Positions 1 to 64,000 of a stretch of DNA of 64,000 bases are shown here, one piece after another. How positions within the stretch are numbered: position 1 is the stretch's first letter; every line of letters begins with the position of its first letter. The DNA is from Hysterangium stoloniferum (lineage: Eukaryota > Basidiomycota > Agaricomycetes > Hysterangiales > Hysterangiaceae): contig WHVD01000045.1 of assembly GCA_015178975.1 (NCBI GenBank), positions 552,752 to 616,751 on the forward strand, in the 5' to 3' direction. Both the position numbers and the translations under genes were made by a program. A model generated the notes under the pieces. The model searched no databases, was not told the origin of the DNA, and saw only the letters and a program-made list of their open reading frames with translations.

Positions 1-1215
1 TGGACACACGCCACCTGCCATTGCGTCATCGTCGATTACGTCATCACTTTACAACGTTTTAGTCAAGTCACCGCTGCACACCAACTTTGATGAGGTTGCT
101 GTTGGAATATGAGCGTTACATAAGTTCGTAACACATATTCCTTTTGTTCTTTATTCTTTGTTTCTTTACTCCCATTGTTCAATCCCTTTTTGTTGCCCCA
201 TTTGATATTCTATTGTTTAGCAGACATATATAAGTAGCCTAGTGTTCATGTATTTACTCATTCGTTTGCCTTACGGCCAAATAGACAAACGGAACCTTAT
301 TGCTCTGTTCTCGCGAGCTTAATTCTAACAGTTGCATCAACATTTATCATACACATCGCCCGTTATGCCTCAGAATCTCATTATGTCTCACTTTATCGGC
401 ACTTACCCCTTTTCGTCCTTATTCCTATCGTGGAAGCGACCTGCGACATGCGTCCACTATCTGTAAAGGAGCTCACGGCGATCAGAGGTTGCATTGAATT
501 CTGGTTACAACCGTGCGTCGTGCCATCACACCATTTCATCCTTCCCACCAAAACCATAACAGAGAATATCAGACACAACGACTTAACTTTTATGAATATC
601 CTATAAAGCTTCTCGTGTGTTGCATTCACCAAGATGCATGGTTTCGAGATATCGCCGGAGCTGTATTGAGGGTTTTATTGGACGACATAAACATGCATAT
701 AGCGTCATTGACACTTCATCTTGATTTCGAAACGTCGTACTTATTGTATTCGAGTATTGACTCCTTGCAAATCTTCTTCAACGACAGCACGCTTCTCACC
801 GATCACATCAATGAGCTGAATGTGGTTTCTTCGCTCATTGGGTCCATCGTCCGGTACGTTCACAATATTTGGCCTTATGGCGCTGTCTTACATCCGCCTG
901 TTAAATCTGCCTACCAGTCTGATTCTGACGCATACGATTCCAAGTTGGCATCTCCTGGCGTCTAGCGAAGAAATCATCGAGTTGACTCTGAAGCTGATAG
1001 CTGGATCTTCCGAGCCCGAATTTGCGTGTACCACAGTGCGCAGCCTCGATATCATCGCCATGCTCGTGTCCCTGCTTCCACATTGTGACGCCATGCGCGG
1101 CATGACCAACGACAAATTCTTCAATTCCTTCCTGAAAACTTTAGATTTAACCGCGCGTTCCTTCCTTGGCGTGGTCGCCACACCTTCCACTTGTGTGTCG
1201 GTACGGTCTAATTAG
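1..1215 (+). pseudogene. Family A gene copy 1, exons 3-5, interrupted by a solo LTR
   Basis: This is the 3' part of a repeated five-exon gene of unknown function. The window opens inside exon 3; if the LTR at 100-330 is removed, exon 3 continues in frame through the conserved blocks around VASTFII and PLSVKELTAIRGC. Intron 3 is 617-702 (donor GTGTTG, acceptor ATATAG) and intron 4 is 854-917 (donor GTACGT, acceptor TACCAG); both joins keep the frame used by the intact copy at 52176. The last exon is 918-1215 and ends in VSVRSN and TAG. A TAA lies in exon 3 about four codons before donor 3, where the intact copy has TAC, so with the LTR this copy is almost certainly dead. Exons 1 and 2 lie outside the window. 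No known domain is recognised. Confidence 0.75.
100..330. mobile_element. Solo LTR with 5-bp target duplication in family A exon 3
   Basis: A 231 bp element begins TGTTGGAATATGAGC and ends TTCTAACA. It is bracketed by the perfect direct repeat GTTGC (95-99 and 331-335). The uninterrupted site is present in paralogous copies, for example near 19103, where GAGGTTGC runs straight into ATCAACATTT. The TG...CA ends and 5-bp duplication are typical of LTR retrotransposons; the short length suggests a copia-type LTR. TATA-like ACATATATAAG lies inside. No internal region remains, so this is the product of LTR-LTR recombination. Confidence 0.85.
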
Positions 1216-2700
1216 ACCCCCCTATCAGTGTTGAAGGCACATGGTTGCCCTGACAATGGTCTTACACCATCGATTGGACACACTTTCTAATCATTTCTCT
1301 TCGATGATGCCCACACATCTCAATCAAACCAGGATTGCAGCCGAGGTTGCAGATGTTGTAAATTTGTATGGTTTGAATCTATGTAAGAGCTATATAGTCA
1401 GTCTTCATTATCGCCGCGAGCTCCTCAGGTGGCACCATAAATGTGTTGAATACATTTGCACTAGCCGTGATTAGACCAACATGCGCATTTTAAAGTAAGA
1501 TATCACTGGAGGTCTGAAAAAGGTCACCCCCACCCCAATTCGATGCATGTCTCGTTCAGGCTCATCATGCCTTCAGGATAATGTTCAATGGACAAAATCC
1601 ATAATCTTCCCACCAAGGGCCTCCACACCGTGCGAGTCAATGTGCTGGGCGAATTCCTTAAAATAATTCTCTTCCATTGAAAACTTGACAATAAAGCTGC
1701 CATAGGCCGAACAAATATAAGAGCGCATACAGTCACCTTTCGCCGCCGCCGCGCGCTCTGCATGTTGTACGCGTTGATGCCATACATGCATTGGGGCGAA
1801 TTCCTTAAACTAATTCTCTTTCATTGTAGACTTGACAATAAAGCTGCCATAGGCCGAGGAAATATAAGAGCGCATACAGTTACCTTTCGCCGCTGCCGCG
1901 CGCTCTGCATGTTGCACACGTTGATGCCATACATGCATTGAATACACTCGCGGCCACCACCAGCGGCTAGACTGATATTTATCAATGACAATCATTTCAA
2001 ACAGGACACGAACTTGAGAGTTGCGAACCTACATAATTTGATGCAATTGATAGTCACTTGTAATAGTCGCTGCGAGGTTCTCTACACTGGTGTTGAATAT
2101 ACTCCAATGACTACTCTCTTAAATCACATCGCATGTACTAGCAGTAACAACGTCAATCGAATACCACTACGGCGTCTCAAAGCAGGCGGTCCCACCATTC
2201 TTCTCGTGTCCTTTGTTTGAGGCAACAGGAAGCCCGGGGCCAAACCAATGGAAAAGACCATGATCAAGACACCGACATTTCTTCACATGTCGTGAGCTTA
2301 CACCGTGTATAAGAGAAAGGTAGCTCGTGGTCATGTCAGGCGGAATCCCACATCACCTAAGAGCTGAAGAATACCCACAACCCGCCGCGTGGAGCAGTCA
2401 TTCCCCGAGAATTTCTGGTTTATGGTCTGTTTCAATGTTTCAGTCGTTAGCGTCAAACTACAAGCCACAACAATTTACTTTACTCCCCATCCCGACAGTT
2501 CCCCTGCTGCTTCCATGTCAGTTGACTGGAGTTCATGTCACCAATTGTCATATTTGAATTATGTCATTGCGGGTAGCGAAAAATTCATTTGATTCAATCT
2601 AATATCGGAGAACTATTCGACCAGATCCGTGGGCCTCTTGAACGTTAGTTGTCGTCCCCTGTTCCTTCCTATGCGTTAGTCCCTACAACCTTTACTGGTG
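1216..2700. other. Family spacer between gene A and module X, copy 1
   Basis: This is the conserved unit spacer seen again at 19.9-21.2, 28.2-29.4, 34.0-34.9, 54.0-55.4 and 61.2-61.9 kb. A 77-codon plus-strand ORF (1241-1474, starting MVALTMVLHHRLD) follows gene A in copies 1, 2, 6 and 7 and may be another exon or simple sequence conservation. On the minus strand, 1585-1791 encodes a coding-like string including KFSMEENYFKEFAQHIDSHG. A segment of about 150 bp with AGAGCGCATACAGTCACCT is duplicated here (around 1640-1790 and 1797-1940). A poly-C run of about 15 follows at 2750. No function can be assigned. Confidence 0.5.
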
Positions 2701-2809
2701 TGCCGACACCGTTGACGAATTTGAATTACGTCTACGTTTTCCGGAAAACACCCCCCCCCCCCCCTCCCGGAACATAATTACGTGGCTTTCAGACCGTTTC
2801 ATCAAAACA

Positions 2810-3247
2810 ATGCTAGGGAGTATGTGGCCATAAAGGTGCTCGCCAAGGAGACACAGCTAGATGCCAGCTTTGACATTCGCAAGGATGTACAGTGCCTCAA
2901 AATCCTTAACCTACCTTGCCATCGTCACATCTAACAGCTACAGCAATGGATGAATAGTATGAGCCCTGCGCGTTGCAGCGAACAGTTCACTGAGCAAGAC
3001 AGAGAACAAAATGTATTCACGTTCGACGATCAGCTACCTCGTGAAAAATTGCCCTGAACTCCTCTTGGATATTGCAGCAGCCGTGTCAACTATCGTCATC
3101 TTTCTTGCTTTTCTACGACCTTTCGGAAGATGCAAGCCCCTTGATATGGTAAGGGCACACCAGGAATACACTCCTCATTGGGGCGATATAACATTGTTTA
3201 AACTAGAAATCTTGTGTCGGGATTATGATAGAATTGAATACGGATAG
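2810..3247 (+). pseudogene. Module X copy 1, kinase-like VAIK fragment
   Basis: The plus strand reads VAIKVLAKETQLDASFD followed by ILNLPCHRH, resembling the N-lobe beta-3 lysine motif (VAIK) of protein kinases and the stretch after helix C. The next conserved part (ORF 3011-3247) contains LDIAAAVSTIVIFLAFLRPF and ends EILCRDYDRIEYG. Stops and shifts separate the two parts in this copy. No glycine-rich loop, HRD or DFG is visible, so kinase activity is not supported; the match rests on one short motif. The module sits between the spacer and gene B in each unit and has a diverged second version (X') before gene A. Confidence 0.4.
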
Positions 3248-3299
3248 CCATTATTCAAGTAACAGCCGGCTTGAGTTTAATTCTCTGACCACGACTGTT

Positions 3300-4027
3300 G
3301 AAAAACTGGATACTTCACTGCCAAGAAAAGACAACTTACCATGACCCTTCGAGTATGGTTGGGATGCCAGGGAGTCTACGAACGTATGTCAGCGATACTG
3401 CGGACTGGGGAATGGTCTCACAGCATCTCGGCCTGACGGGTTCCTGATCCAGAATAACTCTGGCAAGACTAGGTAGACTAATTCAACAGGGCATTGATTG
3501 AATGAGGTAGGGGTAGCTCAGCGTCAATAACTGAATACAATCGAAATATTCACGTCTTCGCAGACCCACGAAATTCCGCAGGAGGCGTTGATTATTTTAT
3601 CCCTGTTCTGGTGGTGTTCACTCTATGCTATTGACAGCGGAGAGATCACACTGCCAAGCTCCTGACATCTTTGTGTTTTACCTTCTTATGGTGCCCCGGT
3701 GTCGATCATCTTGACGATCAAACGTTGATACATTTTGGATGATTTGTATGATAAATGTCGATACAACATCATCAAAGTTGGTGTTTAGTGCTGGTTTTGT
3801 GGCACTATTATAAAATAATAACCCGATTGCAATTACTTTACTCATTGGCGGGCTTGTGTATTTCATGGAAACCATCTACCACGTGCGTCAGCAATGTGTA
3901 GAAGAAGTTACTGCGATAAGAGGCTACTTGAATTCGTGTTATAACGGTGCATCGTGCCATCACACCTCATCCTGCTGACGAAACCATTTTCGCCAGAATA
4001 GCCAATAACGACCTTGAGTTAACCAAG
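3300..4027 (+). pseudogene. Family B (decayed A paralogue) copy 1, 5' part
   Basis: B parallels A: near 3465-3510 AAGACTAGGTAGACTAATTC is followed by a GAG|GTAGGG junction and a short intron ending TCTTCGCAG, matching the exon 2/intron 2 junction of A. The next exon includes a segment encoding NTNFDDV, the counterpart of HTNLDEV in A exon 3, but the portion at 3678-3875 has shifts relative to A. Part of exon 2 present in A is missing. All B copies in the window are interrupted, so this is a degenerate paralogue rather than a working gene. Confidence 0.5.
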
Positions 4028-5798
4028 ATCCTATTCAGCAATTCCTGGGTTGTATCCACCAAGATATCTGGTTTCGACACGTTGCTGGAGCTTTATTGAA
4101 GATTATTGTGTGAAGCAATTTCAGAGCGCATACAGTCACTTCTTATTCTTAGTGCAGCTCTGTGCTGCGTCCGTGACGAAAACTGGATCGATGATACCTT
4201 TCAATGTGTAGGGCTCGTGTTTTGCGACTAATAATTCAATATATTGTAGGACTAGATATATATATCTCACAGGCAATGGTTATTCCCGGACCATTCTTGA
4301 ACCGAATTGTGAGAACTTCATTAGGAATTCTTGAACCAGTCCAAGACCACGTGCGGTCTTTGCCACTGTCTTTGAAGGGAATTCCTACCCTTTTTGGAAT
4401 GGTACTAGCATACCGAAGTTTTATTAAGAGTGATGCAAGTGGTTTTCTATTTTTTCTCCTGCACTGAACACTTTCCCCGGAGTCATTACATTATGATGCA
4501 TTACCCCGGCAAGCATCATATCTTCTGCCTACTTTGTGATGAGAATAGTCGAACAGTAACGATGTTGGGTTGGCAAGATCCTATTCAGCTATTCGTGGGT
4601 TGCATCCACCAAGATATATGGTTTCGACAGGTTGCTGGAGCTTTATTGAAGATTATCGTGTGAACCAATTTCAGAGCGCATACAATCACTTCTTATTCTT
4701 AGTGCAGCTCTGTGCTGCGTCCGTGACGAAAACTTGGTCAATGATACCTTTGAATTTGTAGGGTTCGTGTTTTGTGACTAATAATCAAATGTATCGCAGG
4801 ACTAGATATATATATCGCATAGGCAATAATTATTCCCGCACCATTTTTGAACCGAACCGTGACGACTTCGTTCGGAATTCTTGAACCAGTCCAAGACCAG
4901 GTGCCGCCTTTGCCACTGTCTTTGAAGGAAATTCCTGTCCCTTTCGGTCTGATACTGGGATACAGAAGTTTTATTGTCGTCGGGAGTGATCTGAATGGTA
5001 TTCTATTTTTTTCCTGCTGTACTGAAGACTATCCCCGCAGTCATTACATTATGATCCATTACCCTGGCAAGCCGATCTTCTGCCCACGTTGTGATGACAA
5101 TCAACTTCATTAGGAATTCTTGAACCAGTCCAAGACCACGTGCGGTCTTTGCCACTGTCTTTGAAGGGAATTCCTACCCTTTTTGAAGTGGTACTAGCAT
5201 ACCGAAGTTTTATTGTCGTCAAGAGTGATGCAGGTGGTTTTCTATTTTTTCTCCTGCACTGAACATTTTCCCCGGAGTCATTACATTATGATCCGGCAAG
5301 CATCATATCTTCTGCCCACTTTGTGATGAGAATAGTCTAACAGTAACGATGTTGGGTTAGCAAGATCCTATTCAGCCATTCGTGGGTTGTATCCACCAAG
5401 ATATATGGTTTCGACAGGTTGCTGGAGCTGTATTGAAGATTATTGTGTGAAGCAATTTCAGAGTGCATACAGTCACTTCTTATTCTTAGTGCAGCTCTGT
5501 GCTGCGTCCGTGACGAAAACTGGGTCGATGATACCTTTGAATTTGTAGGGTTCATGACTAATAATCAAATGTATTGTAGGACTAGATATATATATCGCAT
5601 AGGCAATAATTATTGCCGCACCATTTTTGAACCGAACCATGACGACTTCGTTTGGAAATCCTGAACCAGGACAAGACCAGGTGCAGCCTTTGCCACTGTC
5701 TTTGAAGGAAATTCCTGTCCCTTTCGGTCTGATACTAGGATACAGAAGTTTTATTGTCGTCGGGAGTGATCTAAATGGGTTTCTATTTTGTTCCTACT
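4028..5798 (+). repeat. Local triplication inside family B
   Basis: Two sub-blocks alternate. One starts AAGATCCTATTCAGC and runs through the AGAGCGCATACAGTCACTT motif (about 4028, 4577 and 5362). The other starts GAATTCTTGAACCAGTCCAA (about 4325, 4876, 5114 and a slightly diverged version near 5656). An in-phase 42-nt intron candidate occurs in the copies, for example 4758-4799 with donor GTAGGG, branch-like GACTAATAA and acceptor CGCAG. ORFs here (for example 4204-4467, 4847-5113, 5627-5944) are fragments of the same B reading frame. The right end is cut by the LTR starting at 5799. Confidence 0.65.
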
Positions 5799-7403
5799 TG
5801 TTAAGTTCCGTGTCGGGAACTTATTACAGAACTATCGGGAAGTCACCGGGAAGTCGGGAACTGTCCGATAGGGTCAGGACGTTGGCTTCAGCTTATGTGC
5901 TGCGCCTCTACGCAAACGCTCAAAGTCCTCAATTTCAAAGGTGAGATTCACGATGGAAGATACAGATATTCAGAGTTCCTAAGAGTTCCAAATATCGAGC
6001 ATACAGAAAGACGGGAGAGGGAATAAGAAACTAAGTCAATATCAGATCTAAGGTAAAGTACAAATTCACGGAAACTAATATAAGTCTTCTTGTTATTGTA
6101 CTACAAACTGAGACCATAATAAGATGGAAACAGAAGCTATTCTTAAACGGGAATACAGTAAGACATATCAGGGAGACAATAGTCCAAAACGGGAATATAA
6201 TAGACAAACAAGTGAATACTTGTCAATGGACAAATTACCAAATGCGGAACAAGGGAAGAATGTGGAAGATACAGTAACTATGATGTTCCGTAGTCGGAGA
6301 TTGGGAGTCGGATATTGAAACATCTGGGAATGGGTCATAACAGTACCCCCCTGTTAGGCCGAAGTGTCAGGAACCGAAATGCCCGCTGGCCTCCGGGCCC
6401 CGGACCCCGTCCTACATGCTCCCGACCCTCTATATTGTATAGTTACAACCGGAGTTCCCACCAGAGCCCGCACGTCAGCTTGTTTATGCCTGACTCTCTG
6501 TACGCACCCCACCTGTCTGCACCTAACCCTCTATGTCTCATACACCAGTCCTCGGACTCCACTCTATGTGCACCCGACACTCTGTGTCTTATGTACCAGT
6601 CACCGGACTCCGACCGGACTCCTGGAACACCTCTAACAGAGCATTGAACCCTGCTCCTGTTATCTGTCTCTGTGTCTCACACACCAGTCATTGGAAAACC
6701 CACCGGACTCTGCCGGACCTCCTGCACATCAACCCTGTCTATACCTGACACTATCTTGTGCACCAAGTCACCGGACTCCGACCGGACTTCCGGAACCCCT
6801 CTAACTGAGCCCCGCTCCAGTTATGGTTAAATGACCTGTCATGATTTGTTCTCCACTCCCATTCCGTTCCGTCCCTAATTCCCAGTTTAGTATTTACTTG
6901 TTTCGTTTTATGTTTAATAGTTCTGCCTCTCATTAATACCGGATTTGGTATTATTACATTTCACAGTCTATATAAGTCTGCTATATTCATGTACTTAGAA
7001 TCCAGTTTCAATCTCAAACAAGTTTTCCCCCGAACTAGTTTGATCCTTGAACAGTCTCTCGTCCTCTTGTCTGTCTGCACACTCGATTCCCGGAACTCCC
7101 ACGGGAACTCCGGAATCTATATCTTCCTGTATGCATTCTGTCAGCTCGAAATATGGACACCCGAATGAGTGTACGAGGGCGCAGCCTATAAGCTGAAGCC
7201 AAGTCCATCTCAGTCGTCTTCATTCTCTGGTAACTATTCTTGATACCACTTTCCCTTGTACTACTAATATTCCTGGAAACTCCCCGGACTTATTACCCAG
7301 GGAGTCCGTGGGACTATTACTCGGAAAGTGTGTGTTCAGAATATAGTTACCGGAGAAACCTCCACGGGACTATCCGTGGAGCTATTTGTTCGGGAACTTA
7401 ACA
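5799..7403 (-). mobile_element. Long terminal repeat of gypsy element 1
   Basis: A 1605 bp segment has inverted terminal bases TGTTAAGTTCC at its left and GGAACTTAACA at its right end. It interrupts family B at 5798. Inside are a TATA-like CTATATAAG near 6970 and the string GCAGCCTATAAGCTGAAGCC near 7182, which is shared with the solo LTR at 34904-35726, so the two LTRs are related. It lies next to a minus-strand pol remnant, so I read it as the 3' LTR of that element, although the TATA box also fits a plus-strand promoter. No second LTR of this element is seen. The ORFs within it look non-coding. Confidence 0.65.
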
Positions 7404-7570
7404 CAAAGTCCCATAGAGGCGATTAGATACTGAGTGATTGAAGCGATGGTTGATTATTATGTGTCATGAATTTTACGCAATTATGGAGGTGAGAGTTTCG
7501 GCTATTGTTCTGAGCATAAAAACCTCCAAATATTTGAATTAACATTTTTGTTTCTTTATCCACAACTTGC
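7404..7570. other. Junction between LTR and antisense ORF
   Basis: This short stretch between the LTR end and the ORF at 7571 has no tRNA-like primer site directly after the LTR and no clear gene. It probably contains the 5' leader or promoter of the convergent ORF. Confidence 0.3.
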
Positions 7571-8709
7571 ATGTTGATTCGTCAACCATCATTCAATACT
7601 ACTCCAGAAGATTCAGATGCCGAAATTTCCGTTCTTCAAAAAATGTCGAAGGTTGCAGAACTTCAACAAAAATGGCAGAGGATGGAGGAGATGAAACGGC
7701 GACAAGAGGAGGAGGAAAAGGCTTTGATGTGGGAGTTGAAAGAGGCAGAAGAAGTGGAAAAATGGGAATTGGAGCGAGCGAAGGCGGAGAAAGAAGCATG
7801 GATACAGAAAATGGCGGAGGATCAGAAGAAGAAGAGGTGGAAAGATTACAGCGGGAGTCGGAGGCAGTGGAAAAACATAAGGAGGTAAGGGAAGGAAAGG
7901 TAAGTTCAATTCCATAAATTTCCATGGTTCCAACCGATAACTATTGGGTACAGCGAAAAGCCGTGGAGGTGGAGGAAGAGGGAGAAGCTGGGCCTTCGAG
8001 TCCTAAGGTAAGTGCATCTGCAAAAGATTGGTAATTGACTAATCTTCTGAAAAAGAAGCAAAAGGTCAAGGCTCCGGAATGGATGGAAATCGTCCACGAC
8101 ACTCCGTGTTATTGATGTTCCATACGGAATATGACTTGTTGGAAACAGAAGGTAAAATGGGGTGGAACTTGTTATCCCTGCGCAGTCCTCAAACTTCCGT
8201 GCACTCTTGCTGCGAAAAGGGTTCTGAAAGGTGAGAAGGCTCAAAAAGCTAACAATGTGGAAAGTTCAGGAGCGGCCAAAGCTGCGGAAACTGAGGTGCC
8301 GAACACAGATAGTACGGGCATTGAGCTCCTTAAGGATACTGTCGACGCATTGGTCTTTATTGGGATGGAAGTTATGAAAATGCAGGATACACTGGATCAC
8401 CATAATGATATCCAGGAAAAGGGTTTTCGTTTGTTGATCTGGAATTTCCAGAGGCAAAACAATTTCCTGGAGAAGGTAATGGTTAGCATTGGTGTTATTG
8501 CAGTTTCCGAGAGGTTTTCCGATAAGGCACGGGAACAGCCTAATGATCCGTTGGCGGAATGTGTCGAGAAAAGGTGGGAGGCGGAGTCGGGAAAGGGGCT
8601 GGAAAGTGAGGATGAAGAGGTACAGGATATGGTGGAAAGTGCGGAGATTGTGGATGATACGGGAGTAGAAGTGGAAGGAGGATTTGGAGTGTCAGAGACT
8701 TTGAAGTAG
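7571..8709 (+). pseudogene. Accessory ORF of gypsy element 1: coiled coil plus Cys clusters
   Basis: The first exon (from 7571) encodes a charged helical stretch rich in E, K and R, for example WQRMEEMKRRQEEEEKALMW, followed by candidate introns 7885 or 7900-7953 and 8008-8055 (GTAAGT donor, GACTAATC branch). A second part contains two Cys clusters, TPCY-stop-CSIRNMTC and CYPCAVLKLPC, then a helical region with MQDTLDHHNDIQEKG and an acidic tail to the stop at 8707-8709. An in-frame TGA at 8113-8115 splits the first Cys cluster; CGA (Arg) is the likely ancestral codon. It converges tail-to-tail with the pol remnant at 8795. Proteins of this build (charged helix, paired C-x2-C motifs) often accompany gypsy elements in basidiomycetes, from general knowledge; their function is unknown. 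Confidence 0.55.
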
Positions 8710-8794
8710 TTGCAAATAAATTTGACTTGTATGATTTCAAAACGAGTGTGATAACGGAAGTAATGGAAAACTGAACAGAAAGAAAACGGAAAGG

Positions 8795-10241
8795 TTAGAG
8801 TGATGATAAAGGTCCAGGTTTATTCGGATAAGCTGTGTGGAAGTCAGTGACAATTTCCATAGCGTGTCCAAGTTCCATGGCCAATATCCATGAGGTTTCC
8901 TCGTCGGTACCTTCATACCCTGCCCATTTGACTAAATAGAGCAATTTACAAGTATGTCGGCGATTGTCGATTTTAGAATCCAAAATTTCAGAAACTTCAA
9001 ATTCGGGTTCTCCGTCAATGATGACCGGAGCGTAGCAAGGGTTCCCAGGCTTGTCATATAAGTTAATTTGCGTCGGTGGGTCCGACAGGGTTCTAACATG
9101 GAAATGTGGAAAATGGGGTGGACTGCTCACATACTATCGGGAAGTCGGAGAGTCCATGAGAGTGAACCGGCTTGTGCTATAATTTCGAAAGGGCCTAAGA
9201 ATTTCTCAGCAAGTTTTTTAGAAGGTCGGGTAGTACGGAAGAATTGAGCTTTACAAAAACCTGATCACCAATTTTAAAATTAGGAGGTGGGATCCTGTTT
9301 TTGTCTGCGGAACATTGATAATATTCCTGTGTGGAAGAAATAGCTTTCTGAAGTTCTTGATGTAACTCGTCGAGATCGCTAATAAGTTCTTGAGCGCGAG
9401 CGGATGCCAAATCTTGTTCGGAATGTACTGTGAGATTCAGATTATAGCCTTCGTTGGTGAAAAAGGGAGAGATGCCGGTAGTTGCGTTCGGAGAGCTATT
9501 GTAGGTGAATTCTGCGATCGGAAGAAGGGATTTCCAGTTGTCCTATTGATAATTGCAATAGATGTGGAGGTATTGTTCCAATGTTTGATTAACATGTTTC
9601 GTTTGTCCATCACCTTCCGGGTGATATCCTGAGGTGAAGTGTAGTTTCATATCAAGGGCTTTTCCGAGGGCCTGGAAGAAATGGGAGATGAACTTGGAGC
9701 CTCGATCAGAAGTTACGTGAGACGGGACTCCGTGTTTGGAAAATACGTGAATAATGAAAAGTTCCGCTAATTGTAAGGATGTGATAGTATCATGAGTGGG
9801 TATGAAAATGCCTTGTTTCGAGAATTGATCCACAACAACTAAAATGGATGTAAAGCCTTCAGACGTCGGAAGTTGTTCAATGAAATCCATGGAGATTGAA
9901 TTCCAGGGCTTTTCTGGTATCGGGAGTTGCTTGAGAAGGCCATACAGCTTATGCCTCTGGGTCTTGGAGCGTAAGCAGGTGGTGCAGGACTTACAGAACT
10001 GGGTTACGAAATCTTGGAGGTTGGGCCAAGTATATTCTCTATGGATTAAACCAAGAGTATTGTTAATGCCATAATGTCCAGAGATTGGATGATCGTGTTT
10101 GTACTGAAGTACACGGAGTCGGAGATTGTTGGAATCTGGAATGTAGATACATCCATCGAGACGGATAAAACCTTGAGAGTCTTGTGACCATCGGGGTTGG
10201 TCAGGATCGTCTCCGACCCCACTTGTATATGGCGATTTCAA
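8795..10241 (-). pseudogene. Gypsy element 1 pol remnant: integrase and chromodomain
   Basis: Reading leftwards from 10241 the ORF has the integrase zinc-binding HHCC region (HDHPISGHYG, then CKSCTTC), a DDE core (SMDFIEQLP, TSDRGSKF and the Glu in TKHVNQTLEQ), then a TAG at about 9543-9545, more integrase C-terminal sequence (9195-9410, QELISDLDELHQELQKA, KIGDQVFVKLN) and, after a frame change near 9150-9195, a chromodomain (9130-8795) with PEFEVSEILDSKI and YLVKWAGYEGTDEETSWI. This is a chromovirus-type Ty3/gypsy pol. Protease, reverse transcriptase and RNase H are missing: the element is cut at 10241, where an unrelated plus-strand gypsy begins. Confidence 0.9.
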
Positions 10242-13200
10242 AACAGGCCCTCCTAAGTGAGGACTGGACGATCGCTCAAATGGCTAGTACAGCTATTTTA
10301 ATGGAGGGCAGGACAGACCAAGAGGAGTCTATAGAGGATGACGAACCAATGAGAGAAAACAGGCACACTCCATGACAGTACCTCCTGGCCGCTTTGAAAG
10401 AGTATTTCACGCCAGAGGAGGCATTGCAGGAAGGGATTTCCCCTGAAGCTCAGTTTCGGGTACATACAGAAGAGTCTGGCTTGCGGATTTGTGATGAGTC
10501 CAATACTGACTTGCCATTGTTTATGCCCTGGTCTGTGTTCAGGGTTGACGAATCCATAGAGGATAAAATACAAGCTGTGTATGAAGAACACATACCTGGG
10601 TTCACCGAAGATATGCCAGCTTTTCGACGACACTGCCAGGAGGCAATGTGTAAGTTGTTGGAGATTCATTTTCGAGTCTATTATAAGACAGGAATCATGA
10701 CAGATAAAAATGGGGTGGAGTGACAGCGATTTATCATCTGATTCACTGCAGGATTGTATCAGATTCATAACCGGGAGTTATCAGTAATGTACTTGGTTAC
10801 GAAGGATCATCTCCAACATGATAAATGGACTGTGCCACAGATCGTGGCCAGGGGAGAAGTCACAGAGGACTTCTCAGGGACAGTTGTGTTTAACGCCACT
10901 CATATGCCTAAGAAAAAGGTGTTAGGACATAGGGAGAAGAGTCAGTTGCAAAATGATGGGGTTGAAATGGTCCAGCGTACCTCAATGCAACCAAAAGACC
11001 TTACTCGTTGCTTACTGAAACCTGTGGTCATTGAGGCATTCATCAATGAACAACTGGTGAAAGCCCTGATCGATAGTGGATCACTTGCAGACTTCATGTC
11101 GACAACGTTAGTCGATCAGCTGCAAATAGTCAAGGATCCACTAGTAAAACCACTTACTATCCAGTTGGCTGTTCACAGATCACAGTCTAAAATTAATTAT
11201 TCAGCTACTGCTGAGTTTTCATATCAGAATATAAAGTGTACTCGGTGTTTCGATGTTGCTAACCTTGATTCATACGACTTGATATTAGGGACCCCTTTCA
11301 TATTTCAACATCAAGTTATGATGGGGTTGAATCCTACAAGGGTCAACATTGGGTCAGCTCTGCCACTCCCCATGGAAGGAGATACCATTGAGACTCTCCG
11401 TTCTGCGGTAGCGGACATTTTTGACGATGAGTTAGAGAGGTTAAGGGCAGATTTACGTGCTGAAGTGGCTGACCTGGACCCAGACACTGCATCAGCAGCA
11501 CTGCCTCCATTAAGGGCTGTTAATCATACCATTCCAATAATTGATGATGTCAAAGCTTACTCATGGAGACCATCCAAATGCCCCGAAGCAATGAGAGATC
11601 TATGGCATGAAAAGAAAACCACATATATCAAGAATGGGAGGTGGAGGGTAGCCACAGGAATGAACGCATGTCCTATGCTCATTATTCCTAAACCTCCAAA
11701 GGCTGATGGCACTTTGCGAATACACACAGTAGTGGATAAGCGTGAGCAGAATGCTAACACATATAAGCTGGCAACCCCCTTGCCAGATATTGAAGCCATT
11801 CTACGAAATGTTGTGCATCATAAGTATTGGAGTTTGATAGATGGGAAGGATGCCTACGAGCAGATCTGAGTGGTTCCCGAGCATGTCCACTGGACATTGT
11901 TCACCTCTCCTGATGGCACTATGGAAAGCCTGATGTTACAAATAGGGGATTGCAATGGTCCGTCGACCTACCAGACATTGATGAACCACATATTTGCACT
12001 GTACATTGGCATCTTCATGGATGTATATTTGGATGATATTGTTGTATACTCTGACTCCATCAGTGATCATGTCAAGCATCTACGCACTGTGTTTACAGTG
12101 CTCCGTCAGGAAAAATGATATCTCACTGTCAACAAGATGCACCTGTTTGCTTCGGAGTTACCAGTTTTAGGGTATGTGATTAACAATAAAGGTATAACAA
12201 TGGACCCACATAAAGTCGATACAGTGGGCAACTGGAAGATCCCGACAAATAAGCAACTTTTGGTGGGATTTTTAGGAGCAGTGGGATATCTCGCTAACAA
12301 CTATGAGGGAGTTCAAATTCCAATGGCTATTTTATCAGCGCAGACAGGAGTAAGCAGGCAGTGGCATTGGGGTGCAACAGAGCAGCGTGCCTTTGAAGAC
12401 GTGAAGTGTATTGTTCAGGCCCATCGTGACAATTATAGAATTGCATTGGACTACTCATGAGGTCATCAAACCATTAATTTGGTGACAGACACTTGTTTAA
12501 CAGGTGCAAGTGGCATTCTCAGTCAAGGGGAAGATCTCTGCACTGCCGCAATAGTGTCATTCTGGTCGGGGAAATTCAACTCGGCACAACAGAACTACTC
12601 TGTCCACGAACAGGAGTTGTTGGCTATCGTGGAATCATTGAAACGATTCCAGTCACAACTGTTGGGGGTAAAATTTCGAATCTGTACTGACCATAAAGGG
12701 ATAGAATATATACTTATGCAGAAGAACCTGTCTTCGAGGCAGATGCGGTGGCTGGATCTGCTAAACGAATTCCACTTTGAGATTCACTATATCCCTGGAA
12801 AGTTGAATACGTTTGCAGATGCTCTATCGAGAATATATAGCGATGAGCCCTTGGGCACCATTAGGGCTGAATCCGAGTATGTAACTGACATTCCAGGGAT
12901 GGAAGAGGATACACGGGGGGTGCACTACATTTCAGGGGTTCCTGGCTTCAACAGTGTGTCGACACCACTGTATACAGGGTCTGCAGCGGTAGCATTGGAG
13001 GAAGCACCAAGATGGTCAGGAAGGTTGGCTACTCAAATGTGTCTGTCATATGCAACACTCACAGGGTTGGGCACAAAGAGGAAAGGACGTATTGAAGGAT
13101 CACGAGAGACAACCAAAAAGACACACATTGGTCATAGTAAGTCATCTGGTGTGAGGAGTATGCTTTTACCACAGTATCATTGTGGTAAAACACTCCTTTT

Positions 13201-13276
13201 ATTTCATTTATATTTTACATATTCTATTCATATTTTTCTATCTTTCATATTCTTCGAATATTGCATATTTCATTAG
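10184..13276 (+). pseudogene. Gypsy element 2: capsid-like region, protease, RT and RNase H
   Basis: A single reading frame runs from 10184 to 13276, broken only by TGA codons (10373, 10721, 10739, 11867, 12116, 12458). The N-terminal part (to about 10980) is a capsid or linker region without a recognised motif. The aspartic protease has ALIDSGSLADFM near 11062 and LILGTPFI near 11280. Reverse transcriptase follows, with LIIPKPPKADGTLRI and the catalytic YLDDIVVYSD (about 12027). RNase H has NYSVHEQELLAIVESLKRF. It ends in a sequence preceding the integrase. The likely ancestral codon at most TGAs is CGA. No 5' LTR is visible; the 5' end abuts gypsy element 1. Confidence 0.9.
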
Positions 13277-13640
13277 TTCAAAGCATTGTGTATACTTGTG
13301 GGTGCACTCAGCACCAATTAGAACTCAGACACACTTTAACCCAAGAACCACCACTCGAAAGACACAAACTAGGTCTACTACGAGCGGTGATCAGGGTAAC
13401 GTGTCAGCTACTACATAAGTAGCAATATCTGGACTATTAAACACTTCTGGCCTCGAACTGTAATAGTCGAGGCCTCCACTCGAACCATCGCACTCGTTGA
13501 CTCCTTCGTCATCTCATGCTCTTTCTCTCACCTTTCCTTATATTGCACCGAATAGGTCAATATCCTTCCTTTCTACTCATTTCTTCGTATATAGAACGGT
13601 CTGAACTTCTACCACTCTTCACATCTGGATTGCCCCTGGA
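13140..13640. other. Unassigned insertion between RNase H and integrase
   Basis: This stretch disrupts pol: the frame changes across it. It opens with the perfect inverted repeat TTTTACCACA / TGTGGTAAAA (about 13165-13192, 7-nt spacer), continues AT-rich, then becomes pyrimidine-rich with ACTCGA and CTCGAA motifs. No ORF of interest is visible. It may be a small inserted element such as a solo LTR or MITE, but I could not identify a target duplication. Confidence 0.35.
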
Positions 13641-13649
13641 GCATCCATC

Positions 13650-15053
13650 ACAAGGGGCAAGGGGCAAAACACCAAATATGTCTGGTCATCAAGATTATGT
13701 TCAACGGCCTTCTTCACGAGTGACAATGGAGGGTGTGTTACCTGAGTTGCCTTCAGATTTTCTACTAGCAGAAATCCCATTGAGGGCCATGCAGGATTGG
13801 ACATCCCAGAAGTCCTACGACGACAGTATGGATCAGATGTTTTCTTCTCTAGGATATGGGCAATGCCGCAGGAGTATAAGGGCTTTACGTCGCAGGATGG
13901 GTTTCTGTTCTTAAATCTGGAGGGTGTCAAACTACTTTTCATCCCTGATATTACCATTGGGACTCGACGAGTGTGGGAAATTGTTATCTCGCATGCCCAT
14001 TCCATCTTGGCCCATCTGGGGGCAAGGAAAACCACCACATATTTGTGAACCAATGTGTGGTGGCCGTCATTAACCAAGGATGTCGAATTATTTTGCAAGT
14101 CATGCAGTGTGTGTGCCACTTCGAAATCTGAAACACAGAAACCGCAGGGACAACTTCGCTCAATGGAAGTGCCATCACAGGCGTGGGAGGCAATTGGGAT
14201 TGATTTTGTAGGACCCTTGCCAGCGTCTAGGAATCGCCTTGGAGAGTTCGATAGCATCTGCATTATTGTTGACCACTTAACTTGAATGGTCCATTTGGTA
14301 CCGGTGCACAGCAACTATACTGCTATTCAAATGGCTGAGGTGATCTTCGACCATGTTTACAAGTTGCATGGGCTGCCCGATAAAATCATTAGTGATTGAG
14401 ATTCATTATTTACAAGTATCTTTTGGAGGGAGCTTCATCGGTTGATAGGAGTCGAATTGCGGATGTCTTCATCATACCACCCCCAAACAGATGGCACTAC
14501 CGAACGTGCAAATCGGACAATGACACAAATGCTTAGGCAATGTGTAGCACCAAACCAAAAAGATTGGGTGTCGAAGCTGTCAGCTATTGAGTTTGCGATG
14601 AATAACGCTACATCAGAAACAACTGGATTCTCACCATTTTTTTTGAATTATGGTCAGCTGCCACGGCCACTGCTCTGGGACAACAATATGAAGTATCCGG
14701 GTGTCCTTGAATTTGCAGAACGGATGAAGCTAGCAATCATGAATGCACATGATGAGATACTTACAGCCAGGGTTAAGCAGATGCAGCAGGCAAATTGACA
14801 CTGGAGGTCTGCTGAATTTAACGTCAATGATTTGGTTTATCTATCCACGAAGAACTTATGCTTACCAAAGAATCGGGCACGTAAACTGCTGCCAAAATAT
14901 ATAGGACCTTTTAGGATCAGCCGGGTACTGGAGCCAGGAGCGACATACCAGTTGGAACTGTCAAGGGAGCTCAAGCAACAGGGGATTAACCCAAGCAGCA
15001 CAATATCGTGTGATGAAGAAAGATGGGTCAGGGGCATTGACTCAACAAGTTGA
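13650..15053 (+). pseudogene. Gypsy element 2 integrase region
   Basis: The reading frame changes near 13800. The zinc-binding region has HAHSILAHLGARKTTTYL and CKSCSVCATSKS (13980-14120). The DDE core is visible as GIDFVGPLPA (14190), the second Asp in SD-stop-DSLF (14391-14408) and the Glu in SYHPQTDGTTERANRTMTQM (14470). A C-terminal domain (14832-15053) has VYLSTKNLCLPKNRARKLLPK and YIGPFRISRV. TGA interrupts at 14046, 14283, 14397 and 14796; the ORF ends with TGA at 15051. No chromodomain is seen, so this element belongs to a different gypsy lineage from the one at 8795-10241. Confidence 0.9.
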
Positions 15054-15127
15054 TCATGGTCGACGGGAGAAGATGGACCTCGATGGAGATTACGTGAGTG
15101 ACGACCTAGACAAGCTAGAGCAGGGGG

Positions 15128-15474
15128 TGTTGGAATTGCATCGTTGAACCAGCCCGCTGTGAATTGCACACTGCGTTGCAGCGTGGGAGGGCGGGTGTAA
15201 CGGGAGCGGACCTGGTGGCAGACTTGGCATGGAGCAGTCTACCGCCGTTGTCTCAGGGGGTAAAGAGAGGGTAGATAATTTTCCGATCATTACACTGTTT
15301 CATTTCTATTATCTGTCGCTAGGGGGTTTAGCCTACGAATGCTAGCATAAATAAGGAAGCCACCCATTAGCTACAGTAGTTGTTTCGAATTGGAGCCTAT
15401 TCCTACTCTGCTCGTTCCTCTTCGTAAGAAGCTCAAACTGAAGGATTACGCTATCTTTAAAGCCGAACCTTACA
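15128..15474 (+). mobile_element. 3' LTR of gypsy element 2
   Basis: It begins TGTTGGAATTGCATC directly after a polypurine tract (AGAGCAGGGGG), the arrangement expected of a 3' LTR, and I place its end at ...CCTTACA (15474). A TATA-like CATAAATAAGG lies near 15342. There is no matching 5' LTR in the window, so I cannot confirm the end by comparison. Confidence 0.65.
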
Positions 15475-16250
15475 GGTACGGTATGGCTGGGTACTGTCAT
15501 AGAAGCTTGATACGGGATGGGACGGTGTTGTTTAGTGTCATTGTGAGTTTAACTTAAGCTTGGGCGCACAAGTCTAATTCTTGTTTCTCTCCTTGTACAT
15601 TGAGACGTTATCCACGGCTCAATCAATGAAGCATCCATAATCGACTATGAAGGTCTAGTGCTCACTGTCAATGCCTCTTGATGCATCGTCACCGCACCTC
15701 AACCCTCTCTCTTCACATTTCAACCAGACCGGTAGGATCATAGTCCTATTGATCTTTCCCTAACTCGCTTTGTAACCGTATTTTCAAGCCACATAGTAAA
15801 TTTAAGAGCGCATACAGCCACTTTTTCACTCCCAGCATCCTCTACAGTGCTTTCTCACATATATATTGAATATATTAAGTGCTAGTCGTGGCTCGAACCA
15901 CATCCAATTCATTAATGACCATCCCATCATATGGAATACCGCTACCAAATCTCGAAGAAGCCCCGCCACCTCAGTTCCCACGTCACTTACCTAGGCTCAC
16001 ATGAAGGAAGCCATTGAAGAATAACAAATAACAGTAGGAATAATCGCTGATCCACGACAACATTTCTCTTGTTCACGCAAATCTTCTCTTCAAAATCCAT
16101 GTTCAATCTCCAGGGTCAGCGATCTTATAGCCCAAAACCTTGCAATAAACAAGGGCCTTTAACTCATCCAATATTGTGGTGGATGGAATAAACATAAATA
16201 TGACATCCTTGAGGGGTCATACTCATTTTTTAATGTAGCAATCACTGTAT
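15475..16250. other. Degenerate family DNA without a gene
   Basis: Only fragments resembling the unit spacer are recognisable, for example AAGAGCGCATACAGCCACTT near 15804 and TTGAATATATTAAGTGCTAG after it. No ORF, RNA gene or element end is supported. Confidence 0.4.
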
Positions 16251-18000
16251 TGGAAATTTGTCGCCTTGCCAACCTTCTTCAATGATAACACGGTGGTACT
16301 CTCCACTCACATCAACTTGGGTAGCTTCTTCGCTCGTGGAGTCCTTAATACATCATGTTCACTATCTTTTCTCTTCCAGTATTGTCTTTCATTTGTGCAT
16401 GAGATCTCCTCCCCAGTCCATTTCTCACGCAAATCACTCGGAGACCATATTGACCACGGGTTTTGGTTCTCAACAGAATAATTGTGGTTATACTGAACTA
16501 ATAGCTGGATCGTCTGGCCTGGAATCTGCATGTACCACAGCTCTCAAGCTCTCTCCCCTCACCATTCTTGTTTGTCTTCTTACACATTAAGGGACAATGC
16601 GCATCTGATCAACGAACCAGTTGAGGCTTGAGTATCTTGGGAATTTAGTTTCCACCCTCATTCCCTCCTTTGCACGGTGGCTACACCTTTCACTGGTATA
16701 TTGAAAGCAAGCAAGGAAGAGGATAATATCCTTCCTTTTTCCTTTTTTTTCAGCTCGCTTTGGAGGCATTAATAGTTGCATAAACCTACATCACTTGAGT
16801 CGGATTGAAAGCTAATATAATCACTTCTTATGCTCACTGCAACTCTGGAATTCATTGCTGACGAGAATTGTATCAATGATACCTTTGGCTTTGTAGGACT
16901 TTGTGTTTTTTGTCTAATAATTAAATATATTGGAAGACTATATATATATGTCTCATGGCAGCAAATATTCCTGGCACTGTTTCTGAACCAGTCTGAGACC
17001 GGGTTCGACCATTGCCACTGTCTTTGAAAGGAATTGCTGTCGTTTTTGGTCCGATACCACCATCCCGAAGTATAATTGTCGCCAAGAGTGATCCAAATGG
17101 TATTCCCAAGACATAATTCTGGTGTTAACCTGTTGAACCTGAGATTATTTGAGAGCCAGGACACTGTGATGCATTGCCGTGGCAAGCGTCGCATATTCCG
17201 CCCATTTTTTGACGACAACAGCCGATTATCATCTCGGAAGTATGTTAAGATTAAGGCTCCCTCGTCCATTCCTTGACTGACAAATTAGCCAGAACGAGAA
17301 AATGAAGGATCGATTGTGGTGACAGACGCAGGGCTGCAATGAATGGCCATCGTGTGGGAACGAAGAGGGATGGTTACAGGGACCCATGTGGAGCTTACAG
17401 GGCACAGTGGAATTGGCAGCACCGAAGGGGGCAGAAAGATGGCAGCAAAGGGGAATGTATTAGCATAGCCAGCGTGGTGAATCTTTACGTACCGGACCAG
17501 CTCTGCCTGCAATGGGTCAAACTGCGAGTGGGTCACAATGCTTGATCTACCTTGTCATCGTCGCTTTGAAGAGCAATGTCCACGCATCAATCGTGTGAGC
17601 CTGAGGGGAACCATTCCACTCAGACAGACAGACAATGATAAGGCTAGCTGTCAGTGTCGCCTGAGACGAGATTATATTCAGAATGAGTTAATACACACCC
17701 GGATGGATTCGTCACAATCAAGGATATGGCGAGGACGAATGAAAAAATCACGTTGTTTACCATTAATGCAACTAGGCCATCACTGGCACCGGGTTTCTCC
17801 TCTGTGAATGTTTGCAAAATTAAAACAGGAAGTGTGCGATCTCTCTGGACAAAGCCTGAGGCTGACACCGGCAACTTGACGGCAGTAACCATTGGGGATC
17901 GCTTTGGACTGCATTCATGGTACATGGCAATGTTACTTCTCGATATCAGAAAAGCCGTTTTGCTTCCAACTCTGACGCTGAGAAATGCTATACTATGAGG
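16250..18000 (+). pseudogene. Degenerate A-like segment (C) with B/X' sequence downstream
   Basis: The ORF at 16258-16590 contains TELIAGSSGLESACTTALKL and TILVCLLTH, the counterpart of KLIAGSSEPESACTTVRSLD and ILVSLLPH in A exon 5. The same segment recurs at 45.66-46.44 kb. The stretch 16800-17280 matches family B, including the 5' splice-like GTAGGACTTTGTG and a CTAATAATT branch-like site near 16914. From 17538 the X' module appears (MLDLPCHRRFEEQCPRINRV). All are shifted or truncated. The last 300 bp form the upstream region of gene A copy 2. Confidence 0.5.
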
Positions 18001-18127
18001 TGACAATCGACTGAACTATTATTATATGCTGTGTGAGCCTTCAGTGGAAGGCGTAATGCTGTGTATCCCGTGTAAGTACGGCCATAACGCTGTACCTTCA
18101 TGGAATTAACTCTCCGACTGGTGGCGG

Positions 18128-18177
18128 CATAAAAGCAAGGCACCCCCTTCTAGTGTAGGTGAGACTGCTACCCACCA
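18128..18177 (+). promoter_or_regulatory. Conserved family A core promoter, copy 2
   Basis: CATAAAAGC at 18128 lies about 50 bp before the ATG, followed by a conserved leader with TCTAGTGTAGGTGAGACTGC and TACCCACCA before ATG. The same box and spacing occur at 32282, 45164, 52126, 58081 and, as TATTAAAAA, 63945. This is a TATA-like element by position and sequence. About 300 bp upstream are also conserved between units. Confidence 0.6.
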
Positions 18178-19918
18178 ATGTCTACTTCCAACGAGACGAC
18201 TCAGGGGAATCACGATTCGGCAACGGCTGAGATCGACCTTGAAGGCATTGAGGAACTCCCACCCTTAGTTTCCCCTGGTGTATCAAGTTCAGAGCAACGG
18301 GACGAGACTGTTAAAGGGATGAGAGAGATGTTCAGGGAGAAGCTTCGAGAACGATGGGGTTGTTACGAACCCGGCCATGATCTATGTTATCGGGCCCCGG
18401 ATGGTAGGCAACACATACAGCTGTCTGCAAACCATATAGATATTTGGGTTGACGAGTGGGTGGGTAAAGTATAATGCTATTTCCATGTGATATGTGTCAC
18501 ATGCCGCGTATTCAGTGTCAAGGAGAAACGGGCTACCATGACCCACCGAATGTCGTTAAGATATCCACCAACACGACATCCAACCTCAGTCCCTATTGCA
18601 GTGATGCCGATGACTGGGGAATGATCTCACGGAGTCAGGGGACAATGTCAAGTATTTACATTGGCCCCGGGTATTACTGTGGAGTCGGTTTGGAAAGGGT
18701 TGGGATGAAAGTCCTTCACAATGCTAAGACAGCTTCGCTGATCGCAAAGCTGACAATATACCGGGAAATCACCCGTTTGTTACGAGACGATGGTGCCTTT
18801 GGCAAGTTTCTACAAAAGCATCTTACGCTGCCAAAACTGGGAAGACTAGTTCAGGATAGTGCTGATTTAGCGAGGTAGGGATCCCTCAATCATTGAATAC
18901 ACTGGAAATACCCATATCCGAGTCGTAGACCTATATACCCGCCTCAAATTCGGAGAAGAGCGACGGAAGTTTTAAAGAGTTTCCCGAAATTTACACGCGT
19001 GCGGTGGAGCGGCAAAGGTCACACTACCCAGCTTCTGACATTCTTGGCTTCGGCACTATACAACGTTTTAGTCAAGTCACCGCTGCACACCAACTTGGAT
19101 GAGGTTGCATCAACATTTATCATCCACATCGCCCGTTATGTCTCAGAATTTGATCTGCCCTTACTCCTTTTCGGCCTTATTCCTATCGTGGAAGCGATCT
19201 GCGACATGCGTCCACTATCTGTCAAGGAGCTCACGGCGATCAAAGGTCTCATTGAATTCTGGTTACAACCGTGCGTCGTGCCATCACACCATTTCATCCT
19301 TCCCACCAAAACCATAACAGAGAATATCAGACACAACGAGTTAGCTTTTATGACTATCCTATAAAGCTTCTCGTGTGTTGCATCCACCAAGATGCATGGT
19401 TTCGACATACTGCTGGAGCTGTATTAAAGGTTATAGTGGACGACATAAACACGCATATAGCGTCATTGACACTTCATCTTCATTGGTACACGTCGAACTC
19501 GCTGTATCGGAGTATTGCCTCCTTGGAAACCTTCTTCAACGACAGCACGCTTCTCACCGATCACATCAACCAGCTGAATGTGGTTTCTTCGTTCATTGAG
19601 CGAATCGTACAGTATCCTACCAGTCTCATTCTGACACACACGAGCCCAGATTGGGTTATCCTAGTGTCTGGCGAAAAAATAATCGACTTGACTCCGGAGC
19701 TGATAGCTGGATCTTCCGAGCCCGAATCTGCGTGTACCACAGTGCGCAGCGTAAATTCCATCGCCATTCTCGTTTCCCTCCTTCCACATTGTGATGCCAT
19801 GCGCGGCTCGACCCATGACCAATTCATCTGGGAGTTTGAGCGTTTAGATTTGACCGCACGTTCTTTGCTTTGCGTGGTCGCCACACCTTCCACTTGTGTG
19901 TCGGTACGGTCTAATTAG
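18178..19918 (+). pseudogene. Family A copy 2, full length with one stop
   Basis: Exon 1 (18178 to about 18459) encodes MSTSNETTQGNHDSA and the WGCYEPGHDLCYRAP region. The donor of intron 1 is changed to GTGGGT. Exon 2 is open (SNLSPYCSDADDWGM, PGYYCGVGLERVGMK, LPKLGRLVQDSADLAR), intron 2 follows, and exon 3 starts near 18932. A TAA at 19362-19364 lies just before donor 3. Downstream, exons 4 and 5 are continuous: intron 4 has shrunk to about 12 nt (GTATCCTACCAG), keeping the frame. The coding sequence ends VSVRSN at 19918. Otherwise close to the intact copy; one stop and one weakened donor separate it from function. Confidence 0.7.
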
Positions 19919-21270
19919 ACCCTATCAGTGTTGAAGGCACATGGTTGCCCTGACAAAGGCCTTACACCATCGATTGGACACACATTCTAATAATTTCTCT
20001 TCGATGATGCCGAAACATCTCAACCAAACCAGGATTGCAGCCGGGGTTGCAGATGTTATAAATCTATATGGTTTGAACCTATGTAAACACTATATAGTCA
20101 CTTTTCATTATCGCCGCGAGCTCCTCAGTTGTCCCCATAGATGTGTTGAATACATTTCCACCAGCCGTGATTAGACTAACCTCCGCATTTTAAAGTAAGA
20201 TATCACTGGAGGTCTGAAAAAGGTCTCTCCCACCCCCAATTCGACGCACGTCTCGTTCAGGATCATCATACCTTCAGGCCAGTGTTCAATCGACAAGATC
20301 CATGATCTTCCCACCAAGGGCCTCCACACTGTGCGAGTCAATGTGCTGGGCGAATTCCTTAAACTAATTCTCTTCCATTGAAAACTTGACAATAAAGCTG
20401 CCATAGACCGAGCAAATATAAGAGCGCATACAGTCACTTTTCGTTGCACGCGTTGATACCATACATTCATTGAATACACTCGCGGCCACCACCAGCAGGT
20501 AGACTGATATCCTATTTATCAATGACAATCATTTCAAACAGGACGCGAACTTGAGAGTTGTATGAAGCTACATAATTTGATTCAATTTAGAAGCGAAGAT
20601 CGTCACTTGTAATAGTCGCTGCGAGGTTCTCTACACTAGTATTGAATATACTCCAATGACTACTCACTGAAATCACATTGCATATACTAGCAATAACAAC
20701 GTCAATCGAATACCACTATGGCCTCTCAAAGAAGGCGGTCCCACCATTCTTCTCATGTCTTTTGTTTGGGAGAACAGGAAGCATGGGCCAAACCGATGGA
20801 CAACACCATGATCAAGACACCGACATTTCTTCACATGTCGTGAGCTCTCACCTTGTATAAGAGAAAGGTAGCTCGTGGTGATGTCAGGCGGAATCCCATA
20901 TGAACTAAGAGCTGAAGAATACCCACGACCCGCCGCGTGGAGCAGTCATTCCCCGAGATTGTCTGGTTTATGGTCTGTTTCAATGTTTCAGTGGTTAGCG
21001 TCAAACCGCACGCCACGACGATTTATTTTACTCCCTATCCCGACAGTTCTCCTGCTGCTTCCATGTCAGTTAACTGGCGTTCATTCCGCCAATTGTCATG
21101 TTTGAATCATGTCATTGCGAGTAGTAGCGAAAATTTCATTTGATTCAATCTAATATTAAAGGACTATTCGACTAGATCCGTGGGCCTCTTGAACGTTAGT
21201 TGTCGTCCCCTGTTCCTTCCTATGCGGTAGTCTCTACACCTTTCACTGGTGTGTCGACACAGAGCATTGA
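19919..21270. other. Family spacer copy 2
   Basis: This is homologous to 1216-2640 and 54020-55350. It contains the 77-codon ORF (19941-20174), the minus-strand string with CALIFARSMAALLSSFQWKR (20171-20479) and the plus-strand ORF 20937-21143 (EIVWFMVCFNVSVVSVK). Function unknown; no element ends seen. Confidence 0.45.
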
Positions 21271-21641
21271 GTTAATGAGGTAGGGAGGGATATCTCAGTG
21301 TCAATCACTGAATACACTCGAAATACTCACGTCTTCGTAGAAGAACGAAATTCCGGGGGGAGCGTCGATTATTGTATGCCTGCTCCGGTGGTCTTCACTC
21401 AATAGACAGCGGAGAGATCACATTTCAAAGCTTCTGACATCTTTGGGTTTTACCTTCATATAGTGCCCCGGTGTCGATCGGACAGATAGAAGTAATACGT
21501 CAACTGCAATGAGGTCATTATTTTATAATACTGTCACCAAACCGCCACTAAACACCAACTTTGATGTTGTGTCGACATTTATCATACAAATACCCTGCTG
21601 CTTCCATCTCAGTTGACTGGAGTTCATTCCACCAATTGTCA
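21271..21641 (+). pseudogene. Family B fragment and duplicated spacer next to the viral block
   Basis: A B-type exon junction (GAGGTAGGGAGG near 21279, intron ending TCTTCGTAG) leads into the exon that encodes the STFIIQ region, which stops at about 21593. A second, out-of-order copy of spacer sequence (CTGCTGCTTCCATCTCAGTT to CCACCAATTGTCA, 21594-21640) is joined on and abuts the AT-rich block. The normal spacer copy is intact at 21050-21180, so the flank of the block was copied from elsewhere. Confidence 0.5.
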
Positions 21642-21692
21642 CCAGTAGATATTTTCAACAAATCTCTATTTCCTATATCATTGTTTAACAAT

Positions 21693-23248
21693 ATGAAGAA
21701 AATAACATCAAATTATGATGATAAGATACCTATGTGGTTTACACATAGTATCAAAAAAGAGGATATATTATATTCCAGAATATATGGAAAAGAATTCAGA
21801 ATATCTGAAAATATTCTTGTTAAATCTGTTAGGAAAGATATATCTGAAATATTAAATAAAATGAACATAAAAATAAGAAGTAGATCCTATTCAAGATTCT
21901 TAAGTATTATTACATTACATTTATCTAAACCTTGGAAGAGACATATCTTTGCTGATATTATTATGAACAATAAACAAGTAAATTATTTAATATCATTAAG
22001 AGAAAGTTCTGAACCTTTATTCATGAGAAAGTATCTATCTTGTTCTTGTCTTCTTTCTAAGTTTACGATAATAGATGAAGTTGAAGAATTAAAAATAAGA
22101 GTTTTTTATAATAAATGTTATTTGGAGTCTTTTTTAATGAAATTAATAATATCTTCTACTTTCAAATTATATGAAAGGATAAAATTAATGAAGAATATGA
22201 AAGTATTTTTGGAAAAGTTAATTATCATAAACCAAAAGAGTATAAGGGTATAAAAGAACTAAGGAAACTTGAACCCACATTATTTGTCAATAACTATACT
22301 AGAGAATGTGCTATTTTACCTGTAGTAGATAAGATACCAAATCTGGAAAAATATAGTTATTTAAATTACCATGATATAATGTATAGAGCACCAGATGGCT
22401 ACTATATAGGATTAAAGAAGAATAGACTTCCTAATAAAAATACGTTTAAATATTTAGTTACCTGTTATAAGACAGATCATATGCTTAGAAAGAACTCTTT
22501 GATATATAAATATGTTCATGATGACGAAGAAAAAGTTAGAAATATCATAAATAAGTTCTCCTCATTCTCAGAATGCTTAGAATGGATATTGGGACCTAGT
22601 CCTAATATAATAGTTAATAAGTCTATATGTAAACAAGAATTATGGTATGAAGATGATGTAAATATCGATAATGACGTGTGTTTCAGGTATTTCGAAGAAT
22701 TATACAAATGTAATATATTGATAATTATTAAACAAAGAGGAGAATGTAAAGTATATATACCTCCATACAAGGAAGTGTATATATGGAACTTAAAGAAATA
22801 TGATAAATATATTATGATAAATAGAATATTACCTCCTAGGTACACAGATCAAAATATTTCATATGAACCTATATCAAAGAATAAATCTTTTATTCTAAGT
22901 AAAGAAAGTTGTATAGATATTATAAAAGAGAAGTTATCTATTACCTATAAAGGTTCTGTAAATAATATGAAACATCTAAAATATCAATGGATAAATGATA
23001 GAGGAAAGTGTACTATGATAGTGGACAAAGATGGTAATAAGGAAAGATGTTATCGTGAACCTTTTAAGCTTCCACTATTGAAACAATATGATGGAACATT
23101 ATTACAATACTTTAGATATCTGAATAAAATAAGAACAAAAAATAACTTGGAGAAGTTAATCTGGAGAAGTACCGATAATAAACATATCTACTTTCCAAAT
23201 ATTGAATCTGCTCGTAGATGGAAAGGATCAAAAGTAGAATCCTTGTGA
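21693..23248 (+). pseudogene. Large NCLDV-like protein, two frames, truncated
   Basis: The first ORF (186 codons from ATG 21693 to 22253) and the second (from about 22190, ATG at 22379, to 23248) are parts of one gene: the second frame is already open and coding-like before the first stops, so a small indel lies around 22170-22250. The second frame has TLFVNNYTREC, then DGYYIGL and KYLVTCYKTDH, and CFRYFEELYKCNIL. The pattern of an NYTR-x-C block followed by a Cys-Tyr-Lys block recalls a long conserved NCLDV protein family, possibly the one compared with the large early transcription factor subunit, but this is from memory of family style and unverified. Upstream of 21693 the frame stays open into the junction, so the N-terminus may be missing. 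Confidence 0.5.
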
Positions 23249-23281
23249 TAATAGAACCTATGATGGATCTAAACTTGGATA

Positions 23282-24854
23282 CTACAATACCCGGAGATCC
23301 TCTGGGTATTGTGAAGATACAGGGCATTCCATTGCTTGTTTTATCATAGATGATGCAAAAATAGTCCTTGCACCTTGGTTATGATTAGAATATGGAATAG
23401 AAGATGCTGAGATACCAAAAATAACAGAAGGGTGTATCTCCATATGAGTGTAATTTTCTGGATTTCCCTTATATGACATATCAGTTATACTAGAGTATTC
23501 AGCCTCTAAAGGATCTAGGTACTCTACAAAGCCAATCTTTAACAAGTCTTCCCACGAAGTATCAGTAATAACATCCCAATCTATTACTTTTCTGTTTGTC
23601 TTTATTAGAGGTCTCATTAGTCTGTTTCTCCATGTTCTTATGTATATAATACTATCCCTTTCTACATGTACTGATACATATGGATTATTCTTCTTATGTC
23701 AACAATCTTTTCATACATAAGTATCATCTCTGGTAGTACCTATTACCATTCCATTATACACTACCCAAGGTCTAGAGGTATTTTGAGATATTAATCTAAT
23801 AATATCTTCATATATGTCCTCTATTCCAGGACTTATAACACATGTAGACGCTAGATTCTTAATTAGTCCTACTTGTTTCCCTTCTGGTGTTTCACTAGGG
23901 CAAATGTATCCCTTCTGAGTCTTGTGTATCTGTCTCATTGGAAAACTGGTAGAATTATCATCAGCAGGAACTACTATTCTTCTAGTACTAGAAATATAAT
24001 CTATTTCTGATTTATTACCTACCTGTACTACCATCTTCGACTTGATCATATTACTAATTCTTAAAGAACACGTTCTCATAACAGAATATAATTCATTGTC
24101 TATTCTTTTTCTAATTTTCCCAGTTTTCTTATTAAATGCTCTATCTATTAGAGTAGATAAGATGTTACCAGAAGTCTGAAATATCTTATGACCATAGTGA
24201 TCCCTGTCTGTTTCTAGAGTTTTATCAAATTTCACAGCAATACATTTATCTAGGGCAAGCATTATTGTTCTACAAACTTCCCTCTTTTTTACCTTTCCAC
24301 GTATATTATCTATAAAATATTTATAAGCTCCAGCACTTAGGGGTTTATCCTCATCCCCTATAATAGAGAATATTCTACTATTGTCAGGTTCTATCTTCCA
24401 TTTTTTGAATAAACTTGATATATATAGTTTTTCGTTGGGATTGTTTTCTGTTATTATTCTAATATATATATTTTTAGAATATACTAACTTCATGGAATTT
24501 CTAGACTCTGGAAATCTAGTTTCACAAGTAATATCATCATTCTCGATAGTTACAAATAAACTATTTCTTGACTTTCCTTCTTGTATCAAAGGAACCTTTT
24601 CTACACCATCTATTATAAAGTAAGTAGCCTTTAGAGTTCATCATAGGAATTTCAAATCTCTCTTCTCCTATTACAGTCATATTAAAACTTTCTCTACCTC
24701 TAATATGCCTTATATCATCTTCTTCTTGGAATTCTATACTATATTTCTCTAATAACTTATCATTTACTAGTTCTTTGAAAATTATATCTTGATTTGCTAA
24801 TAACTTATGAAACTCAAAGTACTTACTTAGAAGTGAACTACGATGATCATCCAT
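23282..24854 (-). pseudogene. Viral-type RNA polymerase second largest subunit (RPB2), 5' half
   Basis: Three minus-strand pieces lie in order: 24854-24561, 24589-23711 and 23617-23282. They are separated by frame changes near 24610 and near 23700. Visible RPB2 hallmarks are DRDHYGHKIFQTSG (piece 2, residues 128-141; fork/lobe region), ICPSETPEGKQVGLIKNLA (residues 229-247), EYLDPLEAEYSSI and EIHPSVIFGISASSIP (piece 3), and NHNQGARTIFASSM. The order matches protrusion, lobe, fork and external domains. Homology stops after the KQAM motif near 23330, so the hybrid-binding domain with catalytic residues and the C-terminal clamp are absent. Only about 520 codons of a protein normally around 1100-1200 remain. 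It shares a divergent 44-bp gap with the ORF at 24899. Confidence 0.9.
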
Positions 24855-24898
24855 AAAATGAATAAATACATTTAAAAGGTATTCATTTTTAACTTACA
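24855..24898. promoter_or_regulatory. Divergent AT-rich intergenic gap with palindrome
   Basis: The 44 bp between the RPB2 start (minus strand) and the next ORF (plus strand) are nearly all A/T. They hold a perfect 10-bp inverted repeat, AAAATGAATA (24855-24864) and TATTCATTTT (24880-24889). Promoters for both genes must lie here if they were once expressed; the palindrome may be a shared control site or RNA hairpin. Confidence 0.4.
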
Positions 24899-25195
24899 AT
24901 GAGTAACAAACCATTATATGTCTCATCCGATCTTTTTAATATTAAGAAAGTATCATTGGAAGAAGTCCAAGATGGAGATATAAAGAGGACAAAGGTAAAG
25001 TATAGATACTCTGATGGGGAGATTAGAGATTTATGTCTAACCACACCACCAGATAGTTTTATTCTATGCCTAGGCATTAAAGATGATATGTTTGGAAAGG
25101 GAGATAATAGAAAACCTACAGGGAAACATGCCTGTTCTCTAGTACTAGGAGATGATAGCAACGAAAATGGCTACCAATGTTGTTTCCTTGCATGA
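24899..25195 (+). pseudogene. Unassigned viral ORF, possibly truncated DNA-binding protein
   Basis: 98 codons from MSNKPLYVSSD. The middle has LCLTTPPDSFILCLGIKDD followed by a short basic stretch and KHACSLVLGDDSNENG. A TTP segment with a following GI and a beta-strand SLVL recalls small NCLDV proteins thought to bind single-stranded DNA, but the resemblance is weak. The last 15 codons run into the start of the TFIIS-like ORF in another frame, so the natural C-terminus seems to have been lost by a deletion that joined the two genes near 25150-25180. Confidence 0.4.
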
Positions 25196-25334
25196 AGAAA
25201 GGATATCAACAATATATACTTGTCCTAAGTGTAATAGTAACAGAGTATTCTCAGAACAGCAAATAAGGGCTGCAGATGAAGGTGCAACAACCATGTATGT
25301 CTGTAATAATTGTGATCATAGATGGAACGATTGA
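25152..25334 (+). pseudogene. TFIIS-type zinc ribbon (transcript cleavage factor C-terminus)
   Basis: 60 codons; the functional start might be the ATG at 25152 or 25170, but the N-terminal part of a usual viral TFIIS (about 150-200 residues) is missing. The zinc ribbon is complete: CPKCNSNRVF, the acidic loop with RAADE, and CNNCDHRW just before the end. The Asp-Glu pair in the loop is the catalytic pair of TFIIS, which stimulates RNA cleavage by backtracked polymerase. Its presence beside RPB2 suits an NCLDV transcription set. The N-terminus is probably replaced by the deletion junction with the ORF at 24899. Confidence 0.85.
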
Positions 25335-25359
25335 ATACTTATTTTTAAAAGTATTCAAT
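25330..25359 (+). terminator. Palindrome over the TFIIS-like stop codon
   Basis: ATTGAATACTT (25330-25340) and AAGTATTCAAT (25349-25359) form a perfect 11-bp stem with an 8-nt AT loop overlapping the TGA stop. Some giant viruses end transcripts at such hairpins (known for mimivirus), so this may be a former 3'-end signal. It shares the GAATA/TATTC core with the palindrome at 24855-24889. Confidence 0.45.
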
Positions 25360-25410
25360 GATCATATTGTATTAAAATGATTAATAAAATATATTATATA
25401 TTCATTATAG

Positions 25411-25725
25411 ATGATGTTTGATATAGGAGTAACATTCGAAAATTATGAAAATAAAGACTGCCCCATCCTACCATCTACATCATATCAATCAGATGATTTT
25501 ATTAACATCATAAAAGAATTTCTCTATATTACAGGGCACAGTACCAATACAAGATCTATTAGACATAAATATGTTTCTAGTTCAACAACATATTATGAAG
25601 ATAATATTTGTTTGATAGGAAATAATGGAGAAGTTCTTTTGGTTTTGAAAATATATAAGTCCCCTCCAATGATTTGTATTATGCCATTGTCAGTAGTAGA
25701 GAAAAATTTGTTTGATCCAATCTAA
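25411..25725 (+). pseudogene. Unassigned AT-rich ORF at the right end of the viral block
   Basis: 104 codons starting MMFDIGVTFENYENKD, with SDDFINIIKEFLYITGH and ICLIGNNGEVLLVLKIYKS. The composition is that of the viral block. The last ten or so codons (from VVEKNLFD) are family spacer DNA, so the gene is truncated by the junction near 25697. No family recognised. Confidence 0.4.
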
Positions 25726-25786
25726 TATTAAAGGACTATTCGACTAGATCCGTGGGCCTCTCGAATGTTTGTTGTCGTCCCCTGTT

Positions 25787-25906
25787 CCTTCCTATGCATT
25801 AGTGTCTACACCTTCCTATGCATTAATGTCTACACCTTCCTATGCATTAGTGTCTACACCTTCCTATGCATTAGTGTCTACACCTTCCTATGCATTAGTG
25901 TCTACA
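25787..25906 (+). repeat. 24-bp minisatellite, five units
   Basis: CCTTCCTATGCATTAGTGTC plus TACA is repeated five times head-to-tail (25787, 25811, 25835, 25859, 25883) with one base difference in the second unit (TTAATG). Other family copies of this spot (near 21216, 55337, 61824) have one unit only, so the expansion is local to the flank of the viral block. Because the unit is a multiple of three, several frames stay open across it. Confidence 0.9.
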
Positions 25907-26061
25907 CCTTTCACTGGTGTGTCGACACCATTGATGAATTTGAATTACGTCTTCATTTTCCAGAAAAAACCCCCTGGAACATAATTACGTGGCTTCCAGA
26001 CCGTTTCATCAAAACAATGCTAGTGAGTTCATCGCCATAAAGGTGCTCGCCAAGGAGACAC
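25907..26061 (+). pseudogene. Module X fragment cut by the Helitron
   Basis: The usual lead-in to X (CACTGGTGTGTCGACACCAT) and the start of the VAIK segment (ATCGCCATAAAGGTGCTCGC, 26031-26050) are present, then the sequence leaves the family at 26062. Only the first third of module X remains. Confidence 0.55.
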
Positions 26062-27242
26062 TATTATTGGTGCATGTATTTCACGGTCTCACCTTTGGCA
26101 CAATGTGAAGATTCTGTTTTTGACTGAGAATATGTGTGTAGATCCTACTGATCAAGAGAGTGCTGTTTTTGCTCAGTGGCTTTTGGATATTGGACATGGA
26201 AAGGACATGCCTCTCGATCATATGTTTAAAGTCCCTGAACACATGCTATGTGGACCAACAGTGGATGATTTAGTCTCAACTATTTATCCAAACATACATG
26301 ATCCTAAGGCTCTTACTGATGAGTTTTTCTTGGAGTGGGCTATTCTCTGTCCTCGAAATTCAGATGTAGATCAAGTCAATGACATGCTCTTTGAAATATT
26401 TCCAGGGATTGGGCAAACCTACCACAGTGCAGACAGTGTCAAAAATGGAGCCAATGAGACATTATATCCTCCTGAGTACCTAAACTCAATCAACTTTGGA
26501 GGATTGTCACCAAGTAAATTGCATTTGAAACCTGGAGTGCCATTGATGCTGCTTCAAAACTTGGATCCAGAACAAGGACTCTGTAATGTAACAAGACTGT
26601 GGTTAATACAAATGACTCACACAGTACTTCAAGTAAAGATCATTACAGGACCTTCAGCAGGAGAGCTGGCATTCATCCCTCAAATAACAATACAAAACAA
26701 ATGCCATTTGAACTGCATCATCAGCAGTTTCTAGTCAGGCTAGCATTTTCTATGACTATCAATAAATCACAAGGTCAATATTGAAAATTAGTTGGATTGG
26801 ATCTGCATAGTCCTATGTTCTCACATGGACAGTTTTATGTTGGTGTTTCAGGAGGGACAAATTGGGGAAGAGTAAAGATTTTACTCCATGATACTGATAT
26901 GACTGCAAATGTAGTGTTTAAGGATGTTATTATTGATCCATGAGTAAGTATTCAACAAGGTTGCAAAAGGAGACTGACTTATATTTTTTAGGTTCAGTGA
27001 ATTTACCAAAGTATGTATAGTATATATAATTCTGAATAATGTAAAATTTAATCACTTTAACATAAAATTCTGAATGAATAAATGGGAAGCTGGAATGCAC
27101 AGAAGTGGTCACAGAAGGTAATACAAACTGTTGATGTAGTGTTTAAAGACATTATTATTGATCCACCAGGTTGCGAAGCGACCGAGTAAAGTTGTGGGGT
27201 GGTAGCATGGTGGGGGCTTGCCCCCCACGGGTCACAGCCTTG
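26062..27242 (+). mobile_element. Helitron 3' part with helicase fragment and terminal hairpin
   Basis: The left end joins mid-helicase DNA straight to module X, so the 5' portion is lost. The protein fragment (26064-26940) is the C-terminal half of a Pif1-like Helitron helicase: RSHLWHNVKILFLTENM, SVFAQWLLDIGHGK-like sequence, PLMLLQNLDPEQGLCN, MTINKSQGQ and SHGQFYVGVSGG. The frame changes near 26690. Near the right end GTGGGGG (27210-27216) and CCCCCAC (27222-27228) form the terminal hairpin typical of Helitrons, about 14 bp before the host T at 27243. The final bases are CTTG, not a standard CTRR. Host sequence resumes as TTGGTTAGATAGCC. Confidence 0.8.
26105..26734 (+). pseudogene. Helitron Pif1-like helicase, C-terminal fragment
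   Basis: 209 codons of open frame within the Helitron remnant, from MKILFLTENMCVD to the frame change near 26690. The segment NFGGLSPSKLHLKPGVPLML is the usual transition before the ARNQ-type motif region, and the next frame (26599-26784) supplies LAFSMTINKSQGQ, helicase motif VI region. Walker A and B motifs are not present, so no activity is possible. Confidence 0.8.
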
Positions 27243-28160
27243 TTGGTTAGATAGCCACGCGTCACCTGCGATTAGGTCATCACTGTACAACGCTATAGTC
27301 AAGTCACCGCTGCACACCAACTTGGATGAGGTTGCATCAACATTTATTATACAATTCGCTTGTTATCTAACAGGATATGGTGATTCTTGGACCATTATCG
27401 GCCTTGTGCATATCGTGGAAGCTATCTGCCACGTTCGTCAACTATCTGTCGAGGAGCTCACGGCGATCAGAGGTTACATTGAATCCTGGTTACACCCGTT
27501 CGTCGCGACATGACATCATTTCATCCTGCCCACCGAAACCATAACAGATAAAGTCACCTACAACTATCTCCCCATTATAGACATTCTATACGGCTTCTCT
27601 TGTGTTGCATCCACCAAGATGCATGGTTCCGAGATATTGCTGGAGCTGTATTACGTAGACAAGCATATACACTTCGTATTCAGTTGGGGACATCACTTTC
27701 ACTGTATCAGCGTATTCACTCCTTGCAAACCTTCTTCGACGACAGCACGCTTCTCAGCGATCACGTCAACCAGCTGAATGTGGTTTCTTCGTTCATCGGG
27801 CCCATGGTACGGAACGTTCACTATATTTTGTCTGCCAGCCGTCCATGAAACTGTCCTGCCAGTCTCATTCTGACCGACACGAGTCCTAATTGGGATCTCA
27901 TTGTGTGTGGCGAGCGAATAATCGCATTGACTCTGGATCTGATAGCTGGATCTTCCGAGCCCGAATCTGCGTGTACCACAGTGCGCAGCGTCGATACCAT
28001 CCCCATGCTCGTTCCTCTTCTTCCATATTGTGACATAATGCGCGGCTCGACCATTGACCAATTCACCAGTAACTTGCTTGGACATTTAGATTTCACCGCA
28101 AGTTCCTTCCTTTGCGTGGTTGCCACTCCTTCCACTCGTGTGTCGGTAGGGTGTAATTAG
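27243..28160 (+). pseudogene. Family A copy 3, exons 3-5
   Basis: Exon 3 resumes directly after the Helitron end (SPAIRSSLYNAIVKSPLHTN) and is in frame to LHPFVAT, where TGA (about 27511-27513) stops it. The variable block after STFIIQ reads FACYLTGYGDSWTIIGL, different from every other copy. Exons 4 and 5 are recognisable, with intron 3 altered by an indel and intron 4 donor GTACGT... retained; exon 5 ends near 28160 (TPSTRVSVGCN). Exons 1 and 2 are absent, so it cannot make the full protein. Confidence 0.65.
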
Positions 28161-29480
28161 ACCCCCACATCAGTGGTAGAAGAACATGGTTTCCCTGACA
28201 AAGGTCTTGCACAATCAGTTGGACACACTGCCTAATCATTTCTCGTCGATAATACCAACACATCTCAACCAAACCAGGAGGACCCCAATAGCATCACCCT
28301 TTAATTAATTCACTTCGCAGCCGGGGTTGCAGATGTTATAAAGCTATATGATTTGAGCCCATGTAAGAACGCATACAGTCACTTTGTATTGTCGCCGCAA
28401 GCTCTGCAGTTGTCCTCATACACATGTCGAATACATTTTGGTCCACTAGCCGTGCGTAGACTAACATCCGAATAATGAACGCCCGTCGCCATTTCGATCC
28501 ATGTCTCGTTCAGGCTCATACCTCCAGGCCGGTGTTCAACCGACAAGATCCATGTTCTTAAAACGGAGCGCCTTCACACCGTGCGAGGCAATGCGTTAAG
28601 GGAATTCCTTTTCTTCCATTGAAAACTTGACAATAAAGCTGCCATAGGTCGAGGAAATATAAGAGCGGATACAGTCACTTTTCACCATTGCGGCGAGCTC
28701 TGCAGCTTGTACGCGTTGATGCCATACGTAATTCGAATACACTTGCGGGCACCACGGGGCTAGACTGACATCCTATTTATAAATGGCGATCATTTCAAAC
28801 AGAACGCGGACTTGAGAGTTGTATGAAGTTACATAATTTGATACACTTAAAAGCGAAAGTCACGGGTAATCGTCGTTGCGAGGTTCTCTAGACTGGTGTT
28901 AAATATATTCCGAGGACTACGTTGCTGAAATAACATCGCATATACTAGCGATAACAATTTAAATTTGATGCTAGGGTGTCGTAAAGAAGGCGGTCCCAAA
29001 CCAATGGACAACACCACGATCAAGACACCGAGACTTCTTCACATGTCGTGAGCTTTGATTAGAGAAAGGTAGCTTGTGGTCATGTCAGGTGGAATCACAT
29101 ATCAATTAAGAGCTGAAAATACCCACGACGATCCGCCGCGTGCAGAAGCCAAGCCACGAGAAATCTCGTTTGTGTCGTATTTCAAAGTTTCAGTCGCTAG
29201 CGTCACACTACACGCCACGACAATTTATTTTACTCGCTATCCCGACATTTCCCCTATTGCTCTCGTTTGAGTTGACTGGAGTTCATTCCACCAATTGTCA
29301 TTTTGAATTATTTCATTTCGAGTAGTCGCGAGACAATCATTGATTTAATCTAATATTAAAGAAATCCTCGACTAGGGCCTCTTGAACGCTAGTTGTCGTC
29401 ACCAGTTCCATGCTATGCGTAGTCGCCACACCTTTCACTGATGTGTTGGTAGCATTGACGAATTCGACTTAGGTCCCCAT
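28161..29480. other. Family spacer copy 3
   Basis: Diverged spacer with the AAGAACGCATACAGTCACTT motif near 28365 and AGAGCGGATACAGTCACTT near 28663. A segment with GGACCCCAATAGCATCACCC (28279-28298) is shared with 61313-61333 only, marking a sub-group of units (copies 3 and 8). No gene is assigned. Confidence 0.4.
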
Positions 29481-29482
29481 TT

Positions 29483-29945
29483 TATGGAAAGTAACCCCCG
29501 CAACTAACATAACAGGCTTCCAGGCCGTTTCATCAAAAATAATCCTGGTGCGTCAGGCGCCACAATGACGCCAGCCAAGCATACACCGCCAGATGTCAGC
29601 ATTCGCAAGGACTCACAGCACAGTACTTCACAATTATTAATCTACCTTTTGTTCGTCGCATCGAACAGTTCACCGAGCAAGACAGAGAACAAAATATATT
29701 CACGTTCGACGGTCAGCCACCTCGTGAAAAATTGCTCTGAACTCCTCTTGGATATTGCAGCGGACGCATCAACTATAGTTATCTTTCTTGATTTTGTCAG
29801 ACCTTCAGGAAGATGCAAGCCCCTTGACATGGCAAGGGCAAAAGAGGAATACAGTCCTCATTGGCGCGATAAAAAGTTGTTTAAACTAGAAATCCTGTGG
29901 TGGGATGATGATAGAATTGAATACGGATGGCCATTATTCAAGTAA
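29483..29945 (+). pseudogene. Module X copy 3
   Basis: The VAIK-type start is degraded here (CAGGCGCCACAATGACGCCA at 29548-29567), but the second half is the best preserved in the window: ORF 29565-29945 has NCSELLLDIAADASTIVIFL, RPSGRCKPLDMARAKEEYS and EILWWDDDRIEYGWPLFK. It ends in TAA just before the B segment. The function is unknown; the kinase idea rests only on the N-terminal motif in sister copies. Confidence 0.4.
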
Positions 29946-31270
29946 CAGCCGGCTTGAGTTTAATTCTCAGTGAACGACTGTTGACAGACTAGATGTATCA
30001 CTGCCAAGGAGAGACAAATTGTCATGACCCCTTGACTATGGTTGGGATGCCAGGGAGTCCACGAACGCCACATCCTGCCTCACCCCCTATGTCAGTCATA
30101 CAGTGGACTAGGGAATAGTCTCACAGCATCTTGGCTTGACGGGTTCCTGACCCAGAATTAAACTTTGGCAAGACTAGGCAGACTAATTCAACAGAGCATT
30201 GATTGAATGAGGTAGGGATAGCTCAGTGTCAATCATTTAATATACTCGAAATCCTCACGTCTTCGTAAGACCACGAAATTCCGGAAGGAGCGTCTATTGT
30301 TTTATCCCTGTTCTGGTGGTGGTCACTCAATATACAGCGGAGACATCACACTGCCAAGCTCCTGACATCTTTGGGTTTTACCTTCATATGGTGCCTCGGT
30401 GTCGATGATCTTGACGATCAAATGTTGATACAATTTGGGCAGCTTGTATGATAAATGTCGATACGACATCATCAAAGTTGGAGTGTAGCGGTGGTTTGGG
30501 GGCACTATTATAAAATAATAACATGATTGCAATTACGTTACTCATTGCGGGCTTGCTTATTTCATGGAAACCATCTACCACGTGCGTCAGCAGTGTGTAG
30601 AAGAAGTCACTGCGATTATAGACTACTTGCATTCTTGTTATAACAGTGCATCGTACCATCATACCTCATCCTGCTGACGAAAACCATTGTCGCCAGAATA
30701 ACCAGTAACGAGGTTGAGTCAACCAAGATCCTATCCAGCTACTCATGGGTTGTATCCACGGTTTCGACATGTTGATGGAGGTGTATTCAAGATGATCGTG
30801 TGAAGCAATTTCAGAGCGCATACAATCACTTTTTATTCTTAATGCAGCTCTGTGCGGAGTCCGTGACGAAAACTGGATCGATAATACCTTTGAATTTGTA
30901 GGGCTCGTGTTTTGTGACTAATAAGGAAATATGTTGTAGGACTAGATATATATATCACAACCAATGATTATTCCCGGACCATTCTTGAACCAGCCCAAGA
31001 CCAGGTGCGGCCTTTGCTACTGTCTTTGAAGGGAATTCCTGTCCTTTTCGGACTGGTACTAGCAGACCGAAGTTTTATTGTCGTCGAGAGTAATGCAAGT
31101 GGTATTCTGTTTTTCCTGCTACACAGAAGACTATTCCCCGGAGTCATTATATTATGATGCATTACCCCGGCAAGCATCGTATCTTCTGCCCACTTTGCGA
31201 TGACAATAGGATAGGCGATGATCAAGTTGGAAATTCGTATCAACTAACAGTACCGGATTAATTCACTGAA
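29946..31270 (+). pseudogene. Family B copy 3
   Basis: The order matches copy 1: exon 2-like segment (CTTGGCTTGACGGGTTCC), GAG|GTAGGG junction near 30209 with intron to about 30279, then the exon with the NTNF-type block (shifted here), the AGAGCGCATACAATCACTT motif at 30815, a GTAGGG...TTGTAG intron near 30898-30939 and the terminal HYPGKHRIFCPLCDDN block (31148-31208). Several frames are broken. The Cys pair in the last block (CPLC) is conserved among B copies. Confidence 0.45.
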
Positions 31271-31494
31271 TGACAATCATTCAAAGCGAGAAAATAACGG
31301 ATGGATTGGGGCATCAAACTCAAAGCTGGGATTAACGCCCATCGTGTGGGACAGAAAGAGGACTGTCATGACCAGTCCCAAAGGGAGCGGGGAGAAACCA
31401 GAAAAAGGGGACATATAAGCATTCCTAACTTGGTGAATCTGGACGTACCAGAGGAACTCTACCTGCGATAGGTCACGTTGAGTGGGTCGCAATC

Positions 31495-31872
31495 ATGGAT
31501 CTACGTTGTCATCGTCGGGCTGAAGAGCCATGTCCACGCATCAAGAGTGTGAGCCTGGGGCGAAACATTCCACTCGGCATGACAGATAACAATAAGGCTA
31601 GGTGTAAGAAAGTATTACCTGACATGGGGTTATGTGTGCAGTTTATTAATACAAATTTTTATGGACACGCCACAATCGAAGATATTCCAAGTTTGACCCT
31701 TGCGTACCTCGATAAAATCTACCATGAGAACTCTGGTCTTACCTTACTCTTTGTCTTCTTCAGACATTCTACAAAATTTAAGCTGTTTGATGTGGCAAGG
31801 GTACCTGAAGAAACCACGTTGCTTGCCAGTAACCTGACTAAACTATCATTGACCCGGGTTTCTTCTCATTGA
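31495..31872 (+). pseudogene. Module X' copy, 125-codon ORF
   Basis: The ORF starts MDLRCHRRAEEPCPRIKS and contains NIPLGMTDNNKARCKKVLPD, MGLCVQFINTNFYGHATIED, LDKIYHENSGLTLLFVFFRH and ETTLLASNLTKLSLTRVSSH. CHRRxEE aligns with CHRHIEQ of module X and FDVARVPEET with LDMARAKEE, so X and X' are diverged duplicates. Versions at 44464, 57302 and 59966 are equally open over most of the length, which suggests some constraint. It sits about 460 bp before gene A copy 4, upstream of the promoter. Confidence 0.45.
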
Positions 31873-32331
31873 ACGTTTTGATAAAATTAGACAGGAAGCA
31901 CGCAATCTCGCTGGATAAAGTCTCAGATTGACAACGCCAGCTTGAATGTAGCACCCAGTGAGCATCACTCTGGAGTGCATTTATATTATCCTTGGCAATG
32001 CCACTTCTGGAATGTCAGAAAAGCCGTATTGCAACTCTGACGCTCAATAATGCCAGAAATATTATGCAATGGGGTCACAATTGACTAAACTATTATATTA
32101 AATGCTGTGTGAGCCTTGAGCAGAAGGCGCAATAAAGTAATGAGGTAACTTAGTGCATTGGAGCCTTTATGGCGGGTGAGGGGATGTTCTTTACAAAGGC
32201 AGGGATGACAAGCTGTGGATCCTGCGTAGGCCCGGCCACAAGGCTGTACCTTGGTGGAATTAAATTTCCGACTGACTGCGGCATAAAAGCTCAGCATCTC
32301 GTTTGAGTGTAAGTACGAGTGCTACCCACCA
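31873..32331 (+). promoter_or_regulatory. Upstream region and core promoter of family A copy 4
   Basis: This 460 bp region is shared with those upstream of 18178, 45214, 52176 and 58132. It carries conserved runs such as GTGAGCCTTGAGCAGAAGGC, GTACCTTGGTGGAATTAA and CATAAAAGC at 32282, 50 bp before ATG. No ORF of interest. Confidence 0.55.
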
Positions 32332-33970
32332 ATGTCTACCTTCAACGAGATAACTCTGGGGAATCACGATTTGGCAACTGCTGAGTCCTACCGTGAAGAC
32401 GTTGAGGAACTACCACCCTTAGTTTCCCCAGGTGTATTGAGTTCAGCTCAACAGGAGAATATCAATGAGGCGTGGATGAGAAATGTATTACGGCTGAAGC
32501 TCAGGGAACGATGGAGCTGTAACGAACCAGGCCATGATTTATGTTGTCAGGGCCCTGATGAAGAGCAGCACATACAATTGTCTGTAAACCATAAAGAGCT
32601 TTGGGTTGACGAGTTGGTGAGTCAAGTATAACGCTATTTTCATGGGATCTGTGACATCCAGCATATTTCAGTGTCAAGGAGAAACCACCTGCCATGACCC
32701 ACCGACTGTTGTTAAGATGTCTTGGATATCCACCAACATGACACCCAACTCAGCCCATATCGCACTCATGGCGAGGACTGGGGAATGGACTCGCAGTATG
32801 TTGGGGCACCTTCGAGTATTGAAATCGGCTCCGGATATTACTGTGGAGTCGGTTTGGAAAGGGTTGGGATGAAAGTCCTTCACAGTGCTAAGAGAGCTTT
32901 GCTGATAGAAAAGCTGACATTATACGGGCAAATCGTCAATCGATTGGATCAAGACGACGGGGCGTTCAGCAGGTTTCTGCACAAGGATCTCACCCTGCTA
33001 AGATTGGGAAGACTAGTTCAAGAGAGTGTTGATTTAATGAGGTAGGGATAATTCAGCGTCAATGTTAAATACACTCGAAATACTGACGTCTTCGTAGACC
33101 CACATATCCACTTGAAATTCGGAGAAGAGCAACGAGGGTTTTAGATGATTTCTCGAGGCCTTCACTTCACATGCAGCAGAGTAGCAGAGGTCACACTACG
33201 CAGCTTATGAGATCCTTGGCTTCGGCCTTCAAAAGGTGTCCCGGCGTCCATTGGTCAGATAGAGACGCGTCACCTGCGATTACGTCCTCACTTTACAACG
33301 CTTTAGTCAAGTTACCGCTGCACACCATACAAATAGCCGGTTATCATGATCTCTCACCCATTTTCGGCCTTCCGTATATCGTAGAAACGATCTCCCACGT
33401 GCATCCACTATATGTAGAGGAGCTCACGGCGATCAGACAAAGTCACCGGCAACTATCTCTCCATTATGACTATCCTATACGGCTTCTCATGTGTTGCATC
33501 CACCAAGATGCATGGTTTCGAAAATTTGCTGGAGCTGTATTGAGGGTTTTATTGGACAACATATAGCGTCATTGACACAACATATTGATTCGGAGGCATC
33601 ATGTTTACTGTATTGGAATATTTCCTCCTTGCAAACCTTCTTCGACGACAGCACGCTTCTTACTGATCACATCAACGTCGTTTCTTCGCTCATTGGGTCC
33701 ATCGTAAGGTACGTTCATAGTGTTTTAGCTTATAGCACCGTCTTACATCCGCCTGTGAAACTTGCCTACCAGTCTGATTCTGACGCATATGATTCCGAGT
33801 TGGCACCTCCTGGCGTCTGGCGAAAGTATCATCGAGTTGACTTTGAACCTGATAGCTTGATCTTTCGAGTCCGAATCCGCGTGTACCACAGTGCGTAGCC
33901 TCGATTGCATCCCCATTCTTGTGTCTCTCCTTCGACATTTTGACGTAATGCGCAGCTCGAGCAATGTTCA
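32332..33970 (+). pseudogene. Family A copy 4
   Basis: Exon 1 (ATG 32332) is open through WSCNEPGHDLCCQGP and DEL, followed by a good GTGAGT donor and an acceptor ending TTTCAG. Exon 2 has a one-base deletion near 32747 that shifts the frame (the original frame continues at 32722-33045, RLVQESVDLMR). Exon 3 is shortened and its variable block is the shortest of all copies (QIAGYHDLSPIFGLPYI). Intron 3 lacks nine bases near its 3' end but keeps ATATAG. The final exon breaks off near 33970. Confidence 0.65.
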
Positions 33971-34903
33971 ATCCATCAGCTACAGGCTTGAGCGCTTAGG
34001 TTTGACGGCATGTTCTAACAAGCTGCCATATGTCGAACAAATATAAGAGCGCATACAGTCACTTTTCACCATTGCCCCGAGCTCTGCAGCTTGTCCGGGT
34101 TGATGCCATATGTGAGTTGAGTACACTTGCGGGCACCACTCGCGGCTAGATTGGCATCCTATTTATAAATGACAATCATTTCAAACAGAACACGGATTTG
34201 AGGGTTGTATGAAGCTACATAATTTATCACAAGTTAAAACAATAATAGTCACCTGTAATGATCGCTGCGAGATTCTCTAGACTGGTGTTCAATATAGCCC
34301 GAGGACTTTCCTTCACTGCAATCACATCGCGGTAGCAATGTTAATCGAATACCACCAGGACGTCACAAAGAAGGCGGTCCTGCCGTTACCTTCGTGTCAT
34401 CATCTGTTCGGGAGAACATGAAGCCAGGCGAAACCAATGGACAACACCATGATCAAACACCCACACCTCACATTGTCGTGAGCGTTCACCTTGGATAAGA
34501 GAAAGGTAGTTTCTCGTTGTGTCAGGGGGAATAACTTATCAATCAGAGCTGAAGAATACCCACACCGCCCTGCCGCGTGCAAAAGCCAAGTCACAAGAAG
34601 TCTCGTTTGTGTTGTGTTTCAATGTTTCAGTCGCTAGCGTCACACTACACGGCACGATAATTTATTTTACTCGCTATCCCGACATTTCCCCTACTGCTTC
34701 CAGTCCAGTCGACTGGAGTTCATTCTCCCAATTGTCATGTTTGAATTATTTCATATCGAGTAGTGGCAAAACAGTCATTTGATTCAATCTAATATTAATA
34801 CAATCGTCAACTAGATACATGGGACTCTTGAACGTTAGCTGTCATCACCTCTTCCTTCCTATGCGTAGTCCTAGGCCATTTTATCAAAAATAATGCTGGT
34901 GAC
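33971..34903. other. Family spacer copy 4
   Basis: Diverged spacer with AGAGCGCATACAGTCACTT at 34048 and the ORF 34519-34782 (KSQEVSFVLCFNVSVASV). It is interrupted at its end by an LTR at 34904. No gene is assigned. Confidence 0.4.
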
Positions 34904-35726
34904 TGTTATGACCGGAATTCCCACTGGACTCCGGGCACTAACTTATATGCACCTGTGCCCTATACACACCAATTGTCAGTTTACCGGAATTCCCGCAGGA
35001 CTCTGTATGTCAGACTTGTCTACATTCAACTTCATTACATTGTGTATCAGTCACCAGAATACCCACTGGACTCTGTCCCTGTATATGTCTAACCTCATCC
35101 CATGCATCAGTCACTGGACCCTGCTAGGAAAACCCATCATCCCTCTAACAGAGCCCTGTTCCCATTTTAGTCAAATGACCTGTCACGATTCGGACTCTGC
35201 TCCTGCTCTGTTTCTTGTTATGGTTTATTATTTGTCACAATTCAGACTCCACTCCGTTCCGTCCCATTCCTAACACCAAATTTGGTGTTTACTATTCTTG
35301 TTTTATGTTTTGCTGGTTTCATTTCATTATTACTGGATTTGGTATGTCATTCATTCCACAGTCTATATAGTCTGGCAGATGTTGTACATACAATCCAGTC
35401 AGAAAATTGGCTTAGATTCCCCCCAGTAATCTAATACATTTTCTGCTCTAAACTCCTACTTGAATTAAACCGCTCTTGCTAGTTGGAGCCCACAGGTTCT
35501 GGCACATCTATCTCTCTTATTTATCTCGACTCCCGACCTCTCGACCCACAACCTCCGACCTATGACCCCTCGACCATGAACCCTGCCTGGACTCCCTGGG
35601 ATTCCCATCCACCTGTCTGAAATTGGACAACACAATCTCGCGAGGGTGCAGCCTATAAGCTGAAGCCAAGTCCTACCGGATGTCCTGCAGGTTTCTCCAG
35701 AAACCCACCGTGTATGTACCCTAACA
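34904..35726 (+). mobile_element. Solo LTR related to gypsy element 1
   Basis: 823 bp beginning TGTTATGACCGG and ending CCCTAACA, with flanking GTGAC (34899-34903) and GTGAG (35727-35731), a 5-bp target duplication with one mismatch; the uninterrupted site CTGGTGAGTTAG occurs near 61968. It shares CAGTCTATATA and GCAGCCTATAAGCTGAAGCC with the LTR at 5799-7403 but is half its length. Confidence 0.8.
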
Positions 35727-36640
35727 GTGAGTTAGTCACCATAATGGTGCTAGCCAAGGAGACACTTCCAGATGTCAGCTTGACCATTGGCAATGATTCA
35801 CAGTACTTCACAATCCTTAATATACCTTGCCATCACATTGAACAGAGTTGCTGCATTATGCAGCAAAGAAATAATCGGGGTCACTCTGACCCTGTGTTGG
35901 AATTGGTGATGAAACCACCCCTTTCCTAGGGGCAGTTCACCCATTTCCTCATTTTTTCATAGGAGGATGCTAATTGTGGACCATGTTTTCTGAGGTTAAT
36001 GCATGCCAGAACCAGTGTACACCTAAACTAGCATCCTACCTACCATGTCAGAAGGTGATTCACTAATTGACACATTGATTGACAAACAAGTACTATTATT
36101 ACAAGTCTATTACCCACTTGTAGATTGTGTACTACAATAAGCCAACTCATACTATTTTTAATACCCTGATAGCTGGATCTTTCCACCCTGTACTCGCATG
36201 TACCACTGGGAACTTGAAGGCAGCAACTGGTCAGCATCACTCTGGACTGCATTTATAATACATATACATAGGCAATGTCACATCTCGATATCAGAAAAGC
36301 CGTTTTGATTTCAACTCTGATGCTCAAGAATGCTAGAAATACTATACTATGCGGTCCCAATTTTTGTGTCTCCTTGCAGATTAAGACATCAAGACATAAT
36401 GTACAGCCCATCAACAAGCGGTTCAGCCTTGAGTGTCTTGAAAATTTACTTTCCACCACTCTTTCCCTTCTTTTTGTGGTGGCCACACATTTCACTGGTG
36501 TAGCAGCAACATCTTCTTTGAACTCCATATCAGCCTTGGAAAGATGTTGTTTGACCTGGCAAACATCCTGCTCCATAACTCAACACAATTTCTCCTCAGA
36601 TAATGCTGACAGATTTGGAACAAACTAACAGGAGGATCTC
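35727..36640 (+). pseudogene. Module X and A-like terminal exon fragments, copy 4
   Basis: Before the next LTR: LVTIMVLAKETLPDVSLTI and FTILNIPCHHIEQ (35735-35850), the X start with VTIM in place of VAIK. After it (36169-36640): DSWIF-like sequence, then 36275-36628 with INKRFSLECLENLLSTTLSL and FVVATHFTGVAATSS, which align with A exon 5 (FTARSFLCVVATPSTCVSV). The same block recurs at 62270-62560. It is a further diverged A-like 3' end. Confidence 0.4.
35895..36163. mobile_element. Solo LTR with TG...TA ends, copy 1
   Basis: 269 bp from TGTTGGAATTGGTGATG to CTATTTTTAATA, bracketed by CCCTG (35890-35894 and 36164-36168). The empty site is visible near 62138 (GACCCTGATAGCTGG). The same element with the same ends is at 47860. 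The 3' end is TA rather than CA. Confidence 0.85.
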
Positions 36641-36717
36641 ATCATTCCAATTTTTGACTAGCCTTAGAGGGCAAATAAAAGTTGAATAAACCTCTGTAGT
36701 TTGGGGCAATTTCAGAG

Positions 36718-36897
36718 CACGTGCAATCACTTTTTTCTTTTTTAATACATTTATATACCGCATTGCATAACTAAGATACATAGCAGTTGGGAGAAAAAGT
36801 ATGCTAATGGTAGGTGGGGGTGGCAGGATGTGTATGTAGCTAGTTGGTATGGGCAAGAGGGTCAAATGTAGGGAGGGGGGCACGTGCAATCACTTTT
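36718..36897 (-). mobile_element. Short retroposon-like insertion with 18-bp target duplication
   Basis: CACGTGCAATCACTTTTT occurs at 36718-36735 and again at 36880-36897, flanking about 144 bp that are absent from the same place in other family copies (for example near 62690-62710). On the minus strand the inserted DNA ends in an A-rich tail (AAAAAAGAAAAAA) against the target repeat, the pattern of a LINE-mobilised SINE or 3'-transduced RNA copy. No internal RNA polymerase III box was recognised. Confidence 0.5.
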
Positions 36898-37287
36898 TAT
36901 TCAAATTGCAGGTCTGCACTGAGTCCGTGATGAAAACTGGGTTGATGATACCTCTGAATTTGTAGGATTCGTGGTTTGTGACTATATATTTATATGTATA
37001 CTGTAGGACTATATGTGTCCATCTCACCAGGAATAATTATTTTTGGACCATTTTTGAACCAAATGGAGAGGACTATAGTAGACTCAGTCACTATGAGAAA
37101 TTGTCGATAAATGATCTGCTGCGCCATCAAGAGGTGGTAAGGATAGGTCTCAAGAATATAGAAGCAAGTCAGTGGTTGACCCAGAATTGAAAGTATGTCT
37201 ATGTGCGACCACTCCATGCGAATAAAAGGGGATTGACGCCTTCCGTCCCATGTCGCCGACCCTATTGTCCAAATCATCCCTTGATTC
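36898..37287. other. Family B fragment joined to unassigned DNA
   Basis: Family B sequence continues (GTCCGTGATGAAAACTGGG, GTAGGATTCGTGGTTTGTG) to about 37060 (TTTTTGAACCAAA). Beyond that the DNA matches nothing else in the window and leads into the foldback at 37288. A minus-strand ORF (37386-37150) is of unclear status. Confidence 0.35.
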
Positions 37288-38260
37288 TTCGGACCGGTTA
37301 TTGGAGGATTTTATCGATATGTCGTACCACAAACGAGGGGGAGATGATCCAATAAATTTCTGGAGTGAGTCATTCAAATCTTGCATTGTCTATAACTATA
37401 TCAAGGTGCGTAACTAGGCCATTTGACCTTTTGTGGAACAGAGTCAGCAGGGACACTTTTAAACGTTCCCTACTCCAATATGGTTGAGCGATTACACTAT
37501 GGCTCTCAGAATTTCGGTAAGCACCGCAATTGAGTGCGTTCAGTTGACTGGATTTCATTCCAATTGTCATGTTTGAATTATTTCAGTTAGAGGAGTAACA
37601 AAACAATCATTTGATTCAATCTAATATTAAGGAACTCTTTTACAAGATACGTCGGACTCTTGAACATTAATTGTCATCACCTGTTCCTTCCTATGCCTAG
37701 TCGCCACACTTTTACTGATATGTCAGTAGCATTGAGGAATTCGATTTATGTCTCCATTTTCTGGAAGAAAAAGCCCCGGAACATAACTATGAGGGTTCCA
37801 GGCTGTTTTATCAAAAATAATACTGATGAGTTAGTCACCGCAATCATGCGACTATGCATAGGAAGGAACAGGTGATGACAATTAATGTTCAAGAGTCCGA
37901 CGTATCTTGTAGAAGAGTTCCTTAATATTAGATCGACTCAAATGATTGTTTCGTTACTCCTCTAACTGAAATAATTCAAACATGGCAATTGGAATGGAAT
38001 CCAGTCAACTGAATGCACTCAATTGCAGTGCTTACTAAAATTCTGAGAGCCATAGTGTAATCTCTCAATGATATTGGAGTAGGGAACGTTTAAAAGTGTC
38101 CCTGCTGACTCTGTTCCACAAAAGGTCAAATGGCCTAGTTATGCACCTTGATATAGTTATAGATAATGCAAAATTTAAATGACTCCAGAAATTTATTGGA
38201 TCATCTCCCCCTCATTTGTGGTACGACATATCGATAAAATCCTCCAATAACTGGTCCGAA
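37288..38260. repeat. Foldback: 0.41 kb inverted repeat
   Basis: Left arm 37288-37704 starts TTCGGACCGGTTATTGG; right arm 37848-38260 ends CCAATAACTGGTCCGAA. The arms are about 413-417 bp with some differences, separated by a 143 bp loop. The arms contain both unassigned DNA and family spacer (CAATCATTTGATTCAATC), so the repeat was formed after the family DNA and the unknown DNA were joined. The right arm abuts a gene A exon 2 fragment at 38262. Confidence 0.8.
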
Positions 38261-38261
38261 A

Positions 38262-38316
38262 AGCATCTTACGCTGCCAAAACTGGGAAGACTAGTTCAAG
38301 ACAGTGCTGATTTATC
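38262..38316 (+). pseudogene. Family A exon 2 end, split by the copia element
   Basis: AAGCATCTTACGCTGCCAAA to AGTGCTGATTTA encodes KHLTLPKLGRLVQDSADL of exon 2. The sequence resumes at about 42661 with ATGAGGTAGGGATATCTCAG, the exon 2/intron 2 junction, on the other side of the copia element. Confidence 0.65.
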
Positions 38317-38594
38317 TGTAGAAATAAACGGGGTAAAAACTATAATATATGAGCCTTAGTTGGGACTGTTAGGTGAGCAACTAAGCTAACTACCTATAAT
38401 ATATGACTACATGTAGATTAGTTAGGTATATCGTGATAATTATAGTGTCACTACTTACGCCTTAGTTGGGACCGTTAGGTGAGCAACTAAGGTGGTGAAA
38501 ACTTCTCGTTAACTATATATATACTGCCTCAGCAACACATTGCCAAGTCAGCATTCCCCCCCTGTCTTCTACAGTTGATGCTATTATTCCAACA
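38317..38594 (-). mobile_element. 3' LTR of the copia element
   Basis: 278 bp in minus orientation, starting TGTTGGAATAATAGCATC at 38594 and ending TCTACA-type sequence at 38317. A purine tract (GGGGGGAG on the minus strand, plus-strand CTCCCCCC) lies directly inside, as expected for the polypurine tract before a 3' LTR. Two copies of CCTTAGTTGGGACYGTTAGG (about 38352 and 38460) are internal repeats. No 5' LTR is found at the other end. Confidence 0.75.
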
Positions 38595-38602
38595 CTCCCC
38601 CC

Positions 38603-40602
38603 TCATGCGTGAGCATGTATTCCGGCATTTGATGTATGATATGTGTGCTTGGGACGTGTGAGGGCCTTGGTGAGTATATTGGCTACCATTTTGTTGGTTG
38701 GGCAGTAAACCAGCTTGATCTTCCCCTGTGTTACGGTGTCGTGGATGAAATGGAAGCGAATGTCGATATGTTTCGAATGGGCGTGGTAAACACCATCGTG
38801 TGAAAGTGAGATAGCACTTTGGTTGTCACAATAGAGTGTTGTGGGCATTTTGAGTGGGCGGGCAAGTTTGCCAATGATAGAATGAAGCCAAATGAGTTCC
38901 TTTGCGGCATGCGTTGATGCTATAAACTTAGATTTGGTCGATGACAATGTGACCACAGATTGCTGTTTCGAACTCCAGGACATTGCACCACCATCTATGA
39001 GGTACATATAGCCTGAAGTGGAGTGCTGGTGGTCCTGTGATGCCCAATCGGCATCAGTATAACCCACGAGGCCATCAGTGCGTAATCCCTATATAATCCT
39101 GATGTTTTGTATTCCTTTTAGGTATCTCAGGACTTGCTTTCCTGCTTCCCAGTGGGTGCGTCCGGGGTTGTCCATGAATCGCGATAATATTCCTACAGAA
39201 AATGATATACCGGGGCATGTCATTCTTGCTATGTATAGGAGAGACCCAACTAATTGTTTGTACGGTACGTCCTTCATATCATCTCGTCCTCCATTGGTAC
39301 TAGGTGACTGATTGCTTGTGAATTGAGTTCCAGGCTCGAGTGATGTGGAGACAGGGTGTGCATTGTTGAGGTTGAAGCGGTCCAACATTTTTTGGATATA
39401 GGCGTTTTGGGATAATGATAGGGTGTGTACATTCTCATTTCACTCTACCTTTACCCCCAGTAACCAGTGCATTGGACCTAGATCAACAAGTTCAAAGCAG
39501 GCTCCCAGTTGTTGTTTGAGATTCATCATGGCATTTTTGGAGCTCATCACTAATGTCAGGTCATCTACATGTGTTGCTACAATGCAAATTTCACCGTTTT
39601 CATTTTTGAAGAATACGGCATAATCATAAGCTGATCTTGTGAATCCAAGTCTTGTGAATAGAGCGTGTAGTGTAGCTCATTGTACCACTCCCGCCCTGCC
39701 TGTTTCAGTCCATAAATTGCCTTGAGTAATAGGCATGCTAGATCCTCTTCACCGGGTTTTACGAATCTCGGTGGTTGTTTCATGAAGATTATTTCTTCTA
39801 GCTTTGCATTGAGATAGGTGTTCTTGTAATCAGCTTGGTGTATGGTCGATCCATTGCGGTTTGCGAGTGCGAGAATGAGGCGTATTGACCCCAGGTTGGC
39901 TGTTGGTGCAAATGTTTCATTGAAATCGACACCAGGGACTTGAGAGAATCCTTGTGCTACAAGTCGGGCCTTTACCTTGATAGGGTTATTCTCTGCATCA
40001 TGTTTCATCACGTAAGTCCATCGACTGCCTACTATGTTTGCATTCGGAGGTGGTAATGTCCACGTTCTGTTGGCCCGCATTCTTTCTAGCTCCTCTAACA
40101 TGGCTGGGATCCAGATGTCCTTTTGAGGGCTGTATGCTGCTTCCTCGAAATTCATTGGATCGTTTGGCAATGATGCCAGCATGGCATATTCAACATTGTT
40201 ATCAGTGTCTGCAGTGAGCCTTTCTTTTGCGATCATACCTGTCTCTTTGTATGCATTCACTTCCTTTGGTGTTTGGAGGCCCACAGGGAATGTTGGACTA
40301 TTATTCAGTCCTGTGTGGGATCCTTCGCCCTCATGAATCTGTTGTACATTGGCTGAGGGTTTCGTGATTCGGTGGCCTCGACCGAGTGGAGGGGCTGATG
40401 CTGGTTCTGGTTCGAAGTTGTGGAGTGGGTCTGTTGTGACTGTCTTTGGTTTGGGATTTGTGCCAGGTGCGTCATTGCTGGTTCTAGATGTGTCACTGGC
40501 TGATTTGTTGTCTGTAGGGGGTCTTGCGATACTGTCCTGGTCTTTGGTCATAGTCTCCCCCTCAGACTGAACAGTGTCCCTAGTCTCGGGTGGAAAATGC
40601 AA
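38603..40602 (-). pseudogene. Copia element RT and RNase H
   Basis: Minus strand. 40602-39577 holds a linker and the reverse transcriptase start (EAAYSPQKDIWIPAMLEELE, WTYVMKHDAENNPIKVKARL, VPGVDFNETFAPTANLGSIR). After a frame change near 39640 the catalytic THVDDLTLVMSS follows. 39388-39089 has DRFNLNNAHPVSTSLEPGTQ and LLYIARMTCPGISFSVGIL. RNase H is 39067-38603: GYTDADWASQ, TKSKFIASTHAAKELIWL, LYCDNQSAISLS and SKHIDIRFHFIHD. In-frame stops separate these pieces, including TGA after LLGVKVE, where CGA or similar is likely ancestral. Copia order (integrase before RT) is clear. Confidence 0.9.
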
Positions 40603-41902
40603 GTTGCGTTCAACACTGATACGACCACTCTCTGGCCAATATACACGTTGGCCGAGGCTGTGGCTGTCAAAACCTACCCATTTGGATTTGATGGATTTAG
40701 CATCGAGTTTTGATGATGCGTTGACTCATACATAGACTGTGCACCTGAATTCTTGTATTTGCAAGGTTTGGCTTTTTGTTTGTTACAGCTTGAAAGGGGG
40801 TTTTATTGATTAGGGCACGTGTTGATACACGGTTCTTTAGCCAGGTTGCATGCATTACTGCTTCGCCTCATAGGGATCCAGGTAGCTGTACTGCAAAAAT
40901 CATTGCACGGGTGTGTTCAATTAGTGTTCGGTTCAATCTCTCTGCTACGCCATTTTGTTGTGGTGAATCATGAACTGTAAGGTGGTATTTGGCGCCCTAG
41001 CTCTGTAGGTATCTTTTGAATTCACCGTTGACAAATTCGCTGCCATTGTCTGTTTGGAAAATCTTAGTTTTCTTTCCATGTTGTGTAAGTACCCAGGCCT
41101 CATACGCCTTGTATTTTTCAAGGGCTTGGTCCTTTGTTGCCATCAGGAAAGTGTGTGTTTCACAGCTATAGTCATCTGTAAGTGCAATGTACCATCTCAT
41201 TCCACCTCTGGTCTGTACTCTTGCAGGTCCCCATACATCTGAGTAGGTGAGTGCTCCATATTCGGTCTTGCGTTCGCCTTCATGTTCTTTTGGGAAGCCA
41301 TTGTGTGTGTGCTTCACTTTCACATATGCCTCACAAAAGGTTACATCCTTGCCTGCAGCTAGTTCAATGCTGTCAATGATTTTGTTCTTGACAATTCATA
41401 GTGCAGTTGGTGGGTGGATGTGGCCGAGATATTGGTGTAGTTGACTTGGTGTGAGTGCAACACTGGCATGTTCTGTATGACTAGTCAGTTGAGTATTGCG
41501 TTTTGGTGTGATAATATAAAGGCCATTTTTCTCTGGGACTTTGAACACTTCACATCCATTTGGGTAGGCTAGTTGAGCACCATCTTTTCCGAATGTCAGT
41601 TTGTAACCAGATTTCGCAATTCGGCTGATGGATATCAAAGGGGTGGGCATGGTTGGTGCATATAGTGTGTCCTTCAGTGTTATCTTATGATCATTTTGAC
41701 CATTGTGTATAACAAATGTGACATCGCCTTGGCCTGTAGCATGAAAAGTGTGTCCATCAGCTGCCTTTATTGGACACGGTGAAATGGTGCAGAAGTTTGT
41801 GAAGTTCTCGCGGGTTGGATCGAAGTGGCTGCTTGCACCAGAATCGAGTATGCATCCCAACTCTTTGACATCAGATGCAACAAGTGCGAAATTAGTGGCC
41901 AC
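40603..41902 (-). pseudogene. Copia element protease and integrase
   Basis: Minus strand. Protease: ILDSGASSHFDP in 41902-41396. The GAG-pre-integrase region ends LHQYLGHIHPPTAL before TGA. The integrase core is in 41323-40997 with YSDVWGPARVQTRGGMRWYI, LTDDYSCETHTFLM and TDNGSEFVNGEFKRYL; after a TAG the frame continues with DSPQQNGVAERLNRTLIEHT, which holds the catalytic Glu. Degenerate sequence follows to 40603. Confidence 0.9.
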
Positions 41903-42660
41903 AAAGAAGGCATGCTCATCTGTGTTCGGTGCATCATTCGCTGCTTTTGCATTCTCATCCTGATTCCTTTTTCCACGTCATCCACCATACTGTCTTGGTC
42001 GTTGGCCCTCTTTGCCACCACCTTTACACCAACAGTCTTCTTGCCAATGACCCTCTTTACCACAGTTGTCACATTTCCCCTCTCTCCGTGGGTTAGTCCC
42101 ATTGTCGGTAGTGCTGTTCCCACTGCAGTTGCTGGTCATTCTGGCCGCTAGTGCAGCATCATCTTTCCTTGCCTGTGTCTGGGCAAAGTCGTGTTTGGCA
42201 GCTTCGGTGATGTGTGATATGAGGTCATTTGGGTTAAGGGGCTGTTTATTAACGCAAGTAGTGGCAATGAGTGCATGCAGCAGTGGTTGATATTTGTCTG
42301 GCATGGTGCTGAGGATCATTGCAGTGTATTGGGAGGGTTCCAGGCATCCACCTGCTGATGTATATTTTGCTCTCAGGGTTTGTAGTGTCTGGATGGTCTC
42401 ACGGGGATCAGCATCTTCGGAACATCAAGTTTGATTGATTTGCCAGAGTATATCCACCTGGACCATTTCAGATTGATCGTCAAACTTGGAGCTGATCATA
42501 TTCCAGGTTTCTGCTGTTGTTTATAGGCCAATCACATCAATCTGGTATGTTTCAGGTAATGTGCTCAACAATATAGAGCAAGCATGTTCATTCCCGATCT
42601 CCCATGGTTCGAGTAATATTTCCCCACAAATCTAGTGCGCGCCTTATGTAATGGAAAGGG
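41903..42660 (-). pseudogene. Copia element gag with zinc knuckle
   Basis: Minus strand. The zinc knuckle CDNCGKEGHWQEDC (C-x2-C-x4-H-x4-C) lies in 42319-41978. Upstream (42600-42330) are gag-like segments, EPWEIGNEHACSILLSTLPE and KFDDQSEMVQVDILWQINQT, interrupted by TAA and TGA. The element is truncated near 42660: family A DNA starts there without a 5' LTR. Confidence 0.8.
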
Positions 42661-42714
42661 CTGTAATGAGGTAGGGATATCTCAGGGTCAATCATTGAAT
42701 ACACTTGAAATACT
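42661..42714 (+). pseudogene. Family exon 2/intron 2 remnant right of the copia element
   Basis: ATGAGGTAGGGATATCTCAG and the following CAATCATTGAATACACTTG are the family junction between exon 2 and intron 2, continuing the piece at 38262-38316. It is split again at 42714 by an LTR. Confidence 0.6.
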
Positions 42715-43145
42715 TGTCACGAATCGATTATTCTTCAATAAAGTCGAATAATATTCTATTGATTGAACTCGAAAGCCTCATTCAACGAAGTATATATTTG
42801 CCCTGTCGATGAAGTAAGAGGCTATTACTAGTCGCAAGTACTCACAGAAGTATTTGTCGAAGAAGTTATGACAAGATAGATTACTAATATCACTAATATA
42901 CAGATATTTTGACTGACTTCCCTCACTCCTTTCATTGCCCTTTTATGCTTTTCTTCGTATCGTTATGACTATGTTATGAACTAATAATGAAATCATACAT
43001 GACATCAAAATGAGACATGTCAAAAGTTATTCGATGTTGTCGAATAATGTTTGGGTTTGTCGAGTCGAATTTGATGCGTCAAAGAGTTGTCGAATATTAC
43101 CTTTGATTGTTTGTGACAATGTTGTGACTTGTGATGGTTGTGACA
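42715..43145. mobile_element. Solo LTR in the family intron 2
   Basis: 431 bp from TGTCACGAATCG to GATGGTTGTGACA, flanked by ATACT (42710-42714 and 43146-43150). The empty site GAAATACTCACGTC occurs in other copies (for example 33077-33090). The inverted ends TGTCAC/GTGACA and 5-bp duplication mark an LTR. It is rich in the string GTCGAAT. Confidence 0.85.
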
Positions 43146-44160
43146 ATACTCATGTCTTCGCAGAAGAACAAAATTCCGGAGGGAGCATCGATTATTGTAT
43201 GCCTGTTCCGGTGATCTTCACTCTATATACAGCGGAGAGATCACATTTCAAAGCTCCTGACATCTTTGGGTTTTACCTTCATATAGTGCCCCAGTGTCGA
43301 TCGGACAGATAGAAGTAATATGTCAACTGAAATGAGGTATTATTTTATAATACTGACCAAACTGCCACTAAACACCAACTTTGATGTTGTGTCGACATTT
43401 ATCATACAAATCCCATGAAATGTCTCAACATTTGATCGTCAAGATACTTTACTCATTGGTGGGCTTGTGTATTTCATGGAAACCATCTACCAGCAGTGTA
43501 TAGAAGAAGTCACTGTGAACATAGGCTACTTGCATTCTTGTTATAACAGTGCATCACACCATCACACCACATCCTGCTGACGAAAACCATTGTCGCCAGA
43601 ATAGCCAGTAACAATGTTGAGGTAACCAAGATCCTGGTTGGATCCACCAAGATATATGGTTTCGACATGTTGTTGGAGCTCTACTCAAGATCATCGTGTG
43701 AAGCAATTTCAGAGCACATACAATCACTTCTTATTCTTCATGGAGTCTGTGATGAAAGCTGAATCGGTGATACCTTTGAATTTTCAGGGGTTGTGTTTTG
43801 TGACTAATATGGAGATAGGTTGTAGGACTAGATATATATATCTCATAGGCCATGATTATTCCTGGACCATTCTTGCCCCGAACCATGATGACTTCATTAG
43901 GAATTCTTGAACCAGTCCAAGACCAGGTGCGGCCTTTGCCACTGTCTTTGAAGTGAATTCCTGTCCTTTTCGGACTGGTACTTGGATACCAAAGTTTTAT
44001 TGTCATCGAGAGTGATGCAAGTAGTATTATATTTTTCCAGCTGCATGGAAGACTATCCCCGGAGTCATTATATTATGATGCATTACCCCGGCAAGCATCA
44101 TATCTTCTGCCCACTTTGCGATGACAATAGCTGATGATCAAGTTAGAAATTCATATCAAC
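43146..44160 (+). pseudogene. Family B copy 4
   Basis: From the intron 2 end (CATGTCTTCGCAG) through the exon with IDYCMPVPVIFTLYTAERSH and GFYLHIVPQCRSDR, the shifted NTNF block, the GAGCACATACAATCACTTC motif near 43713 and the HYPG-type Cys block near 44080. Stops and shifts throughout. Confidence 0.45.
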
Positions 44161-44463
44161 TCACAGTACCGGATTAATTCCCTGAATGACAATCATTCAA
44201 AACAAGAAAATAAAGGATGGATTGGGGCATCAAACTCAAAGCTAGGATGAACGCCCATCGTGTGGGACAGAAGAGGGACTGTCATGGCCAGTCCCACAGG
44301 GGGAGGGGAGAAACCAGAAAAAGGGAACATATAAGCATTCCCAACTTGGTGAATCTGGACATACCAGACGAACTCTGCCTGTGATAGGTCAAGCTGAGTG
44401 GGTCGCAATCATGGATCTATGTTGTCATTGTCATGCTGAAGAGCATGTCCACGCATCAAGAGT

Positions 44464-44757
44464 ATGAGCCTGGGGGGAAACATTCCACTCATCAAGACAG
44501 ATAATAATACAGCTAGGTGTAAGCAAGTATTACCTGACATGGGGTTATGTGTGCAGTTTATTAATAAAAATTCTGATGGACACGCCACAATCAGAGATAC
44601 TCCAAGTTCAAGCCTTACATACCTCAATAAAATCTCCCCTGAGAACTCTGGTCTTACCTTACTCTTTGTCTTCTTCAGACATTCTACAAAATTCAACCCA
44701 TTTCATGTGACCATTCACCTGACTAGACTATCATTGACCCGGGTTTCTTCTCATTGA
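44464..44757 (+). pseudogene. Module X' copy
   Basis: 97-codon ORF with MSLGGNIPLIKTDNNTARCK, MGLCVQFINKNSDGHATIRD and LNKISPENSGLTLLFVFFRH. The segment between FNPF and LTRLSLTRVSSH lacks about 15 codons relative to 31495-31872. It lies 460 bp before gene A copy 5. Confidence 0.45.
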
Positions 44758-45163
44758 AAGTTTTGATAAACTTAAACGGGAAGCACGCAATCTCCCCAGA
44801 TAAAGTCTGAGGTTGACAGCACCAACTTGAATGTAGCACCCAGTAAGCATTGCTCTGGAGTGCATTTAGATTATCCTTGGCAATGCCACATCTGGAATGT
44901 CAGAAAAGTCACATTGCAACTCTGACACTCAATAATGCCAGAAATATTATACTATGGGGTAACAATTGACTAAACTATTATTAAATGCTATGTGAGCCTT
45001 CAGCAGAAGGCATAAGAAAGTAGTAAGGTAACTTAGTGCACTGGAGCATTTATGGAGGGTGAGGGGATGATATTTACAAAGGCAGGGTGACAGGCTATGA
45101 ATCCTGTGTAAGGGCAGCCACAAGGGTATACCTTGGTGGAATTAACTCTTCGACTGACTGTGC

Positions 45164-45655
45164 CATAAAATCTCAGCACCCCTTTCCAGTGTAAGTACGA
45201 CTGCTACCCACAAATGTCTACTGTCACCGAGATGACTCTGGGGAATCATGATTTGTTGGCAACGGCTGAGTCCCACATTGAAGGTGTTGAGGAACTACCA
45301 CCCTTAGTTTCCCCAGAGGTGTTGAGTTCAGAGCAATGGGACCAGATCAGTCAGAAGGGGATAAGAGAGATATTCAGGGAGAAGCTTCAAGAATGATGGG
45401 GTTGTAATGAACCTGGCCATGATTTATGTTATTGGGCCCCTGATGATGAGCAGCACATCCAACTGTCTCAAACCATATATAGAGATTTGGGTTGACGAGT
45501 GGGTGAGTAAAGTATAATGCTATTTCCATGTGATCTGTGTCACATGCTGTGCATTTTGGTATCAAGGAGAAATGGGCTACCATGACCCACCAAATGTTGT
45601 TAAGATATCCAACACGACATCCAACCTCAGCCCGTATCGCAGTCATGATGATGAC
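45164..45655 (+). pseudogene. Family A copy 5, exon 1 and part of exon 2
   Basis: Promoter box CATAAAAT at 45164, ATG at 45214. Exon 1 reads MSTVTEMTLGNHDLLATAE and stops at TGA 45394-45396 where other copies have CGA before WGC. The sequence then continues (CNEPGHDLCYWAP) with a shift near 45470, a GTGAGT donor and exon 2 to about 45655. There it is joined to the C segment. The C-to-T and G-to-A changes at former CpG sites are frequent. Confidence 0.6.
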
Positions 45656-46445
45656 TGGGGAATAATATTGTCGTGGATGGAATAAACATAAATACGACAT
45701 CCTTGGGGCGTCATATTTATTTTTCAACATAGCAATCACTGTCGTGGAAATCTTTGGCCTTGCTAACCTTCCTCAATGATAACATGGTGCTGGTCTCCAT
45801 TCATATCAACTTGGGTGGTTTCCTTACTTGTGGAGTCCTTAATACATTATGTTCACCATCTTTTCTCTTGCAGTATTGTCTTTCATTTGTGCATGACATT
45901 ACCTCACCAGTCCATTTCTGATGCAAATGACTGGGAGACCACATTGAACATGGGCGTGGCGTTGGCTCTCAAAGGAATAATTGTGGCTATACTGAACTAA
46001 TAGCTGGATCGTCTGACGTGGAATCTGCATGTACCACAGCTCACAAGCTCTCTCCCCTCACCATTCTTGTTTATATCCTTACACATTAAGGGACAATGCG
46101 CAGCTCAATGACCGCTTCAACCTTGAATGTCTTGGGAATTAGTTTCCATCCCTCTTTTCTTCCTTTGCATGGTGGCCACACCTTTCACTGGTATATTGAA
46201 AGCAAGGAAGGAGGGGGATAATATCTTTCCTTTTTCCTTTTTTTCCAGCTCGCTTTGGTGGCATTAATAGTTGCATAAACTTACATCATTTGAGTTGGGT
46301 TGAAAGTTCATTCAATTACTTCTTATGCTCACTGCAACTCTAGAATTCATTGCTGATGAGAATTGTGTTGATGATACCATTGGCTTTGTAGGACTTTGTG
46401 TTTTGTGACTAATAATTAAATATATTGCAAGACTATATATATACG
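45656..46445 (+). pseudogene. Segment C copy 2
   Basis: Matches 16170-16950: TGGATGGAATAAACATAAAT, the block encoding SWVVSLLVESLIHYVHHLF, and a TAGCTGGATCGTCTG stretch equivalent to the LIAGSS block of A exon 5. It ends in GACTATATATATACGCACC, where the satellite begins. Confidence 0.45.
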
Positions 46446-46449
46446 CACC

Positions 46450-47465
46450 ACATGTCAATAAGGCATCTTAAGATTCTGTGTATTAACTGATGGAAATGGG
46501 TCAGTATATAGGGAGCTCACACATCTGTGATTCCTGGGATTCTTAGGGTAGATACATAGTATGTAATATGCAGCTTATAGCAGTATTCATACAGAGGTGA
46601 TTCCTAGGATTCTGGGTGTACATACACAAATCATGATATACAGACTATATGGATCCACATTGAGGTGATTCTTAAGATTTCTGGTAAATACATCCTACAT
46701 GCTATGCAGAAAATGGATGTACTCACACAGAGGTGATTCTTGAGAGTTTTAGGGTAGATACACAGCAATTGGTATGCAGATTATAGGGGTATTCACATAA
46801 AGGTACTTCTTGAGATTTCTAGTGTACATACACAGAACTTGATATACAGACTATATGGGTGCCCACACTGAAGTGATTCTTGAGATTCCTGGGGTAAATA
46901 CATCCTACATGCTATGCAGAAAATGGATGTACTCACACAGAGGTGATTCTTGAGATTTTTAGGGTAGATACACAGCAATTGGTATGCAGATTATAGGGGT
47001 ATTCACATAAAGGTAATTCTTGAGATTTCTAGTGTACATACACAGAACTTAATATACAGACTATATGGGTGCCCACACTGAAGTGATTCTTGAGATTCCT
47101 GGGGGTAAATACATCCTACATGCTATGCAGAAAATGGATATATTCACACAGAGGTGATTCCTGAGATTTTTAGGGTAGATACACAACATATAATATGCAG
47201 ATTATAGCAGCATTCACACAAAGGTGATTTTTAAGGTTTTTAGTGTATATATCTAATACATGATATACAGGCTATATGGATGCCCACACTGAAGTAACTC
47301 TTAAGGTTCCTGGGGTAGATACATCCTACATGCTATGCAGAAAATGAATGTACTCACACAGAAGTGATTCTTGAGACTTTTAGGGTAGATACACAGCAAG
47401 TGATATGCAGATTATAGGGGTATTCACACAAAGGTAATTCTTGAGATTTCTGGTGTACATACACA
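46450..47465. repeat. 70-bp satellite with 210-bp higher-order unit
   Basis: About 14-15 tandem monomers. AGGTGATTCTTGAGATT-type starts lie at 46731, 46801, 46871, 46941, 47011, 47082, 47152, 47222, 47292, 47362 and 47432, i.e. a 70-bp period. Three monomer types repeat in order (with GGGTAGATACACAGC, GTGTACATACACAGA and GGTAAATACATCCTAC), giving a 210-bp higher-order period. Earlier monomers (46459-46663) are more diverged. No coding potential. Confidence 0.9.
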
Positions 47466-47859
47466 TAAATATAATTATATACATGGAGTGGAACCTCATG
47501 GGGATTGGGAAGATTGGGGGGATTGTGGGGATTGGAAAAATTGGATTGGAAGAATGGGAAGGACTGGAAGAGATTTTGGAGGAGAACTGGGGTAATTTGG
47601 AAAAAATATCACAATGATTAGAGGAGAGCATAAGAACTGGGTTTGGAAAATAATCCAACCCAATCTCTCTGCCCAACTCCTTCACACATCCCCCCCACTT
47701 GAAATGCTCCCAATCCCAATCCCAGTCCCTTCAATCAACTCCCAATACCCCAATTACCTGGAATGTGTAAGGTATTGACACAACATACACTGGAAGGTGG
47801 TAATAGGCTCTTATCATTCTTCTCTTTTCATTATTCTCCAGATTTGGTGATGACGATAG
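47466..47859. other. Purine-biased low-complexity stretch and unassigned DNA
   Basis: 47490-47640 is rich in GGATTGG and GGAAGA-type runs, followed by pyrimidine-rich DNA (CCCAATCCCAATCCCAGTCC). No ORF, element end or RNA gene is supported. Confidence 0.4.
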
Positions 47860-48114
47860 TGTTAGAATTCGTGATGAAAACACCCTTTTCCTAGGGGCAG
47901 TTCATCCATTTCTTCACTTTTTCATATGAAGAATTCTGAGGTTAATGCATGCCAGAACAAGTGTACACCTAAACTAGCACCAAACCTATCATGTCAGAAG
48001 GTGATTCACTAACTGACACATTGATTCGCAAACAAGTAATATTATTACAAGTCTATTACCCCCTTGTAGATCAGATTGTATACTACAATAAGTCAACTCA
48101 TACTATTTTTAATA
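47860..48114. mobile_element. Solo LTR with TG...TA ends, copy 2
   Basis: 255 bp from TGTTAGAATTCGTGATG to CTATTTTTAATA, flanked by GATAG (47855-47859 and 48115-48119). About 85 percent similar by eye to 35895-36163, with small indels. The same unusual TA end is seen. Confidence 0.85.
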
Positions 48115-48119
48115 GATAG

Positions 48120-48655
48120 CCATTGATCGGCTAGGAAGTTTGTATGGACCCCACAGACTTCATTAGTTCCTTGACTGACAATCATGAAACACCAGAAAAT
48201 AAAGGATGGATTGGGGCGACAAACTAAGACCGATGAATGTCCATCATGTGGGAGAGAGAGGGACTGTTCCGGCCACCTTTGTGAAACTTAAAATGAAGTG
48301 GGCAGCAACGAAGGGGCAGGTGCGATGGCAGAAAGGACACGTGTAAGCACATATTGGAAGAACTCCGCCTTTAATTGTTCAAGCGATAGGTGGGTCACAA
48401 TCATTGGCCTGCGTTGTCATCGTAGCATCAAAGATAGAATCAATTCCATTCAGCCATAATGATAAACTAGCTGTAAGTAAGTATTACCTGATATGGGATT
48501 ATATATACAATTTGTCAATACAAATTCGGATGGACACGCCATAATCAAAATAGTTCCAAGTCAGACCCTTATGTACCTCAATAAAATCTACAATGAGAAC
48601 TTTGGTCTTCTGTCACTATTTTCTTTTGGCTCAGACGTTGCACAAAGTTCAATCC
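48120..48655 (+). pseudogene. Module X' fragment left of the palindrome
   Basis: Family sequence (ATAAAGGATGGATTGGGGCG) leads to a shortened X' (48493-48655: MGLYIQFVNTNSDGHAIIKI, LNKIYNENFG). It breaks at 48655, where the left palindrome arm begins. Confidence 0.4.
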
Positions 48656-51352
48656 GATTGATTGTTACTGCTAGTATATGTGATATGATTTTAGCAAGTA
48701 GTCATTGGAGTATATTCAACACCAGTGTAGAGAACCTCGTAGCGACTATTACAAGTGATGATCTTCGCTTTAAATTGCATCAAATTATGTAGTTTCATAC
48801 AACTCTCAAGTTCGTGTCCTGTTTGAAATAATTGCCATTGATAAATAGGACATCAGTCTAGCTGCTGGTGGTGGCCGCGAGTGTATTCAATGCATGTATG
48901 GCATCAACGCGTGCAACATGCAGAGCGCACCGCGGCGACGAAAAGTGACTGTATGCGCTCTTATATTTATTCGCCCTATGGCAGCTTTATTCTCAAGTTT
49001 TCAATGGAAGACAACTAGTTTAAGGAATTCGCCCAGCACATTGACTCGCACGGTGTGGAGGCCCTTGGTGGGAAGATCATGGATCTTGTCGATTGAACAT
49101 TACCCTGAAGGTATGATGAGCCTGAACGAGACATGTATCGAATTGGGGGTGGGGGAGACCTTTTTCAGACCTCCAGTGATATCTCACTTTAAAATGAGGA
49201 TGATAGTCTAATCACGGCTAGTGCCCCCAAATGTATTCAACACAATTATGGGGACAACTGAGGAGCTCGCCGCGACAATGAAAAGTCACTATATAGTTCT
49301 TACATAGGTTCAAACCATATAGAATTATAACATCTGCAACCCCGGCTGCAATCCTAGTTTGGTTGAGATGTGTCGGCATCATCGAAGAGAAATGATTAGA
49401 AAGTGTGTTCAATCGATGGTGGAAGACCTTTGTCAGGGCAACTATGTGCCTTCAACACTGATAGGGCGGTCTAATTGGACCGTACTGACACACAAGTGGA
49501 AGGTGTGGCGACCACGCAAAGGAAGGACCGCGCGGTGAAATCTAAATCTTTAACCGAATAATTGAAGAATTTCTCGTTGGTCGTGCCGCGCATAATGTCA
49601 CAATGTGGAAGAAGAGAAACGAGAATGGGGATGGTATCGTGGCTGCGCACCGTGATCAACGCAGATTCAGGCTCGGAAGATCCAGCTATCAGCTTCAGAG
49701 TCAATGCGATTATTCGCTCACCATACCCAAGGAGATCCCGATTAGGAGTCGTGTGGGTCATAATGAGACTGGTAGGACAGTTTCGTGGGCGGATGTAAGA
49801 CGGTGCTGGAAGATAAAGCATAGTGAACGTACCGTACGCTAGGCCCAATGAACGAAGAAACGACATTCAGCTGGTTGACGTGATCGGTGAGAAACGTGCT
49901 GTCGTTGAAGAAGGTTTCCAAGGAGAAAATACTCCGAGACAGTGAGTTCGACGTGTACCAATCAAGATGAAGTGTAAATGAGGCTATATGCATGTGTATG
50001 TCGTCCAATAAAACCCCCTCAATACAGCTCCAGCGATGTCTCGAAACCATGCATCTTGGTGCATGCAACACATGAGAAGCCGTATAGGATATTCATAATG
50101 GTGAAGTCGTGTCTGATATTCTCTGCTATGGTTTTGGTGGGAAGGATGAAATGGTGTGATGGCACGACGCACGGTTGTAACCAGAATTCAATGCAACCTC
50201 TGATCTCCGTGAGCTCCTTTACAGATAGTGGACGCATGTCGCAGATCGCTTCCACGATAAACGTAAGGACGAAAAGGGGTAAGCGCCGATCAAATCCTGA
50301 GACATAATGAGATTCTGAGAAATGACGGGCGATGTGTATGATAAATGTTGATGCAACCTCATCCAAGTTGGTGTGCAGCGGTGACTTCACTAAAGCGTTG
50401 TAAAGTGATGACGTAATCGCAGATGACGCGTCTCTATAAACACCGGGGCAGTAAAAGAAGGCCAAAGCCAAGAATGTCATAAGGTCGGTAGTGTGACCAT
50501 TTCTGCTCCCCCGTATGTGTGAAAATATCGGGAAACTGTTTAAAACTTCCGTCGCTCTTCTCCGAATTTGAGGCGGGTATATAGGTCTACGACTCAGATG
50601 TGAGTATTTCCAGTGTATTAAATGGTTGAGGTATCCCTACCTCGCTAAATCAGCACTGTCTTGAACCAGTCTTCCCAGTTTTGGCAGCGTAAGATGCTTG
50701 CGTAGAAACTTGCCAAAGGCACCATCGTCTCATAACAAACGGGCGATTTCCCGGTATATTGTCAGCTTTGCGATCAGCGAAGCTGTCCTAGCACTGTGAA
50801 GGACTTTCATCCCAACCCTTTCCAAACCAACTCCACAGTAATACCCGGGGCCAATGTCAATACTTGACATTGTCCCCTGACTCCGCGAGATCATTCCCCA
50901 GTCATCGGCATGACTGCAGTAGGGGCTGAGGTTGGATGTCGTGTTGGTGGATATCTTAACAACATTCGGTGGGTCATGGTAGCCCGTTTCTCCTTGACAC
51001 TGAATACGCAACATGTGACACATATCACACGGAAATAGCATTATACTTTACTCACCCACTCGTCAACCCAAATCTCTAGATGGTTTGCAGACAGCTGTAT
51101 GTGTTGCCTACCATCCGGGGCCCGATAACATAAATCATGGCCGGGTTCGTTACAACCCCATCGTTCTCGAAGCTTCTTCCTGAACATCTCTCTCATTCCT
51201 TTAACGTTCTCGTCCCGTTGCTCTGAACTCAATACACCCGGGGAAACTAAGGGTGGGAGTTCCTCAATGTCTTCAAGGTCGATCCCAGCCGTTGCCGAAT
51301 CGTGATTCCCCCGAGTCGTCTCGTTGGAAGTAGACATTAGTGGGTAGCAGTC
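48656..51352 (-). repeat. Left arm of the 2.7 kb palindrome
   Basis: The arm is the reverse complement of about 52160-54840, covering gene A plus the first part of the spacer. The end near 48656 pairs with sequence near 54830 (GCAGTAACAATGTCAATCGA). The promoter is not part of the arm: homology stops about 15 bp before the ATG at 51337. The unpaired centre (51353-52159) contains upstream DNA and a solo LTR. Confidence 0.8.
49471..51337 (-). pseudogene. Family A copy 6, inverted, one nonsense codon and no promoter
   Basis: Exon 1 is 51337-51056 with a GTGAGT donor. Exon 2 is open except for TGA at 50732-50730, where the intact copy has CGA (LLRDDGAF). Exon 3 (MTFLALAFFYCPGVYRD) is open; its variable block is ARHFSESHYVSGFDRRLPLF, like copy 1 and unlike copy 7. 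Introns 3 and 4 keep their ends (ATATAG; GTACGT to TACCAG). Exon 5 ends VSVRSN at 49471. The CATAAAAG box is absent upstream of the start. Thus one CpG transition and loss of the promoter are the only evident defects. Confidence 0.75.
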
Positions 51353-51861
51353 TCCGAGTCCAGATCTAACACCGATTATTTTTTCGGCGCATAATGTAGC
51401 AACTCTGTTCGATGTGACGGTGGCAACGTAGATTGAGGATTATGAAGTATTTCATCCATCAACCATCAATCCGACTAGACCATCACTTGCCCTGGGTTTC
51501 TCCTCGTTGAAGGTTTTGATAAAATTAAACAGCCAGCCCGCACTCTCGCAAGAAAAGTTTCAGGGTAACAACGACAACTTGAAAGCGGCAGCGGATCAGC
51601 ATAGCTCTGGACTGCATTTATATTATTCAAGGTAATGCCACTTTTCGAATAAGAGAAAAGCCGTTTTACTTTCAACCATGACGCTCAATAACACCCTTAA
51701 ATACTATATTATGGGGTCAGAATTGTCTAAACTATTATTAGATACTGTGTGAGCCTTTAGCAGAAGGCGTAAGAAAGTAGTAAAGTAACTACGTCCACTG
51801 GAATCAATATAGGCAAGGAAGGTGAGGGGATTTTGCTTCCGACGGCAGGGATGACATGCTG
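51353..51861 (+). other. Palindrome centre, left part
   Basis: The first 110 bp match nothing else in the window. From about 51465 the DNA is the usual region between X' and gene A (TTTCTCCTCGTTGAAGGTTT, GTGAGCCTTTAGCAGAAGGC). No gene; this is the upstream region of gene A copy 7. Confidence 0.45.
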
Positions 51862-52055
51862 TGTTGGTAATCAACCTGACATTCCTAGAATATTATAGAA
51901 TATCTTGGAACATACTTAACATAGCTTTAGTAATATCTCTGTCATCCCTTCCAGAAACTTCTCCCCATAGATATATATAATCCCCAGTAGTTTACTCATA
52001 GATAGAAGCCAAGTTATATTCTAATATCTACTGTGGTCTGCGCAAGTTCCCAATA
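51862..52055. mobile_element. Solo LTR upstream of gene A copy 7
   Basis: 194 bp from TGTTGGTAATCAACC to AGTTCCCAATA, flanked by TGCTG (51857-51861 and 52056-52060). The empty site is seen at 58008-58016 (GACAGGCTGTGGGT) and in other units. Its end is TA. A TATA-like ATAGATATATATAATCC lies inside. It inserted about 120 bp before the start codon, about 70 bp upstream of the CATAAAGG box, so it may alter expression of the intact gene. Confidence 0.85.
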
Positions 52056-52125
52056 TGCTGTGAATCCTATGTAAGCACGGCCATAAGGCTGTACCTTGGT
52101 GGAATTAACTCTCCGACCGATGGGG

Positions 52126-52175
52126 CATAAAGGCGAGGCGCCCCCTTCTAGTGTAAGTCAGACTGCTACCCACCA
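52126..52175 (+). promoter_or_regulatory. Core promoter of the intact family A gene
   Basis: CATAAAGGC at 52126, 50 bp before ATG, followed by the conserved leader CTTCTAGTGTAAGTCAGAC and TACCCACCA. One base differs from CATAAAAGC of other copies. Confidence 0.6.
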
Positions 52176-54840
52176 ATGTCTACTTTCAACGAGAGGACTC
52201 CGGAGAATCACGATTCGGCAACGGCTGGGATCGACCTTGAAGACATTGAGGAACTCCCACCCTTAGTTTCCCCGGGTGTATTGAGTTCAGAGCAACGGGA
52301 CGAGAACGTTAAAGGAATGAGAGAGATGTTCAGGAAGAAGCTTCGAGAACGATGGGGTTGTAACGAACCCGGCCATGATTTATGTTATCGGGCCCCGGAT
52401 GGTAGGCAACACATACAGCTGTCTGCAAACCATCTAGAGATTTGGGTTGACGAGTGGGTGAGTAAAGTATAATGCTATTTCCGTGTGATGTGTCACATGT
52501 TGCGTATTCAGTGTCAAGGAGAAACGGGCTACCATGACCCACCGAATGTTGTTAAGATATCCACCAACACGACATCCAACCTCAGCCCCTACTGCAGTCA
52601 TGCCGATGACTGGGGAATGATCTCGCGGAGTCAGGGGACAATGTCAAGTATTGACATTGGCCCCGGGTATTACTGTGGAGTTGGTTTGGAAAGGGTTGGG
52701 ATGAAAGTCCTTCACAGTGCTAGGACAGCTTCGCTGATCGCAAAGCTGACAATATACCGGGAAATCGCCCGTTTGTTACGAGACGATGGTGCCTTTGGCA
52801 AGTTTCTACGCAAGCATCTTACGCTGCCAAAACTGGGAAGACTGGTTCAAGACAGTGCTGATTTAGCGAGGTAGGGATACCTCAACCATTTAATACACTG
52901 GAAATACTCACATCTGAATCGTAGACCTATATACCCGCCTCAAATTCGGAGAAGAGCGACGGAAGTTTTAAACAGTTTCCCGATATTTTCACACATACGG
53001 GGGAGCAGAAATGGTCACACTACCGACCTTATGACATTCTTGGCTTTGGCCTTCTTTTACTGCCCCGGTGTTTATAGAGACGCGTCATCTGCGATTACGT
53101 CATCACTTTACAACGCTTTAGTGAAGTCACCGCTGCACACCAACTTGGATGAGGTTGCATCAACATTTATCATACGAATTGCCGGGTATCTATCAGAACT
53201 TCATGTTTTCTTTCCCTTTTTCCGCCTTACGAATATCGTGGAAACGATCTGCCACATGCGTCCACTATCTGTAAAGGAGCTCACGGAGATCAGAGGTTGC
53301 ATTGAATTGTGGTTACAACCGTGCGTCGTGCCATCACACCATTTCATCCTTCCCACCAAAACCATAATAGAGAATATCAGACACAACGACTTATCTATGA
53401 ATATCCAATACGGCTTCTCGTGTGTTGCATGCATCAAGATGCATGGTTTCGAGATATCGTTGGCACTGTATTGAGGGTTGTATTGGACGACATACCCATG
53501 CATATAGCGTCATTGACACTTCATCTTGATTGGTCCACGTCGAACTCACTGTATTGGAGTATTCGCTCCTTGAAAATCTTCTTCAACTACAGCACGCTTC
53601 TCACCGATCACATCAACCTCAACCAGCTGGATGTGGTTTCTTCGTTCATTGGGCCCATCGTACGGTACGTTCACTATATTTTATCTTCCAGCACCGTCTT
53701 ACATACAATTTTCCTACCAGTCTCATTCTGACACACACGTACCCAGGTTGGGTTATCCTAATGACTGGCGAAAAAATAATCGACTTGACTTTGAAGCTGA
53801 TAGCTGGATCTTCCGAGCCCGAATCTGCGTGTACCACAGTGCGCAGCCTTGATACCATCGCCATTCTCGTTTCCCTCCTTCCACATTGTGAGATTATGCG
53901 CGGCACGACCAACGACGAATCCTTCAATTACTGGGTGGAACATTTAGATTTCACCGCGCGTTCCTTCCTTTGCGTGGTCGCCACACCTTCCACTTGTGTG
54001 TCAGTAGGGTCAAATTAGACCCCTCTATCAGTGTTGAAGGCACATGGTTGCCTTGACAAAGGTCTTACACCATCGATTGGACACACTTTCTAACCATTTC
54101 TCTTCGATGATGCCGAGACATCTCAACCAAACCAGGATTGCAGCCGGGGTTGCAGATGTTATAAATATATATGGTTTGAATCTATGTAAGAACTGTATAG
54201 TCACTTTTCATTATCGCCCCGAGCTCCTCAGTTGTCCCCATAAATGTGTTGAAAACATTTGCACTAGCCGTGATTAGACTAACATCCACATTTTAAAGTA
54301 AGGTATCACTGGAGGTCTGAAAAAGGTTCCCCCCCCCCCCAATTCGATGCATGTCTCGTTCAGGCTCATCATACCTTCAGAGTAATGTTCAATCGACAAG
54401 ATCCATGATCTTCCCACCAAGGCCTCCATACCGTGCGAGTCAATTGCTGGGCGAATTCCTTAAACTAATTCTCTTCCATTGAAAACTTGACAATAAAGCT
54501 GCCATAGGCCGAGAAAATACAAGAGCGCATACAGTCACTTTTCGCCGCCGCCGCGCACTCTGCATGTTGCACGCGTTGATACCATACATTCATTGAATAC
54601 ACTCGCGGTCACCACCAGCGGCTATACTGATATCCTATTTATCAATGACAATCATTTCAAACAGGACGCGAACTTGAGAGTTGTATGAAGCTACATAATT
54701 TGATACAATTTAGAAGCGAAGGTCGTCACTTGTAATAGTCGCTGCGAGGTTCTCTACACTGGTATTGAATATACACCAATGACGACTCGCTGAAATTACA
54801 TCGCATATACTAGCAGTAACAATGTCAATCGAATACCACT
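52160..54840 (+). repeat. Right arm of the 2.7 kb palindrome
   Basis: Counterpart of 48656-51352. Exons 1-2 and the first part of exon 3 are nearly identical between arms (proteins match at almost all positions after residue 11), while the middle of exon 3 and exons 4-5 differ clearly. The arm includes gene A and the proximal spacer. Confidence 0.8.
52176..54018 (+). CDS. Family A gene copy 7, intact five-exon gene, unknown function
   Basis: Exons 52176-52457, 52512-52870, 52925-53421, 53508-53664 and 53721-54018 join in frame to 530 codons plus stop. Introns of 54, 54, 86 and 56 nt begin GTGAGT, GTAGGG, GTGTTG and GTACGT and end TTCAG, CGTAG, ATATAG and TACCAG. Exon 1 has an acidic Pro-rich start (DIEELPPLVSPGVLSSEQRD) and a Cys/His stretch WGCNEPGHDLCYRAPDGRQH then LEIWVDEW, a layout (W-C..GH..C..H..W) that recalls small Cys/His motifs of basidiomycete multicopy proteins. 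Exon 2 has GPGYYCGVGLERVGMKVLH and a helical end. Exons 3-5 are predicted mostly helical, with no signal peptide or membrane segment that I can see. Intron 3 is inferred from frame and from sister copies. No known domain; the family seems lineage-specific. Confidence 0.75.
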
Positions 54841-55475
54841 ACGGCGTTTCAAAGGGGGTCCAACCATTCGTCTCGTGTCCCTCGTTTGGAAGAACAGGAA
54901 GCCGGGGGCAAACCAATGGACAACACCATGATCAAGACACCGACATTTCTTCACACGTCGTGAGTTCTCACCTTGTACAAGGGAAAGGTAGCTCGTGGTC
55001 ATGTCAGGCGGAATCCCATATCAACTAAGATCTGAAGAATAGCCACGACCCGCCGCGTGGAGCAGTCATTCCCCGAGATTTTCTTGTTTATGGTCTGTTT
55101 CAATGTTTCACTCGTTAGCGTGAAACTACACGCCACGACAATTTATTTTACTCCCTATCCCGACAGTTCCCCTGCTGCTTCCATGTCAGTTGACTGGAGT
55201 TCATTCCACCAATTGTCATGTTTGAATTATGTCATTGCCAGTAGTAGCGAAAAATTGATTTGATTTCAATCTAATATTAAAGGACTATTCGACTAGATCC
55301 TTGGGCCTCTTGAACGTTAGTTGTCGTCCCCTGTTCCTTCCTATGCGTTAGTCTCTACACCTTTCACTGGTTTGTCGACACCGTTGACGAATTCGAATTA
55401 CGTCTTCGTTTTCCGGAAAAAAACCCCCGGAACATAATTACGTGGCTTCCAGACCGTTTCATCAAAACAATGCTA
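54019..55475. other. Family spacer copy 7
   Basis: Contains the 77-codon ORF 54044-54277 (MVALTKVLHHRLDTLSNHFS), a poly-C run near 54330, the AGAGCGCATACAGTCACTT motif at 54522, and the plus-strand ORF 55057-55263 (EIFLFMVCFNVSLVSVKLH). The 77-codon ORF starts 26 bp after the A stop and might be another exon, but no convincing splice pair joins it. Confidence 0.45.
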
Positions 55476-55479
55476 GTGG

Positions 55480-55860
55480 GTTCGTCGCCATAAAGGTGCT
55501 CGCCAAGGAGACACAGCTAGATGTCAGCTTTGACATTCACAAGGACGTATAGTACCTCACAATCCTGAATCTACCTTACCATCGTCACATCTAACAGCTA
55601 CAGCAATGGATGAATAGTATGAGCCTGGGGCGTCGCGGCGAACAGTTCACTGAGCAAGACAGAGAATAAAACATATTCACGTTCGACGATCAGCCACCTC
55701 GTGAAAAATTGCCCTGAACTCCTCTTGGATATTGCAGCGGACGGGTCAACTATAGTCATCTTTCCTGCTTTCTCAGACCTTTCGGAAGATGCAGGCCCCT
55801 TGATATGGCAAGGGCACACGAGGTGTACAGTCCTCATTGAGGTGATAAAAAAATAGTTTA
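55480..55860 (+). pseudogene. Module X copy 7
   Basis: FVAIKVLAKETQLDVSFDI (55490-55546) is the clearest VAIK-type segment. It is followed by TAG, then LNLPYHRHI, a further stop, and a Pro-rich stretch FTFDDQPPREKLP. The second half has LRPFGRCRPLDMARAHEVYS. At least three stops make it non-functional as it stands, unless short introns remove them (a GTAT...TAG pair is possible but not convincing). Confidence 0.4.
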
Positions 55861-55904
55861 AACTAGAAATCGTGTGGTGAGATTAGGATACAATTGAATG
55901 CGGA

Positions 55905-57020
55905 TATGTTTCACTGCCAAGGAGAGACAGCTTACGATGAACCCTCGAGTATGGTTGGGATGCCAGGGAGTCCACGAATGCCACATCCTGCTTCACTTCG
56001 TATCTTAGTCATACCGTGGATTGGGGAATGGTCTCACAGTATTCTGGGTTGACGGGTCTTTGATTTGGAATTAAACTCTGGCAAGACTAGGCAGACTAAT
56101 TCAACAGAGCGTTGATTGAATGAGGTAGGGATAGCTCAGCGTCAATCATTGAATATATTCGAAATCCTCACGTCTTCGTAGAACCACGAAATTCCGGAGG
56201 GAGTGTCGACGATTTTATGCCTGTTCCGCTGGTATTCACTCTATACACAGCGAAGAGATCATATTGACAGGCTATTGACATCCTTGGGTTTCACCTTCAT
56301 ATGATACCCCGGTCTCGATCGGTCAGATAGAAGTAATACATCAACTGCAACGAGGTCGTTATTTTATAATATTGCCACCAAGCCACCACTAAACACCAAC
56401 TTTGATGATGTCGCATCGACATTTATCATGCAAATCGCCCAAAATCTATCAATATTTGATGGTCAAGATACTTTACTCATTGGTAGGTTTGCGTATATCG
56501 TGGAAACCATCTCCCATGTCCGTCAGCAGTGTGGAAGTGACTTCGATCAGAGGCTACTTGTTACGGCGGTGCATCGCGCCATCACACCTCATCCTGTTGC
56601 CTGCTGATGATAACCAGAATAGCCAGTAACGACGTTGAGTTAACCAAGATCCATTCAGTGATTCGTGGGTTGCATCCACCCTCGTGTTTTGTGATTAATA
56701 ATTAAATATATTGTAGGACTAGATATACATATCTCACAGGCAATAATTATTCCCGGACCATTTTTAAACCGAACCGTGACGACATCGGTAGGAATTCTTG
56801 AACCAGTCCAAGACCAGGTCCGGCTTTTGCCACTGTTTGAAGGGAATTCCTGTCCTTTTCGGTCTGGTACTAGTATACCGAAGTTTTATTGTCGCCGAGA
56901 GTGATCCAAATGGTATTCTATTTTTTCCTGCTGCACGAAGACTATCCCCCGGAGTCAATACATTATGATGCATTGCCCCGGCAAGCATCGTATCTTCTGC
57001 CCACTTTATAATGACAATAG
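55905..57020 (+). pseudogene. Family B copy 7
   Basis: Exon 2-like start (CACTGCCAAGGAGAGACAGC), GAG|GTAGGG junction near 56122, then an exon with the block encoding NTNFDDVASTFIMQIAQNLS (56394-56453), the strongest match to A exon 3 (HTNLDEVASTFII). A deletion removes the AGAGCGC motif. The last block has HYDALPRQASYLLPTL-type shifted sequence near 56965. Several frames are broken. Confidence 0.5.
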
Positions 57021-57301
57021 CCGATGATCAACTTGGAAATTCATATCAACTCACAGTACCTCATTAATTCCCTGAATGACAATCATTCAAAACGAGAAAA
57101 TGAAGGATGGATGACGCATCAAACTCAGAGATGGGATGAATGCCCATCGTGTGGGACAGAAGAGGGACTGTCATCCCCAGTCCCAAAAGGGGCCAGCGAG
57201 AAAGCAGAAAAAAGGGGACATATAAGCATTCCCAGCATGGTGAATCTGTACGTACCAGACGAACTCAGCCTGCAATAGGTCAAGCTGCATGAGTCACAAT
57301 C

Positions 57302-57670
57302 ATGGATCTACATTGTCATCATCGCATTGAAGAGCGATGGCCACACATCAAGAGTATGAGCCTGGGGCGAAACATTCCACTTGGAAAGACAGATAATAAT
57401 AAGGCTGGATGTAAGCAATTATTACCTGATATGGGGTTATGTGTGCAGTTTATTAATACAAATTCTGATGGACACCTCACAATCGAAGATATTCCAAGTT
57501 CGACCCTTGTGTACCTCGATAAAATAAGATATACCCTGAGAACTCTGGTCTTGCCTTTGCTCAGACGTTCTACAAAATTCAAGCCGTTTTATGTGGCAAG
57601 CGTGCATGAAGAAACCACTTTGCTTCCCATTAACCTGACTAGACTATCATTGACCCGAGTTTCTTATTAA
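57302..57670 (+). pseudogene. Module X' copy 7, 122-codon ORF
   Basis: MDLHCHHRIEERWPHIKSMS, NIPLGKTDNNKAGCKQLLPD, MGLCVQFINTNSDGHLTIED and LPINLTRLSLTRVSY. In the middle a short indel changes the IYHENSG segment to IRYTLRT. Upstream the same strand has VNLYVPDELSLQ (57240-57275) before a stop, as in other units. It ends 460 bp before gene A copy 8. Confidence 0.45.
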
Positions 57671-58131
57671 AAGTTTTGATAAAATTGAACAGGAAGCGCG
57701 CAATCTCGCCGGATAAAGTCTGAGGTTGACAGCGTTAACTTGAATGCAGCACCCAGTAAGCATCGCTCTGGAGTGCATTTAGATTATCCTTGGCGATGCC
57801 ACTTGTGGAATGTCAGAAAAGCCCCATTGCAACTCTGACGCTCAATAATGCCAGAACTATTATGCCATGTGGTGACAATTGACTGAACTATTATTTTAAA
57901 TGCTGTTTGAGCCTTGAGCAGAAGGTGTAAGAAAAGTAGTAGGGTCACTTAGTGTACTGCAGCCTTTATGGAGGGTGAGGGGGTGTGATTTACAAAGGCA
58001 GGGATGACAGGCTGTGGGTATTGTGTAAGCACGGCCACAAGGCTGTACCTTGGTGGAATTAACTCTCCGACTGACTGCGGCATAAAAGCTCAGCACCTCT
58101 TTTCGAGTGTACGTACTATTTCTACCCGCCA
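57671..58131 (+). promoter_or_regulatory. Upstream region and core promoter of family A copy 8
   Basis: Conserved 460-bp region with CATAAAAGC at 58081. The start codon position (58132-58134) is ATA instead of ATG. Confidence 0.55.
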
Positions 58132-61100
58132 ATATCTACATTCAACGAGATGACTCTGGGGAATCACGATTTGGCAACTGCTGAGTCGTGAAGACGTTGA
58201 GGAACTACCACCCTTAGTTTCCCCAGGTATATTAAGTTCAGCTCCACAAGAGAAGATCAATGAGGCGTGGAGGAGGAATGTATTCCTCCTGAAACTCAGG
58301 GAACGATGGAGCTGTAACGAACCAGGCCATGATTTGTGTTATGGGGCCCTCGATGACGAGCAGCACATACAACTGTCTGCAAACCATATAGAGCTTTGGG
58401 TTGACGAGTTGGTGAGTCACGTATAATGCTATTTCCGTGGTATCTGTGTCAAATGCGGCACATTTCAGTGTCAAGGAGAAACGACCTGCCATGGCCCACC
58501 GACTGTTGTTAAGAGGGCTTGGATATCCACCAACACGACATCCAACCTCAGCCCATATCGCAGTCATGCAGAGGACTGAGGAATGGACTCGGAGTATGTT
58601 GGGACATCTTCGAATATTGAAAGTGGCCCCGGGTATTACTGTGGAGTCGGTTTGGAAGGGGTTGGTATCACAGTCCTTCACAGCGCAAAGAAAGCTTTCT
58701 TGATGGCAAAGCTGACAATATACCGGCAAATCTTCAGTGAATTGTCTCAAGGCGACGGTGCCTTTAGCAAGTTTCTACACAAGCATCTCACCCTGCCAAG
58801 ATTGGGGAGACTGGTTCAAGAGAGTGTCGACTTAGCGAGGTAGGGATGCCTTGGCGTCAATCATTGAATACACTGGAAACACTCACGTCCTTTGTAGGCC
58901 CGCATACCCGCCTCAAATTCGGAAACGAGCATGGATGATTTTAGATGGGGTCCCGGTGTATCCATTTCCCATGCACCGGAGTAGCAAAGGTCACACTTAC
59001 CTTATGAACTTTGATGATGTTGCATAAACATTTATCATACAAATCGCCCAACATGTATCAACATTTGATCGTCAAGATACTTTTTTACTCATTGGCGGGC
59101 TTGCGTATTTCATGGAATCCATCTATCACGTGCGTTAGGAGTGAGTAAAAGAAGTCACTGCGATCAGAGGCTACTTGAATTCTTGTTAGAACAGTGCATC
59201 GCGACATCAGACCTCATCCTGCTGACATGGTTTTCACCAGAATAGCCAGTAAGGACGTTGAGTTAACCAAAATCTTATTCAGTTAATCGTGGGTTGCATC
59301 CTAAGATATATGGTTTCGACAATTTGCTGGAGCTGTATTGAAGATTGTCGTATGAAGAAATTTCAGAGCGCATACAATCACTTCTTATTCTTAATGCAGC
59401 TCTGTGCGGAGTCCCTGACGAAAACTGGATCGATGATACCTTTAATTTGTAGTCCTCGTCTTTTGTGACCAATAATTCAATATATTGTAGGACTAGATAT
59501 ATATATCTCACAGGCATGGTTATTTCCGGACCATTGGACCGAACCGTGACGACTTCATTAGAAATTCTTGAACCAGTCCAAGACCAGGTGCGGCCTTTGC
59601 CACTGTCTTTGAAGGGAATTCATGTCCTTTTCGGATGGTACTAGCGTACCGAAGTTTTATTGTCGTCGAGAGTGTTGCAAGTAGTATTTTATTTTCCTGC
59701 TGCACTGAACACTTTCCCCGGAGTCATTACATTATGATGCATTACCCCGGCAAGCATCATATCTTCTGCCCACTTTGTGATGAGAATAGCCGATGATCAA
59801 CTTGGAAATTCGTATCAGGGACAGAAGAGGAGCCGGTAAGAAAGCAGAAAAAGGGGACATACAAGCATGTGAATCTGTACGTACCAGACGAACTCCGCCT
59901 GCGATCGGTCAAGCTGCGTGAGTTGCAATAATGGATTTACATTGTCATCGTCGCATTGAAGAGCCATGTCCACGCATCAAGAGTATATTCCACTCGGAAA
60001 GACAGGAAATAATAAATGTAAGCAAGTATTGCCTGACATGGGATTATGTGTGCAGTTTATTAATACAAATTCTGATGGACACGCCACAATCGAAGATATT
60101 CCAAGTTCGACCGTTCCGTACCTCAATAAGGAAACGAGCATGGATGGTTTTAGATGGGGTCCCGGTGTATCCACTTCCCATGCACCGGGGTAGCAAAGGT
60201 CACACTTACCTATGACATATTTAGCTTCGGCCTTCACGTGGTGTCCCGGCGTTCATCCGTCAGATAGAGACGCGTCAACTGCGATTACGTCATCACTTTA
60301 CAACGTTTTAGTCAATCACCGCTGCACATCAACTTGGATGAGGTTGCATCAACATTTATCACATAACTCGCCGGTTTTCTAACAGGATTTCATGATCACT
60401 TCCCCCTTTTCTGCCTTGTGTATATCGTGGAAGCGATCTACCACGTGCGTCAGCTATCTGTAGAGGAGCTCACAGCGATCAGAGGTTGCATTGAATTCTG
60501 GTTACAACCGTGCGTCGCGACATTCCATCGTTTCATCTTTCCCACCAAAAGCATAACAGACAAAATCACCGGCGACTATTTCCTTTTTATCACTATCCTA
60601 CACGGCTGCTCGTGTGTTGCATCCACCAAGATGCATGGTTTCGAGATATTGCTAGAGATGCATTAAACATTCTACTGGACGAGATACACATGCATATAGT
60701 GTCATTGAAACATCATATTGATTCGGACGCATCACATTTACTGTATCAGAATATTTACTCCTTGCAAACCTTTTTCAACGACAGCACGCTTCTCACCCAT
60801 CACATCAACCAGCTGAACGTGGTTTCTGCGCTCATTAGGCCCATCGTACGGTACGTTCACGATATTTTACCTTATAGCACCGTCTTACATCCACCCATGG
60901 AACTGTCCTACCAGTCTCATTCTGATGGAAGCGAGTCCACATTACGCGCTCTTGGATTCTGCCGACATAATAATAGCGGTTACTCTGAAGCTGATAGCTA
61001 GATCTTCCGAGCCCGAATCCGCATGTACCACAGTGCGCAGCCTCGATACCATCTCCATTCTTGTTTCTCTCCTTCCACATTGTGATGTAATGCGCGGCTC

Positions 61101-61212
61101 GACCTACGACAAATTCTTCAATTACTCGCTTAAAATTTTAGATTTCACCGCGCGTTCCTTCCTTTGCGTCGTCGCCACTCCTTCCGCTCGTGTGTCAGTA
61201 AGGTCTAGTTAG
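58132..61212 (+). pseudogene. Family A copy 8, split by a B/X' segment
   Basis: Exon 1 has lost ATG and carries a 5-bp deletion near 58186. Exon 2 spans roughly 58465-58841 with a shift (ORF 58583-58843 ends RLVQESVDLAR); intron 2 follows. Exon 3 starts near 58905 and breaks at about 59000; B and X' sequences follow to about 60128, where exon 3 starts again with an 85-bp duplicate of 58920-59005 (GGAAACGAGCATGGATG). From there exon 3, intron 3 (ATATAG), exon 4 (SLKHHIDSDASHLLYQNIYS), intron 4 (GTACGTTCACGATA to TACCAG) and exon 5 (60925-61212) are open with only an exon 3 shift near 60360. Confidence 0.65.
59005..60127 (+). pseudogene. Family B and X' segment inserted in gene A copy 8
   Basis: B sequence (NFDDV-type block near 59010, AGAGCGCATACAATCACTT at 59366, the GTCCTCGTC...TTGTAG intron near 59450) is followed by a shortened X' (59966-60193 ORF, QVLPDMGLCVQFINTNSDGH). 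The right end joins X' mid-way (STVPYLNKETSMDG) to gene A exon 3. The arrangement suggests unequal recombination between units rather than transposition. Confidence 0.5.
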
Positions 61213-61960
61213 AACCCCAGATCAGTGGTGGAGGAACATGGTTGCCCTGACAAAGGTCTTGCACCATCATTTGGATACACTCAGTGATCATTTCTCTTCC
61301 ATACATCTCAACCAAACCACGAGGAGCCCAATAGCGTCGCCCTTTATTCAACTCACTTTTCAGGCGAGGTTGCAGATGGTATAAAGCTATATTATTTGCG
61401 CCGACGTAACAACGCATATAGTCACTTTGTATTATCGCCGTGAGCTCTGCAGTTGTCCCATACAGGTGTTGAATACATTTAAAGGCAACATCCGAATCAT
61501 GAACGACACTTGTTTTAAATAAGGTGTCAATTTCGATGCATGTCTCCTTCAGGCTCATCATACTTTCAGGCCAGTGTTCAATTGACACGATCCATGATCT
61601 TCAAACCAAGTGCCTTCACACACTATGCGCCACGACAGTTTATTTTACTCGCTATCCCGACATTTCCCCTACTGCTTCCATTTATGTTCACTGGAGTTTA
61701 TTCTACCAATTTCCATGTTTGAATTGTTTTATTTCGAGTAGTAGCGAAAAAGTCATTTGATTTGATCTAATATTAAAGAACTCATCAACTAGATCCGTGG
61801 GTCTCTTGAATGTTAGTTGTCGTCACCTGTTCCTTCTATGCATAGTCGCCACACCTTTCACTGATGTGTCGGTAGCATTGACGAATCCGACTTACATCTC
61901 CATTTTCCGGAAAATAACCCCCGGAACATAACTATGAGGCTTCCAGGCCGTTTTATCAAA
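61213..61960. other. Family spacer copy 8
   Basis: Shortened spacer related to copy 3 (shared GAGCCCAATAGCGTCGCCC near 61325). Contains AACAACGCATATAGTCACTT near 61408. No gene assigned. Confidence 0.4.
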
Positions 61961-61967
61961 AATAATG

Positions 61968-62580
61968 CTGGTGAGTTAGTCGCCATAATGGCGCTAGCCA
62001 AGGAGACACTCCCAGATGTCAGCTTTAACATTGGAAAGGACTCAGAGTACTTCTTATTCCTTAATCTACTTTGCCATTGTCACATCGAACAGAGTTGCTA
62101 CGTTATGCGGCGAAGAAATAATCGGGGTTACTCTGACCCTGATAGCTGGATCTTTCCACCCTGGACTCGCGTGTACCGCTGTGAACTTGAAGGCAGCAAC
62201 CAGTCGGCATCGCTCTGAACTGCATTTATAATATACATAGGCAATGTCACTTCTCGATATCAGAAAAGCCGTTTTTGATTTCAACTCTGACGCCCAAGAA
62301 TGCTAGAAATACTATACTACGCGGCCCCGATTTTTGTTTGTCTCCTTGTATATTAAATCATCAAGACACAATGCACAGTCCATCAACAAGCGGTTCAGCC
62401 TTGAGTGTCTTGAAAATTTGGTTTCCACCGCTCTTTCCTTTCTTTCTGTGGTGGCCACACGTTTCCCTGGTGTAGCAGCAACATCTTCTTCGAACTCCAT
62501 ATCAGCCTTGGAAAGACGTTGTTTGACCTGGCGAATGTCCTGTTCCATAGCTTGACACGGTTTCTATTCAGATAACGCCT
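61968..62580 (+). pseudogene. Module X and A-like terminal exon, copy 8
   Basis: LVAIMALAKETLPDVSFNIG (61973-62032) is followed by LNLLCHCHIEQSCYVMRRRN; then DSDPDSWIFPPWTRVYRC. 62334-62555 holds INKRFSLECLENLVSTALSF and SVVATRFPGVAATSS, aligning with the end of A exon 5, plus an extension (SISALERRCLTWRMSCSIA). No frame spans the whole. Confidence 0.4.
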
Positions 62581-62741
62581 ATATACTTGGAATAAACTAA
62601 CAGGAAGATCACATAATTCCCTCTTTTTAAATTCGCTTTGGAGGCGAATAAAAGTTGAATAAACCTGCGTAGTTTGTGGCAATTTCAGAGCACGTACAAT
62701 CACTTCTTATGTAAATTGGAGCTCTGCGCTGAGTCCGTGAC

Positions 62742-62976
62742 ATTAAAATCGTTTAAACATCTAATATGTGATTGCAGGGTTTAGAATTCAACGAACTTTT
62801 GGATCTTGAGAAGATAACCAATTTTAACTCTTATAAGGATTCAATGGATGATTGTTGAAGTTAATATGAAATAAGGTTCTACTAAGGATCCTAATTTCTT
62901 TTTGGAGAAGTTATCCCGGTGTCTACTGATACTGAAGATCCTAAAATATTTTGGAGCTAAGGCTTTTCTCGGTGAA
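62742..62976. other. Unassigned AT-rich insertion
   Basis: Family sequence stops after GAGTCCGTGAC and resumes with GAATGAAGGATGGATTGGGG. The roughly 235 bp between (ATTAAAATCGTTTAAACATC to GCTTTTCTCGGT) match nothing else in the window, and contain no ORF longer than about 30 codons. About 350 bp of family B are missing at the same place. Confidence 0.4.
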
Positions 62977-62999
62977 TGAAGGATGGATTGGGGGCGACA

Positions 63000-63934
63000 A
63001 ACTGAGACCTACGATGAATGACCATCGTGTGGGAGAGAAGAGGGACTGATACGGCCACGTTGGTGAAGCTCAAAGTGGAGTGGGCAGAACGAAGGGGCAG
63101 GTGCGATCGCAGAAAAGGGCACGTGGAAGCGCAGCCGGGTAGGGTGAATCTTTACGGATTGGAAGAACTCCGCTACAATAGTTCAAGCTACAGGTGTGCC
63201 GCAATCATTGACCTATGTTGTCATCGTAGAATCAAAGAATCAATTCCATTCGGCCATACAGGCAATAATACAGCTAGTTGTAAGTAAGTATGACATGACA
63301 CGCCATTATATATACAACTTGTCAATACAAATTCTGATAGACACCCCATAATCAAAATAATTCTAAGTCAGACCTTGATCCTCAATAAAATCTACAATGA
63401 GAACTTTGGTCTTACGTCACTCTTTGTCTTGCTTAACGTTGCACAGAAGTCAAAGCTGATTGATATGGCATGGGTGAAGGAAGAAATCACGTTGCTTACC
63501 ATTGACCCACCAGACTATCACTTGCCCTGGGTTTCTCCACGTTGAAATTTTGATAAAATTAAACAGGCAGTGCGCAATCCCGCCAGAAGGGTTTGAGGTT
63601 GACATCGAACGACAACTTGAAAGTAGGAGCCGGAACGTATATCTCTGAACTGCATTTATATTATCCATGGCAAATGCCCACACCTCGAATGAAGAGCCGG
63701 TTTGCTTTCAACTCTGATGCTCAATAATGTCCAAAATACTATATTATGGGGGTGACAATTGTCTGAAATATTATTAAATGCTCTGTGACCCTTCAAGCGG
63801 CAAGCGTAAGAAAGTAGCAAGGTAACTAAGTTTACTGGAGCCCAAATAGCTCAAGGAAGGTGAGGGGGATTTTGGGTATGAAGGCGACTGTAAATCCTGT
63901 GTAAGGACAGCCACAAGTCTGTAGAACATTGCGA
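63000..63934 (+). pseudogene. Module X' fragment and upstream region of copy 9
   Basis: Shifted X' pieces (CHRRIKESIPFGHTGNNTAS near 63223; NENFGL-like near 63395), then the conserved region before gene A (CTGTGACCCTTCAAGCGGC, GTAAGGACAGCCACAAGTCT). Confidence 0.4.
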
Positions 63935-63944
63935 CTGGCGGCGC

Positions 63945-64000
63945 TATTAAAAACCCGGCACCTCCTAGTGTAAGCACGACTGCTACGCACAAATGTCTGC
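63945..64000 (+). promoter_or_regulatory. Promoter and start codon of family A copy 9
   Basis: TATTAAAAA at 63945 takes the place of CATAAAAGC, 48 bp before ATG 63993. The leader CCTAGTGTAAGCACGACTGC is conserved. The window ends eight bases into the gene (ATGTCTGC), so the state of this copy is unknown. Confidence 0.5.

Follow-up and report, generated by a model that had tools for sequence, protein, structure and literature searches.

The AT-rich block in the window (the whole 64,000-nucleotide stretch of DNA that was analysed) is, with a probability that we put at roughly 0.8, endogenous giant-virus-like DNA, most likely from Nucleocytoviricota (NCLDV), whose fragments were end-joined into a fungal, probably basidiomycete, genome. 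The sequence-only reading had proposed an endogenous NCLDV-like fragment in a fungal repeat. Integration was supported by empty copies of the insertion site and by related scraps at nine other places in the 111-Mb genome, but the idea of one collinear fragment had to give way to a patchwork of joined pieces.

The block interrupts a host repeat at a single point

The foreign block extends from window position 21642 to about 25671 within a fungal host repeat (Table 1). Its GC content is 0.287 compared to 0.442 in the rest of the window, confirming the AT-rich block of about 4.05 kb described beforehand, and the lowest value among 260 other 4031-bp stretches of the window (one every 200 bases, overlapping) was 0.400. 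To place the junctions, the flanks were aligned with a paralogous, uninterrupted copy of the repeat on contig C163, relative to which the left and right flanks together lack 0–1 bp. Of the edges first suggested (21642 and 25697), the left one was exact and the right one moved to about 25671–25672. The insert occupies a single point of the host repeat, the uninterrupted copies representing the empty site, and no target-site duplication was found in the alignment to these copies. The right flank also matches a second copy at 21101–21242 at 89%. When the block was used as query, C163 matched solely from window position 25672 onward; this match is host repeat flank and not a viral scrap. A piece of a PIF1-type helicase, probably helitron-derived, lies just downstream of the insert.

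Table 1. Features of the insert and its flanks (window positions)
Feature	Position	Strand	Basis or remark
Host repeat, left flank up to junction	21594..21641	+	Aligns with C163 repeat to 21641
Whole viral-derived insert (AT-rich patchwork)	21642..25671	.	GC content; junctions against uninterrupted C163 repeat
Piece ahead of DUF5757 part, other frame	21642..22253	+	Probably same viral gene
Main open piece of the DUF5757 protein (348 aa)	22202..23248	+	PF19061, E 1.9e-14
Probable internal join, DUF5757 piece / RPB2 piece	23249..23329	.	Similarity to IMG/VR RPB2s ends at residue 96 of the 23617–23285 piece
RPB2 part with domain 5 and the beginning of domain 6, truncated there	23285..23617	-	PF04567, E 2.6e-6
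RPB2 part holding the fork region and ICPSETPEG, open for 292 aa	23714..24589	-	PF04565, E 1.6e-16
Probable RPB2 N-terminal piece, another frame	24564..24854	-	Adjoining, upstream, same strand
Small viral ORF, no assigned family	24899..25195	+	Partly common to C63 block
C-terminal zinc ribbon of TFIIS (55 aa, followed by a stop)	25167..25334	+	PF01096, E 1.1e-15
Small ORF, no assigned family, cut by right junction	25411..25671	+	Frame continues into host DNA to 25725
Right flank of the host repeat, starting at the junction	25672..25814	+	Resumes C163 repeat where left flank ends

The block contains broken virus-type genes

Pfam searches and reading of the open frames revealed no whole gene in the block. 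The RPB2 gene named in the sequence-only reading was recognised by Pfam (Rpb2_3 and Rpb2_5), as was the TFIIS zinc ribbon, and the motifs reported earlier were all present, ICPSETPEG and EIHPSVIFGISASS in minus-strand translations and NYTREC and FEELYKCNIL in plus-strand translations. RPB2 is found in separate open pieces and ends after the start of domain 6, where PF00562 scored below the cut-off (E 0.028); the piece carrying domain 5 matches L016 from IMG/VR at 46% over 69 aa, and the probable N-terminal piece has no Pfam match of its own. TFIIS is reduced to its C-terminal piece. The large protein containing the NYTREC/FEELYKCNIL region belongs to DUF5757, and its gene is split over two frames. 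At E up to 0.001, PF19061 matches nothing in the genome but its main open piece, and no relatives of the protein were found among 1203 candidates, in the PDB (E up to 10) or in IMG/VR. The piece ahead of it likewise has no Pfam match of its own and differs from its counterpart on contig C10, whose open frame extends further upstream, at 24 of 279 aligned bases. Neither of the two small ORFs gave a Pfam match; the one at 24899..25195 has a counterpart in the block on contig C63, where its first part and the 25 bp preceding its ATG recur at 97% identity.

The RPB2 pieces stand apart from the host polymerases

The sequence-only reading had considered the RPB2 to be non-cellular, and grouping with fungal RPB2 was indeed not observed: in an 11-row tree the window RPB2 was placed with the public ENA proteins P0003 and P0004 (support 100/100), and the second-largest subunits of host Pol II and Pol III (RPB2/RPC2) stood apart. 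The 292-aa piece matches P0003 at 45% over 100% of its length and P0004 at 50% over 73%, compared to about 34% over 104 aa for host RPB2, and the same unusual fork region occurs in both ENA proteins; in P0004 the ICPSETPEG motif is altered in a way that looks like decay. No close relative was found in the IMG/VR scans, where matches to the 292-aa piece ranged from 26 to 36% and the best was 31% over 170 aa. The phage and bacterial plasmid collections gave identities under 30%. In a PDB profile search, archaeal and Pol II RPB2 ranked above the viral RPB2 homolog. The predicted structure of the RPB2 piece (mean pLDDT 41.6) was too poor for a fold search.

Related scraps are joined in different orders elsewhere in the genome

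Searching the genome with the block gave eight matches: the block itself, the C163 host repeat, and six at five other places. The C63 block gave 23 matches and added four further places, making ten scrap places including the window, on nine contigs, one of which is 1.6 Mb long; four of the places are known solely from matches of 46–60 bp. Seven of the 23 matches are repeats inside C63, and five (two on C507 and one each on C168, C1 and C536) were set aside as falling in a part of the C63 block whose product is related to a host gene, on the basis of a protein match for C1 and C168 and by presumption for C507 and C536, where none was found.

The suggestion to look for a viral DNA polymerase elsewhere in the genome proved fruitful. 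A family B DNA polymerase (PolB) of the PF00136 type (E 1.2e-25), a trait of Nucleocytoviricota, is present on C63, C533 and C10; it shows 73% identity to P0001, a JGI public protein, and its best solved-structure matches are polymerase zeta and archaeal PolB. A second trait of this phylum, RNA polymerase genes together with TFIIS, is represented by RPB2 and TFIIS in the window and by RPB1 scraps on C70 (E 4e-4, passing the cut-off) and C63 (E 0.0059, under the cut-off). A further piece on C63, without a Pfam match at E up to 0.1, weakly resembles VETFS, whose chain was the better of two PDB matches (E 0.023; search at E up to 10). No major capsid gene was detected with PF04451 (E up to 0.001) or PF16903 (E up to 1) and no VLTF3 with PF04947 (E up to 1); the 14 control genomes likewise lacked capsid matches, and the controls lacked VLTF3 matches.

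The scraps are joined in different orders at different loci. C10 shares positions 21642–21919 with the window, its frame going on upstream and its other end being joined to PolB; C63 shares 24874–25036 and then departs. The big blocks of the window and C63 lie in the same host repeat family, and on C63 the block has taken the place of about 850 bp of repeat, which means that insertion there was not clean. On C70, an insert of about 78 bp with RPB1 sequence lies inside one Ty3/gypsy copy; 38 of the 39 other gypsy copies among those listed continue without it, and comparison with them showed no target-site duplication.

In six comparisons between scraps, few and partly overlapping, differences were distributed over codon positions as 29/17/48 (p 0.0004 against equal shares). 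Between the PolB copies on C533 and C10, 42 differences were counted over 459 aligned bases (17/4/21), and the window compared with C533 near 530 kb showed no skew (2/3/4). The excess at codon position 3 implies that the scraps had probably acquired much of their divergence before they were integrated. On the reading that we favour, more than one virus strain contributed, and the scraps are relics with no function today.

Origin of the scraps

The source would have been DNA rather than mRNA, because what the window has in common with C63 reaches beyond the ATG on its upstream side and because divergent genes lie side by side; insertion based on mRNA is less likely. In the mechanism that we propose, viral DNA would have been cut into fragments during infection, and end joining would have linked these with one another and sealed them into breaks of the chromosomes. 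The smallest scraps may have served as filler DNA in DNA-break repair, and the integrated pieces would have decayed afterwards. Points against this reading are the distant IMG/VR matches, the PDB ranking of archaeal and Pol II RPB2 ahead of the viral homolog, the small number and partial overlap of the codon-position comparisons, one of them without skew, the unclean insertion on C63, and the negative capsid and VLTF3 searches, whose controls were negative as well.

An unlikely alternative is a single insertion of one large giant-virus genome, which transposons and rearrangement would afterwards have broken up and dispersed. The many host repeats, the shared repeat family of the two big blocks and the probable helitron piece next to the window insert are compatible with this, and the known fungal precedent, as far as it is described in PMC10640383, is one long insertion. 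However, the distribution of PolB differences between C533 and C10 is not the even spread expected of post-insertion decay, and the window and C70 inserts lack target-site duplications. Helitrons have TC...CTRR ends, which the ends of the window insert do not fit; helitron capture, too, is less likely.

Just as improbable is a donor from the mirusviruses rather than the NCLDVs. The distribution of DUF5757 and VETFS favours NCLDV, and it is on DUF5757 and the weak VETFS-like match that the assignment to NCLDV rather than Mirusviricota, the most likely one, rests. In favour of mirusviruses, RNApolA, RNApolB, DNApolB and TFIIS, which make up most of the genes found here, are common to both groups (PMC10132985).

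Sequences of a linear fungal plasmid are a very improbable source. Killer-type linear plasmids are AT-rich and carry an RNA polymerase and a poxvirus-like helicase, so that composition, RNA polymerase and the VETFS-like piece would fit, but they have a protein-primed DNA polymerase, whereas the PolB scrap belongs to the PF00136 type, its best matches among solved structures being polymerase zeta and archaeal PolB, and the protein-primed family PF03175 was absent among the families listed for it at E up to 0.1. Moreover, TFIIS and DUF5757, both present here, are to our knowledge not plasmid genes. Least probable of all is a chimeric assembly, or contamination from an amoeba or another virus. 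The sharp composition change would speak for it, but the junctions fall at a single point of a repeat that is intact in other copies, the scraps are spread over ten places and nine contigs, the insert of about 78 bp lies inside a retrotransposon copy, and the frames are broken.

Endogenous giant-virus-like DNA, joined in as fragments, points to a past entry of such viruses into fungi of a group from which they have hardly been recorded. We propose tentatively, as a possibility that we do not favour over its negation, that an as yet unnamed giant-virus lineage infects, or did infect, mushroom-forming fungi, that close relatives persist in the environment (P0001), and that cells shred incoming genomes and use them as break filler; if true, repeated giant-virus infections would have left a fragmented archive in the fungal genome. 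The PolB, RPB1 and RPB2 scraps can be used to look for a living virus, and all the scraps together document, under natural conditions, the cutting of foreign DNA and its joining into fungal chromosomes.

Comparison with known endogenous giant viruses of fungi

Endogenous NCLDVs were reportedly found in several fungal phyla by Gong et al. in 2020 as PolB-based fossils, such as those present here. An Asfarviridae-related endogenous region of 1.5 Mb was described in Rhizophagus irregularis (PMC10640383). Like the scraps reported here, it places giant-virus genes including RNA polymerase and PolB in a fungal genome, and in the available part of that account, as here, no major capsid gene was found. 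It differs in being one continuous insertion, in contrast to blocks of 4–6 kb and smaller scraps, in having a GC content above rather than below that of the host, and in its arbuscular mycorrhizal host, as opposed to a probable basidiomycete. NCLDV-like core genes were also reported in Gonapodya, Allomyces and Rhizophagus (PMC5294986), the three positive fungi, all early-diverging, among genomes that included 392 from fungi, as given in the portion of that survey consulted. Those of Gonapodya and Allomyces are small viral islands as here, theirs lying amid eukaryotic genes, and all three hosts belong to early-diverging phyla, unlike the probable basidiomycete here. The 2023 Rhizophagus paper states that no double-stranded DNA virus infecting fungi was known (PMC10640383). 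Giant-virus fossils in fungi are already known; their patchwork form and the probable basidiomycete host are new.

Composition and gene content of the block

The window (G000:C388:552752–616751, from a genome of 111 Mb in 554 contigs) contains a block with 28.7% GC, against 44.2% in its remainder; the lowest GC among 260 other overlapping block-length stretches of the window was 40.0%. The sequence-only reading had interpreted this block as an endogenous fragment of a giant-virus-like (NCLDV) genome, citing four motifs, all of which were found in it. Pfam searches of the block identified RPB2 domains 3 (E 1.6e-16) and 5 (E 2.6e-6), a TFIIS zinc ribbon (E 1.1e-15) and DUF5757 (E 1.9e-14), and the window was the sole place in the genome with a match to PF19061. 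No intact gene was found in the block: its RPB2 consists of separate open pieces and ends where domain 6 starts, the DUF5757 gene is divided between frames, and TFIIS is present as the C-terminal ribbon alone.

The host repeat on contig C163 is unbroken at the point where the window carries the block. On the left, the alignment to this repeat holds through 21641, and on the right it resumes at about 25671–25672 (with the block as query in the genome search, the C163 match began only at 25672). Relative to the uninterrupted repeat, one base at most is missing and there is no target-site duplication. By inspection, the ends of the insert were unlike helitron ends.

Coordinates of the virus-like blocks and of features in and around them
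Feature	Sequence	Position	Remarks
LTR retrotransposon pieces	window	9546–13273; 39580–40602	integrase, protease and RNase H domains, Ty1/copia-type RVT_2
Second unbroken repeat copy	window	21030–21260	
Virus-like block	window	21642 to about 25671	
11-bp hairpin	window	25330–25360	overlaps TFIIS stop; z -1.99, 9/200 shuffles fold equally well; reminiscent of hairpin ends on some giant-virus transcripts
24-bp tandem repeat array	window	25787–25934	host repeat directly right of insert; single unit in C163 copy
PIF1-type helicase piece	window	26105–26734	beside insert; PF21530 E 3.7e-16; probably helitron-derived
Virus-like block, AT-rich	C63	L023:3231–9301	6,071 bp
AT-rich hairpins	C63	L023:4424–4468; 8553–8593	paired arms 91% and 100%
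Open frame, 30% GC	C63	L023:6607–7311	contains part of one gene twice; relative on host contig C1 (49% GC, 47–54% protein identity); viral genome may have included a relative of a fungal host gene
Cluster of 32-, 42- and 53-bp matches	C508	L027:4695–5010	to different parts of C63 and window blocks, within ~315 bp; perhaps a mosaic of tiny scraps; 42-bp match in host-like gene
AT-rich stretch	C178	L029:2130–4230	open frames of unknown family; same 10-kb region as a 52-bp match to window block; possibly more viral DNA

Relatives of the virus-type RPB2

Among 497 candidates limited by length, a search that leaves full-length viral RPB2 out of reach, the sole RPB2 matches were two ENA proteins, P0003 (373 aa, on a 17,391-base contig; 45% along the full query) and P0004 (235 aa, on a 3,116-base contig; 50% over 73%). 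In a tree of 11 rows these two grouped with the window sequence (support 100/100), apart from host RPB2, host RPC2 and six IMG/VR RPB2s. Their stem is long, at 1.5; of the eight inner branches three are open, and a long-branch warning was given by the program. The tree speaks against a host origin, without placing the virus. With a profile built from the three sequences, archaeal and Pol II RPB2 ranked first, and a further RPB2 homolog, which from its entry code we take to be that of ASFV, appeared at E about 1e-6. Against yeast chains the host Pol II RPB2 exon scored 505, 497 and 494 bits, and against animal chains at most 430 (species presumed from entry codes), which identifies the host as a fungus. 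DUF6534, a basidiomycete family, gave 21 matches in the genome, all over the cut-off.

Virus-like scraps at other places in the genome

The block as query gave at least eight DNA matches, comprising the block itself, host flank (C163) and six others on C10, C63 (two), C533, C508 and C178. The C63 block gave at least 23: itself, seven internal repeats, five set aside for overlapping a host-like gene, and a further ten, through which C533 near 737 kb, C70, C20 and C61 join the list. These counts are lower bounds, as the search scored the best candidates only; in total, virus-like DNA lies in the window and at least nine other places, across nine contigs. Certainty is lower for C20, C61, C508 and C178 (four of the nine), which rest on matches of 46–60 bp, and for C533 near 530 kb, which rests on 82 bp, than for C10, C63, C70 and the C533 place near 737 kb.

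Pieces of one virus-type PolB were found on C63 (PF00136, E 1.2e-25), C10 (E 8.8e-6) and C533, where the open frame spans 332 aa, its first part not PolB-like; among solved structures, polymerase zeta and archaeal PolB matched the C533 piece best. P0001 (JGI, 2,043-base contig; 73% over 91%) and the distant P0002 (24%) were the sole PolB matches among 438 length-limited candidates, full-length viral PolB again being beyond reach. RPB1 scraps were detected on C70 (E 4e-4), reading NADFDGDEMN, the RPB1 catalytic motif, and on C63 (E 0.0059, under the cut-off). Another C63 piece weakly matched a VETFS chain (E 0.023), which we take to be the vaccinia protein. Family searches of the genome, run without a positive control, gave no match to PF04451, PF16903 or PF04947.

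Patchwork structure and proposed origin of the scraps

C10 shares window positions 21642–21919, its open frame extending further upstream and its other end being joined to PolB; C63 shares 24874–25036 and then departs, and two further pieces are common to C63 and C10. The same viral genes are therefore represented at these loci, but broken at different positions. In one Ty3/gypsy copy, on C70, about 78 bases are additional, the RPB1 scrap among them. Of the 39 other copies listed (40 of 1260 candidates were scored), 38 continued across this position with a gap of no more than a few bases (up to 16 in two of them), and the 39th comprised the left half only. Viral DNA is present in small and large pieces with differing joins and broken genes, non-coding sequence included, and was inserted cleanly in the window and C70; insertion of the C63 block was less clean, about 850 bp of repeat being replaced relative to C163. 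Incoming viral DNA was probably fragmented and the fragments ligated into the genome during break repair.

The main rival explanation, a single old insertion later scattered by transposons, is disfavoured by the codon-position pattern of differences. Six comparisons (1,468 aligned bases) gave 29/17/48 differences at codon positions 1/2/3 (p 0.0004 against equal shares, some comparisons sharing sequence and hence not being independent). C533 and C10 alone gave 17/4/21; the window and C533 near 530 kb differed by 2/3/4, without skew. The overall skew indicates that a large part of the divergence arose while the genes were working, so that two or more virus strains probably contributed. Some decay came later, with a frame break in C10 and stops in the window.

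Comparison with known viral fossils in fungi

NCLDV fossils were reportedly described in several fungal phyla by Gong et al. in 2020, which lowers the novelty of the present finding. PMC10640383 describes a 1.5-Mb Asfarviridae-related endogenous region in Rhizophagus irregularis. Among the open-access papers listed by literature searches, none was apparent that described giant-virus fossils from basidiomycetes, and the term "basidiomyc" is absent from the main text of PMC9894930, PMC11265010 and PMC12707981. In PMC5294986, the three positive fungi belong to Chytridiomycota, Glomeromycota and Blastocladiomycota, and according to PMC10132985 four genes, RNApolA, RNApolB, DNApolB and TFIIS, are common to mirusviruses too.
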